DNA of 64,000 nucleotides, from positions 4,323,501 to 4,387,500 of the forward strand of contig NZ_OW485601.1 in NCBI RefSeq assembly GCF_937425535.1. Reading direction: 5' to 3'. Shown one piece after another: positions 1 to 64,000 of the stretch (its first letter is position 1; every line of letters begins with the position of its first letter). Both the position numbers and the translations under genes were made by a program. This DNA is from Rhodovastum atsumiense. GTDB lineage: Bacteria > Pseudomonadota > Alphaproteobacteria > Acetobacterales > Acetobacteraceae. The notes below the pieces were generated by a model. The model ran no database searches, was not told the DNA's origin, and saw nothing but the letters and a program-made list of their open reading frames with translations.

Positions 1-260
1 GACGGTGGGCTGGACTTCAATGGATCCCATGACGTCATCCATTCCATTGGCAATGGAGCAGGAACGTCGCAGTCTGGAAGAAGCGGCGGCGGATTGCCAT
101 CTTCCCGGCCACGGTTGCCGGCTTCACTGTCGCAGGAGGCGGCGTTTTCGCATCTGGCGCGGCATGCGCCCCGATCCTGTTCCAGCCAGGGGCGATTGCC
201 GCGCCGCGTGACCCTGCCGGGGCGGCGGCCGCGGCAGGGAATGCAGGCGGACGGGGGCGC
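1..260. other. Left edge, no convincing gene
   Basis: Reading frames are open here on the plus strand, but none shows the codon bias of the neighbouring genes or a recognisable family. The segment could be the end of a gene that begins outside the window, or the region downstream of the thioredoxin-like gene. I see no strong hairpin or promoter. Confidence 0.4.
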
Positions 261-818
261 CTACGCGGCCGGCTTCCACTTGATGGAACAGCCGATCGAG
301 GCGATCTGGCCCGGCGGGGCGGTGCCGGTCGCCGCGATCGCGCGCATGGCTTCCAGCAATTCGCGGCGGGCGCCGGGCGGGGGCGGGGTGGTGCGGCCTT
401 CGTCCAGTCGGCCGCGGTATTTCAGCCGGCGCTCTGCGTCATAGCCGAAATAGTCGGGGGTGCAGACCGCGCCATAGGCGCGAGCCACCGACTGGTCCGC
501 GTCGTGCAGGTAGGGGAAGGGGAACTCATGCGTGCGCGCGAAGCCATGCATGGCTTCGAAGGAATCCTCGGGATAGGCCCGGGCGTCGTTGGAGCAGATC
601 GTGGCGAAGCCGATGCCCTCGGCCATCAACTGTCGGGCATCCGCGACCAGGCGATCGATCACGGCTTTCACGTAGGGGCAGTGGTTGCAGATGAAGACGA
701 TGACCGTTCCGTTCCTGCCGGCGATGTCGTCGAGCGTATAGGTCCGGCCATCGGTGCCGGGCAGCCGGAAGTCGACGGCCGGGGTTTCCTGCGTGAGCGG
801 CGGTGGCGTGGCGGCCAT
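261..818 (-). CDS. Thioredoxin-like (AhpC/TSA-type redoxin) family protein
   Basis: A 185-residue protein of the thioredoxin fold with a redoxin-type N-terminus (VDFRLPGTDGRTYTLDDIAG) followed by the strand and motif IVFICNHCPYVK near residues 40-50. The CxxC here is CNHC, typical of a widespread bacterial family annotated as thioredoxin family or alkyl hydroperoxide reductase-like. The YGAVCTPDYFGY segment carries the cis-proline loop equivalent. No signal peptide is visible, so it is probably cytoplasmic. The start at 818 was chosen over an upstream in-frame ATG because AGGAGG lies about 9 nt before it. The exact physiological substrate cannot be told from sequence; a thiol redox or peroxide role is inferred from family membership. 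Confidence 0.88.
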   Translation of the reverse strand: MAATPPPLTQETPAVDFRLPGTDGRTYTLDDIAGRNGTVIVFICNHCPYVKAVIDRLVADARQLMAEGIGFATICSNDARAYPEDSFEAMHGFARTHEFPFPYLHDADQSVARAYGAVCTPDYFGYDAERRLKYRGRLDEGRTTPPPPGARRELLEAMRAIAATGTAPPGQIASIGCSIKWKPAA

Positions 819-958
819 TGCGGGGGGACCTCCTGAGGTGGGGGCGGCCCGCATCGTAACATGCGGGCCGCCGTTCCAAGAGGGGCGGCGGTCGGGCCGG
901 AGGGATCACTTCGCCTGCATGTCCCGCCGCGGCGTCTGTCCCCCGGGGGCCATCCGCC

Positions 959-2047
959 TCATCCGGGCAGGGTGTCTGCCTTGGTGGCGCCGCGGGTGCC
1001 GAGCGGCTGGTCCGGGCCGGTGGTGGTGTCCCGCGCCGTCTGGTGTTCGAGCTCGGCGTTCACCTCGGCGCCGAGCAGCACCACGATGGCGGAGATCCAG
1101 ATCCAGGTCATGAACCCCACCGCCGCGCCGAGCGAGCCATAGGTCTTGTTGTAGCCGCCGAAATTCGCCACGTACCAGGAAAAGCCGGCCGAGCCCGCCA
1201 TCCACACCAGCACCGCGAGCACGCTGCCCCAGGACACCCAGCGCCAGCGCGCCTGCTCGCGGCTTGGCCCGAAGCGGTAGACGAAGGCCAGGAACACCGA
1301 CATCACCCCCAGCAGCAACGGCCAGCGCAGCAGCCGCAGCGCCCAGGTGATCGCCGGGCCGGGATCGATCATGGCGAGCGCCACCGGTACCGCCACGATC
1401 GCCGCCATGCACACCGCGGCGAAGGCCAGGCTGCCCATGGTGAAGACCAGCGACACCAGCGTCCGGCGCACATAGCCGCGCCGCTCGCGCTCGTCATAGA
1501 CGACGTTCAGCGCATCGAAGATCGCCTTCATGCCCTGGTTGGCGCTCCAGAGCGAGGTGGCCAGCCCGAGCAACAGCCCGACGCCGAGCGCCTGGTTGCT
1601 GCTGGAGGCCAGCGCGCGCACCTGCCCGGTGATGATCTCCACGCCCCCGCCCGGCAGCAGCCCGGCGAGCGCGTCGACCTGGGTGGCGATCGTGGCGGGA
1701 TCGGCGAACAGCCCGTACAGCGAGACGAAGGCGGCAAGGGCCGGGAACAGCGCCAGCAGCGCGTAGAAGGTGATCCCGGCTGCCTCGGTCATGAGGCGGT
1801 GGTCGGAGAATTGCCGCGCCACGCGCTGCGCGATCTGCCACCAGCCCGCCGGCGGGATCTGCGCGGGGTGCGCGGCCCCGCCGCCCGGCCGGGCTTCCTC
1901 CGGGCGGGACCCCGGCCGGGACAGGGCGGGCCGGGACAGGGCGGCAGCATCGCCGTGTTGCACCACGGGGCGGCGCGCACCGGCCAGCAGGCTGAGCCCG
2001 AACGCGGCCAACGTCGCGGCGAAGGCCAGTTTCCAGTCGGATCGCAT
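959..2047 (-). CDS. YihY/virulence factor BrkB family membrane protein
   Basis: A 362-residue polytopic membrane protein. After a hydrophobic N-terminal anchor and a Pro/Gly-rich linker comes the family core: AAGITFYALLALFPALAAFV, the SLWSANQGMKAIFDALN motif and several further transmembrane helices, ending in GLGAAVGFMTWIW-like and EVNAELEHQ signatures typical of the YihY/BrkB (formerly 'ribonuclease BN') family. Its function is not established for the family; inner-membrane transport has been suggested. The start at 2047 is preceded by a purine-rich AGAGGAGGGAAGG ribosome site; a longer in-frame reading begins at 2173 but lacks one. The C-terminal tail (after about residue 335) is hydrophilic and variable. 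Confidence 0.9.
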   Translation of the reverse strand: MRSDWKLAFAATLAAFGLSLLAGARRPVVQHGDAAALSRPALSRPGSRPEEARPGGGAAHPAQIPPAGWWQIAQRVARQFSDHRLMTEAAGITFYALLALFPALAAFVSLYGLFADPATIATQVDALAGLLPGGGVEIITGQVRALASSSNQALGVGLLLGLATSLWSANQGMKAIFDALNVVYDERERRGYVRRTLVSLVFTMGSLAFAAVCMAAIVAVPVALAMIDPGPAITWALRLLRWPLLLGVMSVFLAFVYRFGPSREQARWRWVSWGSVLAVLVWMAGSAGFSWYVANFGGYNKTYGSLGAAVGFMTWIWISAIVVLLGAEVNAELEHQTARDTTTGPDQPLGTRGATKADTLPG

Positions 2048-2545
2048 CGCGCCTTCCCTCCTCTGCGCGGCTGGCAACGCGGCAACCCGGCACGGGTGCC
2101 GCGGAGGGCGGTGCGGCAGCGGCCCCGCCGCCTGGAGGGGAGGATGTCGGGCATCTTTTGGTACACATACCACCGTACATGTACCCTGGGCCTATTGTGC
2201 ACTGTGGTCCCAAGTGCCAGGTGAAGCAAATCCATAATGGACCGCTTTCACGATTTATGCTTGCATGAATTCAGAAAAGCTGTGGGGTTGACTGGCCAAT
2301 ATTCAGAATATTGGCTGATGAATATCATTATTATTTTAACAATAATGTTAGTCTTCTGCGGCGACCAGGCATTCTGGTGAACACGAAACAACCGTGGACG
2401 ACGAACAAACAATCTAAGGCAGGAGAAATAAAAACGAAATATTGCTAAGCTGTAAAATACAATGCGAAGAAATACATCTGGATTCTTCGTGGCTGCTGTG
2501 CCCGTCAAGGCGCGTCATCAACACATCAACAAACCGGAGGCAACA
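2048..2545. promoter_or_regulatory. AT-rich intergenic region with palindrome, divergent promoters
   Basis: The 500 bases between the divergent BrkB and PPC genes switch abruptly from GC-rich to AT-rich at about 2225-2470. They contain a TTGACT box at 2288-2293 directly followed by a perfect 21-bp palindrome (see separate entry), then a run of AT-rich sequence. I see no credible coding sequence. The region most likely holds the promoter and operator for the PPC-domain gene. Confidence 0.5.
2295..2315. promoter_or_regulatory. Perfect 21-bp palindrome, candidate operator
   Basis: GCCAATATTC, one central A, then GAATATTGGC: ten-base arms without a mismatch. It begins 1 nt after a TTGACT -35-like hexamer at 2288-2293, the usual place for an operator that blocks or aids RNA polymerase. 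The binding protein is unknown. Confidence 0.5.
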
Positions 2546-3331
2546 ATGGTTTCGACTCTCCAGCCGATCGTTCCTCGCCCCTTCCCCGGCCCGTTTCCTG
2601 GCCCGTTCCCGCCCCCGTTCCTGCGGGATCGGATCCCCGGCGACACATCCACCAATGCCAGCATCTCCGTCACCGGGACGCCGAGTGCCAGTGGCAGCAC
2701 CTCCAGCAGGATCAACTACTCGGGCGACCATGACTGGTTCAGGGTGGAGCTTCGTCCCGGCGAGCTGTACCAGTTCGAGGCGAACACTCCGAACTCCTTC
2801 CTTGATCCGACGCTGGCGCTGCGCGATGCGTCCGGGGCGCAGGTGGCCTACAACGATGACCGGGGTTCCGCGGTCGATCCGGCCAGCCCGCTTGACTCGC
2901 GCCTGACGTACCGTTCGGACAGCGGCGGCACCTATTATCTCGACGTCGGTGGCTACGCCAACAGGAGCACGGGGGACTACACGGTCCTCGCCAGGGAGGT
3001 GCCGGCCAATACATCCACCTACAGCTCGATCCGTCCCAACCAGACGATCCGGGGCGACATCCAGGACGCGAACGACCAGGACTGGCACCGTGTCTTCCTG
3101 CAGGCCGGCCGGGACTACAGCTTCGACGTGACCGGGAACGGGCCGAACGACACCCTTGGGGACCCGACCCTCGCGGTTCGTGACGATTCGGGGGCGCGAC
3201 TGGCCTACAACGACGATTCCAACGGCACCAACAACTCGCACATCGACTTCACGCCGGGCAGCAGCGGCAATTACTACCTCGATGTCGGGGGCTATAGCTC
3301 GAGCTCGGGCGCCTACACGCTCACTGCCTGA
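2546..3331 (+). CDS. Protein with two PPC-like (pre-peptidase C-terminal) domains
   Basis: A 261-residue protein. Residues about 11-26 form a Pro/Phe/Gly-rich repeat (PRPFPGPFPGPFPPPF). Two homologous beta-sandwich units follow, about 32-150 and 152-261. Each has the PPC pattern D(H/Q)DW(F/H)RV near its start, DPTLA(L/V)RD and ayNDD in the middle, and YYLDVGGY at the end. PPC domains normally sit at the C-terminus of secreted peptidases; here there is no catalytic domain. No classical signal peptide is visible, so the export route is unclear. The start at 2546 follows GGAGG with 5-nt spacing; an in-frame ATG at 2462 lacks a ribosome site. It stands alone between AT-rich regions, with a hairpin after its stop. 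A binding or adhesive extracellular role is inferred. Confidence 0.82.
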   Translation: MVSTLQPIVPRPFPGPFPGPFPPPFLRDRIPGDTSTNASISVTGTPSASGSTSSRINYSGDHDWFRVELRPGELYQFEANTPNSFLDPTLALRDASGAQVAYNDDRGSAVDPASPLDSRLTYRSDSGGTYYLDVGGYANRSTGDYTVLAREVPANTSTYSSIRPNQTIRGDIQDANDQDWHRVFLQAGRDYSFDVTGNGPNDTLGDPTLAVRDDSGARLAYNDDSNGTNNSHIDFTPGSSGNYYLDVGGYSSSSGAYTLTA

Positions 3332-3336
3332 CCCGG

Positions 3337-3364
3337 CCCGGCGAAAGGTCCGACCTTCGCCGGG
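3337..3364 (+). terminator. Hairpin after the PPC gene
   Basis: CCCGGCGAAAGGT, loop CCG, ACCTTCGCCGGG: a 12-bp stem with one bulged A, beginning 6 nt after the stop codon. There is no T-run, so it may act as an RNA 3' stabiliser or weak terminator. Confidence 0.5.
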
Positions 3365-3378
3365 TGGGATCGCGCGCC

Positions 3379-3412
3379 GGCCTGACGGGAGCGAGGGCCT
3401 GACGGGAGCGAG
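3379..3412. repeat. Perfect tandem duplication, 2 x 17 bp
   Basis: The unit GGCCTGACGGGAGCGAG occurs twice head to tail (3379-3395 and 3396-3412) in the gap after the PPC gene. It looks like a replication-slippage product. No function is suggested. Confidence 0.8.
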
Positions 3413-4502
3413 CCGCCGCCGCGCGGCCCGCTTCCGCCTCGTTGATACCCGGGCAGGGCGCGACGCCGCGTGCCATGGCCTGCCGGGTCATCATTCGTGT
3501 CGATTGGAAGGGGGGGGCAAGGTCCGCGAATCCGAGGTTGATAAATACTGAGTAAAATAAACCAGAAAAAAGTAATCTCAAAAAATTTATTCCCTCCCAA
3601 TCCGATACAAGATAGTAAAATATTCGTAATCATCTTATAATTGGGGAGAATGAAAAACGTTGATTATTTTCGTGCGTTAACGAATGGATCTTTATTTCTT
3701 ATTGTGTCGGCATGTCCGGCGACGCAGGCCTGGGGGTTCCCCTCAGGTCTTGCCCGTGCAGGCTGGTGACGGGCGCCTGAGCGGCCAGTGAGACCATCGC
3801 GCAACCGGCCGATATGCCACGGCTTCCTGCCGGTCAGTCGAGCCTGCCCATGGCGGCCGGCGGAGATGCGGCCCTGCACTGCATCCCGACGGTCGCGCCC
3901 CTGATCAGCGCCGGTTCCTCCATCGTGTGAGGCCGGCGCCACCCAGGCGCAGATGGGCCGGCAGGGCGCGCACCGCCACCCCCGCGCGCGAAAGCGCAGA
4001 TGGCGCTTCCCCTGGCCGCCTTGCACGTCCTGGTTCGTTCCCCGCGGTCCGATGCATCCGACATGCGGTGATGAAACAGGCAGAGGAAGAGGATGCGCAG
4101 AATTCACCTCTCCGTTCGGAAGCATCATAAGGAGGTGTTCACGTATTCAGGAGCGTCATGATCAGATATAGACAGCATTCTAATTTGAGAGGTTGTCTCT
4201 TTTCAGTTTTCACAACGCAGGCTTGAATATAAAAACCTGAAATATTGTCGAGAAGAATGGTATAGATCTATTGAAGTTATTATGACAACCGTCAGTTTAT
4301 TTTCTTATGCACCATAACCTGTGGGGGATGGTCGGGCCGCGCCACTGAAGGGCGGTTCCGACCGCGGGGGCGGGCCGGGCAGCAGCAGCATGTCCGGGGG
4401 GCACCGGGGGCCGCAGCCGCGGCCGTCTGCGCGCGACCGCGAAAAGGGGGCAATGGCAAGGAGCCGGACACGGAGATGGGGCACAGGCGAAGGGGTGAGG
4501 CC

Positions 4503-6971
4503 ATGCTGCAGGACATGCTCCCCGGTCCGTCCACGATGGCGAGCGTCACGGCACATCTCGGGCTGCTCGAGGCGTTGAGCGTCGCGATCTACACGACCGA
4601 CGCCGAGGGGCGGATCACCGCCTACAACGAGGCGGCGGTGACGCTCTGGGGATGGCGCCCGCCGCTCGGCACCACCCGCTGGTGCGGGTCCTGGCGGTTG
4701 TTCCGGCCGGACGGCACGCCGATGGCGCATGACGACTGCCCGATCGCGGCGGCGATGCGCGAAGGCCGCCCGCTGCGCGGCAACGAGGCGATCGCCGAGC
4801 GGCCCGACGGGACGCGCGTGGCCTTCATTTCCTACCCGGCGCCGCTGCGCGATCCGGTGGGTCGGGTGCTGGGCATGGTCAACGTTCTGGTCGACATCTC
4901 TGGCCGCAAGACGACCGAGGCCGCGCTGGCGGCGAGCGAGGCGCGGCTGCGCCTGGCCACCGAATGCGCCGGGATCGGCACCTGGGAGGAAGACCTGCGG
5001 ACCGGACGGGGGCAGTGGTCGGCGGAGAGCATGGCCCTGCTGGGCATCGACCGCGCCAATTTCACCGCCGATGACTGCGTCGAGCCGGTGCATCCGGCCG
5101 ACCGCGCCATGGTGGCCGAGGCCTGGCAGCGCGCCGTCGAGGGCGGCGAGCATTTCGACCTCACCTTCCGCTCCGCCAGGCCCGCCGGCGATGGCAGCGA
5201 ACGCTGGCTGCTCGCGCGCGGCCGGGCCGAGCGCGACGCGGCGGGCGTGCCGGTGCGCGCCGCCGGCGTGCTGTTCGACGTGACGGCGCGCCATCGCGTG
5301 GAGGCGGCGCTGCGCGAGAGCGAGGCACGCTTCCGCGCCTCGCAGGAACTCTCCCCGGTCGCCTTCGCCATCCTGCGCGCGGTGCGGGCGGAGCAGGGGG
5401 CGGTCGCGGATTTCGAGTTCGAATACGCCAACCCCGCCTGCCTGGGCATGCTGCGGGCCGGCGGCAGGCAATTGCAGGGCCGGCGCCTGCTGTCCTGGCT
5501 GCCGGACAGCCGCGAGCACCCGCTGCTGTTCCCCCGCTTCGTGCGCATGCTGACCGAGGGGCGCGGCGGCGGGGAGGTGGAACTTCATTACAACGCCGCG
5601 GGCATCAGCGGCTGGTTCCGCACCGGGGCGGTGGCGATCGATGCCGAGCGGATCGCCGTCTCCGCCGAGGACATCACCCAGCGCAAGGAGACGCGCGAGG
5701 CGCTGGCGCGCAGCCATGCCGAGCTGGAGCGGCTGGTGGAGGAGCGCACCACTGCCCTGCTGCGCGAATCCGAGGAACGCCGCTACGCCGAGAAGGCGAT
5801 GCGCCAGAGCGAGAACCTGGCAGCCCTTGGCCAGCTCGCCGGCGGGGTCGCGCATGACTTCAACAACATCCTGCAGATCGTGGAGAACTGTACCACCCTG
5901 CTGGATTGCGAGCTGGAAGGCGATGTCGGCGCGCGCGAATACACCGAGATGATCTTCGGCGCCGCCGAGCGCGGCAACGCCATCACCCGCCGGCTGCTCG
6001 CCTTCGCCCATCGCGGCGACCTGCGCCGCGAGCGGATCGACCCGGTGACGCTGCTCGGCGACGTGCGCCACGTGCTGGCGCACACCCTCGCGAGCCCGGT
6101 GGTGGTGCACTTCGAGATCCGCCCCAACCTGCCGGCGCTGCTGGCCGACCGCGGCCAGTTGGAGACGGTGCTGATCAACCTTGCCGTCAACGCCCGCGAC
6201 GCCATGCCGGAGGGCGGCACCCTGACCTTCGTCGCCACGGTCGAGGAGATCCAGGCGGGGCAGGCGCACCTGATGGGGCTCGATCCCGGCCCCTATGTCC
6301 GCCTGACCCTGCGCGACACCGGGGTGGGCATGGACGAAACCACGCTGACGCGGGCCTGCGAACCCTTCTTCACCACCAAGCAGCGCGGCCACGGCACCGG
6401 GCTCGGCCTGTCCATGGCGCGTGGCTTCGCCGAGCAGTCGGGGGGGGCGCTGCTGATCGAAAGCGCCCCCGGCCAGGGCACCATCGTCACGCTGTGGCTG
6501 CCGCGGGCCGATCGCGCGCCGGAGCAGGCGAGCCCGCGGCCGGGCGGGATGAAGGTGCTGGGGGCGGCGCGGCGGGTGCTGTTCGTCGACGACGAAGGCG
6601 CGATCCGCCGCACCGTCGGCACCAGCCTGCAGAAGGCCGGTTTCGTCGCCCATCTCGCCGAGGGCGGCTGGGAGGCGCTGGCGTTGCTGGATGCCGGCGA
6701 GACGGTCGATGTCATGGTCACCGACCTGGTGATGCCCGGCATGAGCGGCATCGGCCTGATCCACCAGGCGCAGGTGCGCCGCCCCGGCCTGCCGGCGATC
6801 CTGCTGACCGGCTATGTCGGCGAGGACGTGCAGCAGGCGATGCGCAGCGAGACGGGCGTGCGCTTCGCGCTGCTGCGCAAGCCGATCAGCGTGCCCGAAC
6901 TGATCGACCGGATCAGCGAGGTGCTGGCCGGAGACCCCGCGGCGCTGCCGGAGCCGCGGCCCGGCGGCTGA
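4503..6971 (+). CDS. Soluble PAS-containing hybrid histidine kinase with receiver
   Basis: An 822-residue cytoplasmic sensor kinase. It has no transmembrane segments. Three PAS-like sensor units span roughly residues 15-140, 145-265 and 275-400, then a helical linker (400-435). The dimerisation/phosphoacceptor helix contains GGVAHDFNN with His at about 451. The HATPase has DTGVGMD near 605 and GTGLGLS, and a C-terminal receiver has the phosphoacceptor Asp at about 741 in VTDLVMPG. Family knowledge: such kinases pass phosphate from His to the fused receiver and often on to an HPt protein, none of which is adjacent. The start at 4503 has GAAGGGG 8 nt upstream; ATG 4476 is an in-frame alternative. 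The input signal is unknown. An AT-rich region precedes it and a GGDEF-EAL gene follows. Confidence 0.9.
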   Translation: MLQDMLPGPSTMASVTAHLGLLEALSVAIYTTDAEGRITAYNEAAVTLWGWRPPLGTTRWCGSWRLFRPDGTPMAHDDCPIAAAMREGRPLRGNEAIAERPDGTRVAFISYPAPLRDPVGRVLGMVNVLVDISGRKTTEAALAASEARLRLATECAGIGTWEEDLRTGRGQWSAESMALLGIDRANFTADDCVEPVHPADRAMVAEAWQRAVEGGEHFDLTFRSARPAGDGSERWLLARGRAERDAAGVPVRAAGVLFDVTARHRVEAALRESEARFRASQELSPVAFAILRAVRAEQGAVADFEFEYANPACLGMLRAGGRQLQGRRLLSWLPDSREHPLLFPRFVRMLTEGRGGGEVELHYNAAGISGWFRTGAVAIDAERIAVSAEDITQRKETREALARSHAELERLVEERTTALLRESEERRYAEKAMRQSENLAALGQLAGGVAHDFNNILQIVENCTTLLDCELEGDVGAREYTEMIFGAAERGNAITRRLLAFAHRGDLRRERIDPVTLLGDVRHVLAHTLASPVVVHFEIRPNLPALLADRGQLETVLINLAVNARDAMPEGGTLTFVATVEEIQAGQAHLMGLDPGPYVRLTLRDTGVGMDETTLTRACEPFFTTKQRGHGTGLGLSMARGFAEQSGGALLIESAPGQGTIVTLWLPRADRAPEQASPRPGGMKVLGAARRVLFVDDEGAIRRTVGTSLQKAGFVAHLAEGGWEALALLDAGETVDVMVTDLVMPGMSGIGLIHQAQVRRPGLPAILLTGYVGEDVQQAMRSETGVRFALLRKPISVPELIDRISEVLAGDPAALPEPRPGG

Positions 6972-7288
6972 TGCCGCCAGCCCGCAGGGCTGTACCCCAG
7001 AACAATCCGCCGAAGGTGCGGGCGGCGACAGCATTGATGCACGACAGCAAAGCAATCGTTGGCATAATATTATCACATTCAAAATTAACAATTGGTTGAT
7101 TTTCAGCCTGTGCCTCTGTAGTTGCGGTGGATAACAGTCTTCGTGCAGGGGATATTTCATGTGGCTCGGCCTGCCGGCACTGGTCCGTGTCCGGATCAAC
7201 GCCGTCCCGCGTGGCCGCCTCCGCGGTCGGCCGGTTCGCCCGTCCGCCCGGACCTGGCGGATGCGGCGGGGCGTCTAGGCGGGCCGCC
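6972..7288. promoter_or_regulatory. AT-rich region upstream of the GGDEF-EAL gene
   Basis: The 317-base gap has an AT-rich core at 7050-7110 that includes AATATTATCAC (7066-7076). This is the exact reverse complement of GTGATAATATT found upstream of the first tandem chemoreceptor at 18709-18719. No gene is visible. It likely contains the promoter of the downstream GGDEF-EAL gene. Confidence 0.4.
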
Positions 7289-9826
7289 ATGTTCATCGAC
7301 CGGCTGTCCATCCGCAGCAAGCTGGCGTTTGCCTTCGCCGCCCTGGTGCTGATCCTGGCCGTCACCGACGGCATGGCTATCCGCGCCTCCATGGCGCTGC
7401 GCGATCATACCGTCGAGATCGTGGACAACTGGATGCCCTCGACGATGCAGCTCGGCCGGCTGGCCGAAGGGATCGCGCGGCTGCGTCGCAACCAGGGCTC
7501 CGCCATGATCGCGCATCTGCACCGGATCGGGGGCGGCGGCGGCAACGTCTCCGGCGCCCGTGGCCCCGAGGCCCGCCGGCAGATCGACGCGGCCTGGAAC
7601 GGCTACAGGCCGCTGGTGAGCCAGGGCGAGGAGCAGCGCCTCGCCGACGACATCGGCGGACAGTTGCAGCGGTTCCTGGACATGGACGCCGCGTTCCGCG
7701 GGCTGCTCGCGGCCGGCGAGACGGAACGGGCGATCGCCTTCGAGGCCGGGGACTTGCGCGAGACCTATCTGCGTCTGCAGGACGCCGTGCATGCCGACCA
7801 GGACTTCAATCGGGCGATGGCGGTGCAGCTCGGCCGGCAGGCGCGCGCCATCGGGCGGGACGTGCTGTGGCGGACGGGCACCGCCACGGCGCTTGGGGTA
7901 TTGACGGCGCTGCTCGCGGCGATGTGGCTGAACCGCACCGTGACGGCGCGGATCGTGCGGCTGAGCCGGATCATGCGCCAGCTCGGCCGGGGCGACTGCG
8001 CCTTCGACCTGCCCTGCGTGACGCGGGCCGACGAGATCGGCGACATGGCGCGCGGCATCGAGCTCTGCCGCGAAAACATCCTCGCCCGGCGCGAGGGCGA
8101 GGCGGCGTTGCGGCGCACCAACCTGCAGTTCGACGCCGCGCTCGGCAGCATGCTGCAGGGGCTGGTGGTGTGGGACCGGGAGCTGCGGCTGCAACTGGCC
8201 AATGTCCGTTTCTTCGAGATCACCGGCCTGCCCGCGGATGCGCTCGCGCCCGGCATGAGCGTCGAGGCGGTGTGCGCGGCCGGCCTCCGGCACGGGTTCC
8301 ATCCCGACGAGGATCCCGACGCCGCCTGTGCCCGCTACCGGGCGCTGCTGGCGTCGCGGCACCCCCACCAGCACGAGGCCGAGCTGCGGCCGGGGCTGCT
8401 GGTCAAGCTGTTCTTCCAGCCGATGGCCGACGGAGGCTGCGTCGTCACGCTGGAGGACATCACCGAACGGCGCCACAACGAGCAGCAGATCATCCACATG
8501 GCGCGCCACGACGCGCTGACCGGCCTGGCGAACCGGGCCATGTTCCACGACTGCGTGGAGGAAGCGCTCGGCCATGGCCCGGGTGCGGGCTTCGCCGTGT
8601 TCTGCCTCGACCTCGACCATTTCAAGGACGTCAACGACACGCTGGGCCATGCGGTGGGCGACGGCCTGCTGCGCCAGGTCGCCGAGCGGCTGCGGCACTG
8701 CCTGCGCGGGCACGACCCGGTGGCACGGCTCGGCGGCGACGAGTTCGCCGTGCTGGTCGGCGAGCTGGAGGCGCCGGAAGCAGCCATCGCCCTGGCCGGA
8801 CGCATCATCGAGCGGGTCGGCGCTCCCTACGAGGTGGACGGCCATCCCGTCGTCATCGGCGCCAGCATCGGCATCGCCTTGGCCGGGCCCGACACCCGGC
8901 CGGGCGACCTGCTCAAGCGCGCCGACGTGGCGCTCGACAAGGCCAAGGAGGAACGGGGCAGCGCCTGCGTTTTCGTGCCGGGCATGGACGAGCACCTGCA
9001 GCTGCGCCGCGGGCTGGAGGCGGATTTGCGCGCGGCCGTGCAGGCCCGCGAATTCGAGCTGTTCTACCAGCCCCTGTTCAGCCTGGCGCGCAACCGCGTG
9101 ACCGGGTTCGAGGCCTTGCTGCGCTGGCGCAGCCCCCGCCGCGGCATGGTCTCGCCCGCCGAGTTCATCCCGCTCGCCGAGCAGACCGGGCTGATTGTGC
9201 CGATCGGTGAGTGGGTGCTGCGCACCGCCTGCGCCGAGGCGGCGGGCTGGCCGGAAGAGGTGAAGGTGGCGGTCAACCTCTCGCCCGTACAGTTCCGCAG
9301 CCGGGGCCTGGTGGAGACGGTGCGGGAGGCGCTGCAGGAAAGCGGCCTGGCACCGGCACGGCTGGAGCTGGAAATCACCGAGACCGTGCTGCTGCAGGAA
9401 ACCGAAACCGTGATGTCCCTGCTGACCCGGCTGCACGAGCTTGGCGTCAGCATCGCCATGGACGATTTCGGCACCGGCTATTCCTCGTTGAGCTATCTGC
9501 GACGATTCCCCTTCGACAAGATCAAGATCGACCAGTCCTTCATCCGCGAGCTGCAGGCCCCGCCAGCCGGCGCCCCCGCCGAGCCGCCGGGCTGCGCCGC
9601 GGTGATCGTGCGTGCGATCGTGGGACTGGGCGAGAGCCTGGGCATCCAAACCATCGCCGAGGGCGTGGAAACCGCGGCGCAACTGGCGCAATTGCGCCAG
9701 GAAGGCTGCACCGAAGTGCAGGGCTACTTCATCAGCCCGCCGCGGCCGGCCGCCGAGGTCGGGGCGCTGCTGGCACGGCTCAATCCGCCCGGCAGCGGAG
9801 TGGCGCGGGAGCGGGAAGAGGCTTGA
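7289..9826 (+). CDS. Membrane-bound GGDEF-EAL protein (c-di-GMP synthesis/degradation)
   Basis: An 845-residue bifunctional-type c-di-GMP enzyme. Order: TM1 at about 10-32, periplasmic four-helix-type sensor to about 190, TM2 about 191-214, HAMP about 215-265, PAS-like unit about 275-395, GGDEF domain with intact GGDEF near residue 481 and an RxxD inhibitory site (RGHD) five residues before it, then an EAL domain from about 575 with EALLRW near 608, DDFGTGYSSLSYL and DQSF. All hallmark residues for both activities are present; which dominates cannot be read from sequence. The start at 7289 matches the N-terminal pattern (IDRLSIRSKL) of the chemoreceptors at 18880 and 20640. An upstream in-frame ATG at 7127 would add 54 low-quality residues. 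A multi-hairpin repeat follows the stop. Confidence 0.92.
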   Translation: MFIDRLSIRSKLAFAFAALVLILAVTDGMAIRASMALRDHTVEIVDNWMPSTMQLGRLAEGIARLRRNQGSAMIAHLHRIGGGGGNVSGARGPEARRQIDAAWNGYRPLVSQGEEQRLADDIGGQLQRFLDMDAAFRGLLAAGETERAIAFEAGDLRETYLRLQDAVHADQDFNRAMAVQLGRQARAIGRDVLWRTGTATALGVLTALLAAMWLNRTVTARIVRLSRIMRQLGRGDCAFDLPCVTRADEIGDMARGIELCRENILARREGEAALRRTNLQFDAALGSMLQGLVVWDRELRLQLANVRFFEITGLPADALAPGMSVEAVCAAGLRHGFHPDEDPDAACARYRALLASRHPHQHEAELRPGLLVKLFFQPMADGGCVVTLEDITERRHNEQQIIHMARHDALTGLANRAMFHDCVEEALGHGPGAGFAVFCLDLDHFKDVNDTLGHAVGDGLLRQVAERLRHCLRGHDPVARLGGDEFAVLVGELEAPEAAIALAGRIIERVGAPYEVDGHPVVIGASIGIALAGPDTRPGDLLKRADVALDKAKEERGSACVFVPGMDEHLQLRRGLEADLRAAVQAREFELFYQPLFSLARNRVTGFEALLRWRSPRRGMVSPAEFIPLAEQTGLIVPIGEWVLRTACAEAAGWPEEVKVAVNLSPVQFRSRGLVETVREALQESGLAPARLELEITETVLLQETETVMSLLTRLHELGVSIAMDDFGTGYSSLSYLRRFPFDKIKIDQSFIRELQAPPAGAPAEPPGCAAVIVRAIVGLGESLGIQTIAEGVETAAQLAQLRQEGCTEVQGYFISPPRPAAEVGALLARLNPPGSGVAREREEA

Positions 9827-9977
9827 AGGCAAGGCAAGGGCTCTGCCCTTGACCCGGCAGGGGTCAGGGGACCCCTGCACCCCATGAGCGCTGCGCGGCA
9901 TGGAATGGGTTCCAAGGGCGCAGCCCTTGGTCGGTCCAGGGCAAAGCCCTGGTGGGGTGCGGGGCAACGCCCCGCCG
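9827..9977. repeat. Hairpin repeat copy 1 (modules X then Y)
   Basis: Fills the whole gap between convergent GGDEF-EAL and paoC genes. Module X (9827-9900) has the stems AAGGGC/GCCCTT and CAGGGGTC/ACCCCTG and ends in GCGCTGCGCGGCA. Module Y (9901-9976) has CCAAGGGC/GCCCTTGG, CCAGGGC/GCCCTGG and GGGGC/GCCCC. Homologous copies occur at 22336, 34870, 41010 and 52911. A bidirectional terminator role is inferred from its location. Confidence 0.85.
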
Positions 9978-12227
9978 CTACCGTGCCAATACCTTCTCCA
10001 GCGTAATCGGCAGGTCCCGCACGCGCACGCCGGTGGCGTTGAACACGGCGTTGGCGATGGCGGCGGCGGCGCCGACGATGCCGATCTCGCCGATGCCCTT
10101 GGCGCCGAGCGCGTTGACATGTTCGTCGTGTTCCTCGACGAACAGCGCCTCGATCACTGGTACGTCGGCGTTGGTCGGCACGTGGTATTCGCCAAGGTCA
10201 CGGTTGACCCATTGCCCCCAGCGCGGATCCAGCAGTGTTTCTTCCATCAGCGCCTGCCCGATGCCCATGGTGATGCCGCCGATGATCTGCGAGGTGGCGG
10301 TGCGCGGGTTGAGGATGCGTCCGGCGCCGTAGGCCCCGAGCATGCGCCGCACCCGCACTTCCCCGGTGTCTCCGTCCACGCCCACCTCGGCGAACTGAGC
10401 GCCGAAGGCGTGCATGGACCAGTGCTGTTGCGCCGTGTCGGGGTGATGGTCGTGGCTGACCGAAAGCCCCTCCGGCGCAGCGCGCGCCAGCAGCGTGGCC
10501 AGCGCCTCGCCGCGCGCGGGCGTGTCGCGATGGCTGATCCTGCCGTCGGCGAAGGCCAGCGCGTCGGAATTCAGCCCATGCAGGGGCGAGGCGGGGTCCT
10601 GCCGGGCCAGGTCGGCGAGTTGCGCACGCAGCGCAGTGGCGGCGCCGGCCAGCGCCGAGCCGGCACTGCTCGCGCCGAAGGAGCCGCCCGAGCCCATGGT
10701 CATCGGCAGGTCGCTATCGCCGAGCGCCACCTCCACCTGTCCGGGCGCGAGGCCCAGCGCCGCGGCGGCGAGCTGGCGCAGGATCGTATAGGTGCCGGTG
10801 CCGATATCCGTTGCTGCCAGCTCGACCTTTGCGGATCCGTCCGGATGCATGGTCAGCCGCGCCGAGGCCGGCATGTGCAGCACCGGATAGGTCGCCGAGG
10901 CCACGCCCAGCCCGACCCGCCAGCGTCCCTCGCGCCGGCTGCCGGGCGCGCCGCGGCGCTGCCAGCCGAAGCGCTCCGCCCCTTGTTGCAGGCACGCCCG
11001 CAAGGAACGGCTGGACCAGGGCAGGCCGCTCTCCGGGTCGTGGTCGGGTTCGTTGGCCAGGCGCAGCGCGATCGGGTCCATGTCCAGCGCGTGCGCGAGT
11101 TCGTCCATCGCGCTTTCCAGGGCGAAGCTGCCCGGCGCCTCGCCGGGGGCGCGCATCCAGGACGGCGTCGGCGTGTTCAGGCGCACGACGCGGTGCGTGG
11201 TCCGGCGATGCGGCGCCGCATACATGATGCGCGAGATCACGCCTGATTGCTCGACCATCTCGTCGTGGCGCGAGGTCTGCACCCAGGTGTCATGGGCGAT
11301 GGCGACGAGGTGCCCGTCGCGCTGCGCGCCGAGGCGCAGGCGCTGGCGGGTGGCGCTGCGATGACCGTGGCCGGTGAACACCTGCTGGCGGGTCAGCGCC
11401 ACCTTGCAGGGCCGGCCGCTGACGCGCGCGCCGATCGCGGCCAGCACCGCATGCGGATGGGCACCGTATTTCGACCCGAAGCCGCCGCCGATGAAGCGGC
11501 TGATCACCTGCACCCGGTCGGGCGGCAGTTTGAAGGTGGCGGCGAGCGCCTGCGCGCAGGCCCAGGGGCCCTGGTTGCAGTCCTGCACGATCAGCCGCCC
11601 GTCACGCCATTCCGCCACGGCGGCATGCGGCTCGATCGGGTTGTTGTGCTCGTAGGGGGTGGTGTAGGTGGTGTCCAGTTGCACCGGCGCGGCGGCGAAG
11701 GCGGTGACGAAATCGCCCTCCGCGGTGTCGGGCGGGGCGCCGCCATTGACCAGGTTCGGCCGGTAGGCGGAGGGGAGGGCGTCGGCAAAGGACAGTGCTG
11801 CGTCTGCGGGTTCGGCCTCGACGGTGACGAGGGCGGCGGCGGCGCGCGCGGCCTCGAAGCTTTCGGCCAGCACCAGCGCCACCGACTGGCCGTGGAACAG
11901 CACCTCGTCGCGATCGAGCACTGGCTTCGGCCCGATGAACTTGACCTGGATATCATCGGTTTCGACGAAGGGCGCCATGTCCGGAGCATTCGCGCGCGTC
12001 ACCACCGCGACCACGCCCGGGGCGCGCTCCGCCTCCCGCGTGTTGATGGCACGGATGCGGCCGGCGGGCAGGATGGTCAGCACCGGAAAGCCATGCAGCA
12101 GCCCGTGCGGATGGTGCTCGGCGGCGTAGCGGGCCTGGCCGGTGACCTTGGCGGGGCCGTCGGCGCGCGGCGCGGACAGGCCGACATGGCCGCCCCGATT
12201 CTCAGTGATGAAATCGGCGATCGGCAT
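9978..12227 (-). CDS. paoC: Aldehyde oxidoreductase, molybdenum cofactor-binding subunit (PaoC-like)
   Basis: A 749-residue xanthine-oxidase-family large subunit, the last gene of a three-gene operon. The N-terminal a/b-hammerhead domain (VTGQARYAAEHHP onward) is followed by the molybdopterin-binding domains, with SRFIGGGFGSKYG and GEAPGSFALESAMDEL loops. A C-terminal GIGEIGIVG carries the expected catalytic Glu at about residue 714. Family knowledge: PaoC-type subunits bind the Mo-molybdopterin-cytosine dinucleotide cofactor and hydroxylate aldehydes to acids, passing electrons to the Fe-S and FAD subunits. The closest pattern is PaoABC/YagTSR; other aldehyde or purine substrates cannot be excluded. 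Its 5' end lies 3 nt after paoB. No XdhC/PaoD-type cofactor chaperone gene is adjacent. Confidence 0.88.
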   Translation of the reverse strand: MPIADFITENRGGHVGLSAPRADGPAKVTGQARYAAEHHPHGLLHGFPVLTILPAGRIRAINTREAERAPGVVAVVTRANAPDMAPFVETDDIQVKFIGPKPVLDRDEVLFHGQSVALVLAESFEAARAAAALVTVEAEPADAALSFADALPSAYRPNLVNGGAPPDTAEGDFVTAFAAAPVQLDTTYTTPYEHNNPIEPHAAVAEWRDGRLIVQDCNQGPWACAQALAATFKLPPDRVQVISRFIGGGFGSKYGAHPHAVLAAIGARVSGRPCKVALTRQQVFTGHGHRSATRQRLRLGAQRDGHLVAIAHDTWVQTSRHDEMVEQSGVISRIMYAAPHRRTTHRVVRLNTPTPSWMRAPGEAPGSFALESAMDELAHALDMDPIALRLANEPDHDPESGLPWSSRSLRACLQQGAERFGWQRRGAPGSRREGRWRVGLGVASATYPVLHMPASARLTMHPDGSAKVELAATDIGTGTYTILRQLAAAALGLAPGQVEVALGDSDLPMTMGSGGSFGASSAGSALAGAATALRAQLADLARQDPASPLHGLNSDALAFADGRISHRDTPARGEALATLLARAAPEGLSVSHDHHPDTAQQHWSMHAFGAQFAEVGVDGDTGEVRVRRMLGAYGAGRILNPRTATSQIIGGITMGIGQALMEETLLDPRWGQWVNRDLGEYHVPTNADVPVIEALFVEEHDEHVNALGAKGIGEIGIVGAAAAIANAVFNATGVRVRDLPITLEKVLAR

Positions 12228-12230
12228 GGA

Positions 12231-13223
12231 TCAGGCCCCCTCGGGCTGGGCTGCAAGGCCGGTGAGCGTGGCGCGGATGGTGCGGCGCAGCAGCTCCGGC
12301 TTGAAGTCGTTGCCGCCCCAGCCGCGGGCGCCTTCCAGCGCGATGCCGGCGGCGTGGCGGAAATTCGCCGCGGTGGCCGGCTGGTCCTGCAAGGCCGCCT
12401 CGGCGTTGCGGAAGCGCCAGGGCTTGTGCGCGACCCCGCCGGCGGCGAGGCGGATGCTGCGCACCACGCCGTCGTCGAGGCCCAGCACGGCGGCGACCGA
12501 GACCAGCGCGAAGGCGTAGGAGGCGCGGTCGCGCACCTTGCGGTAGTGCATGCGTCCAGCCGGGGGCGGCGGCAGCAGGATCGCGGTGATCAGCTCGCCT
12601 GGCGCCAGGGTGGTTTCCAGATGCGGCGTGTCGCCCGGCATGCGGTAGAGCTGGTCCAGCGTCAGCGTCCGTGTCCCATCCGGCCCCTGCACGCGCACCG
12701 TCGCATCGAGCGCCTGCAGTGCCACCGCCATGTCGCTCGGATGCGTGGCGATGCAATGTTCGGTCGCGCCGAGGATGGCATGGCCGCGATTGTGCCCGCC
12801 GATGGCGCCGCAGCCGCTGCCGGGCGCGCGTTTGTTGCAGGGGCGGGCAGTGTCGTAGAAATACGCGCAGCGCGTCCGCTGCAGCAGGTTGCCGCCGGTG
12901 CTGGCCTTGTTGCGCAACTGGCCGGAGGCGCCCGCCACGATCGCCTCGGCCAGCACCGGATAGTCCCGCCGCACCCGCGCATGCGCGGCAAGCTCGGTGT
13001 TGGAGGCCAGCGAGCCGATGCAAAGGCCGCCCTCCGGGGTCGGGTCAATGCCATCGAGCGGCAGGCGGGAGATGTCGATCAGGTGCGCGGGCGTCTCCAC
13101 CTGCAGCTTCATCAGGTCGATCAGGTTGGTGCCGCCGGCGATGTAGCGGGCGCCCTGGGCGGTCGCGCAGGCGGCGATCGCCGCCGCGGGCGTGGCCGGG
13201 CGTTCGTAGGTGAAGGGCAGCAT
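12231..13223 (-). CDS. paoB: Aldehyde oxidoreductase, FAD-binding subunit (PaoB-like)
   Basis: A 330-residue FAD subunit of a molybdenum hydroxylase. FAD-binding signatures [13 protein letters not shown] (about 27-39) and [11 protein letters not shown] are present. A cysteine-bearing insertion follows ([14 protein letters not shown], then SGCGAIGG and a later EHC). This insertion is characteristic of PaoB, where it binds an extra [4Fe-4S] cluster not present in ordinary xanthine dehydrogenase FAD subunits. Spacing to the Fe-S gene upstream and the Mo gene downstream is 3 nt each, so the three are one translational unit. It relays electrons from the [2Fe-2S] subunit to the final acceptor. The cluster assignment rests on cysteine pattern alone. 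Confidence 0.9.
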
Positions 13224-13226
13224 GGC

Positions 13227-13775
13227 TCAGCGTGTCCCGGCGACGGCGCGGATGGCGGAGACGATGTGCGGATAGGCGCCGCAGCGGCAGAGATTGCCGC
13301 TCATGCGCTCGCGGATCTCAGCCTCGTCCGGTGTCGGCGCGGCGGCGATGTCGGCGGCGGCGTGGCTGGGCACGCCGGCGCGCAGCTCGGCCAGCATGCC
13401 CAGCGCCGAACAAAGCTGGCCGGGCGTGCAGTAGCCGCACTGGAAGGCGTCGTGGTCGATGAAGGCCTGCTGCAGCGGATGCAACGCGGTCGGCCCGCCC
13501 AGGCCCTCGACCGTGGTGATGCGCTCGCCCGCGTGCATGACGGCAAGGGCGAGGCAGGCATTGATGCGCGTGCCTTCGACCAGCACGGTGCAGGCGCCGC
13601 ACTGGCCGTGGTCGCAGCCCTTCTTGGTGCCGTCGAGATGCAACTGCTCGCGCAAGGCGTCCAGCAGGGTGGTGCGCGTGTCCAGCACCAGCCGGTGATC
13701 CTGGCCGTTGATGGACAGTGTAACCGGTATCATCACCGGGGCGAGCCGGTCGGGGGCTGTGGTGGTCTCCGGCAT
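13227..13775 (-). CDS. paoA: Aldehyde oxidoreductase, [2Fe-2S] subunit (PaoA-like)
   Basis: A 182-residue small subunit with two [2Fe-2S] centres: a plant-ferredoxin-type loop (GCDHGQCGACTVL and a later NACLAL) and a helical domain with CGYCTPGQ and NLCRCGAY. First gene of the operon. The start at 13775 is preceded by GGAGGAGA at about 10 nt; a longer reading starts at 13847. Unlike E. coli PaoA, whose precursor has a twin-arginine signal, the N-terminus here (MPETTTAPDR) has no RR motif or hydrophobic segment. The complex is therefore predicted to stay in the cytoplasm. Electrons from the Mo site pass through these clusters to FAD. Confidence 0.92.
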   Translation of the reverse strand: MPETTTAPDRLAPVMIPVTLSINGQDHRLVLDTRTTLLDALREQLHLDGTKKGCDHGQCGACTVLVEGTRINACLALAVMHAGERITTVEGLGGPTALHPLQQAFIDHDAFQCGYCTPGQLCSALGMLAELRAGVPSHAAADIAAAPTPDEAEIRERMSGNLCRCGAYPHIVSAIRAVAGTR

Positions 13776-14078
13776 GGGGGCTGGTCTCCTCCGGGCGGTG
13801 CGCGGCGTGTCGCGACCGGGACGTATTGGCACCACGGCGCATGACACCGGCGATGGTTCCGGCGGACGGGGTCACGCTGCCGGGAGGAAAAGGCAGCCGG
13901 CCGGGCCAGGGCAGGGAGGCTCGTACGTCGGGCCACCTATCCAGGAGAGCGAAGACCTCGTTATGATCGGCACCTGGCTTTGCCCCCGTCATCGAGGTTC
14001 CGGATCCCATCGTGTCAGTTCTGCAGCAATGAACCTTCGACGGAACGGCAAGGATGGTGCAGGAGAAAAAGGCACGGC
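13776..14078. promoter_or_regulatory. Divergent intergenic region, paoA / UbiC-like gene
   Basis: About 300 bases separating divergent genes. The sequence is GC-rich and contains no clear gene. The paoA ribosome site lies at its left end and the AGGAGA of the plus-strand gene at its right end. No convincing operator or sigma-54 site could be picked out by eye. Confidence 0.35.
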
Positions 14079-14771
14079 ATGCATTTCCCTCACTTGCGCA
14101 AGGCTGCCGGCGTGGCACTCCTGATGGTCACCGCTGCGGCGCCGAATGATGCGGTCTGCAAGGAAAATGTCGCGTGGCCGGATACGTTCGTGGCGCGGCT
14201 GGAGGCCCTGGCGGTGCTGCAGACCCTGAATGCCGATCTGCTCAGCCACGACAGTGCAACCCTTACTCTCGAGCGTTGGTGCCGGACCCATCGGCTCGCC
14301 TCCCCGGCCCGCATCGTCGCCGAGCGCGTGCGGGATGTGGAGAAGACGCCGGACGAGGAACAGCGACGGCTGCTGAACGTGGCGGATGCCGACACTGTCC
14401 GCTATCGGCATGTCCGGCTGCGCTGCGGCGATCACATCCTCTCCGAGGCTGATAATTGGTACGTGCCGGGCAGGCTCACCGCCGAGATGAACCGGCGCCT
14501 GGAGACCACCGACGAGGCATTCGGCCATGTGGTGCAGCCACTGCACTTCCAGCGCCGGACGCTCTCGGCGGACCTGCTGTGGCGGCCTCTTCCGGAGGGA
14601 TGGGACATGGCGATCCCCGAAGGAGGGCAGGCCCCTGCGACTCTCCAGATCCCGGGACAGATCCTGCGGCACAGGGCCGTGCTGGTCCTGCCGGACGGCA
14701 TGCCCTTCAGCCAGGTCGTCGAGACCTACACCGCGGCAATCCTTGCGTTCGGTCCTCCCCCGTCCAGGTGA
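14079..14771 (+). CDS. Exported UbiC/chorismate-lyase-like protein
   Basis: A 230-residue protein beginning with a probable Sec signal (HLRKAAGVALLMVTAAAPN). The middle has VRYRHVRLRCGDHILSEADN and WYVPGRLTAEMNRRLETTDE, a pattern resembling the chorismate lyase (UbiC) fold, where the Arg, Gly and acidic residues line the ligand pocket. A secreted relative could not act in ubiquinone synthesis, which is cytoplasmic, so a different ligand-binding or lyase role is more likely. I recognise the fold only tentatively. AGGAGA lies 12 nt before the start; an upstream in-frame ATG at 13980 would bury the signal peptide. Its stop abuts the stop of the convergent exonuclease gene. Confidence 0.7.
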   Translation: MHFPHLRKAAGVALLMVTAAAPNDAVCKENVAWPDTFVARLEALAVLQTLNADLLSHDSATLTLERWCRTHRLASPARIVAERVRDVEKTPDEEQRRLLNVADADTVRYRHVRLRCGDHILSEADNWYVPGRLTAEMNRRLETTDEAFGHVVQPLHFQRRTLSADLLWRPLPEGWDMAIPEGGQAPATLQIPGQILRHRAVLVLPDGMPFSQVVETYTAAILAFGPPPSR

Positions 14772-15362
14772 TCACGCGTCGCGACCGGCATGCGCCAGCG
14801 CCAGCCGGCGGATTTCCCGCCACGTCCAGGCCAGCCCCTCGGCATCCGCAAGGGCCCGGTGCCGGATCCGCGGCCGGCGGGACTCCGCTTCCTCTGCCTC
14901 GGCAATGAGGCGGGCGGCGACGGCGCGGATCTCTGCCTCGGCCGCCGCGCGGTCGGCGGCGTCGTCCGGGGGCAAGGCCGCCAGCAGCGGCAGGCAGGCG
15001 ATCACGTAGGCGTGGTGCACGTCGCGGATGGCAACGCAGCCAGGAGGGTAGCCGCATCTGACCAGCAGCACGTCCAGCCATCTGCCGTCGAAGGGGGGCG
15101 CGTCGCTGTAGACGGTCACCTCCGGCTGCCCGAGGACCTCGACGGCGCGACGGGCCACGTCCTGGGGCGGCCTGCCCTCGGTGCGCAATTGCCGCCGCGA
15201 GAGTCCATGCACGTACTCGGACGCGACAGACCAGTCCTTCCAGGCGCGCGGCGGCTTGATGAGATGCGATTCCCCCCTGCCGTCGACCCCGCACCAGCCA
15301 AGCTCGATCGGATGGCTGTCGGCGTTCAGGGACGAAGCCTCGATGTCGATGAACAGGATCAC
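14772..15362 (-). CDS. DEDD-family 3'-5' exonuclease-like protein
   Basis: A 196-residue protein with a DnaQ-like exonuclease pattern. Motif I FIDIEASSL holds the metal-binding Asp and Glu at residues 6 and 8, an HPIELGW strand follows, and the C-terminal motif RHRALADAEGL gives the His and Asp of the DEDDh type. Expected role: hydrolysis of nucleotides from 3' ends of DNA or RNA. It starts with GTG at 15362, which overlaps the TGA stop of the upstream AAA+ protease gene (GTGA). The two proteins are therefore translationally coupled and probably made together. Similar small exonucleases are often annotated only as hypothetical; the nucleic acid target is unknown. Confidence 0.85.
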   Translation of the reverse strand: MILFIDIEASSLNADSHPIELGWCGVDGRGESHLIKPPRAWKDWSVASEYVHGLSRRQLRTEGRPPQDVARRAVEVLGQPEVTVYSDAPPFDGRWLDVLLVRCGYPPGCVAIRDVHHAYVIACLPLLAALPPDDAADRAAAEAEIRAVAARLIAEAEEAESRRPRIRHRALADAEGLAWTWREIRRLALAHAGRDA

Positions 15363-17527
15363 GAGGCGTTCCCCGTCCCCCGCTGCTCCGGGCTGACGCA
15401 CGGCGGCAGGGGGCACTGAGGGGGGTGAAGCTCGGGGAGGCCGACAGGACGAAACGCCGCACGCTCGCTGTCGGTGCCCTGGGGTTTCCGCGCCGCGGCG
15501 ATGATGGACGTGACCTCGGCGCCGGAGAGCGTCTCGCGGTCGATGAGCGCCGCGGCCACGGCTTCCAGTTCGGCCCGGTGCCGTGCCAGCATCGTCCGGG
15601 CATCCGCCAGCGCGCTGCGCAGCCGCTGTTCCAGCCGTTCGGCGGCATCGTGGTGGAAGGCGAGCAATGAGGCCAGTTCCCGTGGCTCGGGGTCGCCGCG
15701 CCACACCAGCGTCTCGCCCAGGCCCAGCGAGAATTCCAGCGCCGCCGCCAGGGATGTCGCCGCGGCGAGGTCGGACCCGGCCGGCCCGCCGCTGCCCGAG
15801 CTGGGCTCGCCGAGCACCAGTTCCTCGGCCGCGCGGCCGGCCAGGAGTTCCATGATCACCGCCTCGATCTCGCCGCGCGTGGCCGGTGCGCGGTCACGTT
15901 GCACGGCGACGCCGCCGCTGGTGCCGCCGTTGCGGCGGACGGTGGCCGACACCACGCTGCCCGAGCGCAGCACGCAGGCGGCCACGGCGTGCCCGGCCTC
16001 GTGGAAGGCGACGCGGCGCAGCACCGCGGGCGGATGCCGCCCGGCGCCATCGCGGATTTCCGTGATGACGTCTTCGACTTCGACCGGCCGCCCCGCCTGC
16101 CGCGCCCGGCGGCGCGCGCCACGGGCCCAGCGCTCGCAATCGGCGCCCGAGCCGCCGAGCGCGGCACTGGCGGCCGGTTGCAGCGCGGCGGGCGTCAGCC
16201 CCGGCAGGTGCGCCGCCAGGATGCGCGCCAGCTGGGCCGCGTCCGGCAGGCGCAGCACCAGCTCGCGGTCGAGCCGGCCGGCGCGGCGCAGCGCCGGGTC
16301 GATGTCGTCGGGGAAGTTGGTCGCGGCGATGACGATGATGCCCTCGCGGCCACCGATGCCGTCCATCTCCGCGAGCAGGGCGTTGTTGATGGAACGGAAC
16401 CAGGATTCGTTGTGCCCCGCCTTGCCGCGCCCCATGATCGAGTCCAGTTCCTCGATGAACAGGATGCAGGGCGCGCAGGCCCGCGCGTCGGCGAAGGTGC
16501 GGCGGAGGCGGGGGATGATCTCCGTGTAGCGCCCGGTGCCGTCCTGTCCCGATTCCCAGAGTGCATAGCTGCCGACAACGAGCGGCACGCCGGCGCTGGC
16601 GGCGAGGGCCTGGGCGAAGGTGGTCTTGCCGCAGCCGGGCGGCCCCGACAGCAGTGCGCCGCGGTCGACCTCGGACCACGGCAACAGGCCGTGGCGGAAG
16701 GCGTCGAGCTCCGTGACCATGCGCCGCGCCACGGCTTCGACCTCGGGCGCCAAAGGCAGGGTGTCCAATGTCCAGCGCGGCGCGGGCGGCGGCGCCGGGC
16801 GCGCGGCGACGACGAGGCGGGCGAGGCGGTCGAGATACTCCCGCGCCGACTGCGACGGCCGGCAGGCGAGCTGCAGCATCTCTGGCTTCACCTCGGCCGC
16901 CACGGCCTCGTCCGGTTGCGGGGCAGGCTCCCCGCAGAGGCGCACGGCCACCTGCCGCAGAATGTCCGCGTCGGGCGGCGGGATTTCGACGATGCGGTCG
17001 GCCGCCTGCACCAGCGCCGGCGGCAGCCAGGCAAGGTCGGGGCTCACGCCGAGCGCGCCGTGTCCGCGCCAGATCCGCTTTGCCAGCGCTTCCTCGTCGT
17101 CCTCGAAACGGCGGCGGCCCGAGGTCGTGGCCGGAGCAGGGGCTTCCGTGCGGATGCATTCGTGCAGCCGCCCCCCGCGCCCGGTGATGGCGGATTTGCT
17201 GTGCCCGAGCACGAAACGCCGCCAGCCCCAGGCGATCTGCGCGGGCCAGAAGGCGGGAACCCGCAGCACGACCACCGCCCCGGGCTGCGTCGCCGCCTGT
17301 TCCAGGGCCGGGGCCCCGGCTGCCAGGGCGCGTCGCAGCATGGCCTCGACGGCGATTTCGACGGGATCGATCTCGGATGTCGGCTCGCGCTCTTCGATAT
17401 CCTCGCGCACGGTCTCGGCCTCCCGGACCGCGATGTCGCAGTCCATCCAGTCGTCGTCAGCGGATTCGGGGGAGTCAGCGGGAGACGTGTTCTCGGACAC
17501 AGGGGACCTCGGCCAGCAGGCAGGCAT
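15359..17527 (-). CDS. Soluble FtsH-like AAA+ ATPase with M41-type peptidase motif
   Basis: A 722-residue protein. Residues 1-260 are family-specific and acidic at the start. The AAA+ module has Walker A GPPGCGKT with Lys at about 301, a Walker B-like stretch ILFIEELDSI (the usual Asp is Glu, the catalytic Glu is kept) and a second-region-of-homology AALRRAGRLDREL-like segment. The peptidase part has HEAGH at 509-513 and a likely third zinc ligand Asp at about 586 (GSDLAAAT), as in FtsH. Unlike FtsH there is no N-terminal membrane anchor, so it should be cytosolic. It is coupled by a 4-nt overlap to the exonuclease gene. The start at 17527 has no clear ribosome site; see the overlapping small frame at 17475-17597. 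Substrates are unknown. Confidence 0.88.
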   Translation of the reverse strand: MPACWPRSPVSENTSPADSPESADDDWMDCDIAVREAETVREDIEEREPTSEIDPVEIAVEAMLRRALAAGAPALEQAATQPGAVVVLRVPAFWPAQIAWGWRRFVLGHSKSAITGRGGRLHECIRTEAPAPATTSGRRRFEDDEEALAKRIWRGHGALGVSPDLAWLPPALVQAADRIVEIPPPDADILRQVAVRLCGEPAPQPDEAVAAEVKPEMLQLACRPSQSAREYLDRLARLVVAARPAPPPAPRWTLDTLPLAPEVEAVARRMVTELDAFRHGLLPWSEVDRGALLSGPPGCGKTTFAQALAASAGVPLVVGSYALWESGQDGTGRYTEIIPRLRRTFADARACAPCILFIEELDSIMGRGKAGHNESWFRSINNALLAEMDGIGGREGIIVIAATNFPDDIDPALRRAGRLDRELVLRLPDAAQLARILAAHLPGLTPAALQPAASAALGGSGADCERWARGARRRARQAGRPVEVEDVITEIRDGAGRHPPAVLRRVAFHEAGHAVAACVLRSGSVVSATVRRNGGTSGGVAVQRDRAPATRGEIEAVIMELLAGRAAEELVLGEPSSGSGGPAGSDLAAATSLAAALEFSLGLGETLVWRGDPEPRELASLLAFHHDAAERLEQRLRSALADARTMLARHRAELEAVAAALIDRETLSGAEVTSIIAAARKPQGTDSERAAFRPVGLPELHPPQCPLPPCVSPEQRGTGNAS

Positions 17528-17597
17528 GCGGGAACGGCGACGGCATCATGGCCGCCCGTATCCGCTGCGCTTTGCTGGCGAAGGTCCGATTGAGCAC
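17475..17597 (-). CDS. Possible 40-residue leader ORF overlapping the AAA+ protease start
   Basis: A GTG at 17597 follows AGGAG with 6-nt spacing, the best ribosome site in this region. It opens a 40-codon frame (beginning VLNRTFASKAQRIRAAMMPS) that ends at 17475, inside and out of frame with the AAA+ protease gene, whose own ATG at 17527 lacks a ribosome site. It may be a leader peptide that delivers ribosomes to the protease start. Alternatively it is the genuine N-terminus joined by a frameshift or sequencing error. Expression is not demonstrated. Confidence 0.35.
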   Translation of the reverse strand: MLNRTFASKAQRIRAAMMPSPFPHACLLAEVPCVREHVSR

Positions 17598-17896
17598 GGG
17601 GCTCTCCTGAGAAGGGCGCAGCGTATATCTCAGGAAATGCCGGATTGCAAGCATTGTCGCACCGGCTGTTCCGGTCCCGCATGGTTGCCTGGAGCGATTT
17701 TGCCTGGCGATGGTTCAACCCATAACCGTTGCGGGGGCCGATATCGGGGGAGACGCCGACGATGGCTGGAAAGCCGGGCGGTGGGATCGTATCGTCCGAG
17801 AGGGTGGGTGGGCACCCGCCGGCGAGGTCCGCCCCTGCCGCGAAAGGCAGGGCGGGTTGTTCGCCCGGTACATCGGGAGAGGCGCGGAGCGGGACG
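17598..17896. promoter_or_regulatory. Divergent region with possible structured leader
   Basis: The gap between the divergent AAA+ protease and serine hydrolase genes holds promoters for both. Its right half (17735-17890) is rich in self-complementary segments: CCGATATCGG, GGGTGGG/CCCGCC and a hairpin CCCTGCC-GCGAAA-GGCAGGG (17833-17852). This suggests a structured 5' untranslated region ahead of the hydrolase. I do not recognise a known riboswitch class. Confidence 0.35.
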
Positions 17897-18682
17897 ATGG
17901 AAAGCCACGATCACGAATTCCACACCACCATTCCGGTGCGGCTGCCGTTCCGGGCCTTCCTGCCGACCGGCTATTCCGACCACCGCGACGCCGAGGCCTG
18001 GCCGATGATCCTGTTCCTGCACGGATCGGGCGAACGGGGCGAGGATTTGGCGGCGGTCGTCAGGACCGGCCTGCCGGAGCGGCTGGCCCGCCAGCCGGAA
18101 CTGCCTTTCCTCACCATCGTGCCGCAATGCCCACCCAACCTCGACTGGTCGATGCTGCTGCCCGCGCTGGACGCGCTGGTGTCGTACGTGAAGCGGGCCT
18201 TCCTGGTCGATCCGGACCGTGTCTACCTGACCGGGTTGAGCATGGGGGGATACGGGTGCTGGGCCTTTGCCAGCAGCCACCCGGAGCATTTCGCCGCGGT
18301 GGCGCCGATCTGCGGCGGCGGCGACGAGCGGCTGGATTTCCCCGGGCGGCTGCGGCGCATGGCGCGTCTGCCAGTGTGGTGCTTCCACGGCGAGCAGGAC
18401 GAGGTGGTGCCGGTGGAAGAGACGCTGCGGCTGGTGGGGGCGTTCCGTGAGCTTGGCGGGGAGGCCCGGTGCACGCTGTATCCCGGCGTGGGGCATGATT
18501 CCTGGACGCGGACCTATGACGATCCCGAGCTGTACGCGTGGCTGCTGGGCCATGTTCGCGGCACGCCGGCGGGGGCGGCGGAACCGGCCGGAGGCGAACG
18601 CGCCCCGCTTGGCCTGGCGCCGCAAACGCGCGCGGAGCGGCCCTGGATGGCGCATCGGCCGCCAGCCGGACAGGAAGGCTGA
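17897..18682 (+). CDS. Alpha/beta-hydrolase (esterase/dienelactone hydrolase-like)
   Basis: A 261-residue single-domain serine hydrolase. MILFLHGSGERGED near residues 34-47 forms the oxyanion loop, GLSMGGYG holds the nucleophile Ser at about 115, FHGEQDEVVP the acid Asp at about 168, and GVGHDSW the His at about 200. This is the pattern of prolyl-oligopeptidase-like or phospholipase/carboxylesterase proteins; the exact ester is unknown. No signal peptide is present in the version starting at 17897, which has GGAG 7 nt upstream. The same frame stays open upstream to 17729, where the sequence looks like structured leader rather than protein. The C-terminal 30 residues are Ala/Pro/Gly-rich and probably disordered. 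Confidence 0.87.
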   Translation: MESHDHEFHTTIPVRLPFRAFLPTGYSDHRDAEAWPMILFLHGSGERGEDLAAVVRTGLPERLARQPELPFLTIVPQCPPNLDWSMLLPALDALVSYVKRAFLVDPDRVYLTGLSMGGYGCWAFASSHPEHFAAVAPICGGGDERLDFPGRLRRMARLPVWCFHGEQDEVVPVEETLRLVGAFRELGGEARCTLYPGVGHDSWTRTYDDPELYAWLLGHVRGTPAGAAEPAGGERAPLGLAPQTRAERPWMAHRPPAGQEG

Positions 18683-18879
18683 GCCCTCCGGCGCGGCGGC
18701 GGTGTTGTGTGATAATATTCGATCGGATAATATTTAACAGATTGAATAAAATATTTTGATTATTGCGAGTGATGTTCAGAAAGAGCTATTAAGGATTTGG
18801 TTTTGATTCTAAAAATGGCTGCCAGAGCAGGGCGGCGATCGGTGCGATGTTCGATCGCTGCTACCAATGTCGGACCGCA
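18683..18879. promoter_or_regulatory. AT-rich promoter region of the tandem chemoreceptors
   Basis: This gap is strongly AT-rich from 18709 to about 18820. It contains GATAATATT twice (18711-18719 and 18726-18734), 15 bp apart, as direct repeats. These could be regulator half-sites or overlapping -10 elements for the first chemoreceptor. Confidence 0.45.
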
Positions 18880-20562
18880 ATGACCAGCATCCTCGATCGT
18901 CTGAATATCCGCGCCAAGGTGATTGCCGTGGTCGCGGCGATTCTTCTCTGCACTGCGGGACAGGGGGGAATCTCCTGGTTCGGCATCGAGAAAATGAGCG
19001 GCATCACCACGGATCTGTCCGAGAACATGCTGCCGAGCGCCCTGGCGGCTGGCCGGGTCGCGGTACTGGTGGAGCGCCTGCGCAGCTACCAGGGCCTGGC
19101 CTTCCTGGCGACCTCGCCGGCCGAGCAGCAGGCACGCGCGGCGAAGACGGCACAACTGCGCCAGGATCTCGCCGCGGCACTGCGCGACTATGAGAAACTC
19201 GTCGTCGGTGCGGAGGAACGGCGGCTGTACACCGCGCTCGAAGCCGCCTGGCGGAGCTACGGGGACCTGACCGATCGCCTCGGCACGATCGCCGATCCGG
19301 AGGCGGCACGCATCTACATGCTGCGCGACATGCTCGGCCCCATGGACACGCTGCGGGCCGCCGTGGATGCCACGGTGGCCTTCCAGGTCACCGATGGCAG
19401 GCGCGCCGCCGCGGAGAGCCGGTCGGCCAGCTTTGGCGCCGAAGCCGGCATCCTGGCCGCGCTTGGCGTGACCATGCTGCTGTGCCTCGGCGTTGGGCTG
19501 TTCATCGATCGCGGCGTCGCCGGGCCGGTGGTCGCGCTGACCGCGGCGATGCGGCTTCTGGCGCAGCGGGCGCTGGAAACCGTCATCCCCGGCACCACGC
19601 GCGCTGACGAGATGGGGGCGATGGCGCAGGCGGTGCAGGTGTTCAAGGAGAACATGATCACCGCCGACCGCCTCGCCGCCGAGCAGGCCGAGGCACGGGC
19701 GGCGCGGGAGCGGCGCACCGCGAAGGTCGAGGCGCTGGTGCAGGATTTCGAGCGGCACTCCGCGGAACTGGTGCATCATCTCTCCGCCTCGGCCACCGAG
19801 ATGGCGGCCACGGCGCGGCAGATGACGCAGTCGGCGGAGCAGACCGGGGCGCAGGCCGGCCTGGTCGCCGCGGGCGCGCAGGCGGCCGCCGGCAGCGTGC
19901 ACACCGTGGCTTCGGCCACCGAGGAACTCTCCGCCTCGATCGGCGAGATCACGCGGCAGGTCGAACAATCTACCGCGATCGCGCATCAGGCGGTGGAGGA
20001 GGCGCAGCGTACTGACACCACCGTGCGCGCGCTGGCCGAATCGGCGCAGAAGATTGGCGACGTGGTCGGGCTGATCACCAGTATCGCCGGCCAGACCAAT
20101 CTGCTGGCGCTGAACGCGACCATCGAGGCGGCACGCGCGGGCGACGCCGGCAAGGGGTTTGCCGTGGTGGCGACCGAGGTGAAGAGCCTGGCGGCGCAGA
20201 CGGCACGGGCGACCGAGGAGATCGGCGCGCAGATCGCGCGCATCCAGGCAGCGACGCAGGACGCGGTCACCGCGATCGGCGGCATCGCCCGCACCATCGA
20301 TCAGGTCAACAGCATCACCGGCACGATCGCGGTCGCGGTGAAGGAACAGGGCGCGGCCACCGCCGAGATCTCGCGCAGCGTGCAGCAGGCCGCCAATGGC
20401 ACCGGCGAGGTGACGCGCAACATCGCCGGTGTCAGCCGCGCCGTCGGCGAAACCGGCGAGGCGTCGCAGCAGGTGCGCGAAGTGGCCGACGGGCTGTCGC
20501 GCGAAGCCGAGAAACTCGCGGGCCAGGTGAGCGGCTTCATCGCCGGGGTGCGCGCCGCCTGA
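18880..20562 (+). CDS. Methyl-accepting chemotaxis protein, tandem copy 1
   Basis: A 560-residue chemoreceptor. TM1 at about 10-32, periplasmic helical sensor to about 187, TM2 about 188-210 ([18 protein letters not shown]), HAMP about 210-262, then a long methyl-accepting signalling domain. The hairpin tip that contacts CheA/CheW is present ([20 protein letters not shown]). The protein ends FIAGVRAA, with no C-terminal NWETF-type tether for CheR/CheB. The start at 18880 was chosen because MTSILDRLNIRAK aligns with [13 protein letters not shown] of the next gene; an in-frame ATG lies at 18847. The cytoplasmic half is almost identical to the downstream copy, while the periplasmic half differs, implying different ligands and shared signalling partners. 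No che genes are in the window. Confidence 0.93.
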   Translation: MTSILDRLNIRAKVIAVVAAILLCTAGQGGISWFGIEKMSGITTDLSENMLPSALAAGRVAVLVERLRSYQGLAFLATSPAEQQARAAKTAQLRQDLAAALRDYEKLVVGAEERRLYTALEAAWRSYGDLTDRLGTIADPEAARIYMLRDMLGPMDTLRAAVDATVAFQVTDGRRAAAESRSASFGAEAGILAALGVTMLLCLGVGLFIDRGVAGPVVALTAAMRLLAQRALETVIPGTTRADEMGAMAQAVQVFKENMITADRLAAEQAEARAARERRTAKVEALVQDFERHSAELVHHLSASATEMAATARQMTQSAEQTGAQAGLVAAGAQAAAGSVHTVASATEELSASIGEITRQVEQSTAIAHQAVEEAQRTDTTVRALAESAQKIGDVVGLITSIAGQTNLLALNATIEAARAGDAGKGFAVVATEVKSLAAQTARATEEIGAQIARIQAATQDAVTAIGGIARTIDQVNSITGTIAVAVKEQGAATAEISRSVQQAANGTGEVTRNIAGVSRAVGETGEASQQVREVADGLSREAEKLAGQVSGFIAGVRAA

Positions 20563-20639
20563 GCCTTCATGACGCAGGCCTTGCACATGGGAACGGCTTG
20601 CACGATCCCGCTCGCGGGTCGCCACGCTGACGGAACGCA

Positions 20640-22322
20640 ATGAACAGCATACTCGATCGTTTCAGCATCCGCTCCAAGGTCATCGCGGCATTTGCCGCGG
20701 TGGTGCTGTGTGCCGGCGTGCAGGGGTGGTTTGCCCTGCACGGCCTGGCCTCCGTCAGTGAGGTCAGCGCGCAGCTTGGCAGCGACGGCCTGCCCAGCTC
20801 CCAGGCCATCGGCAAGGTGGCCCAGCTCGCCGAGACCTTCCGGTCCTATCAGAAGCAGGAACTGATGACCGACACGGACGCGGAGCGCCGTGCCAGGGCC
20901 GAGGAGACCCTGAAGGTACGCGGCAGCCTTGTGGACATGCTGAGAGGCTATGTGGTCCTGGGCAAATCCGGCGAAAGAGCCCGGCTGGCGGCCGCGCTCG
21001 ATGCCGCCTGGAACGAGTATGCGGCGCAGTCCGGCCGCTTCGCCGCGCTCGCCGACCCGAAGGAGGCGCGGACCTTTCTCCTGCGCGACATGAACCCGGC
21101 GGCCAGGGCGCTGCGTGCGGCCGTCGATGCGGCGCTTACCTTTGAGGTGGAGAACGGCCGGCGCGCGACCGCGGAGGTGCAGGCGACGGAATCCTCGGTC
21201 AGCCTGGGCATCCTGGTGGCGCTTGGCGTGACGGTGCTGCTGTGCCTCGGGGTGGGGCTGGTCATCGACCGCGACATCGCCGGACCGGTGGTGGCGCTGA
21301 CCGGGGCGATGCGGCTTCTGGCGCGGCGGGAACTGGATGCCACCATCCCCGGTACCGCGCGTAGCGATGAGATGGGGGCGATGGCGCAGGCCGTGGAGGT
21401 GTTCCGCGATGGCATGCGCACCGCCGACCGCCTTGCCGCCGAGCAGGCAGAGGCGCGGGCGGCGCGGGAGCGGCGTGCGGCGAAGGTCGAGACACTGGTG
21501 CAGGATTTCGAGCGGCACTCCGCCGAACTGGTGCACCATCTTTCCGCCTGCGCCACCGAGATGGCGAGCACGGCGACGCAGATGACGCACACGGCGGAGC
21601 AGACCGGGTCACAGGCCGAACTGGTCGCCGCCGGCGCGCATGAAGCCGCCGCCAGCGTGCAGACCGTGGCCTCGGCGACCGAGGAGTTGTCGGCCTCGAT
21701 CGGTGAAATCACGCGGCAGGTCGAGCAATCCACCGCGATCGCGCACCAGGCGGTGGAGGAGGCGCAGCGCACCGATGCCACCGTGCGCGCGCTGGCCGAA
21801 GGGGCGCAGAAGATCGGCGACGTGGTCGGGCTGATCACCAGTATCGCCGGGCAGACCAATTTGCTGGCGCTGAATGCGACGATCGAGGCGGCACGGGCGG
21901 GCGAGGCCGGCCGTGGCTTCGCGGTGGTGGCGACCGAGGTGAAGAGCCTGGCGGCGCAGACGGCGCGGGCGACCGAGGAGATCGGCGCGCAGATCGGGCG
22001 CATCCAGGCGGCGACGCAGGACGCGGTCACCGCGATCGGCGGCATCGCCCGCATCATCGGGCAGGTCAACGACATCACCGGCACGATCGCGGTCGCGGTG
22101 AAGGAACAGGGCGCGGCCACCGCCGAGATCTCGCGCAGCGTGCAGCAGGCCGCCAACGGCACCGGCGAGGTGACGCGCAACATCACCGGCGTCAGCCGTG
22201 CCGTCGGCGAGACCGGCGTGGCGTCGCAGCAGGTGCGCGAAGTGGCCGACGGGCTGTCGCGGGATGCCGAGAAACTGGCGAGCCAGGTGGGCGGCTTCAT
22301 CGCCGGTGTGCGCGCCGCCTGA
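20640..22322 (+). CDS. Methyl-accepting chemotaxis protein, tandem copy 2
   Basis: A 560-residue paralogue of the preceding gene, 77 nt downstream and exactly the same length. The architecture is the same: TM1, periplasmic helical sensor to about 187, TM2, HAMP, signalling domain with [20 protein letters not shown], ending FIAGVRAA. The HAMP-to-end DNA is nearly base-for-base the same as copy 1, with most differences synonymous. The periplasmic domain (roughly 35-187) is clearly divergent. This is the mark of a recent duplication, or of gene conversion acting on the signalling half. Cotranscription with copy 1 is likely. An X/Y hairpin repeat follows the stop and probably ends the transcript. 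Confidence 0.93.
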
Positions 22323-22335
22323 CGCGGGGAAAAGG

Positions 22336-22487
22336 AATGGGATCCAAGGGCCTTGTGGCCCTTGGTGGAGGTCCAGGAGGCAAAGCCTCCTGGTGGGGTT
22401 TGGGGCGAAGCCCCAAGGGAAGGCAAGGGCTCCGCCCTTGACCCGGCAGGGGCCACAAGGCCCCTGCACCCCAGTCTCGCTGCGCGG
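22336..22487. repeat. Hairpin repeat copy 2 (modules Y then X)
   Basis: Lies between convergent chemoreceptor 2 and the MFS gene. Module Y (22336-22415) has CCAAGGGCC/GGCCCTTGG and CCAGGAGGC/GCCTCCTGG stems. Module X (22416-22487) has CAAGGGC/GCCCTTG and GCAGGGGCC-ACAA-GGCCCCTGC and ends CGCTGCGCGG. The module order is the reverse of copies 1 and 5, as if cut from an alternating X-Y array. Confidence 0.87.
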
Positions 22488-22488
22488 C

Positions 22489-24141
22489 TTACCGGAACAG
22501 CAGCAGCGCCTTCTGCAGCGTGATCCAGATCCCCCAGGCGAGCGGAATCCACACCACCGCCCAGGCCAGCGTCACTTTCCACGAATGCACCACCTGCCCG
22601 CCGAGGGCCGCGACATCGGCGACGAAATGCTGGTGCGTGTCGTCGGCGATCCGCTTCTCGGCGGCCGCTTCCGGCTCGGTCATGTGATGCTTCTCGGCCA
22701 CCGGCGTCACCAGCCAGTTGCAGAGCGCGCCCAGCGCGAGCAGCCCGGCCAGGATGTACATGGTGATCGAATAGACATCCTGCCGGGCGACGCCGTGGTC
22801 GAGCTGGTATTCGCGGATGTAGTTCACCAGCACCGGGCCGAGCACGCCCGCCGTCGACCACGCCGTCAGCAGGCGGCCATGGATCGCCCCCACCATCCTG
22901 GTCCCGAACATGTCGGCGAGATAGGCCGGCACGGTGGCGAAGCCGCCGCCGTACATCGACAGGATCACGCAGAAGATGCCGACGAACAGCGCGAGCGCGC
23001 CGGCGCGGGCGGCGAGGGGCACCGAGGCATAGAGCGCCATGCCGAGCAGGAAGAAGGCGAAATAGGTCGCCTTGCGGCCGATCCGGTCGGACAGCGAGGC
23101 CCAGAAGAAGCGCCCGCCGATGTTGAACAGCGACAGCAGCCCGGTGAACCCCGCGGCCACCGCGGCGATCTGGCCTTTCTGCGCGGGCGTCAGCTCGCTG
23201 AAGCCGGCCTCGATGCCGATCAGCCGGCCACCGAACACTTCCTGCAGCAGCGGCGAGGCCATGCCGAGGATGCCGATGCCCGCCGTCACGTTCAGGCACA
23301 GCACGCCCCAGACCAGCCAGAACTGCCGCGTCTTCCAGGCCACGTCGAGATGCACGTGGCGGGTGGTGATGAAGCCGTTCTGCGTGGCCGGGTCGGGCGG
23401 CGTCCAGCCGGCCGGCTTCCAGCCCTCGGCCGGCACCCGGTAGCCGAGCGCGCCGCCCATCATGAACACGAAGTAGATCGCCGCCATGACGACGAAGGTT
23501 TCCCACACCCCCACCGAATGGGGGGTGGCGAAAGAGCGCATCAGCATGTCGGCGAGTGGCGCGCCGATCATCGCGCCGCCGCCGAAGCCCATGATCGCCA
23601 TGCCGGTGGCCATGCCGCGCCGGTCGGGGAACCACTTGATCAGCGTGGACACCGGCGAGATGTAGCCGAGCCCAAGCCCGATGCCGCCGATCACCCCGGA
23701 GCCGAGCCACATCAGCCAGAGCTGATGGGTGGCCACCCCGAGCGCCGAGATCAGCAGGCCACCGCACCAGCACAGCGCCGAGACCACACCCGCCTTGCGT
23801 GGGCCGGCCCGTTCCAGCCAGCCGCCCCAGATCGCCGCCGAGGAGCCGAGGAAGACGAAGAACAGCGTATACATCCAGCCGAGCTGGGAAATTTTCCAGT
23901 CGCAGCCGGTGGCGACGATCTCAGCCAGGAACCCCATGTCCCTGGGGCAGGCGATCGGCTCGGTGATGCCGACGGCGCGCGACAGCGGCAGCCAGAACAC
24001 CGAGAAGCCATAGGCCATGCCGATGCAAAGGTGAATTGCCAGCGCCGCCGGCGGCACCAGCCAGCGATTGAAGTTCGAAGGCGCAACGATACGTTCTCGT
24101 GACAGGAAGGCAGGCGCGGGGAGAGTCGCGGTGACATCCAT
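22489..24141 (-). CDS. MFS transporter, oxalate/formate antiporter (OFA)-like
   Basis: A 550-residue major-facilitator protein with about 12 transmembrane helices. It resembles the OFA/monocarboxylate branch: WLVPPAALAIHLCIGMAYGF at TM1, an A-like motif around KWFPDRRGMATGMAIMGFGG, and SLSDRIGRKATY between TM8 and TM9. It is longer than typical OFA members because of a periplasmic insertion after TM1 (about 60-85, with two cysteines), a central loop of about 60 residues and an extended C-terminus. The substrate is probably a small carboxylate (inference). The start at 24141 begins MDVTATLPAP with a weak GGGTGG upstream; an in-frame ATG at 24309 would add an unlikely Arg/Pro-rich leader. No oxalate or formate enzyme genes are adjacent. 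Confidence 0.88.
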   Translation of the reverse strand: MDVTATLPAPAFLSRERIVAPSNFNRWLVPPAALAIHLCIGMAYGFSVFWLPLSRAVGITEPIACPRDMGFLAEIVATGCDWKISQLGWMYTLFFVFLGSSAAIWGGWLERAGPRKAGVVSALCWCGGLLISALGVATHQLWLMWLGSGVIGGIGLGLGYISPVSTLIKWFPDRRGMATGMAIMGFGGGAMIGAPLADMLMRSFATPHSVGVWETFVVMAAIYFVFMMGGALGYRVPAEGWKPAGWTPPDPATQNGFITTRHVHLDVAWKTRQFWLVWGVLCLNVTAGIGILGMASPLLQEVFGGRLIGIEAGFSELTPAQKGQIAAVAAGFTGLLSLFNIGGRFFWASLSDRIGRKATYFAFFLLGMALYASVPLAARAGALALFVGIFCVILSMYGGGFATVPAYLADMFGTRMVGAIHGRLLTAWSTAGVLGPVLVNYIREYQLDHGVARQDVYSITMYILAGLLALGALCNWLVTPVAEKHHMTEPEAAAEKRIADDTHQHFVADVAALGGQVVHSWKVTLAWAVVWIPLAWGIWITLQKALLLFR

Positions 24142-24501
24142 GGACGTTTTCCACCCTGGTTTCTTGGTCGGTCGGTTTCTTGGTTGGTCAAGGCGACGGG
24201 GTGGGCCTGGCTGCGCACGCCATGGGACCGGAACCGGGCTGAGGCAGCCGATGCCGGACACCACCGCCTTGCGCATCGGCCCGAGCCCGCAATGGCGCGA
24301 TATCAGCACGAAGCCCGCGCCGGTCGCAACCGCTGTCCGGCGCCGCGCTTGTTGGGGCAGGTGCCTGCTCGCCAGCCGACGGAAGGATGCTTATTCAGAT
24401 GAACTGCAAAAGTATAGAACTAGCAAATTTCTATCTTGTCTTGTCATGGTCTGGCCCGGTGGCTAAGGTTTTTGCTAATATTCTGTTTATGAGAGGAAAT
24501 A
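24142..24501. promoter_or_regulatory. Divergent intergenic region, MFS / small secreted protein
   Basis: A 360-base gap, GC-rich on the MFS side and AT-rich from about 24390 to 24500, just before the small plus-strand gene. Candidate promoters are expected here, but no site is clear enough to name. No additional gene is visible. Confidence 0.35.
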
Positions 24502-24765
24502 ATGCAAAAAATTATCGGATGTTTATTGGTGCTGGTGGCCCCGCTTGTGCCCGGGCATCCGGCCAGGGCGGATGCCGACGATGCCCGCTGGGTCAATCAA
24601 TGCATCGCCGATAACAAGGGCGGTGCCGCGGACTCGGTGGTCATGGCCTATTGCGCCTGCATGAACAACAAAATGGGCGACAACGAAACCAGGTCCATCA
24701 CGGAGTGGGAAAAGAGTCATCCTGCCGAGCGGAAGTCCTGCGAGCGAACCGCCGGCTGGAAATAG
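24502..24765 (+). CDS. Small exported four-cysteine protein, unknown function
   Basis: An 87-residue protein with a clear Sec signal (MQKIIGCLLVLVAPLVPGHP, cleavage probably after ARA at about 23). The mature part of about 64 residues has four cysteines, in QCIADN, AYCACMNNKM and KSCERT, with spacing suited to two disulfides or a metal site. The ribosome site AGAGG lies 5-9 nt before the ATG. I do not recognise a named family. It is transcribed alone from an AT-rich promoter region and followed by a strong hairpin. A small periplasmic stress or binding protein is possible, but this is only inference. Confidence 0.75.
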   Translation: MQKIIGCLLVLVAPLVPGHPARADADDARWVNQCIADNKGGAADSVVMAYCACMNNKMGDNETRSITEWEKSHPAERKSCERTAGWK

Positions 24766-24797
24766 GGGCGGGATTTCATCCCATACCGGCGCAGACA

Positions 24798-24825
24798 GGC
24801 GGGCCAGGCTGATGCCTGGCCCGCC
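24798..24825 (+). terminator. Strong hairpin after small secreted protein gene
   Basis: A perfect 12-bp stem GGCGGGCCAGGC / GCCTGGCCCGCC around a TGAT loop, 32 nt after the stop. There is no T-run. It lies between convergent genes and could stop transcription from either side. Confidence 0.6.
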
Positions 24826-24856
24826 GGCCCGGAAACAGGGAGGATGACACGCCAGT

Positions 24857-24872
24857 CACAGTCACGACTGTG
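24857..24872. repeat. Short perfect dyad CACAGTC-AC-GACTGTG
   Basis: Seven-base perfect arms around AC in the same convergent gap, about 30 bp after the strong hairpin. It could be a second terminator-like stem or a protein site. No further evidence. Confidence 0.4.
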
Positions 24873-24977
24873 TCTACGTTTGGCGAATGGCGCGGTTCCT
24901 GTCGGAATCTACGGTAAGTATTCTTGCTGAAGACATGAAGTTTCGCATTATTTATTGCCAGGAAACCGGCGAAGTCC

Positions 24978-25895
24978 TCATGGCGCCAGCACGGTCAACA
25001 CCGCGGGCACGGCGAGGGCGGCGAGCGCGGTCTGGCTGGCGGTGATGCCGGCCATCAGCGGGGCGTCGCCGCCGAGCTGGCGGGCCAGGATATAGGCGGA
25101 AGAGGCGGTCGGCATGGCCTGCACCAGCAATGCCACCACCAGCGCCTCGCCGCCGAGGCCGAGCGCCGAGCCGATCGCCAGGGTCACGCCGGGCATGACC
25201 AGGAACCTGACGGCGGCGGAGCCGGCGACCGGCCTGACCCAGGACCGCACCGAGCCGAAATCGAGCGCCGCGCCGACGCAGAGCAGCCCGAGCGGCAGCG
25301 AGGCCGCGCCCAGCGCCCGCAGCGCCTGGTCGAGCCCCGGTGGCAGGGCAAGGCCGCCGAACTGCAGCAGCATGCCGCCCGCGCAGCCGAGGATCAGGGG
25401 GTTGGTGGCGATCTGGCGCAGCACGCCCCCCAGGTCCAGCCGCGCCTGGCCGTAGCGCGCGAACACCAGGATGCAGAGCACGTTGACGGTCGGCACCATG
25501 GCGGCGTTGCAGAGGGCGGCCAGCGCGATGCCCTGGGCGCCGAACAGCCCCGCCGCGACGGTCACCGCGGCGTAGTTGTTGAAGCGGATGCTGCCCTGGA
25601 ACACCGAGGTGAAGGCGGGGCCGTCGATCGGCCGCAGGCGATGCGCCGCCAGCACCAGCCCCGCCACGACGAGGATGGCGCCGATCAGGGTGACTGCCAT
25701 CACCCCGACCGGCAGGGCGTGCAGCGGCGCGGTCGAAAGGCCGTGGACGAACAGCGCCGGCAGCAGCACGAAGTAGCAAAGCCGCTCGGCCTGGGGCCAG
25801 AACCCCGCGGCGAGGAAGCCGCTGCGGCGCAGCCATGCCCCGAGCCCGATCAGCAGGATCACCGGCAGCAGCGCCAGGATCACGGCGCCGGTCAC
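24978..25895 (-). CDS. AEC-family (auxin efflux carrier-type) transporter
   Basis: A 305-residue integral membrane protein with about ten transmembrane helices in two five-helix halves. It has the AEC/PIN-like pattern: VILLIGLGAWLRRSGFL at TM1, FQGSIRFNNYAAV in the first half, the TNPLILGCAGG motif at the midpoint, and QAMPTASSAYILARQ near the C-terminus. Bacterial AEC proteins usually export or exchange organic acids such as malate or malonate; the substrate here is unknown. The LysR regulator gene lies 138 bp upstream in the same direction and may control it. The gap between has no obvious hairpin, so cotranscription is possible. Confidence 0.9.
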   Translation of the reverse strand: MTGAVILALLPVILLIGLGAWLRRSGFLAAGFWPQAERLCYFVLLPALFVHGLSTAPLHALPVGVMAVTLIGAILVVAGLVLAAHRLRPIDGPAFTSVFQGSIRFNNYAAVTVAAGLFGAQGIALAALCNAAMVPTVNVLCILVFARYGQARLDLGGVLRQIATNPLILGCAGGMLLQFGGLALPPGLDQALRALGAASLPLGLLCVGAALDFGSVRSWVRPVAGSAAVRFLVMPGVTLAIGSALGLGGEALVVALLVQAMPTASSAYILARQLGGDAPLMAGITASQTALAALAVPAVLTVLAP

Positions 25896-26033
25896 GGCCG
25901 GGCACCCCGGGCGAAGACGGCGGATCGGTGGGCGAAGACAGGGATGGGGGGCACGGCGCGCTCGCAGGATTGGATCGCGGCGACCCTAGGCGACCGCAAG
26001 GTCGAGGAAAAATTCTGAATCCTCGGGGTTAGC

Positions 26034-26912
26034 TCAAGTTTTCCTCATGGTTCGGGCCACCGCCTCGCCGACCGCCGTGGCGAGGCGCCGGGCCGGGCGT
26101 TCCCGGCGTTGCAGCAGCACCACCCGGCGCCGCAACTGCGGTCGGCCGAACGGCAGGCGGCAGAGCGGGGGCAGCTCCGGCACCATCTCGGCCGGGATCG
26201 GCACCACCGCCACGCCCAGCCCGCCGGCAACCATGCGCAGGATGACCTCGCGGTTGTCGAGCGACATGCCCTGCTGCACCTGCAGCCCCTGGCGGCGCAG
26301 CTCGCGCGCGATCATCCGCCCGGCCCAGGTCTGCGGGTCGAACTGGATGAAGGGCAGCTCCGCCAGCATCTGCGGCAGGGCGCGTCCCTGCTGTTCCGGG
26401 GGGGCGAGGACCCAGAACTGGTCTTCGTAGAGCGGTGTCCAGGTGAGCTCGGCCGGGTGCGGGCGCACCGGCTCGGTGGTGATGGCGGCGTCGAGCTCGC
26501 CACCCACCACCAGCCGCGCCAGCTCGGCCGACATGCCCGAGGAGACATGCACCCGCAGCCGTGGATGCGCCCGGCGCAGCGCCACCAGGGCGTCGGGGAG
26601 CGGCCCGGCCAGCGCGGTCTGGATCGCCCCCAGGCGCAGCCGGCCGGTCAGGGCGCCGTCGTCGCTGAGCGCTTCGGGAATGCGGTCATAGAGCCCGAGC
26701 AGGTCCTCGGCCTGGGCCACCAGCTTGCGGCCGGGTTCGGTCAGCACCGGCTGGCGGCGCGAGCGATCGAAGAGCCGGGTGCCGAATTCCTCTTCCAGCG
26801 CCTTCACGTGCAGGCTGACGGCCGATTGGGTCAGGCCGATGGCCTCGCCCGCCCGGGCGAAGGTGCCGTGCCGCGCGATGGCGATGAGCGTGCGAAGGGC
26901 GCGAAGGGACAT
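26034..26912 (-). CDS. LysR-family transcriptional regulator
   Basis: A 292-residue LysR protein. The N-terminal winged helix-turn-helix spans about 1-60 (ARHGTFARAGEAIGLTQSAV, then LEEEFGTRLFDRSRR). A linker helix and a periplasmic-binding-protein-like effector domain follow from about 90. Expected to act as a tetramer at T-N11-A type sites. It is divergent from the nucleotidyltransferase gene (95-bp gap) and upstream of the AEC transporter in the same orientation. The transporter is the likeliest target, by analogy with other transporter-LysR pairs. The inducer cannot be predicted. The first ATG fits the conserved family N-terminus (MSLRALRTLIAIARHG). Confidence 0.92.
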   Translation of the reverse strand: MSLRALRTLIAIARHGTFARAGEAIGLTQSAVSLHVKALEEEFGTRLFDRSRRQPVLTEPGRKLVAQAEDLLGLYDRIPEALSDDGALTGRLRLGAIQTALAGPLPDALVALRRAHPRLRVHVSSGMSAELARLVVGGELDAAITTEPVRPHPAELTWTPLYEDQFWVLAPPEQQGRALPQMLAELPFIQFDPQTWAGRMIARELRRQGLQVQQGMSLDNREVILRMVAGGLGVAVVPIPAEMVPELPPLCRLPFGRPQLRRRVVLLQRRERPARRLATAVGEAVARTMRKT

Positions 26913-27007
26913 GGGGGGATATTACGGCCGGGATCCGGTCGGGGACAGGACGGGGGCGATGCGGGACCGCCATTTCCCGGTCGCGGCGGGTTCCATAGAA
27001 TGCCGCC

Positions 27008-27565
27008 ATGGAGGCAGCCAGCAGAGTCGAGCGCATCATCAGGGCGGACCCGCTGCGCTGGCATATCCTCGGCGTGGTGCGCGATCTCCGCCTGCCGGAT
27101 TGCTGGATCGGAGCCGGGTTCGTCAGGAATGCCGTCTGGGACCGGCTGCACCGGCGCACCGCCTCGCCGCTGGCCGGCGATGTCGATGTCGTCTGGCATG
27201 ATCTCCGACGGGACGACCCGCGCGAGGACGAACGGCATGAAGCGCTGCTCCGGGCGGTGGAGCCGGGCATCGTCTGGTCGGTCCGCAACCAGGCGCGCAT
27301 GCACGGGCGCAACGGTGATGCGCCCTATGCCTCGGTCCGCGACGCCATGCGGTTCTGGCCCGAGACGGCGACGGCGGTCGCGGTCAGGCGCGACGGCCTG
27401 GAAGGCTTCGAGATTGCGGCCCCCTACGGCCTGGACGATCTCCTGAACCTGGTCCTGAGACCGACCCCGCCCTTCGCCCAGGCCAGGCGCTCTGTCTACG
27501 CGGCGCGGCTGCATGCCAAACGCTGGCAGGCTCTGTGGCCTCTCCTCAGGCAGGCGGAGGCGTAG
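27008..27565 (+). CDS. Nucleotidyltransferase-like protein (NTP_transf_6 type)
   Basis: A 185-residue protein of the small bacterial nucleotidyltransferase-like family once called DUF925. WIGAGFVRNAVWD (about 34-46) is the G(G/A)G...R nucleotide-binding loop, and GDVDVVWHD (about 57-65) provides paired acidic residues for metal binding. Downstream MRFWPETATAVAVR and APYGLDDLLNL match the conserved C-terminal part. The reaction and acceptor are not known for the family. It is divergent from LysR, with a short GC-rich intergenic region. The start at 27008 gives the usual family length. Confidence 0.85.
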   Translation: MEAASRVERIIRADPLRWHILGVVRDLRLPDCWIGAGFVRNAVWDRLHRRTASPLAGDVDVVWHDLRRDDPREDERHEALLRAVEPGIVWSVRNQARMHGRNGDAPYASVRDAMRFWPETATAVAVRRDGLEGFEIAAPYGLDDLLNLVLRPTPPFAQARRSVYAARLHAKRWQALWPLLRQAEA

Positions 27566-28276
27566 CGCCGCCGCGCCCCGGACGGCGGATGCGCATCGTC
27601 GGGAGGTCTGTCACGTGTCGGGCTCGCGCCGTGGTCATCCTGTCCCGGCCGGGGCGGCGCAACCATGACACGACACTGTCTGGGAAGTGATTCTGCCAAT
27701 AGGCGACAGCGGGAAATTGGCCGGGCCGGATGTCAGCATCGGCGCGGAGCTCGGCCGGCAGGCGGGCGGCAACGGCGGCAATATCGCCATCGAAGCGCTG
27801 CAGGAGAACGTGACCGGTAACCTCATGGAACTTTCCAGCCGCTTCCTGCAGGCGCCGGTGCTCCAGCGCCAGGGCTGCGGCGTGCCGATGGCCGCGGAGA
27901 AGGCGGGCAGCCTGGTGTCGGGCGGCATCGGCGGGCTGCCGCGCGACGGCGAGGGGCCGCAGCGCGGCCGCTATTTCGGCACAGCCTCGCCGGTGGTGCC
28001 CGCGGGCACCGGCGTGACGGTTCACCTTGCCGCGGACGCACGGCCGGGCGGGACCTGCCGGCAGGACGGCGGTCCCTGACCTGGACATGGCCTCAACCGC
28101 TGTCGGACGAAGCCTGCACCAGCCTCTGTTGCGGCGAGGTCGAGCTGTTCTGACCCGCCTGTCCCGCCGCCCCCCGTACGTAATCGTCCTCAGCGTCCTT
28201 GCGAACTGCGGCATGCGCCCGTCCCGCGCAGAATGGCGCAAGGTCGGATGACGCTCCGGACCCCGGGGGCGGTGAC
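27566..28276. other. 710-bp interval with one uncertain ORF
   Basis: Between the nucleotidyltransferase and the orphan receiver. Both strands have open frames because of high GC. The only one with codon bias like real genes is the plus-strand frame at 27687-28079, listed separately. The rest shows no recognisable gene or strong signal. Confidence 0.4.
27687..28079 (+). CDS. Orphan ORF of unknown function, possibly a gene remnant
   Basis: A GTG-started frame of 130 residues. Third codon positions are almost always G or C, and the composition is protein-like (VILPIGDSGKLAGPDV, SIGAELGRQAGGNGG, LSSRFLQAPVLQRQG), which argues that it is or was translated. There is no clear ribosome site, and an in-frame stop at 27666 cuts off any longer N-terminus. 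I do not recognise the family. The antisense frame (27546-28241) looks like a poorer, Arg-rich shadow. It may be a truncated remnant of a larger gene. Confidence 0.35.
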   Translation: MILPIGDSGKLAGPDVSIGAELGRQAGGNGGNIAIEALQENVTGNLMELSSRFLQAPVLQRQGCGVPMAAEKAGSLVSGGIGGLPRDGEGPQRGRYFGTASPVVPAGTGVTVHLAADARPGGTCRQDGGP

Positions 28277-28672
28277 GTGCACAGTGCAGAGGCCAGCCTC
28301 GTGCTCGTGGTCAGCGACGACGCGGCCCTGCGCCGCTCGCTCGCCCTGCTGCTGCGCGCGAGCGGACTGGCGACGCAGGACTTCGCCTCGTCCACGGCCG
28401 TGCTGAAAAGCCTCGTGGCAACACCGGCGGCGCGGCGACGCTGCTGCCTGCTGGTCGATCACCACCTGCCCGGCGGCACCGACGGGTTGCGGCTGCTGCA
28501 GGACCTGGCGGCGGTGGCCGTGACCGTCCCGGTCGTGCTGCTCGCCGACTGGGCCAGCCTGGAGCTGCGCCGCCGCGCCGGCGCGGCGGGCGCGGCCGCC
28601 GTGCTGCAGAAGCCGCTGCTGCAGGACAGCATCGTGCAGGCGATCAGCGATGCCCTGGCAGGCGCCGGGTGA
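28277..28672 (+). CDS. Single-domain response regulator (receiver only)
   Basis: A 131-residue receiver. An acidic pocket is seen in VSDDAA (about 13-15), the phosphoacceptor Asp at about 61 in CCLLVDHHLPGG, and the conserved Lys in LQKPLL near 110. There is no output domain. The position that is usually Thr/Ser is Ala in VVLLADWA, so conformational coupling may differ from CheY. The GTG start at 28277 is the best fit to the domain boundary; no strong ribosome site is seen. It is convergent with fixJ, the stop codons being adjacent. A role as phosphate sink or modulator for FixL is possible, but this is inference from position. Confidence 0.75.
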   Translation: MHSAEASLVLVVSDDAALRRSLALLLRASGLATQDFASSTAVLKSLVATPAARRRCCLLVDHHLPGGTDGLRLLQDLAAVAVTVPVVLLADWASLELRRRAGAAGAAAVLQKPLLQDSIVQAISDALAGAG

Positions 28673-29332
28673 TCACCCGTGTTCGGCCAGCAACGCCAGC
28701 CGCACCGCCTCGGCCAGGCTGTGCACCCCCAGCCGCGCCATCAGCCGCGCCCGGTGGACCTCCACCGTGCGCGGGCTGAGCCCCAGATCATGCGCGATGG
28801 TCTTGTTCGGCTTGCCCGCCACCAGCAGCGCCAGCACGTCGCGCTCGCGCGGCGAGAGTGCGGCGATGCGTGCGGCGGCACGGGCGGCCTCCGGCTCCGG
28901 GGGCGCGGGCTCGGCCGGGGCGGCCGGCCGGGCCCGCAGCGCCGCCTCGATCGCCGCCAGCAGGATATCTTCGTCGAAGGGCTTCTCGATGAAGTCCGTG
29001 GCACCTTCCTTCATCGCCCGCACCGCGGTGGAGATGTCGCCATGTGCCGTCATGACGATGACCGGCCGGCGGAAGCGCCGCTCCCGCAGCCGCCGCAGCA
29101 GCCCGATGCCATCGAGGCCGGGCATGCGCAGATCGGTCAGCACGCAGCCGATGACATCGTCCTGCGCCGGCAGCGCATCGAGGAAGGCAAGCCCGGACAG
29201 GTGCCCCACCGTGGGAATGCGCACCGAGCGCAGCAGCAGGCCGATGCCGCGGAGCACCGCCTCGTCGTCGTCGATGATGTGCACGGTGGGGGCGCGCGGC
29301 GCGGGGGATGCCTCATCCGGCGGCGTGGTCAC
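28673..29332 (-). CDS. fixJ: Two-component response regulator FixJ
   Basis: A 219-residue FixJ/NarL-type regulator. The receiver has acidic residues in IIDDDEA (21-23), phosphoacceptor Asp 67 in VLTDLRMPG and Lys in IEKPF. A LuxR-type DNA-binding domain follows (LSPRERDVLALLVAGKPNKT, then LGLSPRTVEVHRARLMARLG). It starts with GTG at 29332, after GGGAGG at 6 nt, and overlaps the end of fixL by 20 nt, so the two are translationally coupled. In Rhizobiales, phosphorylated FixJ activates fixK and nitrogen-fixation or microaerobic genes. The targets in this organism are not visible here. Confidence 0.92.
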   Translation of the reverse strand: MTTPPDEASPAPRAPTVHIIDDDEAVLRGIGLLLRSVRIPTVGHLSGLAFLDALPAQDDVIGCVLTDLRMPGLDGIGLLRRLRERRFRRPVIVMTAHGDISTAVRAMKEGATDFIEKPFDEDILLAAIEAALRARPAAPAEPAPPEPEAARAAARIAALSPRERDVLALLVAGKPNKTIAHDLGLSPRTVEVHRARLMARLGVHSLAEAVRLALLAEHG

Positions 29333-31616
29333 GCGCACCTCCCGCGGCCGGCACCGCGTCGGGGGCGGCGGTGGGCAGGGTGAAGCGGAACACGGTGCCG
29401 CCACCGGGATTGGGCTCGGCCCAGAGCCGGCCGCCATGCGCCTCGATGATCGAGAGGCAGATCGACAGGCCCACCCCCATGCCATCCGGCTTGGTGGTGA
29501 CGAAGGGCTCGAACAGGTGCTCGACGATCATCGGCGCCAGGCCCGGGCCGGTGTCGGCGACCGCGACCTCGACGCTGTCCGCATCGGCGCGCCTGGCGCT
29601 GACGGTCAGTTCGCACGGGCGCGGCGCGGCGAGTTCAGGGGCGGCGTCCTCCATCAGCGCCTGCACGGCATTGCGCAGCAGGTTGAACAGCACCTGCTGG
29701 ATCTGCACCCGGTTCACCAGCACAGGCGGCAGGCGCGGGTCGAGCGCGTAGGTGACGTGCACGCCGCCGTGCCGCGTGCCGGCCAGCGCCAGCGCCCCGG
29801 CATTGCCCACCAGTTGCGCCAGGTTTTCCAGCGAACGCTCGCTCTGGCCGCGGGAGACGAATTCGCGCAGGTGCTGGATGATGCGCCCGGCCCGCAGGGC
29901 CTGCTCGGCGGCGAGGTCCACCGCTTCGCGCGCCTCCGCCGCGTCCTGCGGCGCGCCGAGGTCGGTGGCAAGCAGCCGCCGCGCCGCGCGCAGGGCGCTG
30001 ATCGCCGAGGTCAGCGGCTGGTTCAGCTCGTGCGCCAGCGCCGAGGCCATGGCGCCGGTCTCGCTGAGCCGGGCGACGTGCAGCAATTCGGCCTGCAGTT
30101 CCTGCAGCCGGGCCTGGGCGGCGCGCCATTCCGTCAGGTCGCGGGCGAAGCCGGTGAACAGGCGGCGCTCGCCGATTTGCAGCTCGCCGATCGACAGCTC
30201 GATCGGGAAGACCGCGCCGTTGCGACGCTGCCCGGCGACGACACGCGGCAGGCCGATGATGCGCCGCTCGCCGGTGCCGACATAGCGGGCGATGAAGCCG
30301 TCATGCGCCGCGCGGTCGGGGTCGGGCATCAGCATCGCGACGTTGCGGCCCAGCACCTCGGCGGCGGTCCAGCCGAAGGTCCGTTCGGCGGCGGAGCTGA
30401 AGGCTTCGATGATGCCGTGGTCGTCGACCACCAGCATCGCGTCCGGCACCGTGCGCAGGATCGAGGCCAGCCGCGCCTCGCGCTCCTCGACCGCGAGCTG
30501 GGCGCGGACCTGCGCGGTGATGTCGCTGTGCATCACCACCGCCCCCGCCGGCTCCTGCCCGGCCAGCACCGGCACCGCCACCATCAGGAACCATTGCCGC
30601 TCCCCGCCCGGCAGGTCGCAGGGATAGGCGATCTCCAGCCGGTCGCGCCGCCCCGCCAGGATCTCCGGCAGGCCCTCGGCGACCGCGGCGGCGACGGTGT
30701 CGCCCGCCGCCATGGCCGGGCGGCAGGCAGCGAGGTAGCTGGCGCCGATGAAACCGTCCCCGGTGCCGCCGTCAGGGGCCTGTACGCCGGCGAAGCGGCG
30801 CCAGGCAGCGTTGACCGCGACGATGACGCCGGCGGCGTCCAGCAACACCACATGGGCCGGCAGCGCGTCCAGGATCGCCGCCTGCTGCCGGGCCAGGAGC
30901 TGCCGCTCGCGTTCCTGCGCGTGCCATTCGGTGACGTCGATGCGGGCGCTGCAGATCAGGTCCTGGCCCTTCAGCCGCAGCGGCGCGTCGAAGGTGAGGA
31001 TGTCGCGCAGGTCGCCCGCGTCGTTGCGCCGCCGGGTCTCGAAGCGGGCCTGGGCGGTCGCCGTCAGCCTGCGTGCCGGCGGCGCGGCGGCGCCGGGCGG
31101 CGGGTCGCGCCAGGCCTGGGCGAGATCATTGCAGGCAACGCAGCTTTGCGTCTGCGGGTCGATCAGGGCCAGCGCCACCGGCACGGCGTCGAACAGCTCG
31201 CGGAACTGCGCCTCGGCCGCGCGCAGCCTGGCGGCGGCGAGGTTGCGCGCCGCGGCGGCGCGCAGGTCGGGCCGGCGCGGCGGGGTTTCGTCCGGGGCGA
31301 GCAGCATGCCCCAGCCGCCGCGCCAGCCGCCGCCGGGGGCCCGGATCCGGCTGCCGTGCAGTTGCGCCCGCGTCCCCCCGCCGGCGGCGGGGGCGGCCAG
31401 CCGGCAGGTCACGGCGAAGCCGCTGCCCCGCCGCATGGCCCGGGCCACCGCCGCCAGCACGGCCGGGCGATCCTGCGGGTGGATCGCGGCCAGCAGCCGG
31501 GTGGGCAGTCGGGCACCACGCGTGGCTGCCGGCCAGCCGAAGCAGACCAGTCGTCCGGTCGCGGCATCCCAGTCCCACCTGCCGAGGATACCGGCAGTGG
31601 CTGGGGGGTGACCCAT
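29313..31616 (-). CDS. fixL: Oxygen-sensing histidine kinase FixL (haem PAS)
   Basis: A 767-residue soluble sensor kinase. Several PAS-like units occupy about 10-380. The PAS next to the kinase (about 385-500) closely follows the FixL haem domain: AERTFGWTAAEVLGRNV, MPDPDRAAHDGFIARY with the expected axial haem ligand His at about 438, and RRIIGLPRVV carrying the Arg that contacts bound O2. The kinase core has ALAHELNQPL with phospho-His about 529, then an HATPase (DTGPGL, GVGLSI). In FixL, O2 binding to haem switches the kinase off, so the system is active at low oxygen. It lies directly upstream of and overlaps fixJ. It is longer than B. japonicum FixL (about 505 residues) because of the extra N-terminal PAS units, and has no membrane segments. 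Confidence 0.9.
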   Translation of the reverse strand: MGHPPATAGILGRWDWDAATGRLVCFGWPAATRGARLPTRLLAAIHPQDRPAVLAAVARAMRRGSGFAVTCRLAAPAAGGGTRAQLHGSRIRAPGGGWRGGWGMLLAPDETPPRRPDLRAAAARNLAAARLRAAEAQFRELFDAVPVALALIDPQTQSCVACNDLAQAWRDPPPGAAAPPARRLTATAQARFETRRRNDAGDLRDILTFDAPLRLKGQDLICSARIDVTEWHAQERERQLLARQQAAILDALPAHVVLLDAAGVIVAVNAAWRRFAGVQAPDGGTGDGFIGASYLAACRPAMAAGDTVAAAVAEGLPEILAGRRDRLEIAYPCDLPGGERQWFLMVAVPVLAGQEPAGAVVMHSDITAQVRAQLAVEEREARLASILRTVPDAMLVVDDHGIIEAFSSAAERTFGWTAAEVLGRNVAMLMPDPDRAAHDGFIARYVGTGERRIIGLPRVVAGQRRNGAVFPIELSIGELQIGERRLFTGFARDLTEWRAAQARLQELQAELLHVARLSETGAMASALAHELNQPLTSAISALRAARRLLATDLGAPQDAAEAREAVDLAAEQALRAGRIIQHLREFVSRGQSERSLENLAQLVGNAGALALAGTRHGGVHVTYALDPRLPPVLVNRVQIQQVLFNLLRNAVQALMEDAAPELAAPRPCELTVSARRADADSVEVAVADTGPGLAPMIVEHLFEPFVTTKPDGMGVGLSICLSIIEAHGGRLWAEPNPGGGTVFRFTLPTAAPDAVPAAGGARDHAAG

Positions 31617-31743
31617 CCTGCCCGTGCTCCACTTGCATTGCCGGTCGCATGCTACATCCGGCCCGCGGCACTGTCGCGTGAGCCCCGGACGTGGGAGACC
31701 TGTCCCGCACGGTGGTGCCGCGCCCGCGGCCCGCCGGAGCCGT

Positions 31744-32271
31744 TCACCGCTTCGGGTAGGCCGTGAAGACGAAGTCCTTTGCCCGGGCGATCGTGTGGCA
31801 CGCGGCCCCGCAACCGGCCCCGCTCCCCTCGGGTGAGAAGGTATCTGAGGCGGGCGCGTAGTTGAACTGGGCGTATCCCCATCCGCCGCTGTCCGGGAAA
31901 CGCCGGCTGTCCTTCACCATGAAGTCGATGTTCTTCAGGACATCCGGCACGATCGTCGGAGCGGGGGCGTCCTCGCTCCGCTTCGCCGTCCAATGGATCT
32001 TCGCCATCCGGGCGCCATCGGGGAAAGGCTTGCCGTTGCCCGGACTGCCGGCCTGGTAGGCGTCGATCATCACGGGATTGCCGAGGATCACATCGATCAC
32101 GTCGCCGGCCTGGCTGACGGCGATGGTCCGCCAGCCTTCGTATCCCCTGAACTCGGAGAAGGACAGTCCATCCGGCACCTGCACGGCGTACTTGTCCTGC
32201 GCCGCAAGAACCATGCCGCCTGCGACAAGAGGCAGTGCCGCAGCCGTCGCCAGGGATGCAGTCCTTGTCAC
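31744..32271 (-). CDS. Cytochrome P460-family c-type haem protein
   Basis: A 175-residue exported protein with an N-terminal signal (ATAAALPLVAGGMVLAAQ). The family pattern EGWRTIAVSQ, then VMIDAYQAG and MAKIHWTAKRSEDA leads to a single C-terminal haem-binding site CGAACH at about 158-163. Cytochromes P460 are periplasmic. Those of ammonia oxidisers oxidise hydroxylamine and NO; many relatives in other bacteria are uncharacterised. The GTG start at 32271 has AGGGAG about 8 nt upstream. It is divergent from the alcohol dehydrogenase and close to fixLJ, so a link to redox or low-oxygen metabolism is plausible but unproven. Confidence 0.88.
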   Translation of the reverse strand: MTRTASLATAAALPLVAGGMVLAAQDKYAVQVPDGLSFSEFRGYEGWRTIAVSQAGDVIDVILGNPVMIDAYQAGSPGNGKPFPDGARMAKIHWTAKRSEDAPAPTIVPDVLKNIDFMVKDSRRFPDSGGWGYAQFNYAPASDTFSPEGSGAGCGAACHTIARAKDFVFTAYPKR

Positions 32272-32508
32272 CGCCCGCTCCCTTTCGTTGTCTGCTTTTT
32301 ATTGCGGATCAAGGATATATAAGGAAAAAGCGCTACCAAGGGCGGCAGGCTCCGTCAAGCGCGGGGATCCTTTGCTCCGGATGCAGTGACCGCGCCGCAC
32401 CGTCATTCCGTCATCTCACACGATGTTGAGGGTTGCGGATCGGGTACGCCCCCTCCTGTTCGGGATTCCAACACACGAACCGCCCATCACGGATGCAGGG
32501 AGGCCGCG

Positions 32509-33528
32509 ATGCCGAGGATGCGGGTTGTGCAGGTGGCGACAAAAGGCGGCCCGTTCGAGCTGGTGGAGCGCGAATTGCCGGAGCCCGGGCCGGGAGAGGT
32601 GCGCGTCAGGGTGCAGGCCTGCGGCGTCTGCCACAGCGATTCGATCGGCAAGGAGGGCCTGTTTCCCTCGGTGCCCTATCCGATCGTGCCGGGGCACGAG
32701 ATCGCCGGGGTGATCGACGCGATCGGTGCGGGTGTCATCGGCTGGGAGGTGGGCACGCGGGTCGGCGTCGGCTGGTTCGGGGGCCATTGCGGCCGCTGCG
32801 AGCCGTGCCGCCGCGGCGATCTCGTGGATTGCCGCAACCTGCGCATCCCCGGCGTCACCTATGACGGGGGCTATGCCGAGGCGATGATCGCGCCCGCCGA
32901 CGCGCTCGCGCTGATCCCCGACGAGCTTTCGCCGGTCGAGGCCGCCCCGCTGCTGTGCGCCGGCGTGACCACCTTCCATGCGCTGCGCGAAAGCGGGGCG
33001 CGACCCGGCGATCTCGTCGCCATTCTCGGCATCGGCGGGCTCGGGCATCTTGGCGTGCAGTTCGCCGCGAAGATGGGATTCCGCACCGTCGCCATCGCCC
33101 GCGGCCAGGACAAGGAACCCCTGGCGCGGCAACTCGGCGCGCATGTCTATCTCGACAGCCGGTCGCAGGATGTGGCGGCCGAGCTGGCACGGCTGGGCGG
33201 GGCGAAGACGATCCTCGCGACCGTGACCAGCGGCAAGGCGATGAGCGCCGTGATCCCGGGGCTCGCGGTGCGTGGCCGGCTGATCGTCGTCGGCGTGGGG
33301 ATGGACCCGATCGAGGTCCCGGCGCTGGACCTGATCGGTGGCAGCCGCTCCGTCGTGGGCCATGCCTCGGGAAGTTCGATCGATTCCCAGGATACCCTGG
33401 CCTTCAGCGCGTTCTCCGGCGTGCGCCCGACCATCGAGACGATGCCGCTGGAACGCGCAGGCGAGGCCTATGACCGGATGATGCGCAACGAAGCCCGCTT
33501 CCGCATGGTGCTGACCACCGGCCTGTGA
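32509..33528 (+). CDS. Zinc-dependent alcohol dehydrogenase
   Basis: A 339-residue medium-chain dehydrogenase. The catalytic zinc site lies in ACGVCHSD (Cys about 39) and PGHEIAG (His about 61, Glu 62). The structural zinc lobe has GHCGRCEPCRRGDLVDC. The nucleotide-binding fold has GIGGLGHLGVQFA near 170. The pattern is that of NAD(P)-dependent AdhA/AdhP-like enzymes acting on primary alcohols or aldehydes. The start at 32509 has GGGAGG 5 nt upstream; a second ATG (32518) lies three codons later, and an earlier in-frame ATG at 32386 has poor codon use. Divergent from the cytochrome P460 gene. Confidence 0.92.
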   Translation: MPRMRVVQVATKGGPFELVERELPEPGPGEVRVRVQACGVCHSDSIGKEGLFPSVPYPIVPGHEIAGVIDAIGAGVIGWEVGTRVGVGWFGGHCGRCEPCRRGDLVDCRNLRIPGVTYDGGYAEAMIAPADALALIPDELSPVEAAPLLCAGVTTFHALRESGARPGDLVAILGIGGLGHLGVQFAAKMGFRTVAIARGQDKEPLARQLGAHVYLDSRSQDVAAELARLGGAKTILATVTSGKAMSAVIPGLAVRGRLIVVGVGMDPIEVPALDLIGGSRSVVGHASGSSIDSQDTLAFSAFSGVRPTIETMPLERAGEAYDRMMRNEARFRMVLTTGL

Positions 33529-33640
33529 TGCTTACTTAAGTATTCCTACTAAGAATTCTTCCCAGATCGCAGGACGGCCACGCCGGCCGCATCTTGGTGC
33601 TTGCCACAGTTCGGATGGCCTTCTCAGGCGGCGTGGAACC

Positions 33641-33976
33641 ATGCAGGACGCCGGAGAGATCAGGTATGGACGGGCCAGCGGCCCGGACCGGTCCACACGA
33701 AGCGACGATGCGGATCCCTCGGTGCTGCATCGCCCTCTGACCATGGCGGTGCGACGGGCGCTGATCCACCTGAACGACGCGGCCTCGCGGGCAGATCTGC
33801 TGTTTCTCGAACGCTGGGAAATCCGCCCCATGCCGGGTTTGGCCGCGGCCCTGCGGGTCAGCCAGTTGCGCCGGGCCAATCCCGCGCTGGTGGCCGAGAT
33901 CCGGGCCGAGCTGAACCGCGCCCGCGCGGCGGAGGTCGTGCCGGTTCGCATCGTCGCCCGCGCCGGCAGTGGTTGA
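33641..33976 (+). CDS. Small hypothetical protein
   Basis: A possible 111-residue soluble protein. The first 35 residues are polar and Arg/Asp-rich. From MAVRRALIHLNDAASRADLL onward it looks helical (ADLLFLERWEIRPMPGLAAA) and codon bias improves, so the true start may be the in-frame ATG at 33743. I do not recognise a family. It lies 93 bp upstream of the universal stress protein gene in the same direction and might be cotranscribed with it. Confidence 0.45.
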   Translation: MQDAGEIRYGRASGPDRSTRSDDADPSVLHRPLTMAVRRALIHLNDAASRADLLFLERWEIRPMPGLAAALRVSQLRRANPALVAEIRAELNRARAAEVVPVRIVARAGSG

Positions 33977-34068
33977 GGCAGCGACGCCCCGGCGAGGAGG
34001 CCAGAACCGAGGAACGGCCGCAAGACGCACGCAGCGACGACGCGCGCTTATCCCAAGGAGGCAAAGCC

Positions 34069-34764
34069 ATGCCGACGTCGGAAGTCATCCTGGTCATCAC
34101 GGCGGCCCCGGAGCGGACCGAGAGACTGCTCGGGGCGGCCGGGCGACTGGCCGCGCTGACCGGCGGGGCCCGCATCATCACCTTCCCCGTGCCGCTGGCG
34201 GAGATGGCCGCTGCCGAGCGGGTCGCGGCCGGGATCGATGTCGGTGCCACCATTCGCGCCCAGGGCCGCCGGGCCGATCTGATCGTCATGGCCCGGCCCG
34301 AAGCCGATGACGATGTCGCGACGCGCCAGGCGTTCCGTGCGGCGCTGTTCCAGACCGAGCGGCCGCTGCTGGTGGTGCCGCCGGTCGGGCCGGTGGACAG
34401 TTTCGGCCATCGCGTGGCGATCGCCTGGCGCGACGATACCCGCGCGGTCAAGGCGGTGCTGCCGGCGCTGCGGCTGCTCGCCGGCGCGCAAGTGGTGCAG
34501 GTGATCACCGGCCAGCGGCCGGGAACCATCGTGCCCGGCCTGCCGGCGGTGCTGGCCGAGCACGAGGTGAACGCCACGCTGCACCCGCTCGACCTGGGCG
34601 CGGAGCCCTTCGGGCAGGTGCTGCTGCGCGAGACGCGCGCGCTGGAGGCCGACCTGCTGGTGATGGGAGCCTTCGCCCACACGCAGATCCGCGAATTGCT
34701 GCTCGGCGGCACCACCCGCTACGTGCTGGAGCACGCGGAGCTGCCGGTGCTGATGCGCCACTGA
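34069..34764 (+). CDS. Universal stress protein (UspA family)
   Basis: A 231-residue UspA-type protein with two partly degenerate USP units (about 1-95 and 105-231). The C-terminal unit retains DLLVMGAFAHTQIRELLLGG and then TTRYVLEHAELPVLMRH, close to the ATP-binding G-x2-G-x9-G(S/T) signature but with a modified first part. It is shorter than typical tandem-USP proteins (about 280). AAGGAGG lies 7 nt before the start. Such proteins are commonly induced by starvation, oxidative or low-oxygen stress. Repeats B and X follow its stop. Confidence 0.88.
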   Translation: MPTSEVILVITAAPERTERLLGAAGRLAALTGGARIITFPVPLAEMAAAERVAAGIDVGATIRAQGRRADLIVMARPEADDDVATRQAFRAALFQTERPLLVVPPVGPVDSFGHRVAIAWRDDTRAVKAVLPALRLLAGAQVVQVITGQRPGTIVPGLPAVLAEHEVNATLHPLDLGAEPFGQVLLRETRALEADLLVMGAFAHTQIRELLLGGTTRYVLEHAELPVLMRH

Positions 34765-34774
34765 GCCAAGCTGA

Positions 34775-34861
34775 TGTAGGGCGGACGCAGTCCGCCATCG
34801 CAAGCCAGCCACCTCGTGGAGTGCGGCGATGGCGGATTGCGCTGCGCTTATCCGCCCTACA
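34775..34861. repeat. MITE-like repeat B, copy 1
   Basis: An 87-bp element bounded by perfect 11-bp terminal inverted repeats (TGTAGGGCGGA ... TCCGCCCTACA), with an internal GGCGGA/TCCGCC-type dyad as well. A related copy in inverted orientation is at 41101-41179. Flanked by X module sequence. No transposase is present, so if mobile it would need help in trans. Confidence 0.8.
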
Positions 34862-34869
34862 TTCGCTGA

Positions 34870-34940
34870 GCCGCGCAGCGCTAATGGGGTGCAGGGCTCT
34901 CCTGACCCCTGCTGGGTCCAGGGCGAAGTCCTGGCCTTGC
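34870..34940. repeat. Hairpin repeat copy 3 (module X, inverted)
   Basis: The reverse complement of module X: CCGCGCAGCG, then GCAGGG/CCCCTGC and CCAGGGC/GTCCTGG stems (more diverged than the other copies). It overlaps the 3' end of cysN, supplying its last ~19 codons and the TAG stop. It lies between the convergent usp and cysN genes. Confidence 0.82.
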
Positions 34941-36533
34941 GCTGATGGCGCGCATCTTCACTGTCACCAGCTCCAGCATGCGGAAATTGCCCAGCAGCGT
35001 GCCGCCGGTCTTGCCCCAGGACAGGGTCGCCCAGGCACGTTCGTGCAGGTAGAACAGACCGATCTTGGTGAACACCTCCGCCCCGGCGATACCGCCCGCG
35101 AGCTTCAGGTGGCCGGTGATCAGCCAGCTCAGCAGGAAGGTGTCGATCGAGCCAGTGATGCGCCAGGTGACGCCCTTGGCCAGGCTGCGCCAGTGCCATT
35201 CGCGCAGCGGCGGGGCCGGCGCGTCGTCCATCACCATGCCCAGGGCCACGGTGGCGTTGCTGTCGCGGTCCACCAGGATGAAGCCGCCGAGTTCCCGGTC
35301 TTCCTCGTAGCGCGCGGCGGCGATGCTGCGGTCGAGCTTCAGCGTGACAAGGCCGATGCCGTTCGCCTCCAGCCCGTCCGCCGGCATCTGTTCGAAGGAG
35401 TGGATGTCGATCGCATGGTGCAGGACGGTGACGCGTGCGCCCGCAGTGGCGGTGGCGAGGCGGATCTCGTATTCGCCGCCACGACCGAGCGGGGTGTCGT
35501 CCATCCACAGCAGGCGTGCGGTCAGTTCCCGCCGTGGCCGCAGCCCGTCCTCGGCGCCGATGATGACGTCGCCGCGGGAGATGTCGATGTCTTCCTGCAG
35601 GGTCAGCGTCACCGCCTGCCCGGCGACGGCGTCGGCAACGTCCCCGTCGCCGCCGACGATGCGTGCCACCGTGGCGGCATGGCCGCCCGGCAGCACGCGC
35701 ACGCGCTGGCCGGGATGGACGCTGCCGCGCACGAGCGTGCCGGCATAGCCGCGGAAGCCGGCGCTGCGCCGGTTCACCCATTGCACTGGCAGGCGCGGCG
35801 ACAGCGTCGCTTCCTCGGCGTGCGTCGGCTCGATGGTTTCAAGGTAGCCGAGCAGGGTGGGGCCATCGTACCAGCCCATGCGCACGGAAGGCCGGACCAG
35901 GTTGTCGCCCTCGCGCGCGCAGAGCGGGATGGCGATGACCGAGGCGAAGCCGAGCGGGGCGACGACGCGGCGGAACTCGGCGACGATGGCCTCGAAGGCG
36001 GCTTCGTCGAAGCCGACGAGATCCATCTTGTTGACCGCCAGCACCAGGTGCGGCACGCGCAGCATGCCGGCGATGAAGGCGTGGCGGCGGGTCTGCGGCT
36101 GGATGCCGCGGCGCGCATCGACCAGGATCACGGCGAGGTCGGCGCCGGCGGCACCGGTCGCCATGTTGCGCGTGTATTGCTGGTGGCCGGGGGTGTCGGC
36201 GACGATGAAGGCGCGCCGGCGCGTGGCGAAGTAACGATAGGCGACGTCGATGGTGATGCCCTGCTCGCGCTCGGCGGACAGGCCGTCCACCAGCAGCGCG
36301 AAATCCAGATCCCCGCCGGTGGTGCCCCAGCGGCGGGAGTCCTTTTCCAGCGTCGCCATCTGGTCGGAGGGCACCAGCCCGGCATCGTGCAGCAGCCGGC
36401 CGATCAGCGTCGACTTGCCGTCATCGACCGAGCCGCAGGTGAGGAAGCGCAGCAGCGAGACCGGGCGCGCCGGCAGCCCGGCGACGGGAAGGGCGTCCTC
36501 CAGCAGCGCCGCATCGGGGGGCAGGGCGTCCAT
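34881..36533 (-). CDS. cysN: Sulfate adenylyltransferase subunit 1 CysN with fused DUF2061-like segment
   Basis: A 550-residue protein. Residues about 25-440 are the GTPase subunit of ATP sulfurylase: GSVDDGKST (G1), DTPGHQQY (G3), NKMDL (G4), then EF-Tu-like beta domains. CysN-CysD activates sulfate to adenylyl sulfate using GTP hydrolysis. After the core, where many CysN proteins carry an APS-kinase (CysC) domain, there is instead KGVTWRITGSIDTFLLSWLI (from about 451) and GLFYLHERAWATLSWGK. This resembles the small membrane-associated DUF2061 domain. No cysC is present, consistent with the APS-reductase route of CysH. The last ~19 residues derive from repeat X. The start overlaps the cysD stop by one base. 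Confidence 0.9.
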   Translation of the reverse strand: MDALPPDAALLEDALPVAGLPARPVSLLRFLTCGSVDDGKSTLIGRLLHDAGLVPSDQMATLEKDSRRWGTTGGDLDFALLVDGLSAEREQGITIDVAYRYFATRRRAFIVADTPGHQQYTRNMATGAAGADLAVILVDARRGIQPQTRRHAFIAGMLRVPHLVLAVNKMDLVGFDEAAFEAIVAEFRRVVAPLGFASVIAIPLCAREGDNLVRPSVRMGWYDGPTLLGYLETIEPTHAEEATLSPRLPVQWVNRRSAGFRGYAGTLVRGSVHPGQRVRVLPGGHAATVARIVGGDGDVADAVAGQAVTLTLQEDIDISRGDVIIGAEDGLRPRRELTARLLWMDDTPLGRGGEYEIRLATATAGARVTVLHHAIDIHSFEQMPADGLEANGIGLVTLKLDRSIAAARYEEDRELGGFILVDRDSNATVALGMVMDDAPAPPLREWHWRSLAKGVTWRITGSIDTFLLSWLITGHLKLAGGIAGAEVFTKIGLFYLHERAWATLSWGKTGGTLLGNFRMLELVTVKMRAISARPGLRPGPSRGQESPAPH

Positions 36534-37435
36534 CAGAAATACCCTTCCTGCTTCTTCATTTCCATCGAGGCGCCGCCGTCGTGGTCGATCAGCCGGCCCT
36601 GGCGCTCGGAAACGTGGGCCGCGCGCATCTCGGCGATGATGGCGGGAAGCGTGGTCGCCGTGCTCTCGATCGCGCCGGTGAGCGGGTAGCAGCCGAGGCT
36701 GCGGAAGCGCACCATCCGCGTCTCGATCCGCTCGCCCGGGCGCAGCGCCATGCGGTCGTCGTCGCGCATCACCAGCATGCCGTCACGCCGCACCACCGGA
36801 CGGGGGGCGGCGAAATACAAAGGCACCACCTCGATGCCTTCGCGGGCGATGTAGTCCCAGACATCCGCCTCGGTCCAGTTGGAGAGCGGGAAGACGCGGA
36901 AGCTCTCGCCGGGGCGGCGGCGGGTATTGAAGCGGTGCCAGGGCTCTGGCCGTTGCGCCTTCGGGTCCCAACGATGCTCGGCGCTGCGCAGGGAGAACAC
37001 GCGCTCCTTGGCGCGCGACCTTTCCTCGTCGCGGCGGGCGCCGCCGATGGCGGCGTCGAAGCGGTGATGGTCCAGCGCCTGGCGCAGCGCCTGCGTCTTC
37101 ATGACGCGGGTGTGCAGTTCCGGTCCGGAATCGAAGGGATTGACCCCGGCGGCGAGGCCGTCCGGGTTGACGTGCACGATCAGCTCGCAGCCCAGCGCCG
37201 CGGCCTGGCGGTCGCGGAAGGCGATCATGTCGCGGAACTTCCAGGTGGTATCCACATGCAGCAGCGGGAAGGGCAGGCGGGCGGGATGGAAGGCCTTGCG
37301 CGCGAGGTGCAGCAGCACGGCGGAATCCTTGCCGATGGAATAGAGCAGCACGGGGTGCTCGCAGGTGGCGACCACCTCGCGCAGGATGTGGATGCTCTCG
37401 GCTTCCAGCCGTTCCAGGTGGCTCAGCAGCTTCAT
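36533..37435 (-). CDS. cysD: Sulfate adenylyltransferase subunit 2 CysD
   Basis: A 300-residue ATP-pyrophosphatase-type subunit of ATP sulfurylase. [20 protein letters not shown] (about 29-48) is the PP-loop variant Sx[12 protein letters not shown], then [15 protein letters not shown] and [14 protein letters not shown] are diagnostic of CysD. It forms APS from ATP and sulfate with CysN. The start at 37435 overlaps the cysH stop (ATGA), and cysN follows with a TGATG junction, so all three genes are translationally coupled. An in-frame ATG at 37522 lies within cysH and lacks the family N-terminus. Confidence 0.95.
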
Positions 37436-38190
37436 GCCACGCTCTCCCGCCGGGTGCGGGCGAGGCGGCCATCGGGGCCGACATGCAGGCCGCATTCCCG
37501 GGCGCTGTCCTGTTCCCACCACCAGCGCCCGGCGCGTTCGGGTTCGCCGGGGGCGATGGCGCGGGTGCAGGGGGCGCAGCCGATTGAGGCATAGCCCTGC
37601 GCGTGCAGCTTGTTCACGGGCACGGCGTGGTGGGCGAGGAATTCGTCCACGCGGGCGCGCGTCCAGTCGCGCAGTGGATTGGCCTTCAGCAGCCCGTGTA
37701 CGGGATCGCGTTCGAGGAAGGGCAGTTCGCTGCGGTGGCCGGACTGGTCGGCACGCAGGCCGGTGATCCAGCCAGCGGCGCCATGCAGGGCGCGGCGCAG
37801 CGGGGCGAGCTTGCGCACGCCGCAGCAGGCGTGGCGCGCGGCGGGGGAGTCGTAGAAGCCGTTGATGCCCTGGGCCGCGACCAGGTCCTCCAGGGCGCCC
37901 GCATCTGGGCAGACGGCCTGCACGCGCAGGCCGTAGCGGCGTTCGGTTTCCGCCCAGACCTCGTAGGTCTGCGCGAACAGCCGGCCGGTATCAAGGGTGA
38001 CCAGCGTGACCTGCAGCCCCGTCGTGGCGATCAGGTGGGTCAGCACCTGGTCCTCGGCGCCGAAGGAGGTGGTCAGCACCAGCCGCCCCGGCAGGGCGCG
38101 GCGCAACGAGGCCAGGCGCATCGCCGGGTCGAGATCGGTCCAGAGCGAGGCAAGCGCGGCCGGATCGGCCGCCGTCAGGGCGGAAGACAC
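37432..38190 (-). CDS. cysH: Assimilatory adenylyl-sulfate (APS) reductase CysH
   Basis: A 252-residue reductase, first gene of the cysHDN operon. It has SFGAEDQVL (PP-loop-like, about 42-50), a cysteine pair at about 122-123 (HACCGVRK), CAPC at about 205-208, and a C-terminal ECGLH with the catalytic Cys. The CC...CxxC set binds a [4Fe-4S] cluster and marks the APS-type enzyme rather than the cluster-free PAPS reductase. This matches the absence of APS kinase in the operon. The reaction is APS plus reduced thioredoxin to sulfite and AMP. The GTG start at 38190 follows AGGAG at 8 nt; upstream frame positions lack a ribosome site. Confidence 0.94.
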
Positions 38191-38617
38191 GGGAAATGCT
38201 CCTGGGCAGCCGGTGAAAGGGGGCGGAAGATTCAACGCGGGGCGTACGGTGTCAACGCCCAACAACAATCACTACAGGTGAAGTTTTGCTGCGCCCGTCA
38301 CAGGCAATGGCGGACAGGAAGTTCAATATTATGTGATGATAAATAATACTATTATTTTCGGTGATTATTGCCCGGCCTGCGACTGTGGCGAAATCCAGGA
38401 AGGGAAATCAACCGTTGGCACTCCGCCCGTTTCGGGATGTTGATCTGTATTTAACACTCGAATTTTGGTTATCCGACCAAAAATACCAAGTATAAGTCAA
38501 TTATCCATTATAAGTAATATTGTTTGCAAAGTTATATGCCATATTTTATCATCAATGACACGTCAACAGCTTATCATGTGGGTGGCCCGCGTCGGGTGGG
38601 GACAGGCAAATACAGGC
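38191..38617. promoter_or_regulatory. Divergent AT-rich region, cysH / hybrid kinase
   Basis: A 427-base gap. It is AT-rich at about 38320-38370 and 38440-38580, with AATAAT-ACT-ATTATT (38343-38357) as a small dyad. Promoters for the cys operon and for the hybrid kinase must lie here. No named operator is recognisable. Open frames in the AT-rich part run into the kinase gene but are unlikely to be translated. Confidence 0.4.
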
Positions 38618-41005
<2,388 letters not shown>

Positions 41006-41009
41006 AGAG

Positions 41010-41084
41010 GAAGGAAGGCCAGGGCGCTGCCCTGGACCCGGCAGGGGCCACAAGGCCCCTGCACCCCAATAGCGCTGCGCGGCA
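41010..41084. repeat. Hairpin repeat copy 4 (module X)
   Basis: GGAAGGCCAGGGC/GCCCTGG, then GCAGGGGCC-ACAA-GGCCCCTGC, ending GCGCTGCGCGGCA. It begins 5 nt after the kinase stop, and repeat B copy 2 follows. Compared with the locus at 34775-34940 this is the same X+B pair in the opposite orientation. Confidence 0.87.
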
Positions 41085-41100
41085 CGGGAACTTCAGCAAA

Positions 41101-41179
41101 TGTAGGGCGGATCAGCGCAGCGCAATCCGCCATCGCGAGGGTGCCGGCTTGCGTTGGCGGACATGCGTCCGCCCTGCGT
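41101..41179. repeat. MITE-like repeat B, copy 2
   Basis: Begins TGTAGGGCGGA like copy 1; the far end (TCCGCCCTGCG) has two changes in the terminal repeat. It aligns with the reverse complement of 34775-34861 through most of its length (GCGCAGCGCAATCCGCCATCG shared, here split by position). It lies in the convergent gap before rpfF. Confidence 0.75.
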
Positions 41180-41194
41180 CATGACGCCATTGGC

Positions 41195-42160
41195 TCACGC
41201 GGCCTGCCGGATGCGCCGGTTCTGGAAGGCGACGAGCCGTTCCATCTTGCGCAGGTCCGCTGCCCCGAGCTGTAACGCCGCATCCACCCACATCTCGACG
41301 ATGTCGAGCAGCTCCTGCAACGGCACCGTGTTGATCCGCCGGCGAGTGGCATAGATCGCCCGGTGCGCGGCATGGCGGCGCTCCTGCCGCTCGATCAGCT
41401 CGCGCACCGCCTGCTCGCCGCGGCCGCTGTCCACCACCAGGTCCACGACGCCCAGCTCGTGCAGCTCGGTCGCGGTGTAGGTGCGCCCGCTGAGGATGAT
41501 CCGCTCGGCGATGGCGGGGGCGATGCGGCGCGCGAGGTAGCTGTAGGCGCCCATGCCGGGAAAGAGGTTGAACAGGCATTCGGGAAAGCCGAAGCTGGCA
41601 TGGCGCTCGGCGACGATGATGTCGAAGGCCAGCGCGGTTTCGAAGCCGCCGCCGAGCGCATCGCCCTGCACCAGCGCAATGGTGACGGCGCCGCCGCCGA
41701 AGGCCTGGGTGTTCTCGTGGATCGCATGCACGCAATCATGCCCGTAGCGGCGCAGGCCGGCACGGTCGCCGGTGCGGATCGCGTGGGCGAACATCGCAAG
41801 GTCGCCGCCGAGATTGAAGATGCCGGGCGCGCGCGAGGCCATGATGAAGTTGCGCAGGCCGACATTGCCCAGGCGACGCAACTGCGCCTGCATCCGCAGG
41901 ATCTCGCCCAGCAGGTCCGCCGAGAAGATCGGGCGGCCCTCCGGCTGCATGTAGCACCAGCAGGACGCGTTCGCGGCATCGATGCTGATGTCGAGATGCC
42001 GGTAGTCGGCGAAACTCGTGCAGGGCACCGGGTTCAGCACGATCGGATGGATGTCGGCCGCCTGCCGGGAGAGACGGGCCGTGGCGGGCAGGCGAGGGGG
42101 CGTGCCGAAAACCTTCGGCTGGCTGGGCAGAAGATCAAACTCGGTCGCATGCAGTTGCAT
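41195..42160 (-). CDS. rpfF: RpfF-type DSF (diffusible signal factor) synthase
   Basis: A 321-residue crotonase-fold protein with the specific RpfF pattern: RAPGIFNLGGDLAMFAHAIR, VQGDALGGGFETAL, FPECLFNLFPGMGAYSYLAR, and WVDAALQLGAADLRKMERLV at the C-terminus. The two Glu residues that act in RpfF (known as Glu141 and Glu161 in Xanthomonas) are present at about 174 and 194, with the same 20-residue spacing. RpfF hydrates and cleaves acyl-ACP to give cis-2-unsaturated fatty acid signals. The start at 42160 follows AGGGAG at 6 nt. The N-terminal 75 residues are divergent. No rpfC, rpfG or rpfR homologue is adjacent, though a PAS hybrid kinase is convergent with it. Confidence 0.87.
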   Translation of the reverse strand: MQLHATEFDLLPSQPKVFGTPPRLPATARLSRQAADIHPIVLNPVPCTSFADYRHLDISIDAANASCWCYMQPEGRPIFSADLLGEILRMQAQLRRLGNVGLRNFIMASRAPGIFNLGGDLAMFAHAIRTGDRAGLRRYGHDCVHAIHENTQAFGGGAVTIALVQGDALGGGFETALAFDIIVAERHASFGFPECLFNLFPGMGAYSYLARRIAPAIAERIILSGRTYTATELHELGVVDLVVDSGRGEQAVRELIERQERRHAAHRAIYATRRRINTVPLQELLDIVEMWVDAALQLGAADLRKMERLVAFQNRRIRQAA

Positions 42161-42547
42161 CGTAATCTCCCTGTGCCAACTCGGCTGGCCGTCTTTGCGG
42201 CCTTTCCACATACGATAGTGGTCCGAGGCCGCCTTTATGGCCCGGCAGGACGACAAATGAACCACATCAATTGTTATGTTTTGAGAAGTGGCTTTTTGCT
42301 TATTTTAGTGTCGGAAATTACTATGATCGGAATGTCATCCTTTCTCGTGATGCATTCAGATCGGCCTGGCCATGCACGACGGCACAGGCTGGCCTGTTGC
42401 ACGGTGTCCCGAATTGCGCGGAATTCGTCAGTTTGGTGATTTTAGTTATACCTCTGGTTGTGGCGGGCTGATACTATCTCATGTCAAGTATTCATCTGAC
42501 AATTGTTTCAGCACTGCACGTGCTGAACTGACAACGGGCATGGACTC
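42161..42547. promoter_or_regulatory. Divergent region, rpfF / chemoreceptor 3
   Basis: A 387-base gap between divergent genes, AT-rich from about 42245 to 42520. It contains a perfect dyad flanked by short direct repeats next to the chemoreceptor start (separate entry). No gene is visible in the gap. Confidence 0.45.
42507..42527. promoter_or_regulatory. Dyad TTCAGCAC-N5-GTGCTGAA before chemoreceptor 3
   Basis: Perfect 8-bp arms around TGCAC, flanked on both sides by CTGACAA (42496-42502 and 42528-42534). It ends 20 nt before the ATG, where it could be an operator or an RNA hairpin that shields the ribosome site. Confidence 0.45.
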
Positions 42548-44230
42548 ATGACGACCCGATCCTCGATTGCTCTTGGTTCCAAGGTGCGCCTCGCGTTCGC
42601 GGGCCTGTTGCTGATGGTGCTCATGGTCGGCGGCACCGCGCTGTACGAGGCCTTGCAGATGCGCGCGGCCAGCGCGGATCTCGCCAGGAACCGCCTGCCG
42701 AGCATGGAGACGATCGGGCGACTGATCGAGGCGGTGACACGGTTCCGTTCCGTGCAGGGCTCGCTGATCATCGCCACCGAGGCCGACAGGCCGACGCTCC
42801 GCGGGCGCATGACGGAGGCGCTGGCCGATATCGAGGCGGCGCGGCGGGACTACCAGTCCCTGGTCGATCCCGGGGAGGAGACGCGGGTGCTGCTCCCGGC
42901 CATCGACGAGGCCTGGCGGGCCTACCGGGCGGAGAGCGCGAAGCTGGACGCCCCCGGACTGGACCGCGACACCGCCGCCCGCATCCTGACCGTCGAGATC
43001 TTCCCGACCTTCATGAAGCTCCGTGAGGCCCTGCAGGCCGATGTCGCCTACAACCAGCGCCAGTCGAAGAGCGGTGCCACGACGGCCGAGGATGCCTTCA
43101 CCCAGGCCGCATGGCTGATCGGCGGCATGACCGTGCTGGCGACCCTGTTTGCGGTGCTGACCTCGGGCTGGCTGAACGGCAATGTCGTCGTGCCGCTGCT
43201 GCACGCCATCACCGTCACCCGCAGCCTCGCGCGCCGCGACTACGGTTTCGCGTTGCCGGGGCTGCACCGTCCCGACGAGACCGGCGACCTCGCGCGCGCC
43301 TTCGACGAATGCCGCACCGCGCTGAAGGACGCCGACGCCATGGCGGCGGCACAGGTGAAGGACGCCGAGGCCAAGGCCGGGCGGGCGACCCGGCTCGCCG
43401 AGCTGACCCGCGGCTTCGAGGCCCGGGTCGGGCAGATGGTCGGCGTGCTGGCATCGGCGGCGACCGAACTGCGGGAGACGGCGCAGGCCATGTCCGGCAC
43501 CGCCAGCCAGACCGCGGAGCGCGCGACGGCGGTGACCGAGGCCGCGGACAAGGCCAGCGGCAACGTGCAGACCGTCGCGGCGGCGGTCGAGGAACTGGTG
43601 TCCTCGGTAGCCGAGATCACCCGCCAGATCGACCAGTCCGCGGCGGCGGCGGACAAGGTCGCGGGCGATGCCCGGCAGACCGAGGCCATCGTCCAGTCCC
43701 TGGCCAACGAGGCCGAGCGCATCGGCCAGGTGATCGGCCTGATCACCGGCATCGCCGGCCAGACCAACCTGCTGGCGCTGAACGCGACCATCGAGGCGGC
43801 GCGCGCGGGCGAGGCTGGGCGTGGCTTCGCCGTGGTCGCATCGGAAGTCAAGACGCTGGCCGGCCAGACCGCCAAGGCCACCGAGGAGATCGCCGGGCAG
43901 ATCGGCCAGATCCAGGCTTCCACCCGCGAGGCGGTGGTGGCGATCAAGACCATCACCACGACCATCAGCGAGGTCAGCGCCACCACCGCGGCCATCGCCG
44001 CCGCGGTCGAGGAACAGGGCGCGGCCACCCGCGAGATCGCCCGCAACGTCCAGCAGGCGGCCGCCGGCACCGGCGAGGTGACGCGCAACATCACCGCGGT
44101 CGATGGCGCCGCACAGCAAACCGGCGAGGGCGCCCGCGCCGTGCTCACGGCGGCGGGCGACCTGTCGCGGCAGACCGAAAGCCTCAGCGGCGAGGTCAAT
44201 ACCTTCCTCGCCGGGGTCAGGGCGGCCTGA
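42548..44230 (+). CDS. Methyl-accepting chemotaxis protein 3
   Basis: A 560-residue chemoreceptor: TM1 about 12-35 ([20 protein letters not shown]), periplasmic four-helix-type sensor to about 190, TM2 about 190-212, HAMP, and a methyl-accepting signalling domain with [20 protein letters not shown]. It ends FLAGVRAA. The signalling domain resembles the two tandem receptors at 18880 and 20640 but is clearly less similar to them than they are to each other. It is followed in the same direction, after 214 bp, by the acxR regulator gene. Chemotaxis towards acetone or related compounds is a possibility from context only. No CheR/CheB docking pentapeptide is present. Confidence 0.93.
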
Positions 44231-44444
44231 TCCCGCCGCATCAGGGGACGCAACGGCTTGCAAGCCGCAACCACGCTTCCCTATCATCACCTCTCGGGCA
44301 TGGCCACAAGACCAACCCGGGAGGAAACGAGGGCACGGCGCGCACGCGGCGCGACCGGCCCGGGCCGTGTTGCCACCGGCCCGAACTCCCTCCGTGGTTG
44401 CCGCGGGCAAGGATCGCCGCCGTCGCGTGATGGAGGCCGGGGGG

Positions 44445-46370
44445 ATGAACGAGCGCCAGCTTCGCCTGGCCTGGGAAGCCTTCATGCAGGGGCGGCACCC
44501 GCCGCCCGCGCTGCGGCCGGTGGTGCTTGAGTCCTGGCGGCGCTCTCAGCAGCACCGCATCCAGGCCAGCCGCCACCACGCCCCGCTGCTCGGCGAACCC
44601 GAGCTGTTCCGCCGCCGCACCGCCGGGGCGAGCCTGCTGCAGGCGGCCCGCCCGGCGCTCGCCAAGGCCCGTACCTTTCTGGCCGATGCCAACGCCATGG
44701 TGCTGCTGACCGACGCCGCCGGCACCATCATCGAGGCCAGCGGCGATCCGCGTGTGCTGGAGTTCGGCCGGCGCATCCACCTGCAGCAGGGCGGGCTGTG
44801 GACCGAGGCCGCCATCGGCACCAACGCCATCGGCACCGCCCTGGCCTCCGGCGAACCAGTGCAGATCCACGCCGCCGAGCATTTCTGCGACGAGGTGCAG
44901 CGCTGGACCTGCGCCGCCACCCCGATCCACCACCCGCTCGACGGGCAGTTGCTGGGCATCCTCGACATCTCCGGCCCGGCCAGTTCCTTCCACCCGCAGA
45001 GCCTGGCGCATGCGGTGATGGCCGGGCAGCACATCGAGGCGATGCTGGAACGCGCCATCCGCGCCGAGCATGACCGGCTGCTGCAGAGCCTGGTGCGGCG
45101 GCGCCCGGACTGGCTGGCCGACGAATTGCTGGCCGTCGATCCACGCGGTATCGTCGTGCATGCCACCGAACACGCCCTGCCGGGGCTGGAGCGGCTGCAT
45201 CCCGGCCTGCTGCAGGGGCGCACCCTGCCGGCGCTGGCGGGATCGCCCTGCGAGCACTGGCCGGAGCTGTTGGCGCGGCTGCTGCCGGGGGGAACGGTGG
45301 AGCTGGTGCAGCACGAGGGCCGGGCACTGGGCGCGGTGCTGGTGCTGCGTAGCCGCCGTCGCCCGCCCGCCGCCTCCACCGCCCCCGCCGCAGCCGCCCG
45401 GCCGGAGGCGGCGGGCTTCGAGGCGATCCTCGGCCAGAGCCCGGCGCTGCGCGCGGTGATCGAGCGCGCCCGCCGCTTCGCCGCTTCCGACGCGCCGGTG
45501 CTGATCGAGGGCGAGACCGGGGTTGGCAAGGAACTGTTCGCCCGCGCCATCCACCAGGACAGCGCCGCCCGTCGCGGCGCCTTCGTGCCGATCAATTGCG
45601 GCGGCCTGCCGCGCGAGCTGATCGCCAGCGAATTGTTCGGCTATGCGGAGGGCGCCTTCACCGGCGCGCGCAGCAAGGGCCATGCCGGCCGCATCGAGGC
45701 GGCGCAGGACGGGTTGCTGTGTCTGGACGAGATCGGCGAGATGCCGCTGGAACTGCAGGCCTTCCTGTTGCGCGTGCTGGAGGATGGCGTCGTCTATCCG
45801 ATCGGCAGCAACGAGGGGCGCAAGGTACGGGTGCGCATCGTCTCCATGACCAACCGCAACCTTGCCGCCGAGGTGGCGGCGGGGCGGTTCCGCCAGGACC
45901 TGTATTACCGGCTGGCAACGCTGCGGCTGGCGATCCCGCCGCTGCGCGAGCGGCGCGACGATGTGCCGGCGCTGGCCGTGCATTATTGCCGGCTGGCGGC
46001 GGCGCGGCTGGGACGGCCGGCGCCGGAGCTGGGCGAGGACGCGCTGGCGTTGCTGCGGGATTATTGGTGGCCGGGCAATGTGCGGCAGTTGCGCAACGTG
46101 ATCGAGGCCATGGTGGTGGCCGCCGAGCATCCCTGCCTTGGCGCCGGCGACGTGCCGACCGAATTGCTGCCCGGCACTGCGCTGGATGCGCCGGCGCCGA
46201 TGCCCGGACCGGAAGCGGCGCCCGCCAGCCTGAAGGCGACCGAGCGCGCCGCCATTCTCGCGGCGGTGCGGGCCTGCCATGGCAACCTCACCCGCGCCGC
46301 GCGGCAACTGGGGATCGCGCGGTCGACGCTGTACCGGCGGCTGCAGGAACTCGGGCTGGAAGCGGATTGA
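44445..46370 (+). CDS. acxR: Sigma-54-dependent activator AcxR/AcoR-like
   Basis: A 641-residue enhancer-binding protein. The N-terminal GAF-type sensory region (about 60-215) has WTEAAIGTNAIGTAL as in AcoR. The central AAA+ domain (about 325-560) has GETGVGKE (Walker A), the sigma-54 contact loop GAFTGA and LDEIGEMP. A C-terminal Fis-type helix-turn-helix follows (NLTRAARQLGIARSTLYRRL). AcoR/AcxR proteins activate acetoin or acetone catabolic operons from sigma-54 promoters. The acetone carboxylase genes downstream, and a near-consensus sigma-54 site before them, make AcxR the best reading. The start at 44445 has GGAGG at 8 nt; an ATG at 44430 is also in frame. Confidence 0.88.
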   Translation: MNERQLRLAWEAFMQGRHPPPALRPVVLESWRRSQQHRIQASRHHAPLLGEPELFRRRTAGASLLQAARPALAKARTFLADANAMVLLTDAAGTIIEASGDPRVLEFGRRIHLQQGGLWTEAAIGTNAIGTALASGEPVQIHAAEHFCDEVQRWTCAATPIHHPLDGQLLGILDISGPASSFHPQSLAHAVMAGQHIEAMLERAIRAEHDRLLQSLVRRRPDWLADELLAVDPRGIVVHATEHALPGLERLHPGLLQGRTLPALAGSPCEHWPELLARLLPGGTVELVQHEGRALGAVLVLRSRRRPPAASTAPAAAARPEAAGFEAILGQSPALRAVIERARRFAASDAPVLIEGETGVGKELFARAIHQDSAARRGAFVPINCGGLPRELIASELFGYAEGAFTGARSKGHAGRIEAAQDGLLCLDEIGEMPLELQAFLLRVLEDGVVYPIGSNEGRKVRVRIVSMTNRNLAAEVAAGRFRQDLYYRLATLRLAIPPLRERRDDVPALAVHYCRLAAARLGRPAPELGEDALALLRDYWWPGNVRQLRNVIEAMVVAAEHPCLGAGDVPTELLPGTALDAPAPMPGPEAAPASLKATERAAILAAVRACHGNLTRAARQLGIARSTLYRRLQELGLEAD

Positions 46371-46388
46371 ACGGGGACGCCCGTCGCG

Positions 46389-46823
46389 TCAGCCGCGGTC
46401 GGGGATGACCTGGCCCAGCACCTGCATCAGGTCCGCCGCCGAGACCGGCTTGAGCAGCCAGCCGGTGGCCCCGGCCGCCCTTGCCTCGGCGCGCGCGGCG
46501 TGCCCGGAATCATTGCTCAGCAGCAGGATGGGGGTGAAGCGCATGGCGGGCAGCCGGCGTGCCTGCCGGATCATCTCCACGCCGTTCATGCCGGGCATGT
46601 GGTAGTCGGCGATCACCAGCCCGAAGCCATGCGTCCGCATCTGCGCCAGCCCGTCCTCGGCGGAGGCGGCGCGGGTCACGGCATAACCGTTGCGTTCAAG
46701 CACCGAGGTGATGCTCATCAGCAGGGTCGGTGAATCGTCGACCAGCAGGATCTCCCGCGAGAGGGAACCGTGCTCGGGCGGGGTGTGGGAGAACAGGATG
46801 TGGCGGGACGGCACGGCGTTCAT
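46389..46823 (-). CDS. CheY-like response regulator
   Basis: A 144-residue single receiver with a 20-residue N-terminal extension. ILLVDDSPT gives the acidic pair (29-30), IADYHMPGMNG the phosphoacceptor Asp 73, LLLSND the Ser and LLKPVS the Lys, all canonical. It overlaps the stop of the HEAT-repeat gene by 4 nt (ATGA), so the two are translationally coupled. It is convergent with acxR with 18 bp between the stops. Likely part of a chemotaxis-type or phosphorelay pathway; the partner kinase is not in the operon. Confidence 0.9.
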   Translation of the reverse strand: MNAVPSRHILFSHTPPEHGSLSREILLVDDSPTLLMSITSVLERNGYAVTRAASAEDGLAQMRTHGFGLVIADYHMPGMNGVEMIRQARRLPAMRFTPILLLSNDSGHAARAEARAAGATGWLLKPVSAADLMQVLGQVIPDRG

Positions 46824-47449
46824 GGGGCAGTCTCCAGGCGTTCACAGACGATATCGACTGCAAAGCCGATGTAGGAATCGTGGGGAAAACGCCGGGCCAG
46901 CGCACGCAAATCCGGAATGGCCGTCGCGGTGCCGATCCGTTCCAGGGCTTCCACGCCGGCAGCGCAGACATTCACATCGGGGTCGGATCGGATCGCCTCG
47001 ATGATCCAGCCAATGGCGGGGGGATGCCGCATGCCGGCAAGCGTCGTCATGCCGGCGATGCGCAGATCCGGATCGGGGGCACTCAGCAGCGCGCGCACGC
47101 GGGGCGCGGCCGGCTCGCCGATTTCTTCCAACCCCATCGCTGCCGTATTGCGCATCCACGCATCTTCGTACGAAAGAACCCCGATCAGGACATCGATGGC
47201 CGCAGGTGTTGCCAGTTCGATCAGAGCGCTCAACACCGCATGCTGAACATATCGGACAGTTTCCCCTCTCAATGCAACCGAAAGTAAAGGGATCGCCGTC
47301 GTCGCATCCGAATGCCTGGCGATTTCTCGCACGGCGGTGCGCCTGACGCAGGGATCGGCCGCATCGAGATCGGCCAGCACCACCAGCAGCGGCCGCTCCG
47401 GCTCCGGGCACGCCAGCGCGTCATCCGAATTGGGTGTGATCAGAAACAT
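46820..47449 (-). CDS. HEAT-repeat protein
   Basis: A 209-residue all-helical protein made of about five HEAT/PBS-lyase-type repeats, seen as recurring patterns such as DPCVRRTAVREIARHSD, AWMRNTAAMGLEEIGEP, DPDLRIAGMTTLAGM and DPDVNVCAAGVEALERIG. Such solenoids act as protein-docking scaffolds. It is cotranscribed and translationally coupled with the CheY-like receiver, suggesting that it binds the receiver or its kinase. AAAGG precedes the start at 47449; longer in-frame readings (to 47659) run back into AT-rich non-coding sequence. Divergent from acxA. Confidence 0.85.
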   Translation of the reverse strand: MFLITPNSDDALACPEPERPLLVVLADLDAADPCVRRTAVREIARHSDATTAIPLLSVALRGETVRYVQHAVLSALIELATPAAIDVLIGVLSYEDAWMRNTAAMGLEEIGEPAAPRVRALLSAPDPDLRIAGMTTLAGMRHPPAIGWIIEAIRSDPDVNVCAAGVEALERIGTATAIPDLRALARRFPHDSYIGFAVDIVCERLETAP

Positions 47450-47680
47450 CGCAGCCTTTCCCCGGCTTCTCCGATGGCCCGGCCATCGGCGTGTTTGCAT
47501 CATTGCCAGGAAGACCGCACTGCAGCGGTTCCATCTCCCCGGGCGTGCCGGCGATGTTACGTTATGCCAAATTTCACGGTCAATTACGGAATAATTTGCA
47601 AATCCGCAAATATACCGTGAGTGCCTCGATGCGGCATGGCGCTGCGGACGCATCTCCATGGGGGGCCTTGCCCGTGCGTC

Positions 47681-47723
47681 GTACGTCTCGATCCGCGACG
47701 GTCTGTCCCATCCGCGGACGTAC
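47681..47723. promoter_or_regulatory. Candidate AcxR upstream activating site
   Basis: A nested dyad: outer arms GTACGTC (47681-47687) and GACGTAC (47717-47723), inner arms CCGCG (47693-47697) and CGCGG (47713-47717). It lies 74-116 bp upstream of the -24 element, the normal distance for an enhancer-binding protein. Assignment to AcxR is inference. Confidence 0.45.
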
Positions 47724-47796
47724 CCGGACGGGCCGCAAGCGCCCTTGGGACACGGAGTTGCCTGATCCGCCGGGATTCATCCCCGGCCGCCGGGGT

Positions 47797-47812
47797 TGGC
47801 ACGGGACATGCT
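47797..47812 (+). promoter_or_regulatory. Sigma-54 (-24/-12) promoter of acxABC
   Basis: TGGCACGGGACATGCT fits the consensus TGGCACGNNNNTTGCW with one change, and the invariant GG and GC are correctly spaced. Transcription should begin near 47823, about 47 nt before the acxA start. It agrees with the sigma-54 activator AcxR encoded next door. Confidence 0.85.
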
Positions 47813-47869
47813 GTGTTGTTCCCCGTGTGATCCGGCGACAAGCCGGCGCGAACCAGGGGAGAAAACGGC

Positions 47870-50014
47870 GTGAACGTCCTGCCACGCAACATCCAGGTGC
47901 TCGGCATCGATGCCGGCGGCACCATGACCGACACGTTCTTCGTCGATGCCGAAGGCGATTTCGTCGTCGGCAAGGCCCAGAGCACGCCCGAGAACGAGGC
48001 GATCGGCCTGCTGCGCTCCAGCGAGGACGGGCTTGCCGCATGGCAGATGCCGCTCGATGCCGCGCTGCAGCAATTGCAGACCGGCGTCTATTCCGGAACC
48101 GCGATGCTCAACCGGGTGGTGCAGCGCAAGGGACTGCGCTGCGGCCTGATCGTCAATCGCGGGGTGGAGGATTTCCACCGCATGGGCCGGGCGCTGCAAT
48201 GCTACCTTGGCTATGCCTACGAGGACCGCATCCACCTCAACACCCATCGCTACGATCCGCCGCTGGTGCCGCGCCATCTGACGCGCGGCGTGGTCGAGCG
48301 CATCGACATGATGGGCAAGGTGGTGATCCCGCTGCGCGAGGAGACGGCGCGGCAGGCGGCGCGCGAGCTGATTGCAGCCGGCGTCGAGGGCATCGTCATC
48401 AGCCTGCTGCATTCCTACAAGAATCCCACGCATGAGCGGCGTGTGCGCGACCTGGTGGCGGAGGAAGTGGCGGCGTCCGGGAAATCCATTCCGGTCTTCG
48501 CCTCGGCCGATTACTACCCGGTGCGCAAGGAAAGCCACCGCACCAACACCACCATCCTGGAAGCCTATGCCGCCGAACCCTCGCGCCAGACGCTGCGGCG
48601 CATCTCCGACAGCTTCAAGGAACACGGGACGAAATTCGATTTCCGGGTGATGGCGACGCATGGCGGCACCATTTCCTGGAAGGCCAAGGAACTGGCCCGC
48701 ACCATCGTCTCCGGGCCGATCGGCGGGGTGATCGGCGCCAAGTACCTGGGCGAGACGCTGGGCTATTCCAACATCGCCTGTTCCGATATCGGCGGCACGT
48801 CCTTCGACATCGCGCTGATCACCCAGGGCGAGCTGACCATCCGCAACGATCCCGACATGGCGCGGCTGGTGCTGTCGCTGCCGCTGGTGGCGATGGATTC
48901 GGTGGGGGCGGGGGCGGGCAGCTTCGTGCGGCTCGATGCCTACACCAAGGCGATCCGGCTCGGCCCCGACAGCGCGGGGTACCGCGTCGGCGTCTGCTGG
49001 GAGGAAAGCGGCATCGACACCGTCACCGTCTCCGACTGCCACATGGTGCTGGGCTACCTGAACCCGGACAATTTCCTCGGCGGGCAGGTGAAGCTGAGCC
49101 GGCAACGCTCCGTCGATGCCATCCGCACCCAGATTGCGGAGCCGCTCGGGCTGTCGGTGGAAGACGCGGCGGCGGGCGTGGTGGAACTGCTCGACAGCGA
49201 ACTGCGCAACTACCTGCGGGCGATGATCTCCGGCAAGGGCTACAGCCCGCAAAGCTTCGTCTGCTTCTCCTATGGCGGGGCGGGGCCGGTGCATGCCTAT
49301 GGCTACACCGAAGGGCTCGGCTTCGAGGATGTCATCGTGCCGGCCTGGGCCGCCGGCTTCTCCGCCTTCGGCTGCGCCGCGGCGGCCTTCGAGTACCGCT
49401 ACGACAAAAGCCTCGACATCAACCTCGCCCCCGACGCCTCGGAGGCCGAGCGCGAAGCCGCGGCGGCGACGCTGCAGGCGGCCTGGACCGAACTGACCCG
49501 CAACGTGCTGGAGGAGTTCCGGCTGAACGGCTACGCCCCGGAGCAGGTGACGCTGCAGCCCGGCTACCGCATGCAGTATCGCGGCCAGCTCAATGACCTG
49601 GAGATCGACGCGCCGGTGGCGCGGCTGGACGGGGCGGCGGACTGGGACCGGCTGGTCGAGACCTTCAACGACACTTATGGCCGCGTCTATGCCGCGGCGG
49701 CGCGCTCGCCGGAGCTGGGGTATTCCGTGACCGGCGCGATCATGCGCGGCGCCGTGCCGATCGTGAAGCCGAAGATCCCCACCGAAGCGCTGGCCGGCGA
49801 AACCCCGCCGGAGACGGCGCGGCTGGGGACGCGGAAATTCTATCGCAAGCAGCGCTGGGTGGACGCGCAGATCTGGCGCATGGAGGCGCTGCTGCCCGGC
49901 AACCGCATCGCCGGTCCGGCCATCATCGAATCCGACGCTACCACCTTCGTGGTGCCGGACGGGTTCGAGACGCGGCTGGATCAGCACCGGCTGTTCCACC
50001 TGCGCGAAGTCTGA
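47870..50014 (+). CDS. acxA: Acetone carboxylase beta subunit (HyuA-like)
   Basis: A 714-residue protein of the hydantoinase A/oxoprolinase family. LGIDAGGTMTDTFFVD (about 10-25) and CSDIGGTSFDIAL (about 304-316) are the two phosphate-binding loops of the actin-like ATPase fold. Its length (about 78 kDa) fits the acetone carboxylase beta subunit, which activates acetone and bicarbonate with ATP for conversion to acetoacetate. The assignment rests on gene order AcxR-AcxA-AcxB-AcxC and on the diagnostic gamma gene downstream; the family alone also includes hydantoinases. The GTG start at 47870 has GGGGAGA upstream. acxB follows after 33 bp. Confidence 0.88.
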   Translation: MNVLPRNIQVLGIDAGGTMTDTFFVDAEGDFVVGKAQSTPENEAIGLLRSSEDGLAAWQMPLDAALQQLQTGVYSGTAMLNRVVQRKGLRCGLIVNRGVEDFHRMGRALQCYLGYAYEDRIHLNTHRYDPPLVPRHLTRGVVERIDMMGKVVIPLREETARQAARELIAAGVEGIVISLLHSYKNPTHERRVRDLVAEEVAASGKSIPVFASADYYPVRKESHRTNTTILEAYAAEPSRQTLRRISDSFKEHGTKFDFRVMATHGGTISWKAKELARTIVSGPIGGVIGAKYLGETLGYSNIACSDIGGTSFDIALITQGELTIRNDPDMARLVLSLPLVAMDSVGAGAGSFVRLDAYTKAIRLGPDSAGYRVGVCWEESGIDTVTVSDCHMVLGYLNPDNFLGGQVKLSRQRSVDAIRTQIAEPLGLSVEDAAAGVVELLDSELRNYLRAMISGKGYSPQSFVCFSYGGAGPVHAYGYTEGLGFEDVIVPAWAAGFSAFGCAAAAFEYRYDKSLDINLAPDASEAEREAAAATLQAAWTELTRNVLEEFRLNGYAPEQVTLQPGYRMQYRGQLNDLEIDAPVARLDGAADWDRLVETFNDTYGRVYAAAARSPELGYSVTGAIMRGAVPIVKPKIPTEALAGETPPETARLGTRKFYRKQRWVDAQIWRMEALLPGNRIAGPAIIESDATTFVVPDGFETRLDQHRLFHLREV

Positions 50015-50047
50015 GCCGCCTTAAGGCAAGAACGGGGAAACACCATC

Positions 50048-52378
50048 ATGAACATCGACGTGCGACCGGACAGCCTGGCTGTCCAGGCCCGGGGCATCGT
50101 GCGTGGCGGCGAGCGGCTGAAGGCGCATCGCGACCGTATCATGGCAGCCACCCGGCACACCCGCCATTATGCCGGGCTGGAACGGCTGGAACTGCGCGAG
50201 CGCCAGCCCATCCTGTACAACAAGCTGTTCTCGCGGCTGCGCGCGGGCGTGGTGGATGCGCGCGAGACCGCCAAGAAGATCGCCGCCTCGCCGATCGTGG
50301 AGCAGGAAGGGGAGCTGTGCTTCACCCTGTACAACGCGGCCGGCGACTGCATCCTGACCTCGACCGGCATCATCATCCATGTCGGCACCATGGGTGCCGC
50401 CATCAAGTACATGATCGAGAACGAATGGGAGGAGAACCCGGGCGTCGCCGACGGCGACATCTTCTGCAACAATGACTGCCTGACCGGCAACGTGCATCCC
50501 TGCGACATCCACACCATCGTGCCGATCTTCCATGAGGGCGAGCTGGTGGCCTGGGTCGGCGGCGTGACCCACGTGATCGACACCGGCGCGGTCGGGCCGG
50601 GATCCATGTGTACCGGGCAGGTGCAGCGCTTCGGCGACGGCTATTCCATCACCTGCCGCAAGGTCGGCAGCAACGACACGCTCTGGCGCGACTGGCTGCA
50701 CGAGAGCCAGCGCATGGTGCGCACCACCCGCTACTGGATGCTCGACGAGCGCACCCGCATCGCCGGCTGCCACATGATCCGCAAGCTGGTGGCCGAAGTG
50801 ATCGCCGACGAAGGCATCGACGCCTTCTGGAAGTTCGCCTACGAAGCCGTCGAGCACGGCAGGCTCGGGCTGCAGGCGCGCATCAAGGCGATGACCATCC
50901 CGGGCACCTACCGGCAGGTCGGCTTCGTCGACGTGCCGTACAGCCACGAGGACGTGCGCGTGCCCTCGTCCTTCGCCAAGCTGGACACCATCATGCACGC
51001 GCCCTCGGAGGTGACGATCCGCAAGGACGGCACCTGGCGACTGGATTTCGAGGGGTCGAGCCGCTGGGGCTGGCACACCTACAACGCCCATCAGGTCAGC
51101 TTCACCTCCGGCATCTGGGTGATGATGACGCAGACCCTGATTCCGACCGAGCTGATCAACGACGGCGCCGCCTACGGCACCGAGTTCCGGCTGCCCAAGG
51201 GCACCTGGATGAACCCCGACGATCGCCGCGTCGCCTTCGCCTATTCCTGGCACTTCCTGGTCTCCGCCTGGAGCGCCCTGTGGCGCGGGCTGAGCCGGTC
51301 CTATTTCGGCCGCGGCTACCTGGAGGAAGTCAACGCCGGCAACGCCAATACCTCGAACTGGCTGCAGGGTGGCGGCTTCAACCAGTACGACGAGGTGCAC
51401 GCGGTCAACAGCTTCGAATCCGCCGCCGAGGGCACCGGCGCCTGTGCCATGAAGGATGGGCTCGATCATGCCGCCGCCATCTGGAATCCCGAAGGCGACA
51501 TGGGCGACATGGAGATCTGGGAACTGGCCGAGCCGCTGCTGTATCTGGGGCGGCAGGTGAAGGCCAATTCCGGTGGTTACGGCAAGTACCGCGGCGGTTG
51601 CGGCTTCGAAAGCCTGCGCATGGTCTGGAACGCCAAGGACTGGACCATGTTCTTCATGGGCAACGGCCACATCACCTCTGACTGGGGGCTGATGGGCGGC
51701 TATCCGGCGGCCTCGGGCTACCGGTTCGCGGCGCACCGGACGAAGCTGAAGGAACTGATCGAGAGCGGCAAGCCGATCCCCCTCGGCGGCGACAGCGATC
51801 CCGAGAACCCGGACTATGACGGGCTGTTGCCGGAGGCGCTGATCAAGCGCGACAAACAGGCGATCACCACCGAGGAGATGTTCGCCGATTACGACCTGTA
51901 CCTGAACTACCTGCGCGGTGGGCCGGGCTTCGGCGATCCGCTCGACCGCGAGCCGGCGCGGGTGAAGGCTGACCTCGACGGCGGCTACCTGCTGCCGCGC
52001 TTCGCCGAACGCGTCTACGGCGTGGTGGCGGCGAAGCAGGAGGACGGCACCTGGATCGTGGACGAGACCGCCACCGCGGCGCGCCGCGCGCAGATCCGCC
52101 GGGAGCGGGTGGCACGGGCACGGCCGGTCGGCGAATGGATGGCGGAGGAGCGGGCGCGCATCCTGCGGAAAGAAGCCGGGCCGCAGGTGCTGCAGATGTT
52201 CGCTTCTTCCTTCCGGCTCGGCCCGCGCTTCGAGCAGCAGTTCCGCAGCTTCTGGAAGCTGCCGGAAGACTGGACCCTGATCGAGGAGGAGATCGGCGTG
52301 CCCGCCTACGGCGCGCGCTACGCCATGGACCTGTCCGAACTGCCCGACGTGCGGCCGGTCCGCTTCGTCGAGGAATGA
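50048..52378 (+). CDS. acxB: Acetone carboxylase alpha subunit (HyuB-like)
   Basis: A 776-residue protein of the hydantoinase B family. FCNNDCLTGNVHPCDIHTIV (about 139-158) contains the conserved N-D-P-(Y/C)..G..H-type metal-ligand region, and AWVGGVTHVIDTGAVGPGS is typical of acetone carboxylase alpha subunits. Size (about 86 kDa) fits the alpha subunit, which holds the Mn site where phosphoenolacetone is carboxylated. Cotranscribed between acxA and acxC with gaps of 33 and 25 bp. It lacks a signal peptide and acts in the cytoplasm as part of an (alpha-beta-gamma)2 complex. Confidence 0.9.
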   Translation: MNIDVRPDSLAVQARGIVRGGERLKAHRDRIMAATRHTRHYAGLERLELRERQPILYNKLFSRLRAGVVDARETAKKIAASPIVEQEGELCFTLYNAAGDCILTSTGIIIHVGTMGAAIKYMIENEWEENPGVADGDIFCNNDCLTGNVHPCDIHTIVPIFHEGELVAWVGGVTHVIDTGAVGPGSMCTGQVQRFGDGYSITCRKVGSNDTLWRDWLHESQRMVRTTRYWMLDERTRIAGCHMIRKLVAEVIADEGIDAFWKFAYEAVEHGRLGLQARIKAMTIPGTYRQVGFVDVPYSHEDVRVPSSFAKLDTIMHAPSEVTIRKDGTWRLDFEGSSRWGWHTYNAHQVSFTSGIWVMMTQTLIPTELINDGAAYGTEFRLPKGTWMNPDDRRVAFAYSWHFLVSAWSALWRGLSRSYFGRGYLEEVNAGNANTSNWLQGGGFNQYDEVHAVNSFESAAEGTGACAMKDGLDHAAAIWNPEGDMGDMEIWELAEPLLYLGRQVKANSGGYGKYRGGCGFESLRMVWNAKDWTMFFMGNGHITSDWGLMGGYPAASGYRFAAHRTKLKELIESGKPIPLGGDSDPENPDYDGLLPEALIKRDKQAITTEEMFADYDLYLNYLRGGPGFGDPLDREPARVKADLDGGYLLPRFAERVYGVVAAKQEDGTWIVDETATAARRAQIRRERVARARPVGEWMAEERARILRKEAGPQVLQMFASSFRLGPRFEQQFRSFWKLPEDWTLIEEEIGVPAYGARYAMDLSELPDVRPVRFVEE

Positions 52379-52403
52379 CCCGCAGCATCAAGGAAGCAAC
52401 GCC

Positions 52404-52910
52404 ATGGCCTACCCGCGCAACAAGATCGCCGAACTGATCGACGGCAGCATCGATCCCGATACCCTGCACAAGATGCTCGCCGATGCCAAGGATCCCGGCC
52501 GGTTCAGCACCTATGTGGACATCCTGCAGGAACGCGTACCCTGGAAGGACCGCATCATCCTGCCCTATGGGCCGAAGCTTTACTGCGTGCAGGTGGCGGC
52601 GACGAAGCAATGGACCATCCGTTGCGAATGCGGCCACGATTTCTGCGACCAGCGCGAGAACTGGAAACTGCACGCGCTGATCAACGTCCGCGATACCCCG
52701 GAGGCGCTGGAGGAAATCTATCCGCGGCTGATGGCGCCGAGTGGGGACTGGCAGGTGTACCGGGAATATTTCTGCCCGGAATGCGGCACGCTGCACGACG
52801 TGGAGGCCCCGACGCCGTGGTACCCGGTGATCCATGACTTCGAGCCGGATATCGAGGCATTCTATCGGGAATGGCTCAACCTGCCGGTGCCGGAACGGGC
52901 GGCGGCGTAG
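52404..52910 (+). CDS. acxC: Acetone carboxylase gamma subunit
   Basis: A 168-residue protein that matches the small gamma subunit (about 19.6 kDa) of acetone carboxylase. It has two Cys pairs that can hold zinc (RCECGHDFC at about 74-82 and YFCPECGTL at about 121-129) and the conserved end TPWYPVIHDFEPDIEAFYREW. This subunit is specific to acetone/acetophenone-type carboxylases and is absent from ordinary hydantoinases, so it fixes the identity of the operon. Last gene of acxABC. An X-Y hairpin repeat begins at the stop codon and probably ends the transcript. Confidence 0.92.
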   Translation: MAYPRNKIAELIDGSIDPDTLHKMLADAKDPGRFSTYVDILQERVPWKDRIILPYGPKLYCVQVAATKQWTIRCECGHDFCDQRENWKLHALINVRDTPEALEEIYPRLMAPSGDWQVYREYFCPECGTLHDVEAPTPWYPVIHDFEPDIEAFYREWLNLPVPERAAA

Positions 52911-53068
52911 CAAGGGAAGGCCAGGGCTCTGCCCTGGACCCGGCAGGGGCCACAAGGCCCCTGCACCCCATTCGCGCTGCGCGGCACGAAATGGGTTCCA
53001 AGGGCGACGCCCTTGGTGGAGGTCCAGGAGGCGAAGCCTCCTGGTGGGGCGCGGGGCAACGCCCCGCC
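52911..53068. repeat. Hairpin repeat copy 5 (modules X then Y), most complete
   Basis: Module X (52911-52985): CCAGGGC-TCT-GCCCTGG (52921-52937) and GCAGGGGCC-ACAA-GGCCCCTGC (52943-52964), then CGCTGCGCGGCA. Module Y (52986-53068): CCAAGGGC-GAC-GCCCTTGG (52998-53016), CCAGGAGGC-GAA-GCCTCCTGG (53024-53044) and GCGGGGC-AAC-GCCCCGC (53051-53067). Five perfect stems in 158 bp, filling the gap between the convergent acxC and LysR genes. Confidence 0.9.
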
Positions 53069-53081
53069 ACCCTGTCCGCAC

Positions 53082-53972
53082 TCAGTTGAGAAGGCGGTTG
53101 GCGCGCAGACGCGACACCACCAGGTCGACGAAGGTCCTGACCTTGGCCGGGGCGTGGCGGCCTTCGGGGTGAAGCACGTGGATGGGGAGCGGCGGTTCCT
53201 CGTACTCGGCGAGCACGATCTCCAGGTCGCCTGCGAGCAGTGCCGGTCCGATCTGGTAGTGAAGCACCCTGGTCAGGCCCCATCCGCCCTTGGCGGTCGC
53301 GATCACCGCCTCGTTGGTGTTGCACTGGAGGATGGGGGTGATGGTCACCCGCTGATCCCGGGCGAACCGCCATTCAGGCGAGGCCCACGCACTCGTGGAG
53401 GCGGCGATGCGATGGTTCCTGAGATCGGCGGGTGTCGCCGGAACACCATGCTTCTCGAAATAGGCCGGGGAGCCGCAGACGACGCGTCGGACCGTGCCGA
53501 CCTTGATGGCGGTAAAGCCCGAGTCGGGCAGGTGGCCGATCCGCACGGCAACATCGATGCCCTCTTCAACGATGTTGACCGGGCGATCGACGAAGAAGGC
53601 CCTGGCGCGCATGGTCGGGTACGTGTTCAGATATTCGGTTATGATCGGCAACACGTGCATCTGTCCGAACAGCGCCGAGGCCGTGACGGCCAGTGTCCCG
53701 GACGGCGTGGCATAGGAACCGGCCGCGGCTGCCTCAGCTTCGGCGATGTCCGACAGTATCCGCCGGCAGTCGTCGAGATAGCGTGCTCCTGCTTCGGTCA
53801 TCTTCACCGAACGGGTGGTGCGAACGAAAAGCCGGGCGCCGATCATATCCTCAAGCGCCGCCACGGCGCGCGTCACGGCGGGAGCACTCATGTGCATGTG
53901 GCGCGCGGTCTCGGTGAAGCTTTCCGTCTCGGCGACCTTCACAAAGATCCGCATCGCCTGCCACCGATCCAT
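53082..53972 (-). CDS. LysR-family transcriptional regulator
   Basis: A 296-residue LysR protein of the CrgA/PA-type subgroup: RIFVKVAETESFTETARHMH at the N-terminus, SAPAVTRAVAALEDMIGARL for the DNA-recognition helix, RTTRSVKMTEAGARYLDDCR, then an effector domain with DVAVRIGHLPDSGF. It is the third gene of a minus-strand cluster with the GST and the fused reductase, 85 bp after the latter, and likely regulates that cluster. The start at 53972 has AAGGG 7 nt upstream; a longer reading from 54035 lacks a ribosome site. The inducer is unknown. Confidence 0.92.
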   Translation of the reverse strand: MDRWQAMRIFVKVAETESFTETARHMHMSAPAVTRAVAALEDMIGARLFVRTTRSVKMTEAGARYLDDCRRILSDIAEAEAAAAGSYATPSGTLAVTASALFGQMHVLPIITEYLNTYPTMRARAFFVDRPVNIVEEGIDVAVRIGHLPDSGFTAIKVGTVRRVVCGSPAYFEKHGVPATPADLRNHRIAASTSAWASPEWRFARDQRVTITPILQCNTNEAVIATAKGGWGLTRVLHYQIGPALLAGDLEIVLAEYEEPPLPIHVLHPEGRHAPAKVRTFVDLVVSRLRANRLLN

Positions 53973-54057
53973 CTGCGTTCCCTTTTGCTGCGCGGCCAGG
54001 GACTCCTCATAGACAGCCCGGGGTTGATGCGGCAATGGACGCCATGAAGGCTGCGCG

Positions 54058-56124
54058 TCAGAGCGCGAGCTGGAGTTGATCTTCGTCCCCGGCCTCCTGT
54101 CGGGCGGGGGCCGCGCAGCAGATGAGGATCTCGTCTTCCGCGACCGTGGCGGTCGGTTCCTTCAGGTAGGTCACCGCGCCCTTGAGCAGCCTGGTCCGGC
54201 AGGTGCCGCACTGGCCCTCGCGGCAACTGAACTCGGGGGTCAGTCCGCGCGCCTCCGCAAGCTCAAGCAATGTGCCGGCGCCCGGCGTCCAGCGTGCTTC
54301 CTTGAGCGAGTTCATGAACGCCACCGCTACCGGCTTCGTGGACGGCGGCCGGCGTGCCGGCACCGCGACGCCACGATCGGCTGTTCGCTTCAGCGACGAG
54401 GGCCCGAATGCTTCGGCATGGATCCTGGCGTCGGCAATGCTGGTGTCCCGTAGCCCGTCGTAGAGCGCCTGGGTGAAAGCGGGCGGCCCACAAAGATAGA
54501 AGTCATAATCGTTGAACGGCAGGAAGCGCGTGAGCAACGCCATGTCGATGCGGCCGGATGCATCATAGTCGGCGCCCTCCTGTGCATCGGCGGGGTCACT
54601 GAGCACCCTGACGAGCCTCACCGCCCCTTGCGCGGTGCCCACGAGGTCGGCGAGTTCCCGGTCAAACGGTCGATCCGCCTTCGAGCGCGCGGCCTGGAAG
54701 AGGATGGTTGGCCGGATTCGCTGCCTGCGCAGGCCCTCATGGACGACATGCCGCAGCATCGCGAGCATCGGCGTTATCCCGACACCGCCGGCAAGCAGGA
54801 CGGCCGGCCGCTGCTCGCGGGCGTCGATGGTGAAATCACCGGCGGGGGCGCGCGCTTCGATGATGTCACCCACAGCGATCCTGTCATGCAGGTGCCGGGA
54901 CACCGCGCCGTCCCGCCGGACGCTGATGCGATAGAACCCGTCCGACGGCGCCACCGAAATCGTGTAGGTCCGGATGACCGGCTTGTCCGCGCCGGGAAGG
55001 GTGACGCGAATGGGCAGATGCTGCCCCGCCTGGTGCGGCAGAAGTCCCGCCCCGTCGTTCGGCTGCAGGTGGAAGGAACGGATCGAGGCGCTTTCCTGCA
55101 CGATCCTCGTGACCTTGAAGGGCCGCCAGCGCGTCGCCAGCGCCGCCGCGCGTAGCCGGTCGGCAGCCTGCTGCCAGTCGCCGGTCATCAGCGAGGCGGA
55201 AGACCAGCCATCTTCCCGGAACGCCCAACGGAGCGCCAGGGCACCTTGCCTGCGGACGACCCGGTGGGCCCGGAACGTCCACAGCCGCTCGGCGCCCTGG
55301 AAGGCGGCTATTTCCGGCGATTCCAGGATCACCTCGGCATCGCCTGTCATCTGCAGCACATCGCCGGTCCCGAAATCGACGAAGACGAGGCCAGCCTTGC
55401 CGTTCAGCCAGATGTTGCCGAGCGTGGCAAAGAAGAGATTGCCGTCGAAGTCGGGGATGGTGAGCGTGCCATCTTCGGCGACACGCACGAAGCCGGCCTT
55501 GCCGCCGCGATGCGAGACGTCGACCTGGCGCCGGTCCCCGCGATCGGCATAGGAGGCGACGAAGAAGGTGTCCGCGGCTTCGATCATGGCCCGTGCCGCC
55601 GCGTCGGGCGCGGGCATGTCCTCGACGGTACCGGTGAAGGCGGCAGCGGGGTCACGCGCGAACGAGACATCGCGCAGTTGGATGTAGCGCGGGCAATTGC
55701 CGAAACTCTGCTCCACCTCGACCCGGTACCCGTTGCCTGTCGTCGACAGAACCCCGTTCATCCGGTTGCGGCGACGGGTGTGCATCTCGATCCCGAGCAG
55801 CCCGATGGCAGCGCCTTCGGTCATGCCCGCGGCTGCCGGGTCGGTGGGATGTGGCCGCGCGGCGATGTTCAGCACCGTCCGCCCGGGCGAGGACATGAAA
55901 CCTGGCCTGCCTTCGAGGAAGGTGGCCCAGGCGTCTCCGTGGGCATCGACGCTGCCGAGCACGATGAAGGGGAGCTGCGCGTAGAACGCGCGATGCTGGT
56001 CGGGCATATGGTCGCGCACCACCCGCTTGCCGACCACAGCCATGCGGGCGGCGACGCCGGCCTTTTCCTGAAGAGATGTCTCGCCTTCGTGCCAGGTCGC
56101 CAGCTTCGGAAGAGTCCCGGTCAT
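54058..56124 (-). CDS. Fused PNPOx-like / FAD-NAD reductase / [2Fe-2S] ferredoxin protein
   Basis: A 688-residue three-part oxidoreductase. Residues about 15-300 are a pyridoxamine-phosphate-oxidase-like flavin-binding split barrel (FYAQLPFIVLGSVDAHGDAW, then FFATLGNIWLNGKAGLVFVD). About 345-585 is a ferredoxin-reductase module with RTYTISVAPSDGFYRISVRR for FAD and LLAGGVGITPMLAML and YDFYLCGPPAF for NAD(P)H. About 605-688 is a plant-type ferredoxin with CREGQCGTCRTRLLKG and a final ILICCA Cys. Electrons should pass from NAD(P)H through FAD to the Fe-S centre and the N-terminal flavin; the acceptor is unknown. The start at 56124 has AGAGGA 8 nt upstream. It is downstream of a GST gene, suggesting a detoxification operon. 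Confidence 0.88.
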   Translation of the reverse strand: MTGTLPKLATWHEGETSLQEKAGVAARMAVVGKRVVRDHMPDQHRAFYAQLPFIVLGSVDAHGDAWATFLEGRPGFMSSPGRTVLNIAARPHPTDPAAAGMTEGAAIGLLGIEMHTRRRNRMNGVLSTTGNGYRVEVEQSFGNCPRYIQLRDVSFARDPAAAFTGTVEDMPAPDAAARAMIEAADTFFVASYADRGDRRQVDVSHRGGKAGFVRVAEDGTLTIPDFDGNLFFATLGNIWLNGKAGLVFVDFGTGDVLQMTGDAEVILESPEIAAFQGAERLWTFRAHRVVRRQGALALRWAFREDGWSSASLMTGDWQQAADRLRAAALATRWRPFKVTRIVQESASIRSFHLQPNDGAGLLPHQAGQHLPIRVTLPGADKPVIRTYTISVAPSDGFYRISVRRDGAVSRHLHDRIAVGDIIEARAPAGDFTIDAREQRPAVLLAGGVGITPMLAMLRHVVHEGLRRQRIRPTILFQAARSKADRPFDRELADLVGTAQGAVRLVRVLSDPADAQEGADYDASGRIDMALLTRFLPFNDYDFYLCGPPAFTQALYDGLRDTSIADARIHAEAFGPSSLKRTADRGVAVPARRPPSTKPVAVAFMNSLKEARWTPGAGTLLELAEARGLTPEFSCREGQCGTCRTRLLKGAVTYLKEPTATVAEDEILICCAAPARQEAGDEDQLQLAL

Positions 56125-56185
56125 GCCCGTGTCCTCTGCGCCGTGAAGGGGGGGGCGCGCCGCGCGGCGTGCCCCGGGTCGCGGA

Positions 56186-56800
56186 TCACGCTGCCGAGAG
56201 ACCAGCAGAAGTTTCGGCGAACGGGACGAAGCCGGGCAGCGCCTCGATCCGGCGGAGGAGGGCATTCACGGCGGGATAGCCGGACAGATCGACATTGCCT
56301 TCCGGCGCGCGCGCCACATAGCTGTAGATCGCGACATCGGCGATCGTCGGGTGATCGGCGGCCAGCCAGTCGCGGCCGGTGAGCTGCTGCTCAAGCCTGC
56401 TCAGCAGGAGATGGGACCGCGCGATCACCTCTTCGGGATTGTAGGGCGCGCCGAACACGGTGATGAGCCGCGCGGCCGCCGGCCCGTAAGCAACTTCGCC
56501 GGCAGCAACCGAAAGCCACCGCTGCACCGTGGCCGCGCCGCGCGGGTCCTCCGGCAGCCATCTGGCATCCCCTGCCTTCTTGGCGAGATAGACCAGGATC
56601 GCATTCGAATCGGCGATGACGACGCCGTCGTCGTCGAGCACTGGCACCTGCCCGAACGGATTGAGCGCGAGGAACCCGGGTTGCCGGTGGGCACCGGCCT
56701 TCAGGTCGACCTCGACCAGCTCATGCGGCAGGCCGAGCAGCGATACGAACAGACGCGCCCGGTGCGCATGGCCCGACAGGGGGTGATGATAGAGTTTCAT
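56186..56800 (-). CDS. Glutathione S-transferase family protein
   Basis: A 204-residue GST. The thioredoxin-like domain ([34 protein letters not shown] with the cis-Pro, then [13 protein letters not shown], the Glu/Asp-Ser glutathione-binding motif) is followed by a helical domain with [15 protein letters not shown], the conserved N-capping Asp. First gene of a cluster with the fused reductase and LysR regulator (61-bp gap to the reductase). It likely conjugates or reduces an electrophile with glutathione; the class and substrate cannot be assigned. The start at 56800 gives the standard GST N-terminus. Confidence 0.92.
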
Positions 56801-57055
56801 GATCCTGGTCCCGATGGCGTGGACGGGCTCATTCCCGGTCCGCGCCACCAGCCTGGTGCGGCATGGCACTGACGGGAATTCCCGCTCTCGACACTTCATT
56901 GTTGCAGGGGATGGAAGAATACGGGGGCTCGCGATCGTACCGACATCGTTGGGGTTTCACTTAAATTGTCGATCCGAATTATTTCGAAAGCAGGAAATCA
57001 ATCTTTGGTTGTCCAATGACATGAGAGGAAGTATTCAGCGGTTGCGAGGTAATAT
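56801..57055. promoter_or_regulatory. Divergent region GST / GGDEF-EAL with AT-rich core
   Basis: A 255-base gap, AT-rich between about 56950 and 57055 on the side of the GGDEF-EAL gene. It probably holds promoters for both genes; I cannot name a site. Confidence 0.35.
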
Positions 57056-60000
57056 GTGGCTCTTCCCATGCACCCTGTCCGTCTTGTCGAGGCCTGGACG
57101 ATCCTGACACGGTGGCTCGCGCCACGCCGCATGCTGTGGCGCGGGCTTGCCGTTGCCGCGCTGGGGCTGGCGATTGCGGTCGGGGCCGGGGGCTACCTGG
57201 TGCAGCAGCGTGACGCCGCCCTGCGCGACGCCGGGCGGGAGATGCAGAACCTGGCCCTGGTGGTCGCCAACTGGGTGGAAAGCGATTTCCGCACCATCGA
57301 GCTGCTGCAGGTCGGGGTGGCGGAGTGGGCGCGGGCCGAACGCATCGACACGCCGCAGGCGTTCCGCGCCCGTCTCGGCAGCCGCGAGGTGCACGAGGCC
57401 CTGCGCGGGCGCATCGCCGCCCTGCCGCGGGTGCGGCGTCTGTTCCTGGCCGACAGCGAGGGCAGCGTGGTCGCCACCTCCAGCGCCTGGCCGCCGGAGA
57501 CCGCCTCGGTGGTGCAGCGTCCGTACTACCAGGCGTTGCGCGATGATCCCGCGCGCCAGTCCTTCCTCAGCGCCCCGCTGCTCAGCCAGGCCGACGGGCG
57601 CTGGAACATCTATGCCTCCCGCCGCATCAGCGCCCCGGACGGGCAATTCCTCGGCCTGGTCGTCGCCGCCATCGAGCTCGCCTATTTCGAGGAATCGTTC
57701 AGCCACCTGGAACTCGGCCCGCAGAGCGCGGTCACGTTGTACCGCGAGGATGGCACGCTGCTGGTCCGCCATCCGTGGATCGAGGAACGCATCGGCAGCA
57801 TCATCGCCGACAACGAGCAGTTGCGGCGGTTCCTGGCGCGCAGCAGCGGCGACACGCTCCGCCGCGAGAGCCCGCTCGATGGCATCGACCGGGTGATCGG
57901 GGCGCGCCGGCTGCAGGGCATGCCGCTCTACCTCGTGGTGGCCCGTGGCACCGAGGAGGTGCTGCTGCCCTGGCGGCAGGAGGCCGGGCGGCTCGGCCTG
58001 GCCGTGCTGCTGGTGGAAGGGTTGCTTGCCGGTGGCGTGCTGCTGGTCGGCCGGCAGGAACGGCAACGCCGGGCAGTGCAGCAATTGCGGGCGGCGCAGG
58101 CCGAGGCGCAGGCACGCATCGAACTGGCCGAGGCGCGCGCGCGCGCCGCCCGCGCCCTGGAACACGAGGCGGCGCTGGAGGCGGTGTTCGCCAACGGCAC
58201 GGCCGGCCTCGCCGAAGTGGAGATCGCCTCCGGCCGGTTCGTCCGCGTCAACCGCCGCTACTGCGCGATCACCGGGCGCAGCGAGGCGGAACTGCTCGGC
58301 GGCCTCGGCCCGGCCGACGTGCTGCATCCGGCGGAGCGCGCGCAGGTGGGGCAGAGGCTGCGCACCCTCGCCGCCGCCGGCAGCAACTGGGAGACGGAGC
58401 TGCGCTACCTGCGCCCGGACGGCGGCGTGGTCTGGGCGCGGCTGTCCGTCTCCGTCTCCGCGCGCGATGCGGCGGGGCAGGCGGTGCGCTGCATGGCCAT
58501 CGTGGAGGACGTGACCGAGGCGCGCGAGGCCACCGAGCGGCTGCGCGCGAGCGAGGCGCTGCTGCGGCTGGGCATGGAGGTCGGCCATATCGGCACCTTC
58601 CGCCACGATTTCGTCACCGGCCTGGTGCAGTGCAGCCCCGAGGCGCGGGCCATGTGCGGCCTGCCGCCGGGCGAGGCGCCGCTCAGCGTCGAGGAATGGT
58701 GGAGCCCGATCCTGCCGGATGACCGTGAACAGCTACAGATGCTGCTTGACAGCCCGGCGGCGCGCGAGGCCCTGGACGCCGTGATCTCCTACCGCATCCG
58801 CCACCTCGGCGACGGCAGCCTGCGCCATTTCGAGGTGCGCGTGCGGCCGGAATTCGACGCCGCGGGGCGGCCGCTCACCGCGCTCGGCGTCATCATCGAC
58901 GTCACCGCCAGCCGCGAGGCCACGGCGCTGCAGCGGCTCAGCCTGCAGGCCGGCCGCATCGGTACCTTCCGCCACGACTTCGTCACCGGCCTGGTGGAAT
59001 GCAGCCCGGAGGCACGGGCCATGGTCGGCCTGCCCCAGCAGCCAGGTCCGCTCACCACCGAACAGTGGTGGGCGCCGATCCTGCCCGAGGACCGGGAGCG
59101 GCTGCGCGAGAGCATCGCCGCCAGCACGGCGGCCGGGGTGACCGATGCTTCCAGCACCTATCGCATCCACCATCCGGTGGATGGCAGCCTGCGCCATTTC
59201 GAATCACGCACCCGCCGCGAATACGGCCCCGACGGGCGGCCGCTGCGCGCGCTCGGCGTCGTCATCGACGTGACCGAGCGGCGCGAGGCGGAGGCGCATA
59301 TCGCCCATCTCGCCCACCACGACATCCTGACCGGCCTGCCCAACCGGGGGCTGTTCCGCGAACGGCTGGACAGGGCGCTGGCGCGGGCGCGCCGCGGCCG
59401 CGGCTGCGCCGTGCAACTGATCGACCTCGACCGCTTCAAGGAGGTCAACGACACGCTGGGCCATCCGGTGGGGGATGCCTTGCTGCGCGCCGTCACCGAG
59501 CGGCTGCGCGCGGTGCTGCGCGAGACCGACACGCTGGCGCGGCTGGGCGGGGACGAGTTCGCCGTCATCGAGACGGATGTCGACCTGCCACAGGACGCGA
59601 CCGCGCTGGCGCGGCGGATCATCGAGGCGATCGGCCAGCCCTTCGAGGTGGACGGCCACCAGGTCTGCATCGGCGCGAGCGTCGGCATCGCCGTCGCGCC
59701 CTCGGACGGGCTGGAGCCGGATGCCCTGATCAAGGGCGCGGACATGGCGCTGTACCGTGCCAAGGCGGACGGGCGCGGCTGCTGGCGTTTCTTCGAACCC
59801 GAGATGGATGCGCGCATGCAGTTGCGCCGCGCGCTGGAGATGGATCTGCGCCGGGCGGTGGCGGCGCGCGAGTTCGAGGTGTTCTACCAGCCGATCGTCG
59901 ATGTGCGCTCGCGCCAGGTCAGCGGGCTGGAGGCGCTGCTGCGCTGGCGCCATCCCGAGCGGGGCCTGGTGCCGCCCGATTCCTTCATTCCGCTGGCCGA

Positions 60001-60610
60001 GGAAATCGGCCTGATCGTGCCGCTGGGTGAATGGGTGATGCACCGCGCCTGCGCCGAGGCCACGACCTGGCCCGGCACCCCCAAGGTCGCGGTGAACCTC
60101 TCGCCCGCGCAGTTCGGCCATCGCGGGCTGGTCGGCGCGGTGGCCTCGGCGCTGGCGGAAACCGGGCTCGATCCGGCGCGGCTGGAACTGGAGATCACCG
60201 AGACGGTGATGCTGCAGGACACGCAGGCGACGATGGCCACGCTGCAGCAGTTGAAGGGCCTGGGCGTGCGCATCGCCATGGACGATTTCGGCACCGGCTA
60301 TTCCAGCCTGAGCTACCTGCAGCGCTTCCCCTTCGACAAGGTCAAGATCGACCGCGCCTTCACCCGCGACCTGGAGCGCTCGCGCCAGAGCAACGCCATC
60401 GTGCGCGCGGTGACCGGGCTTTGCACCGGTCTCGACATGACCACCACCGCCGAGGGCGTGGAAACCGAGGGGCAGTTCCAGGTGCTGCTGCACGAGGGCT
60501 GCGGCGAGGCACAGGGCTATCTGTTCAGCAAGCCGCTGCCGGCCGGGGAGATCCCGGCCCTGCTGCAACGGCTGGAGCACGCCGCCGCCGCCGAGGCCAT
60601 CGCGCCCTGA
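57056..60610 (+). CDS. Large membrane GGDEF-EAL protein with multiple PAS domains
   Basis: An 1184-residue c-di-GMP enzyme. TM1 about 27-48, an extracytoplasmic Cache/PDC-type sensor (about 50-305), TM2 about 312-334, coiled coil, then three PAS units: about 380-495, 505-620 and 625-745. The last two are near-duplicates, both beginning (H/R)IGTFRHDFVTGLV. The GGDEF domain has intact GGDEF at about 831 with the RETD inhibitory site five residues earlier. The EAL domain has EALLRW at about 958 and DDFGTGYSSLSYL. Both activities look possible. The GTG start at 57056 has GAGGT 6 nt before it; an ATG four codons later is an alternative. Confidence 0.9.
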   Translation: MALPMHPVRLVEAWTILTRWLAPRRMLWRGLAVAALGLAIAVGAGGYLVQQRDAALRDAGREMQNLALVVANWVESDFRTIELLQVGVAEWARAERIDTPQAFRARLGSREVHEALRGRIAALPRVRRLFLADSEGSVVATSSAWPPETASVVQRPYYQALRDDPARQSFLSAPLLSQADGRWNIYASRRISAPDGQFLGLVVAAIELAYFEESFSHLELGPQSAVTLYREDGTLLVRHPWIEERIGSIIADNEQLRRFLARSSGDTLRRESPLDGIDRVIGARRLQGMPLYLVVARGTEEVLLPWRQEAGRLGLAVLLVEGLLAGGVLLVGRQERQRRAVQQLRAAQAEAQARIELAEARARAARALEHEAALEAVFANGTAGLAEVEIASGRFVRVNRRYCAITGRSEAELLGGLGPADVLHPAERAQVGQRLRTLAAAGSNWETELRYLRPDGGVVWARLSVSVSARDAAGQAVRCMAIVEDVTEAREATERLRASEALLRLGMEVGHIGTFRHDFVTGLVQCSPEARAMCGLPPGEAPLSVEEWWSPILPDDREQLQMLLDSPAAREALDAVISYRIRHLGDGSLRHFEVRVRPEFDAAGRPLTALGVIIDVTASREATALQRLSLQAGRIGTFRHDFVTGLVECSPEARAMVGLPQQPGPLTTEQWWAPILPEDRERLRESIAASTAAGVTDASSTYRIHHPVDGSLRHFESRTRREYGPDGRPLRALGVVIDVTERREAEAHIAHLAHHDILTGLPNRGLFRERLDRALARARRGRGCAVQLIDLDRFKEVNDTLGHPVGDALLRAVTERLRAVLRETDTLARLGGDEFAVIETDVDLPQDATALARRIIEAIGQPFEVDGHQVCIGASVGIAVAPSDGLEPDALIKGADMALYRAKADGRGCWRFFEPEMDARMQLRRALEMDLRRAVAAREFEVFYQPIVDVRSRQVSGLEALLRWRHPERGLVPPDSFIPLAEEIGLIVPLGEWVMHRACAEATTWPGTPKVAVNLSPAQFGHRGLVGAVASALAETGLDPARLELEITETVMLQDTQATMATLQQLKGLGVRIAMDDFGTGYSSLSYLQRFPFDKVKIDRAFTRDLERSRQSNAIVRAVTGLCTGLDMTTTAEGVETEGQFQVLLHEGCGEAQGYLFSKPLPAGEIPALLQRLEHAAAAEAIAP

Positions 60611-60785
60611 TCCCGGGCAGGGTGGAGCAAGGGGAGGCGCGGCGGGAGCTTGATTTCCGATTTTCATATATTCCTGGGCCAGTATGCAATCTTAGATAAT
60701 CACCCCGATGCGGCGGCCGTAAGCTCTCGCCCGTTTTACGGGTGGATGATAAGGCTTGTCGTGATCCATGAGGGAGCCGGCCACG
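60611..60785. promoter_or_regulatory. AT-rich region before the binding protein-GGDEF/EAL operon
   Basis: A 175-base gap with an AT-rich centre (about 60650-60710) between two same-strand genes, so a new promoter is likely here. CTCTCGCCCGTTTTACGGG just downstream holds a small CCCGT/ACGGG dyad (60730-60742). Confidence 0.4.
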
Positions 60786-61595
60786 ATGCTGCTTCGAAAC
60801 CGGATTTCCGCCATGATGCTCGCACTGATGCTTTGCGCCGGTCCGGCCGGCGCCGAGGTGCTGCGGGCCGGCGGCACCGGGGGCGCGACGGCGCTGCTGG
60901 TCCATCTCGGCCGGCCCTTCACCGCGCAGAGCGGCATCGCGGTCGATGTGGTCCCGAGCCTGGGCAGCGGCGGCAGCATCGCCGCGGCGGCTGACGGCAT
61001 GATCGACCTGGTCGTCTCGGCGCGGCCGCTGACCGCCGCCGAGCGGGCGCGCGGGCTGGACGCGGTCGCGACCCTGCGCACCCCCTTCGTGCTGGCGACG
61101 TCCCATCCGGCCCCGTCGGGGCTGGCGGCCGGCGCGGTCGCCGGGATGTTCGTCGCGGTGAAGCCGGCCTGGCCGGATGGCGCGGTGCTGCGGCCGATCC
61201 TGCGCCCGCGCACGGAAACCGACACCCTGGTGCTGGCGGCGCTGTTCCCCGGCATGGCCGCGGCCCTGGAACAGGCACGGCAGCGCCCGGACCTGCCGGT
61301 CGCCGCCACCGACCAGGACAATGCCGATCTGGCCGAGCACCTGGAAGGATCGCTGACCGGCATCACCCTCGCGCAACTGGTGCTGGAAGGCCGCGCGTTG
61401 CGGCTGGTGCCGCTCGACGGCGTCACCCCGTCGCTGGCGGGCTTCGAGGCCGGGGACTGGCGCTACGGCCGGGACTTCATCCTGATCGCGCGACGGCCGG
61501 CGGCGCCGGCGGTCGGGCGTTTCCTGCAGTTCCTGCACAGCGAGGCGGGGCGGGCGGCGCTGCGCGCGGGCGCCTGCCTGGACGGTGGCGCCTGA
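60786..61595 (+). CDS. Periplasmic substrate-binding protein (PstS/PBP-like)
   Basis: A 269-residue exported binding protein. A signal peptide (LLRNRISAMMLALMLCAGPA, cleavage near AGA-E) is followed by LRAGGTGGATALLVHLGRPF, a two-lobe periplasmic-binding fold resembling phosphate-type PstS-like domains, with SLGSGGSIAAAADG, DLVVSARPLT and, later, FLQFLHSEAGRAAL. No ABC transporter genes accompany it. Its stop is immediately followed by the start of a membrane GGDEF-EAL gene, so it probably acts as a periplasmic ligand sensor for that protein. The start at 60786 has AGGGAG at 9 nt; ATG 60768 is in frame. Confidence 0.82.
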   Translation: MLLRNRISAMMLALMLCAGPAGAEVLRAGGTGGATALLVHLGRPFTAQSGIAVDVVPSLGSGGSIAAAADGMIDLVVSARPLTAAERARGLDAVATLRTPFVLATSHPAPSGLAAGAVAGMFVAVKPAWPDGAVLRPILRPRTETDTLVLAALFPGMAAALEQARQRPDLPVAATDQDNADLAEHLEGSLTGITLAQLVLEGRALRLVPLDGVTPSLAGFEAGDWRYGRDFILIARRPAAPAVGRFLQFLHSEAGRAALRAGACLDGGA

Positions 61596-63812
61596 ATGCG
61601 CCACCCGCTGGTCCGCGATCTGGTCGGCGGCCTGGGCCTGCTGGTGGCCCTGCTGATCGCCGTCGGGGTGCCGGCCGGCCATTACGTCATCGGCGAGATC
61701 ACCCTGCGGGAGGCGCTGGCCTTCCGCGCCCAGCTCAGCGCCGCCCGCGCCGCGCAGTTCATCTTCGTCCATCAGCGCATGTGGCAGTACCAGCATCTCC
61801 GCCTTGCCGAGCTGATCGCCCTGCCGCCGGGCAGCGACCTGGCGGTGCGCCAGCGCCTGACGGATCTGGCCGGGCGGGTGGTCGTGCAGGAAACCACCGC
61901 GTTGGGGGCGCCGCTGCGCCGGGGGCAGGCGCCCATCCTGGTGGCGGGGGAGACGGTGGGGTGGGTCGCGGTGGAGGCAAGCCTGCGGCCGTTGCTGGGC
62001 GGCACCGTGTGGGTCGCCGGCGCCAGCCTGCTGCTGGGCCTGCTGGCCTGGGCCAGCATCCGGCTGTTGCCGCTGCGGGTGCTCGACCGGACGCTGACGC
62101 GGCTGTCGCAGGAAAGCGCGCGCTTCCAGGCGGCGCTGGACAACATGGCGCAGGGGCTGTGTCTGTTCGACGGCGACGACCGGCTGGTGGTCTGCAACCG
62201 CCGCTTCGCCGCCATGTTTGGCCGCCCGGTGGTGGGCAGCGTTGCCGCGGCGTTGTCATCCGGCGCGGACATCGCGCCGCTGTTCGCCCCGCCCGATCCG
62301 GCGCGCTCCGGGCCGCAGGACGGCGGCACGCACGAGCTGGACGACGGGCGGGTGATCCAGGTGTCGCGCCAGGTGATCCCCGGCGAGGGCTGGGTCGCGA
62401 CCTTCGACGACATCACCGAGCGCCGGCGCTCCCAGGAGCGGCTGGCGCACATGGCGCGGCACGACGCGCTGACCGGGCTGCCGAACCGGCTGATGCTGCG
62501 CGAGCATCTGGAAGCGGCGCGGGCGCAGGCGCGGCAGGGCCGCCGGTTCGCCGTGTTCTGCCTCGACCTCGACGGCTTCAAGGGCGTCAACGACGCGCTG
62601 GGCCAGGCGGCCGGCGACGAGTTGCTGTGCCTGGTGGCGCGGCGCCTGCGTGCGGTGGCGCGTGACATCGATTTCGTGGCGCGGCTGGGCGGGGATGAGT
62701 TCGCGCTGGTGCAGGCGGAGGTGGATGGCCCGGAGGCGGTGACGGGGCTGGCGGAGCGGCTGGCTGAGATCCTGCGCGCCCCGTTCACGCTGCGCGGCGA
62801 GGTGGTGGGGCTCGGTGCCAGCATCGGCGTCGCCCTGGCGGAGGATCCGGACCCGGGCGCCGACGTGCTGCTGTGCCATGCCGATGCCGCCCTGCATCAG
62901 GCCCGCGCCGCCGGGCGCGGCCTGTGGCGGCTGTTCCAGCCGGAGATGGAGGCCGGGATCCGCCAGCGGCGGCAACTGGAGACCGAGCTGCGCTCGGCGC
63001 TGGCGGCGGAGCAATTCGAGGTCTTCTACCAGCCGCTGGTGGAGGCGCGCACGCTGGCGCTGGCCGGCTTCGAGGCGCTGGTGCGCTGGCGCCATCCCGG
63101 GCGCGGCCTGGTGCCGCCGGGGGAGTTCATCCCGCTGCTGGAAGAGACCGGCCTGATCGGCCCGCTGGGCAGTTGGGTGCTGGCGCGCGCCTGCGCGGAC
63201 GCGGCGGGGTGGCCCGCGCATCTGCGGCTGGCGGTCAATCTCTCGCCGGTGCAGGTGCTCAATGCGCGGCTGGTGCAGGAGGTCGCGCAGGCGCTGGCGG
63301 GCGCGGGGCTGGCGCCGCAGCGGCTGGAGCTGGAAATCACCGAGACCGTGCTGCTGCAGGACAACGAGGTGACGCTGGGCGTGTTGCGGCGGCTGCACGA
63401 GCTGGGCGTGCGCATCAGCATGGACGATTTCGGCACCGGGTATTCCAGCCTCAGCTACCTGCGGCGCTTTCCCTTCGACAAGATCAAGGTCGACCAGTCC
63501 TTCGTGCACACGCTGCCCCGCGACCGCGGCGGCATCCCGATCATCCGCGCCGTCACCGGTCTGGGCCGCGCCCTGGGCATGCGGGTGCTGGCCGAGGGGG
63601 TGGAGACCGTCGAGCAGATGGAGATCCTGCGCGAGGAAGGCTGCGACGAACTGCAGGGCTTCCTGTTCGGCCGGCCCGCGCCGCTGTGCGAGGCGGCGGA
63701 GGTCATTGCCCGTGACCTGGCCGGCGAGCGGCCCGGCGCCGCGGGCCAGTGTCCTGTTCCGGCCCCCGCGCCAGGCGCGACGGCCCGGGGAATCCTGCGC
63801 TCGATTCGTTGA
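61596..63812 (+). CDS. Membrane GGDEF-EAL protein coupled to a binding protein
   Basis: A 738-residue c-di-GMP enzyme. TM1 about 10-30, a periplasmic loop of about 100 residues, TM2 about 132-152, a PAS-like unit about 172-270, GGDEF domain with intact GGDEF at about 366 and the RDID inhibitory site, then EAL with EALVRW at about 493, DDFGTGYSSLSYL and DQSF. It starts directly after the stop of the binding-protein gene, so it is translationally coupled. The pairing suggests that the loaded or empty binding protein contacts the periplasmic loop and sets c-di-GMP output (inference). Its stop lies 16 bp from a convergent EAL gene. Confidence 0.92.
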   Translation: MRHPLVRDLVGGLGLLVALLIAVGVPAGHYVIGEITLREALAFRAQLSAARAAQFIFVHQRMWQYQHLRLAELIALPPGSDLAVRQRLTDLAGRVVVQETTALGAPLRRGQAPILVAGETVGWVAVEASLRPLLGGTVWVAGASLLLGLLAWASIRLLPLRVLDRTLTRLSQESARFQAALDNMAQGLCLFDGDDRLVVCNRRFAAMFGRPVVGSVAAALSSGADIAPLFAPPDPARSGPQDGGTHELDDGRVIQVSRQVIPGEGWVATFDDITERRRSQERLAHMARHDALTGLPNRLMLREHLEAARAQARQGRRFAVFCLDLDGFKGVNDALGQAAGDELLCLVARRLRAVARDIDFVARLGGDEFALVQAEVDGPEAVTGLAERLAEILRAPFTLRGEVVGLGASIGVALAEDPDPGADVLLCHADAALHQARAAGRGLWRLFQPEMEAGIRQRRQLETELRSALAAEQFEVFYQPLVEARTLALAGFEALVRWRHPGRGLVPPGEFIPLLEETGLIGPLGSWVLARACADAAGWPAHLRLAVNLSPVQVLNARLVQEVAQALAGAGLAPQRLELEITETVLLQDNEVTLGVLRRLHELGVRISMDDFGTGYSSLSYLRRFPFDKIKVDQSFVHTLPRDRGGIPIIRAVTGLGRALGMRVLAEGVETVEQMEILREEGCDELQGFLFGRPAPLCEAAEVIARDLAGERPGAAGQCPVPAPAPGATARGILRSIR

Positions 63813-63828
63813 TGGATCGAACCGGGTT

Positions 63829-64000
63829 TCAGCCCTGCCCCTGTCCCGCCGCGCGCGGCGCCGGCAGGGGCATCGCGTTCGAGACGGCAAGCCGGAGATG
63901 GCGTCCCCCCTCCCGTCCGGCCATCTCCACCGTGACCCGCGCGAGGAAATCCGGCACCTCGTGCGCCGGCATCGGCCGCCCCAGCAGGAAGCCCTGCAAC
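63829..64000 (-). CDS. C-terminal end of another EAL-domain protein (partial)
   Basis: A frame open to the right edge that ends at 63829. Its 56 visible residues begin LQGFLLGRPMPAHEVPDFLA, the typical final part of an EAL phosphodiesterase domain (compare LQGFLFGRPAPLCEAAEVIA in the convergent gene). An Ala/Pro-rich tail follows. The rest lies outside the window, so activity and other domains cannot be judged. Confidence 0.85.
   Translation of the reverse strand, partial: LQGFLLGRPMPAHEVPDFLARVTVEMAGREGGRHLRLAVSNAMPLPAPRAAGQGQG

Follow-up and report, generated by a model that had tools for sequence, protein, structure and literature searches.

The X/Y element, noticed in five copies in the 64,000-nt stretch of Rhodovastum atsumiense DNA analyzed here (hereafter the window), is a high-copy repeat built of inverted arms of hairpins, which nearly always lies directly behind stop codons, is present or absent at the same junction in different species and is spread through one bacterial family. 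With a probability of roughly 0.7, we regard it as a palindromic, non-autonomous repeat akin to REPs and BIMEs that is acquired and lost as an entire unit and persists behind stop codons, where it would do the least harm. It lacks both the GTAG/CGTC tag and a firm link to a RAYT (REP-associated tyrosine transposase), and it probably influences mRNA 3' ends as a side effect. This reading is based on the 102 elements of a genome sample, on their absence from all 179 divergent gaps of 71-400 bp, on turnover at seven of the nine element-bearing junctions shared with a relative and on the similarity of copies within a genome, as well as on the placement preference shared by the GTAG REPs of the source genome and by published REPs (as far as the accessible text of PMC3733652 goes).

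In the proposed mechanism, the unit would be an inverted pair of arms (X together with the reverse complement of Y), each arm being a string of GC-rich hairpins, and single arms would be remnants or half units. Such a unit would move by transposition or some other copying process, would come and go as a whole, and would persist immediately downstream of stop codons, at a distance from promoters. Its hairpins would be transcribed, mildly affecting mRNA 3' ends, and the candidate effects, as reported for the E. coli REPs, are exonuclease protection, partial termination and ribosome pausing near the stop codon.

Copies in the window and across the genome

A blastn search with 52911-53080 recovered the five homologous elements described in the initial annotation (Table 1), with matches at 9826-9976, 22336-22414 and 22414-22488, 34870-34938 (minus strand) and 41013-41086; the remaining matches in the window were cross-matches between X and Y inside the elements and short weak ones (62776-62798, E 0.029). 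Independent gene calls confirm that all five lie between convergent genes and nowhere else in the window, and they reproduce the abutting convergent pairs that had been named as lacking the element. The window contains ten convergent junctions, five of which hold an element (in gaps of 116, 151, 166, 171 and 189 bp), the others being four abutting or near-abutting pairs and the 212-bp gap 24766-24977. The copy at 34870 is counted below as intragenic, because it overlaps the called end of a gene. Two of the junctions also carry a GTAG-type REP, and X/Y is likewise present in 6 of the 19 GTAG-REP-bearing gaps of the 2.02-Mb sample.

Table 1. Copies of the X/Y element, and of a second repeat family, in the window.
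Feature	Positions	Strand	Context
Most complete copy, X then Y	52911..53068	+	Between 52404-52910 and 53082-53972; immediately follows the former's stop codon, ends 13 bp short of the stop end of the latter
Arm X of the most complete copy	52915..52984	+	Profile match and X alignment
Arm Y of the most complete copy	52990..53066	+	Three stems; profile match and Y alignment
X-then-Y copy	9827..9977	+	Takes up the entire space separating 7289-9826 (+) from 9978-12227 (-)
Y (22336-22414) then X (22418-22487) copy	22336..22488	+	Between 20640-22322 (+) and 22489-24141 (-)
X arm alone	34870..34940	-	Overlaps the called end of 34881-36533 (-) by ~60 bp
X arm alone	41010..41086	+	Behind the stop of 38639-41005 (+)
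GTAG-type REP (other repeat family)	34827..34860	-	Shares its junction with X at 34870
GTAG-type REP (other repeat family)	41102..41135	+	Shares its junction with X at 41010

For the genome, 98 evenly spaced 20-kb stretches of the 6.48-Mb contig (one of nine contigs) were taken together with the window, giving 2.024 Mb with 1735 gene calls (from a simple caller rather than an annotation pipeline) and 251 convergent, 249 divergent and 1136 codirectional junctions. When this sample was searched with profiles of the two arms, it yielded 149 non-redundant modules in 102 elements: 45 are convergent and 48 codirectional, 3 are divergent (each in a gap >400 bp) and 6 overlap gene calls; with the window excluded, the 97 elements divide into 41 convergent, 48 codirectional, 3 divergent and 5 intragenic. 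At this density the whole contig would hold about 330 elements. Three of the six intragenic elements span a gene 3' end or end within 20 nt of one (the window copy at 34870 being one of these), another is set back 52 nt into a gene from its 3' end, and the last two abut a called 5' end. The convergent-only placement seen in the window is therefore rejected as a rule by the 2.02-Mb sample. The initial annotation had named equally common copies in divergent or codirectional gaps as evidence against its reading, and in raw counts codirectional copies outnumber convergent ones, 48 to 45. Of its proposals, a repeat “tolerated only there” fits best, provided that “there” stands for gene 3' ends.

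When gaps of 71-400 bp are compared, 40 of 98 convergent, 45 of 388 codirectional and none of 179 divergent gaps are occupied, convergent gaps remaining the richest; since a convergent gap has two gene 3' ends, the comparison per 3' end becomes 40/196 against 45/388. As a working rule, the element lies within 15 nt of a stop codon, which holds (overlaps included) for 40 of the 48 codirectional and 43 of the 45 convergent copies, 28 of the latter being that close to both stops. For codirectional copies, the median distance from the upstream stop is 7 nt, and that to the start of the next gene is 70 nt. A module is found at -30 to 40 nt of 126 of the 1630 gene 3' ends, compared with 16 of 1735 5' ends, and because X/Y is thus the 3' flank of so many sampled genes, it matters for expression work and for assembly. 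Near 3' ends, arm X has its 5' end toward the stop in 56 of 65 cases, and arm Y its 3' end in 39 of 61. There is a mild avoidance of tight codirectional pairs: no more than 30 bp is left besides the element in 15 of the 48 codirectional copies, as against 544 of all 1136 codirectional gaps (p 0.02), which any polar effect would explain.

The source genome also contains GTAG REPs of the GTAGGGCGGAT type (23 in 19 clusters of the 2.02-Mb sample), with 13 clusters convergent, 5 codirectional and 1 divergent. Placement alone is consequently no proof of function, since these REPs and the published ones (in the accessible part of PMC3733652) prefer the same sites. The GTAG REPs lie 9-88 nt from the nearest stop at convergent junctions, and at codirectional ones at a median of 48 nt (5 clusters only) versus 7 nt for X/Y. 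This greater proximity, together with the strict orientation of X, makes mere tolerance an insufficient account; also against it, divergent copies do occur in relatives G001 and G004. These make up 2 of 48 elements in G001 and 4 of 35 in G004, and occupy 1 of 33 and 4 of 44 divergent gaps of 71-400 bp, respectively, in stretches that were picked around elements and so carry no information on density; in 120 kb of G001 not picked in this way, 1 of 7 placeable modules is divergent.

Arm architecture and folding

Arm X is made up, in this order, of a purine box and stem A, of GACCC and stem B, and of CACCCCAT with an almost invariant CGCTGCGCGG box; the purine box, immediately outside stem A, is conserved as AAGNAAGG (n=65). 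In reverse complement, Y is built alike, as stem, ACC, stem and ACCCAT, and it cross-matches X, which makes the element an inverted pair of arms; X and Y, initially described as separate modules, are in fact related, as seen by blastn, profiles and alignments. The initial description as a string of stems is borne out, the fold of 52905-53085 containing the five main stems as described and beating 200 of 200 shuffles on both strands (z -4.54 and -5.84). An inverted-repeat search found no inverted arms of at least 14 nt in the copy at 52911..53068, whose arms have diverged and whose hairpins form individually. Relatives have retained the complementarity of the arms, which form palindromes of ~240-330 bp there: a G001 copy has complementary arm blocks of 33-42 nt at 88% (fold z -18.9), a G024 copy has inverted arms of 121 nt at 81%, and the G020 copy L260:1479-1804 is a giant palindrome, with 96-nt arms at 85%, a perfect 60-nt inverted repeat inside and a 5-nt loop.

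In the sampled genome, stem pairing is kept in 99.6% of cells over 58 X and 66 Y copies (the X alignment left out 8 of 66 near-full-length modules, all longer than the rest, and the Y alignment 5 of 71, most of them longer), while two-sided changes affect 59 cells of X and 14 of Y. Whole subfamilies have these changes in common, and stems show no significant deficit of private changes (for X, 4 in 32 stem columns against 5 in 36 outside; for Y, 5 in 45 against 6 in 28), so that two-sided changes were rejected as proof of selection and do not establish the upkeep of single copies. In some X copies, stem B and its flank are the reverse complement of the first stem of Y (CCAAGGGCC...GGCCCTTGGATCCCAT; X columns 29-57, Y columns 4-30), and whole hairpins may thus be exchanged between the arms.

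Possible effects at mRNA 3' ends

The initial annotation proposed a bidirectional terminator, and a dedicated one, put behind genes by selection, would account for the placement at gene 3' ends and for the full XY copies that span convergent gaps and leave 0-15 nt to the stop on each side (28 of 45). It would also agree with the purine box outside stem A, which reads CCTTNCTT outward, with the CTTTCTTT-like tract that follows the outward-reading outer stem in some copies and with the mild avoidance of tight codirectional pairs. We nevertheless consider it improbable. Of 115 element-bearing ends, 15 have a U-tract hairpin, as do 39 of the 469 other ends (Fisher p 0.15, by a scan of uncalibrated sensitivity), which makes a canonical terminator unlikely as the general role. 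Moreover, codirectional X arms put their T-rich flank on the antisense strand in 27 of 29 cases, 18 of the 48 codirectional copies end no more than 30 nt ahead of the next start, and in G001 copies lie between gene pairs that abut in the source genome. Overall, the arrangement of an intrinsic terminator (a GC-rich hairpin and then a U-tract) is not found, although it is found in some single copies; these may act as terminators, given the CTTTCTTT-like tract behind their outer stem. What speaks for the initial proposal is the partial avoidance of tight codirectional pairs, and what speaks against it is that most stems are without a U-tract and that canonical terminators are not depleted at element-bearing ends, which also led us to reject their replacement by X/Y.

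In E. coli, REPs have been reported to protect mRNA, to play a role in termination and to stall ribosomes when located within 15 nt of the stop codon (work cited in the accessible part of PMC5082802). By analogy, X/Y could be a selected mRNA 3'-end element, either protecting the message or slowing the last ribosome from a place within about 15 nt of the stop and lowering expression. The proximity of codirectional and convergent copies to stops (40/48 and 43/45 within 15 nt), the almost complete stem pairing with its two-sided changes and the effects reported for E. coli point this way. On the other hand, the two-sided changes are common to whole subfamilies, stems are not poorer in private changes than the rest of the arms and most element-bearing shared junctions differ between species, and we find selection for such a role quite improbable. 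A part as 3'-end stabilizer, also raised initially, would be compatible with these observations.

Turnover, relation to known repeats and spread

Among 73 junctions whose two genes are also neighbors in a same-genus relative (at least 45% identity), nine carry the element, all nine being codirectional (just three convergent junctions were shared): two in both species, five in the relative only and two in the source genome only. Two of the relative-only junctions (L220 and L251) are weak, because the modules overlap gene calls there; the clear ones measure 135, 189 and 266 bp with the element, versus an overlap, 32 and 5 bp in the source genome, and G001 has copies between pairs that abut in the latter. 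In the clear source-only case, a 264-bp gap with the element compares with 36 bp in G004. Copies are more similar within the source genome (0.86) than between genomes (0.78 and 0.81), and a tree of 113 X modules has 12 species-label changes against a shuffled mean of 45.6 (with few columns and many forks open), X copies clustering by species without forming single clades. At the orthologous empty sites, divergence of the flanks obscures the exact ends and any target site duplication. Where two elements stand less than 3 kb from each other, the eight proteins encoded between them are all metabolic, so that a parent transposon there was rejected. That neither a mobilizing enzyme nor a target duplication was identified speaks against a mobile repeat.

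In its placement (45 convergent, 48 codirectional and 3 divergent of 102), X/Y agrees with the tagged REPs, which, in the accessible part of PMC3733652, are high-copy palindromes found mostly at convergent and codirectional junctions, within 20 bp of gene 3' ends (both of them at convergent sites, the upstream one at codirectional sites) and often as inverted dimers with structured spacers. Unlike these, the X and Y consensus sequences contain neither GTAG nor CGTC nor their complements (as read at consensus level), there is no firm RAYT link, and the arms have two or three hairpins and 70-77 nt, compared with 20-40 bp for the tagged REPs; X/Y was not filed under these superfamilies because both consensus sequences are without the defining tag. 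Like the REPINs (accessible part of PMC3116915), which are inverted doublets that fold into one hairpin and act as a unit, X/Y pairs X with an inverted Y here and has complementary arms in G001, G020 and G024; it differs in its multi-hairpin arms and in having no assigned cognate RAYT. Br-REP1 of Bradyrhizobium, also alphaproteobacterial, has three palindromes, lies where the 3'-UTRs of convergent genes overlap and is seen in cDNA, although its core CCGGAATCTCGAGATTCCGG is different (accessible part of PMC5082802). The terminal inverted repeats of the G020 and G024 copies (96 nt at 85% and 121 nt at 81%) are of the kind found in MITEs. The BIMEs of E. coli are mosaics of inverted palindromic units in 3'-UTRs with effects at the transcript level, and X/Y shares this mosaic plan and location, differing in sequence, tag and reported protein partners. 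The comparison with Rfam proposed initially yielded no family membership, with no match in the window at the gathering threshold and sub-threshold matches alone at the element. No title or abstract opening among the papers listed from the openly readable literature describes this sequence family.

A RAYT looked attractive as mobilizer because RAYT genes occur in five same-genus genomes (own included). The only match of the source genome (L197:1405-1938, about 3804172-3804705 of G000:C1) is a bona fide RAYT (NF047646, 197 bits; nearest solved relative TnpA-REP 4er8, E 4.6e-51). That X/Y is an ordinary RAYT-driven REPIN with a drifted tag would also suit the inverted-pair plan and the occurrence of X within 0.5 kb of the RAYT in two of the five same-genus loci, above the expectation from copy density (on both sides in G002, at 57 and 479 nt, and on one side in G001, at 227 nt). 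This origin is nonetheless highly improbable: all five RAYT genes examined are, by reading, bordered by another repeat, starting with GTAG (the GTAGGGCGGAT type in the source genome), the nearest X lies 6.4 kb from the source-genome RAYT within its 20-kb stretch, 12 of the 20 family genomes with X/Y (own included) are without a RAYT match and two genomes with a RAYT are without X/Y. The RAYT was set aside as mobilizer for the GTAG kind of its bordering repeats.

It is possible, if unlikely, that X/Y is a tagless, RAYT-independent mobile palindrome, inserted in an oriented manner behind stop codons by a yet-to-be-found enzyme and persisting across many genera of one family. If so, it would provide ready-made 3'-UTRs for hundreds of genes per genome, and should the mobilizer be something other than a RAYT, the customary explanation for the spread of REP-like repeats would be incomplete.

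A 158-base query matches 20 of 60 genomes (own included), all of them among the 36 of the same family, and a 63-base query matches 50 of the 150 genomes sampled from the order (own included), with the same family for all matches listed; X/Y enlarges the REP-like repeats by a family that belongs to neither of the tagged superfamilies. Copies that could be placed in four other genera (locus-edge copies aside, and with those repeated in four overlapping loci of one G026 contig counted once) are 14 codirectional, 11 convergent and none divergent. Plasmid-borne spread was rejected, a plasmid collection giving no match at E 1e-5, and X/Y was absent at E 0.01 from 80 named loci around an unrelated gene. 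On G026:C1, five X arms in the same orientation occupy 1.9 kb (102047-103915; L098, L263, L267 and L275), spaced as for a repeated unit of ~0.93 kb. In G024, many X matches fall in the first ~110 bp of a contig (C105, C40, C20, C155, C113, C31 and C21), as if the repeat had broken the assembly.
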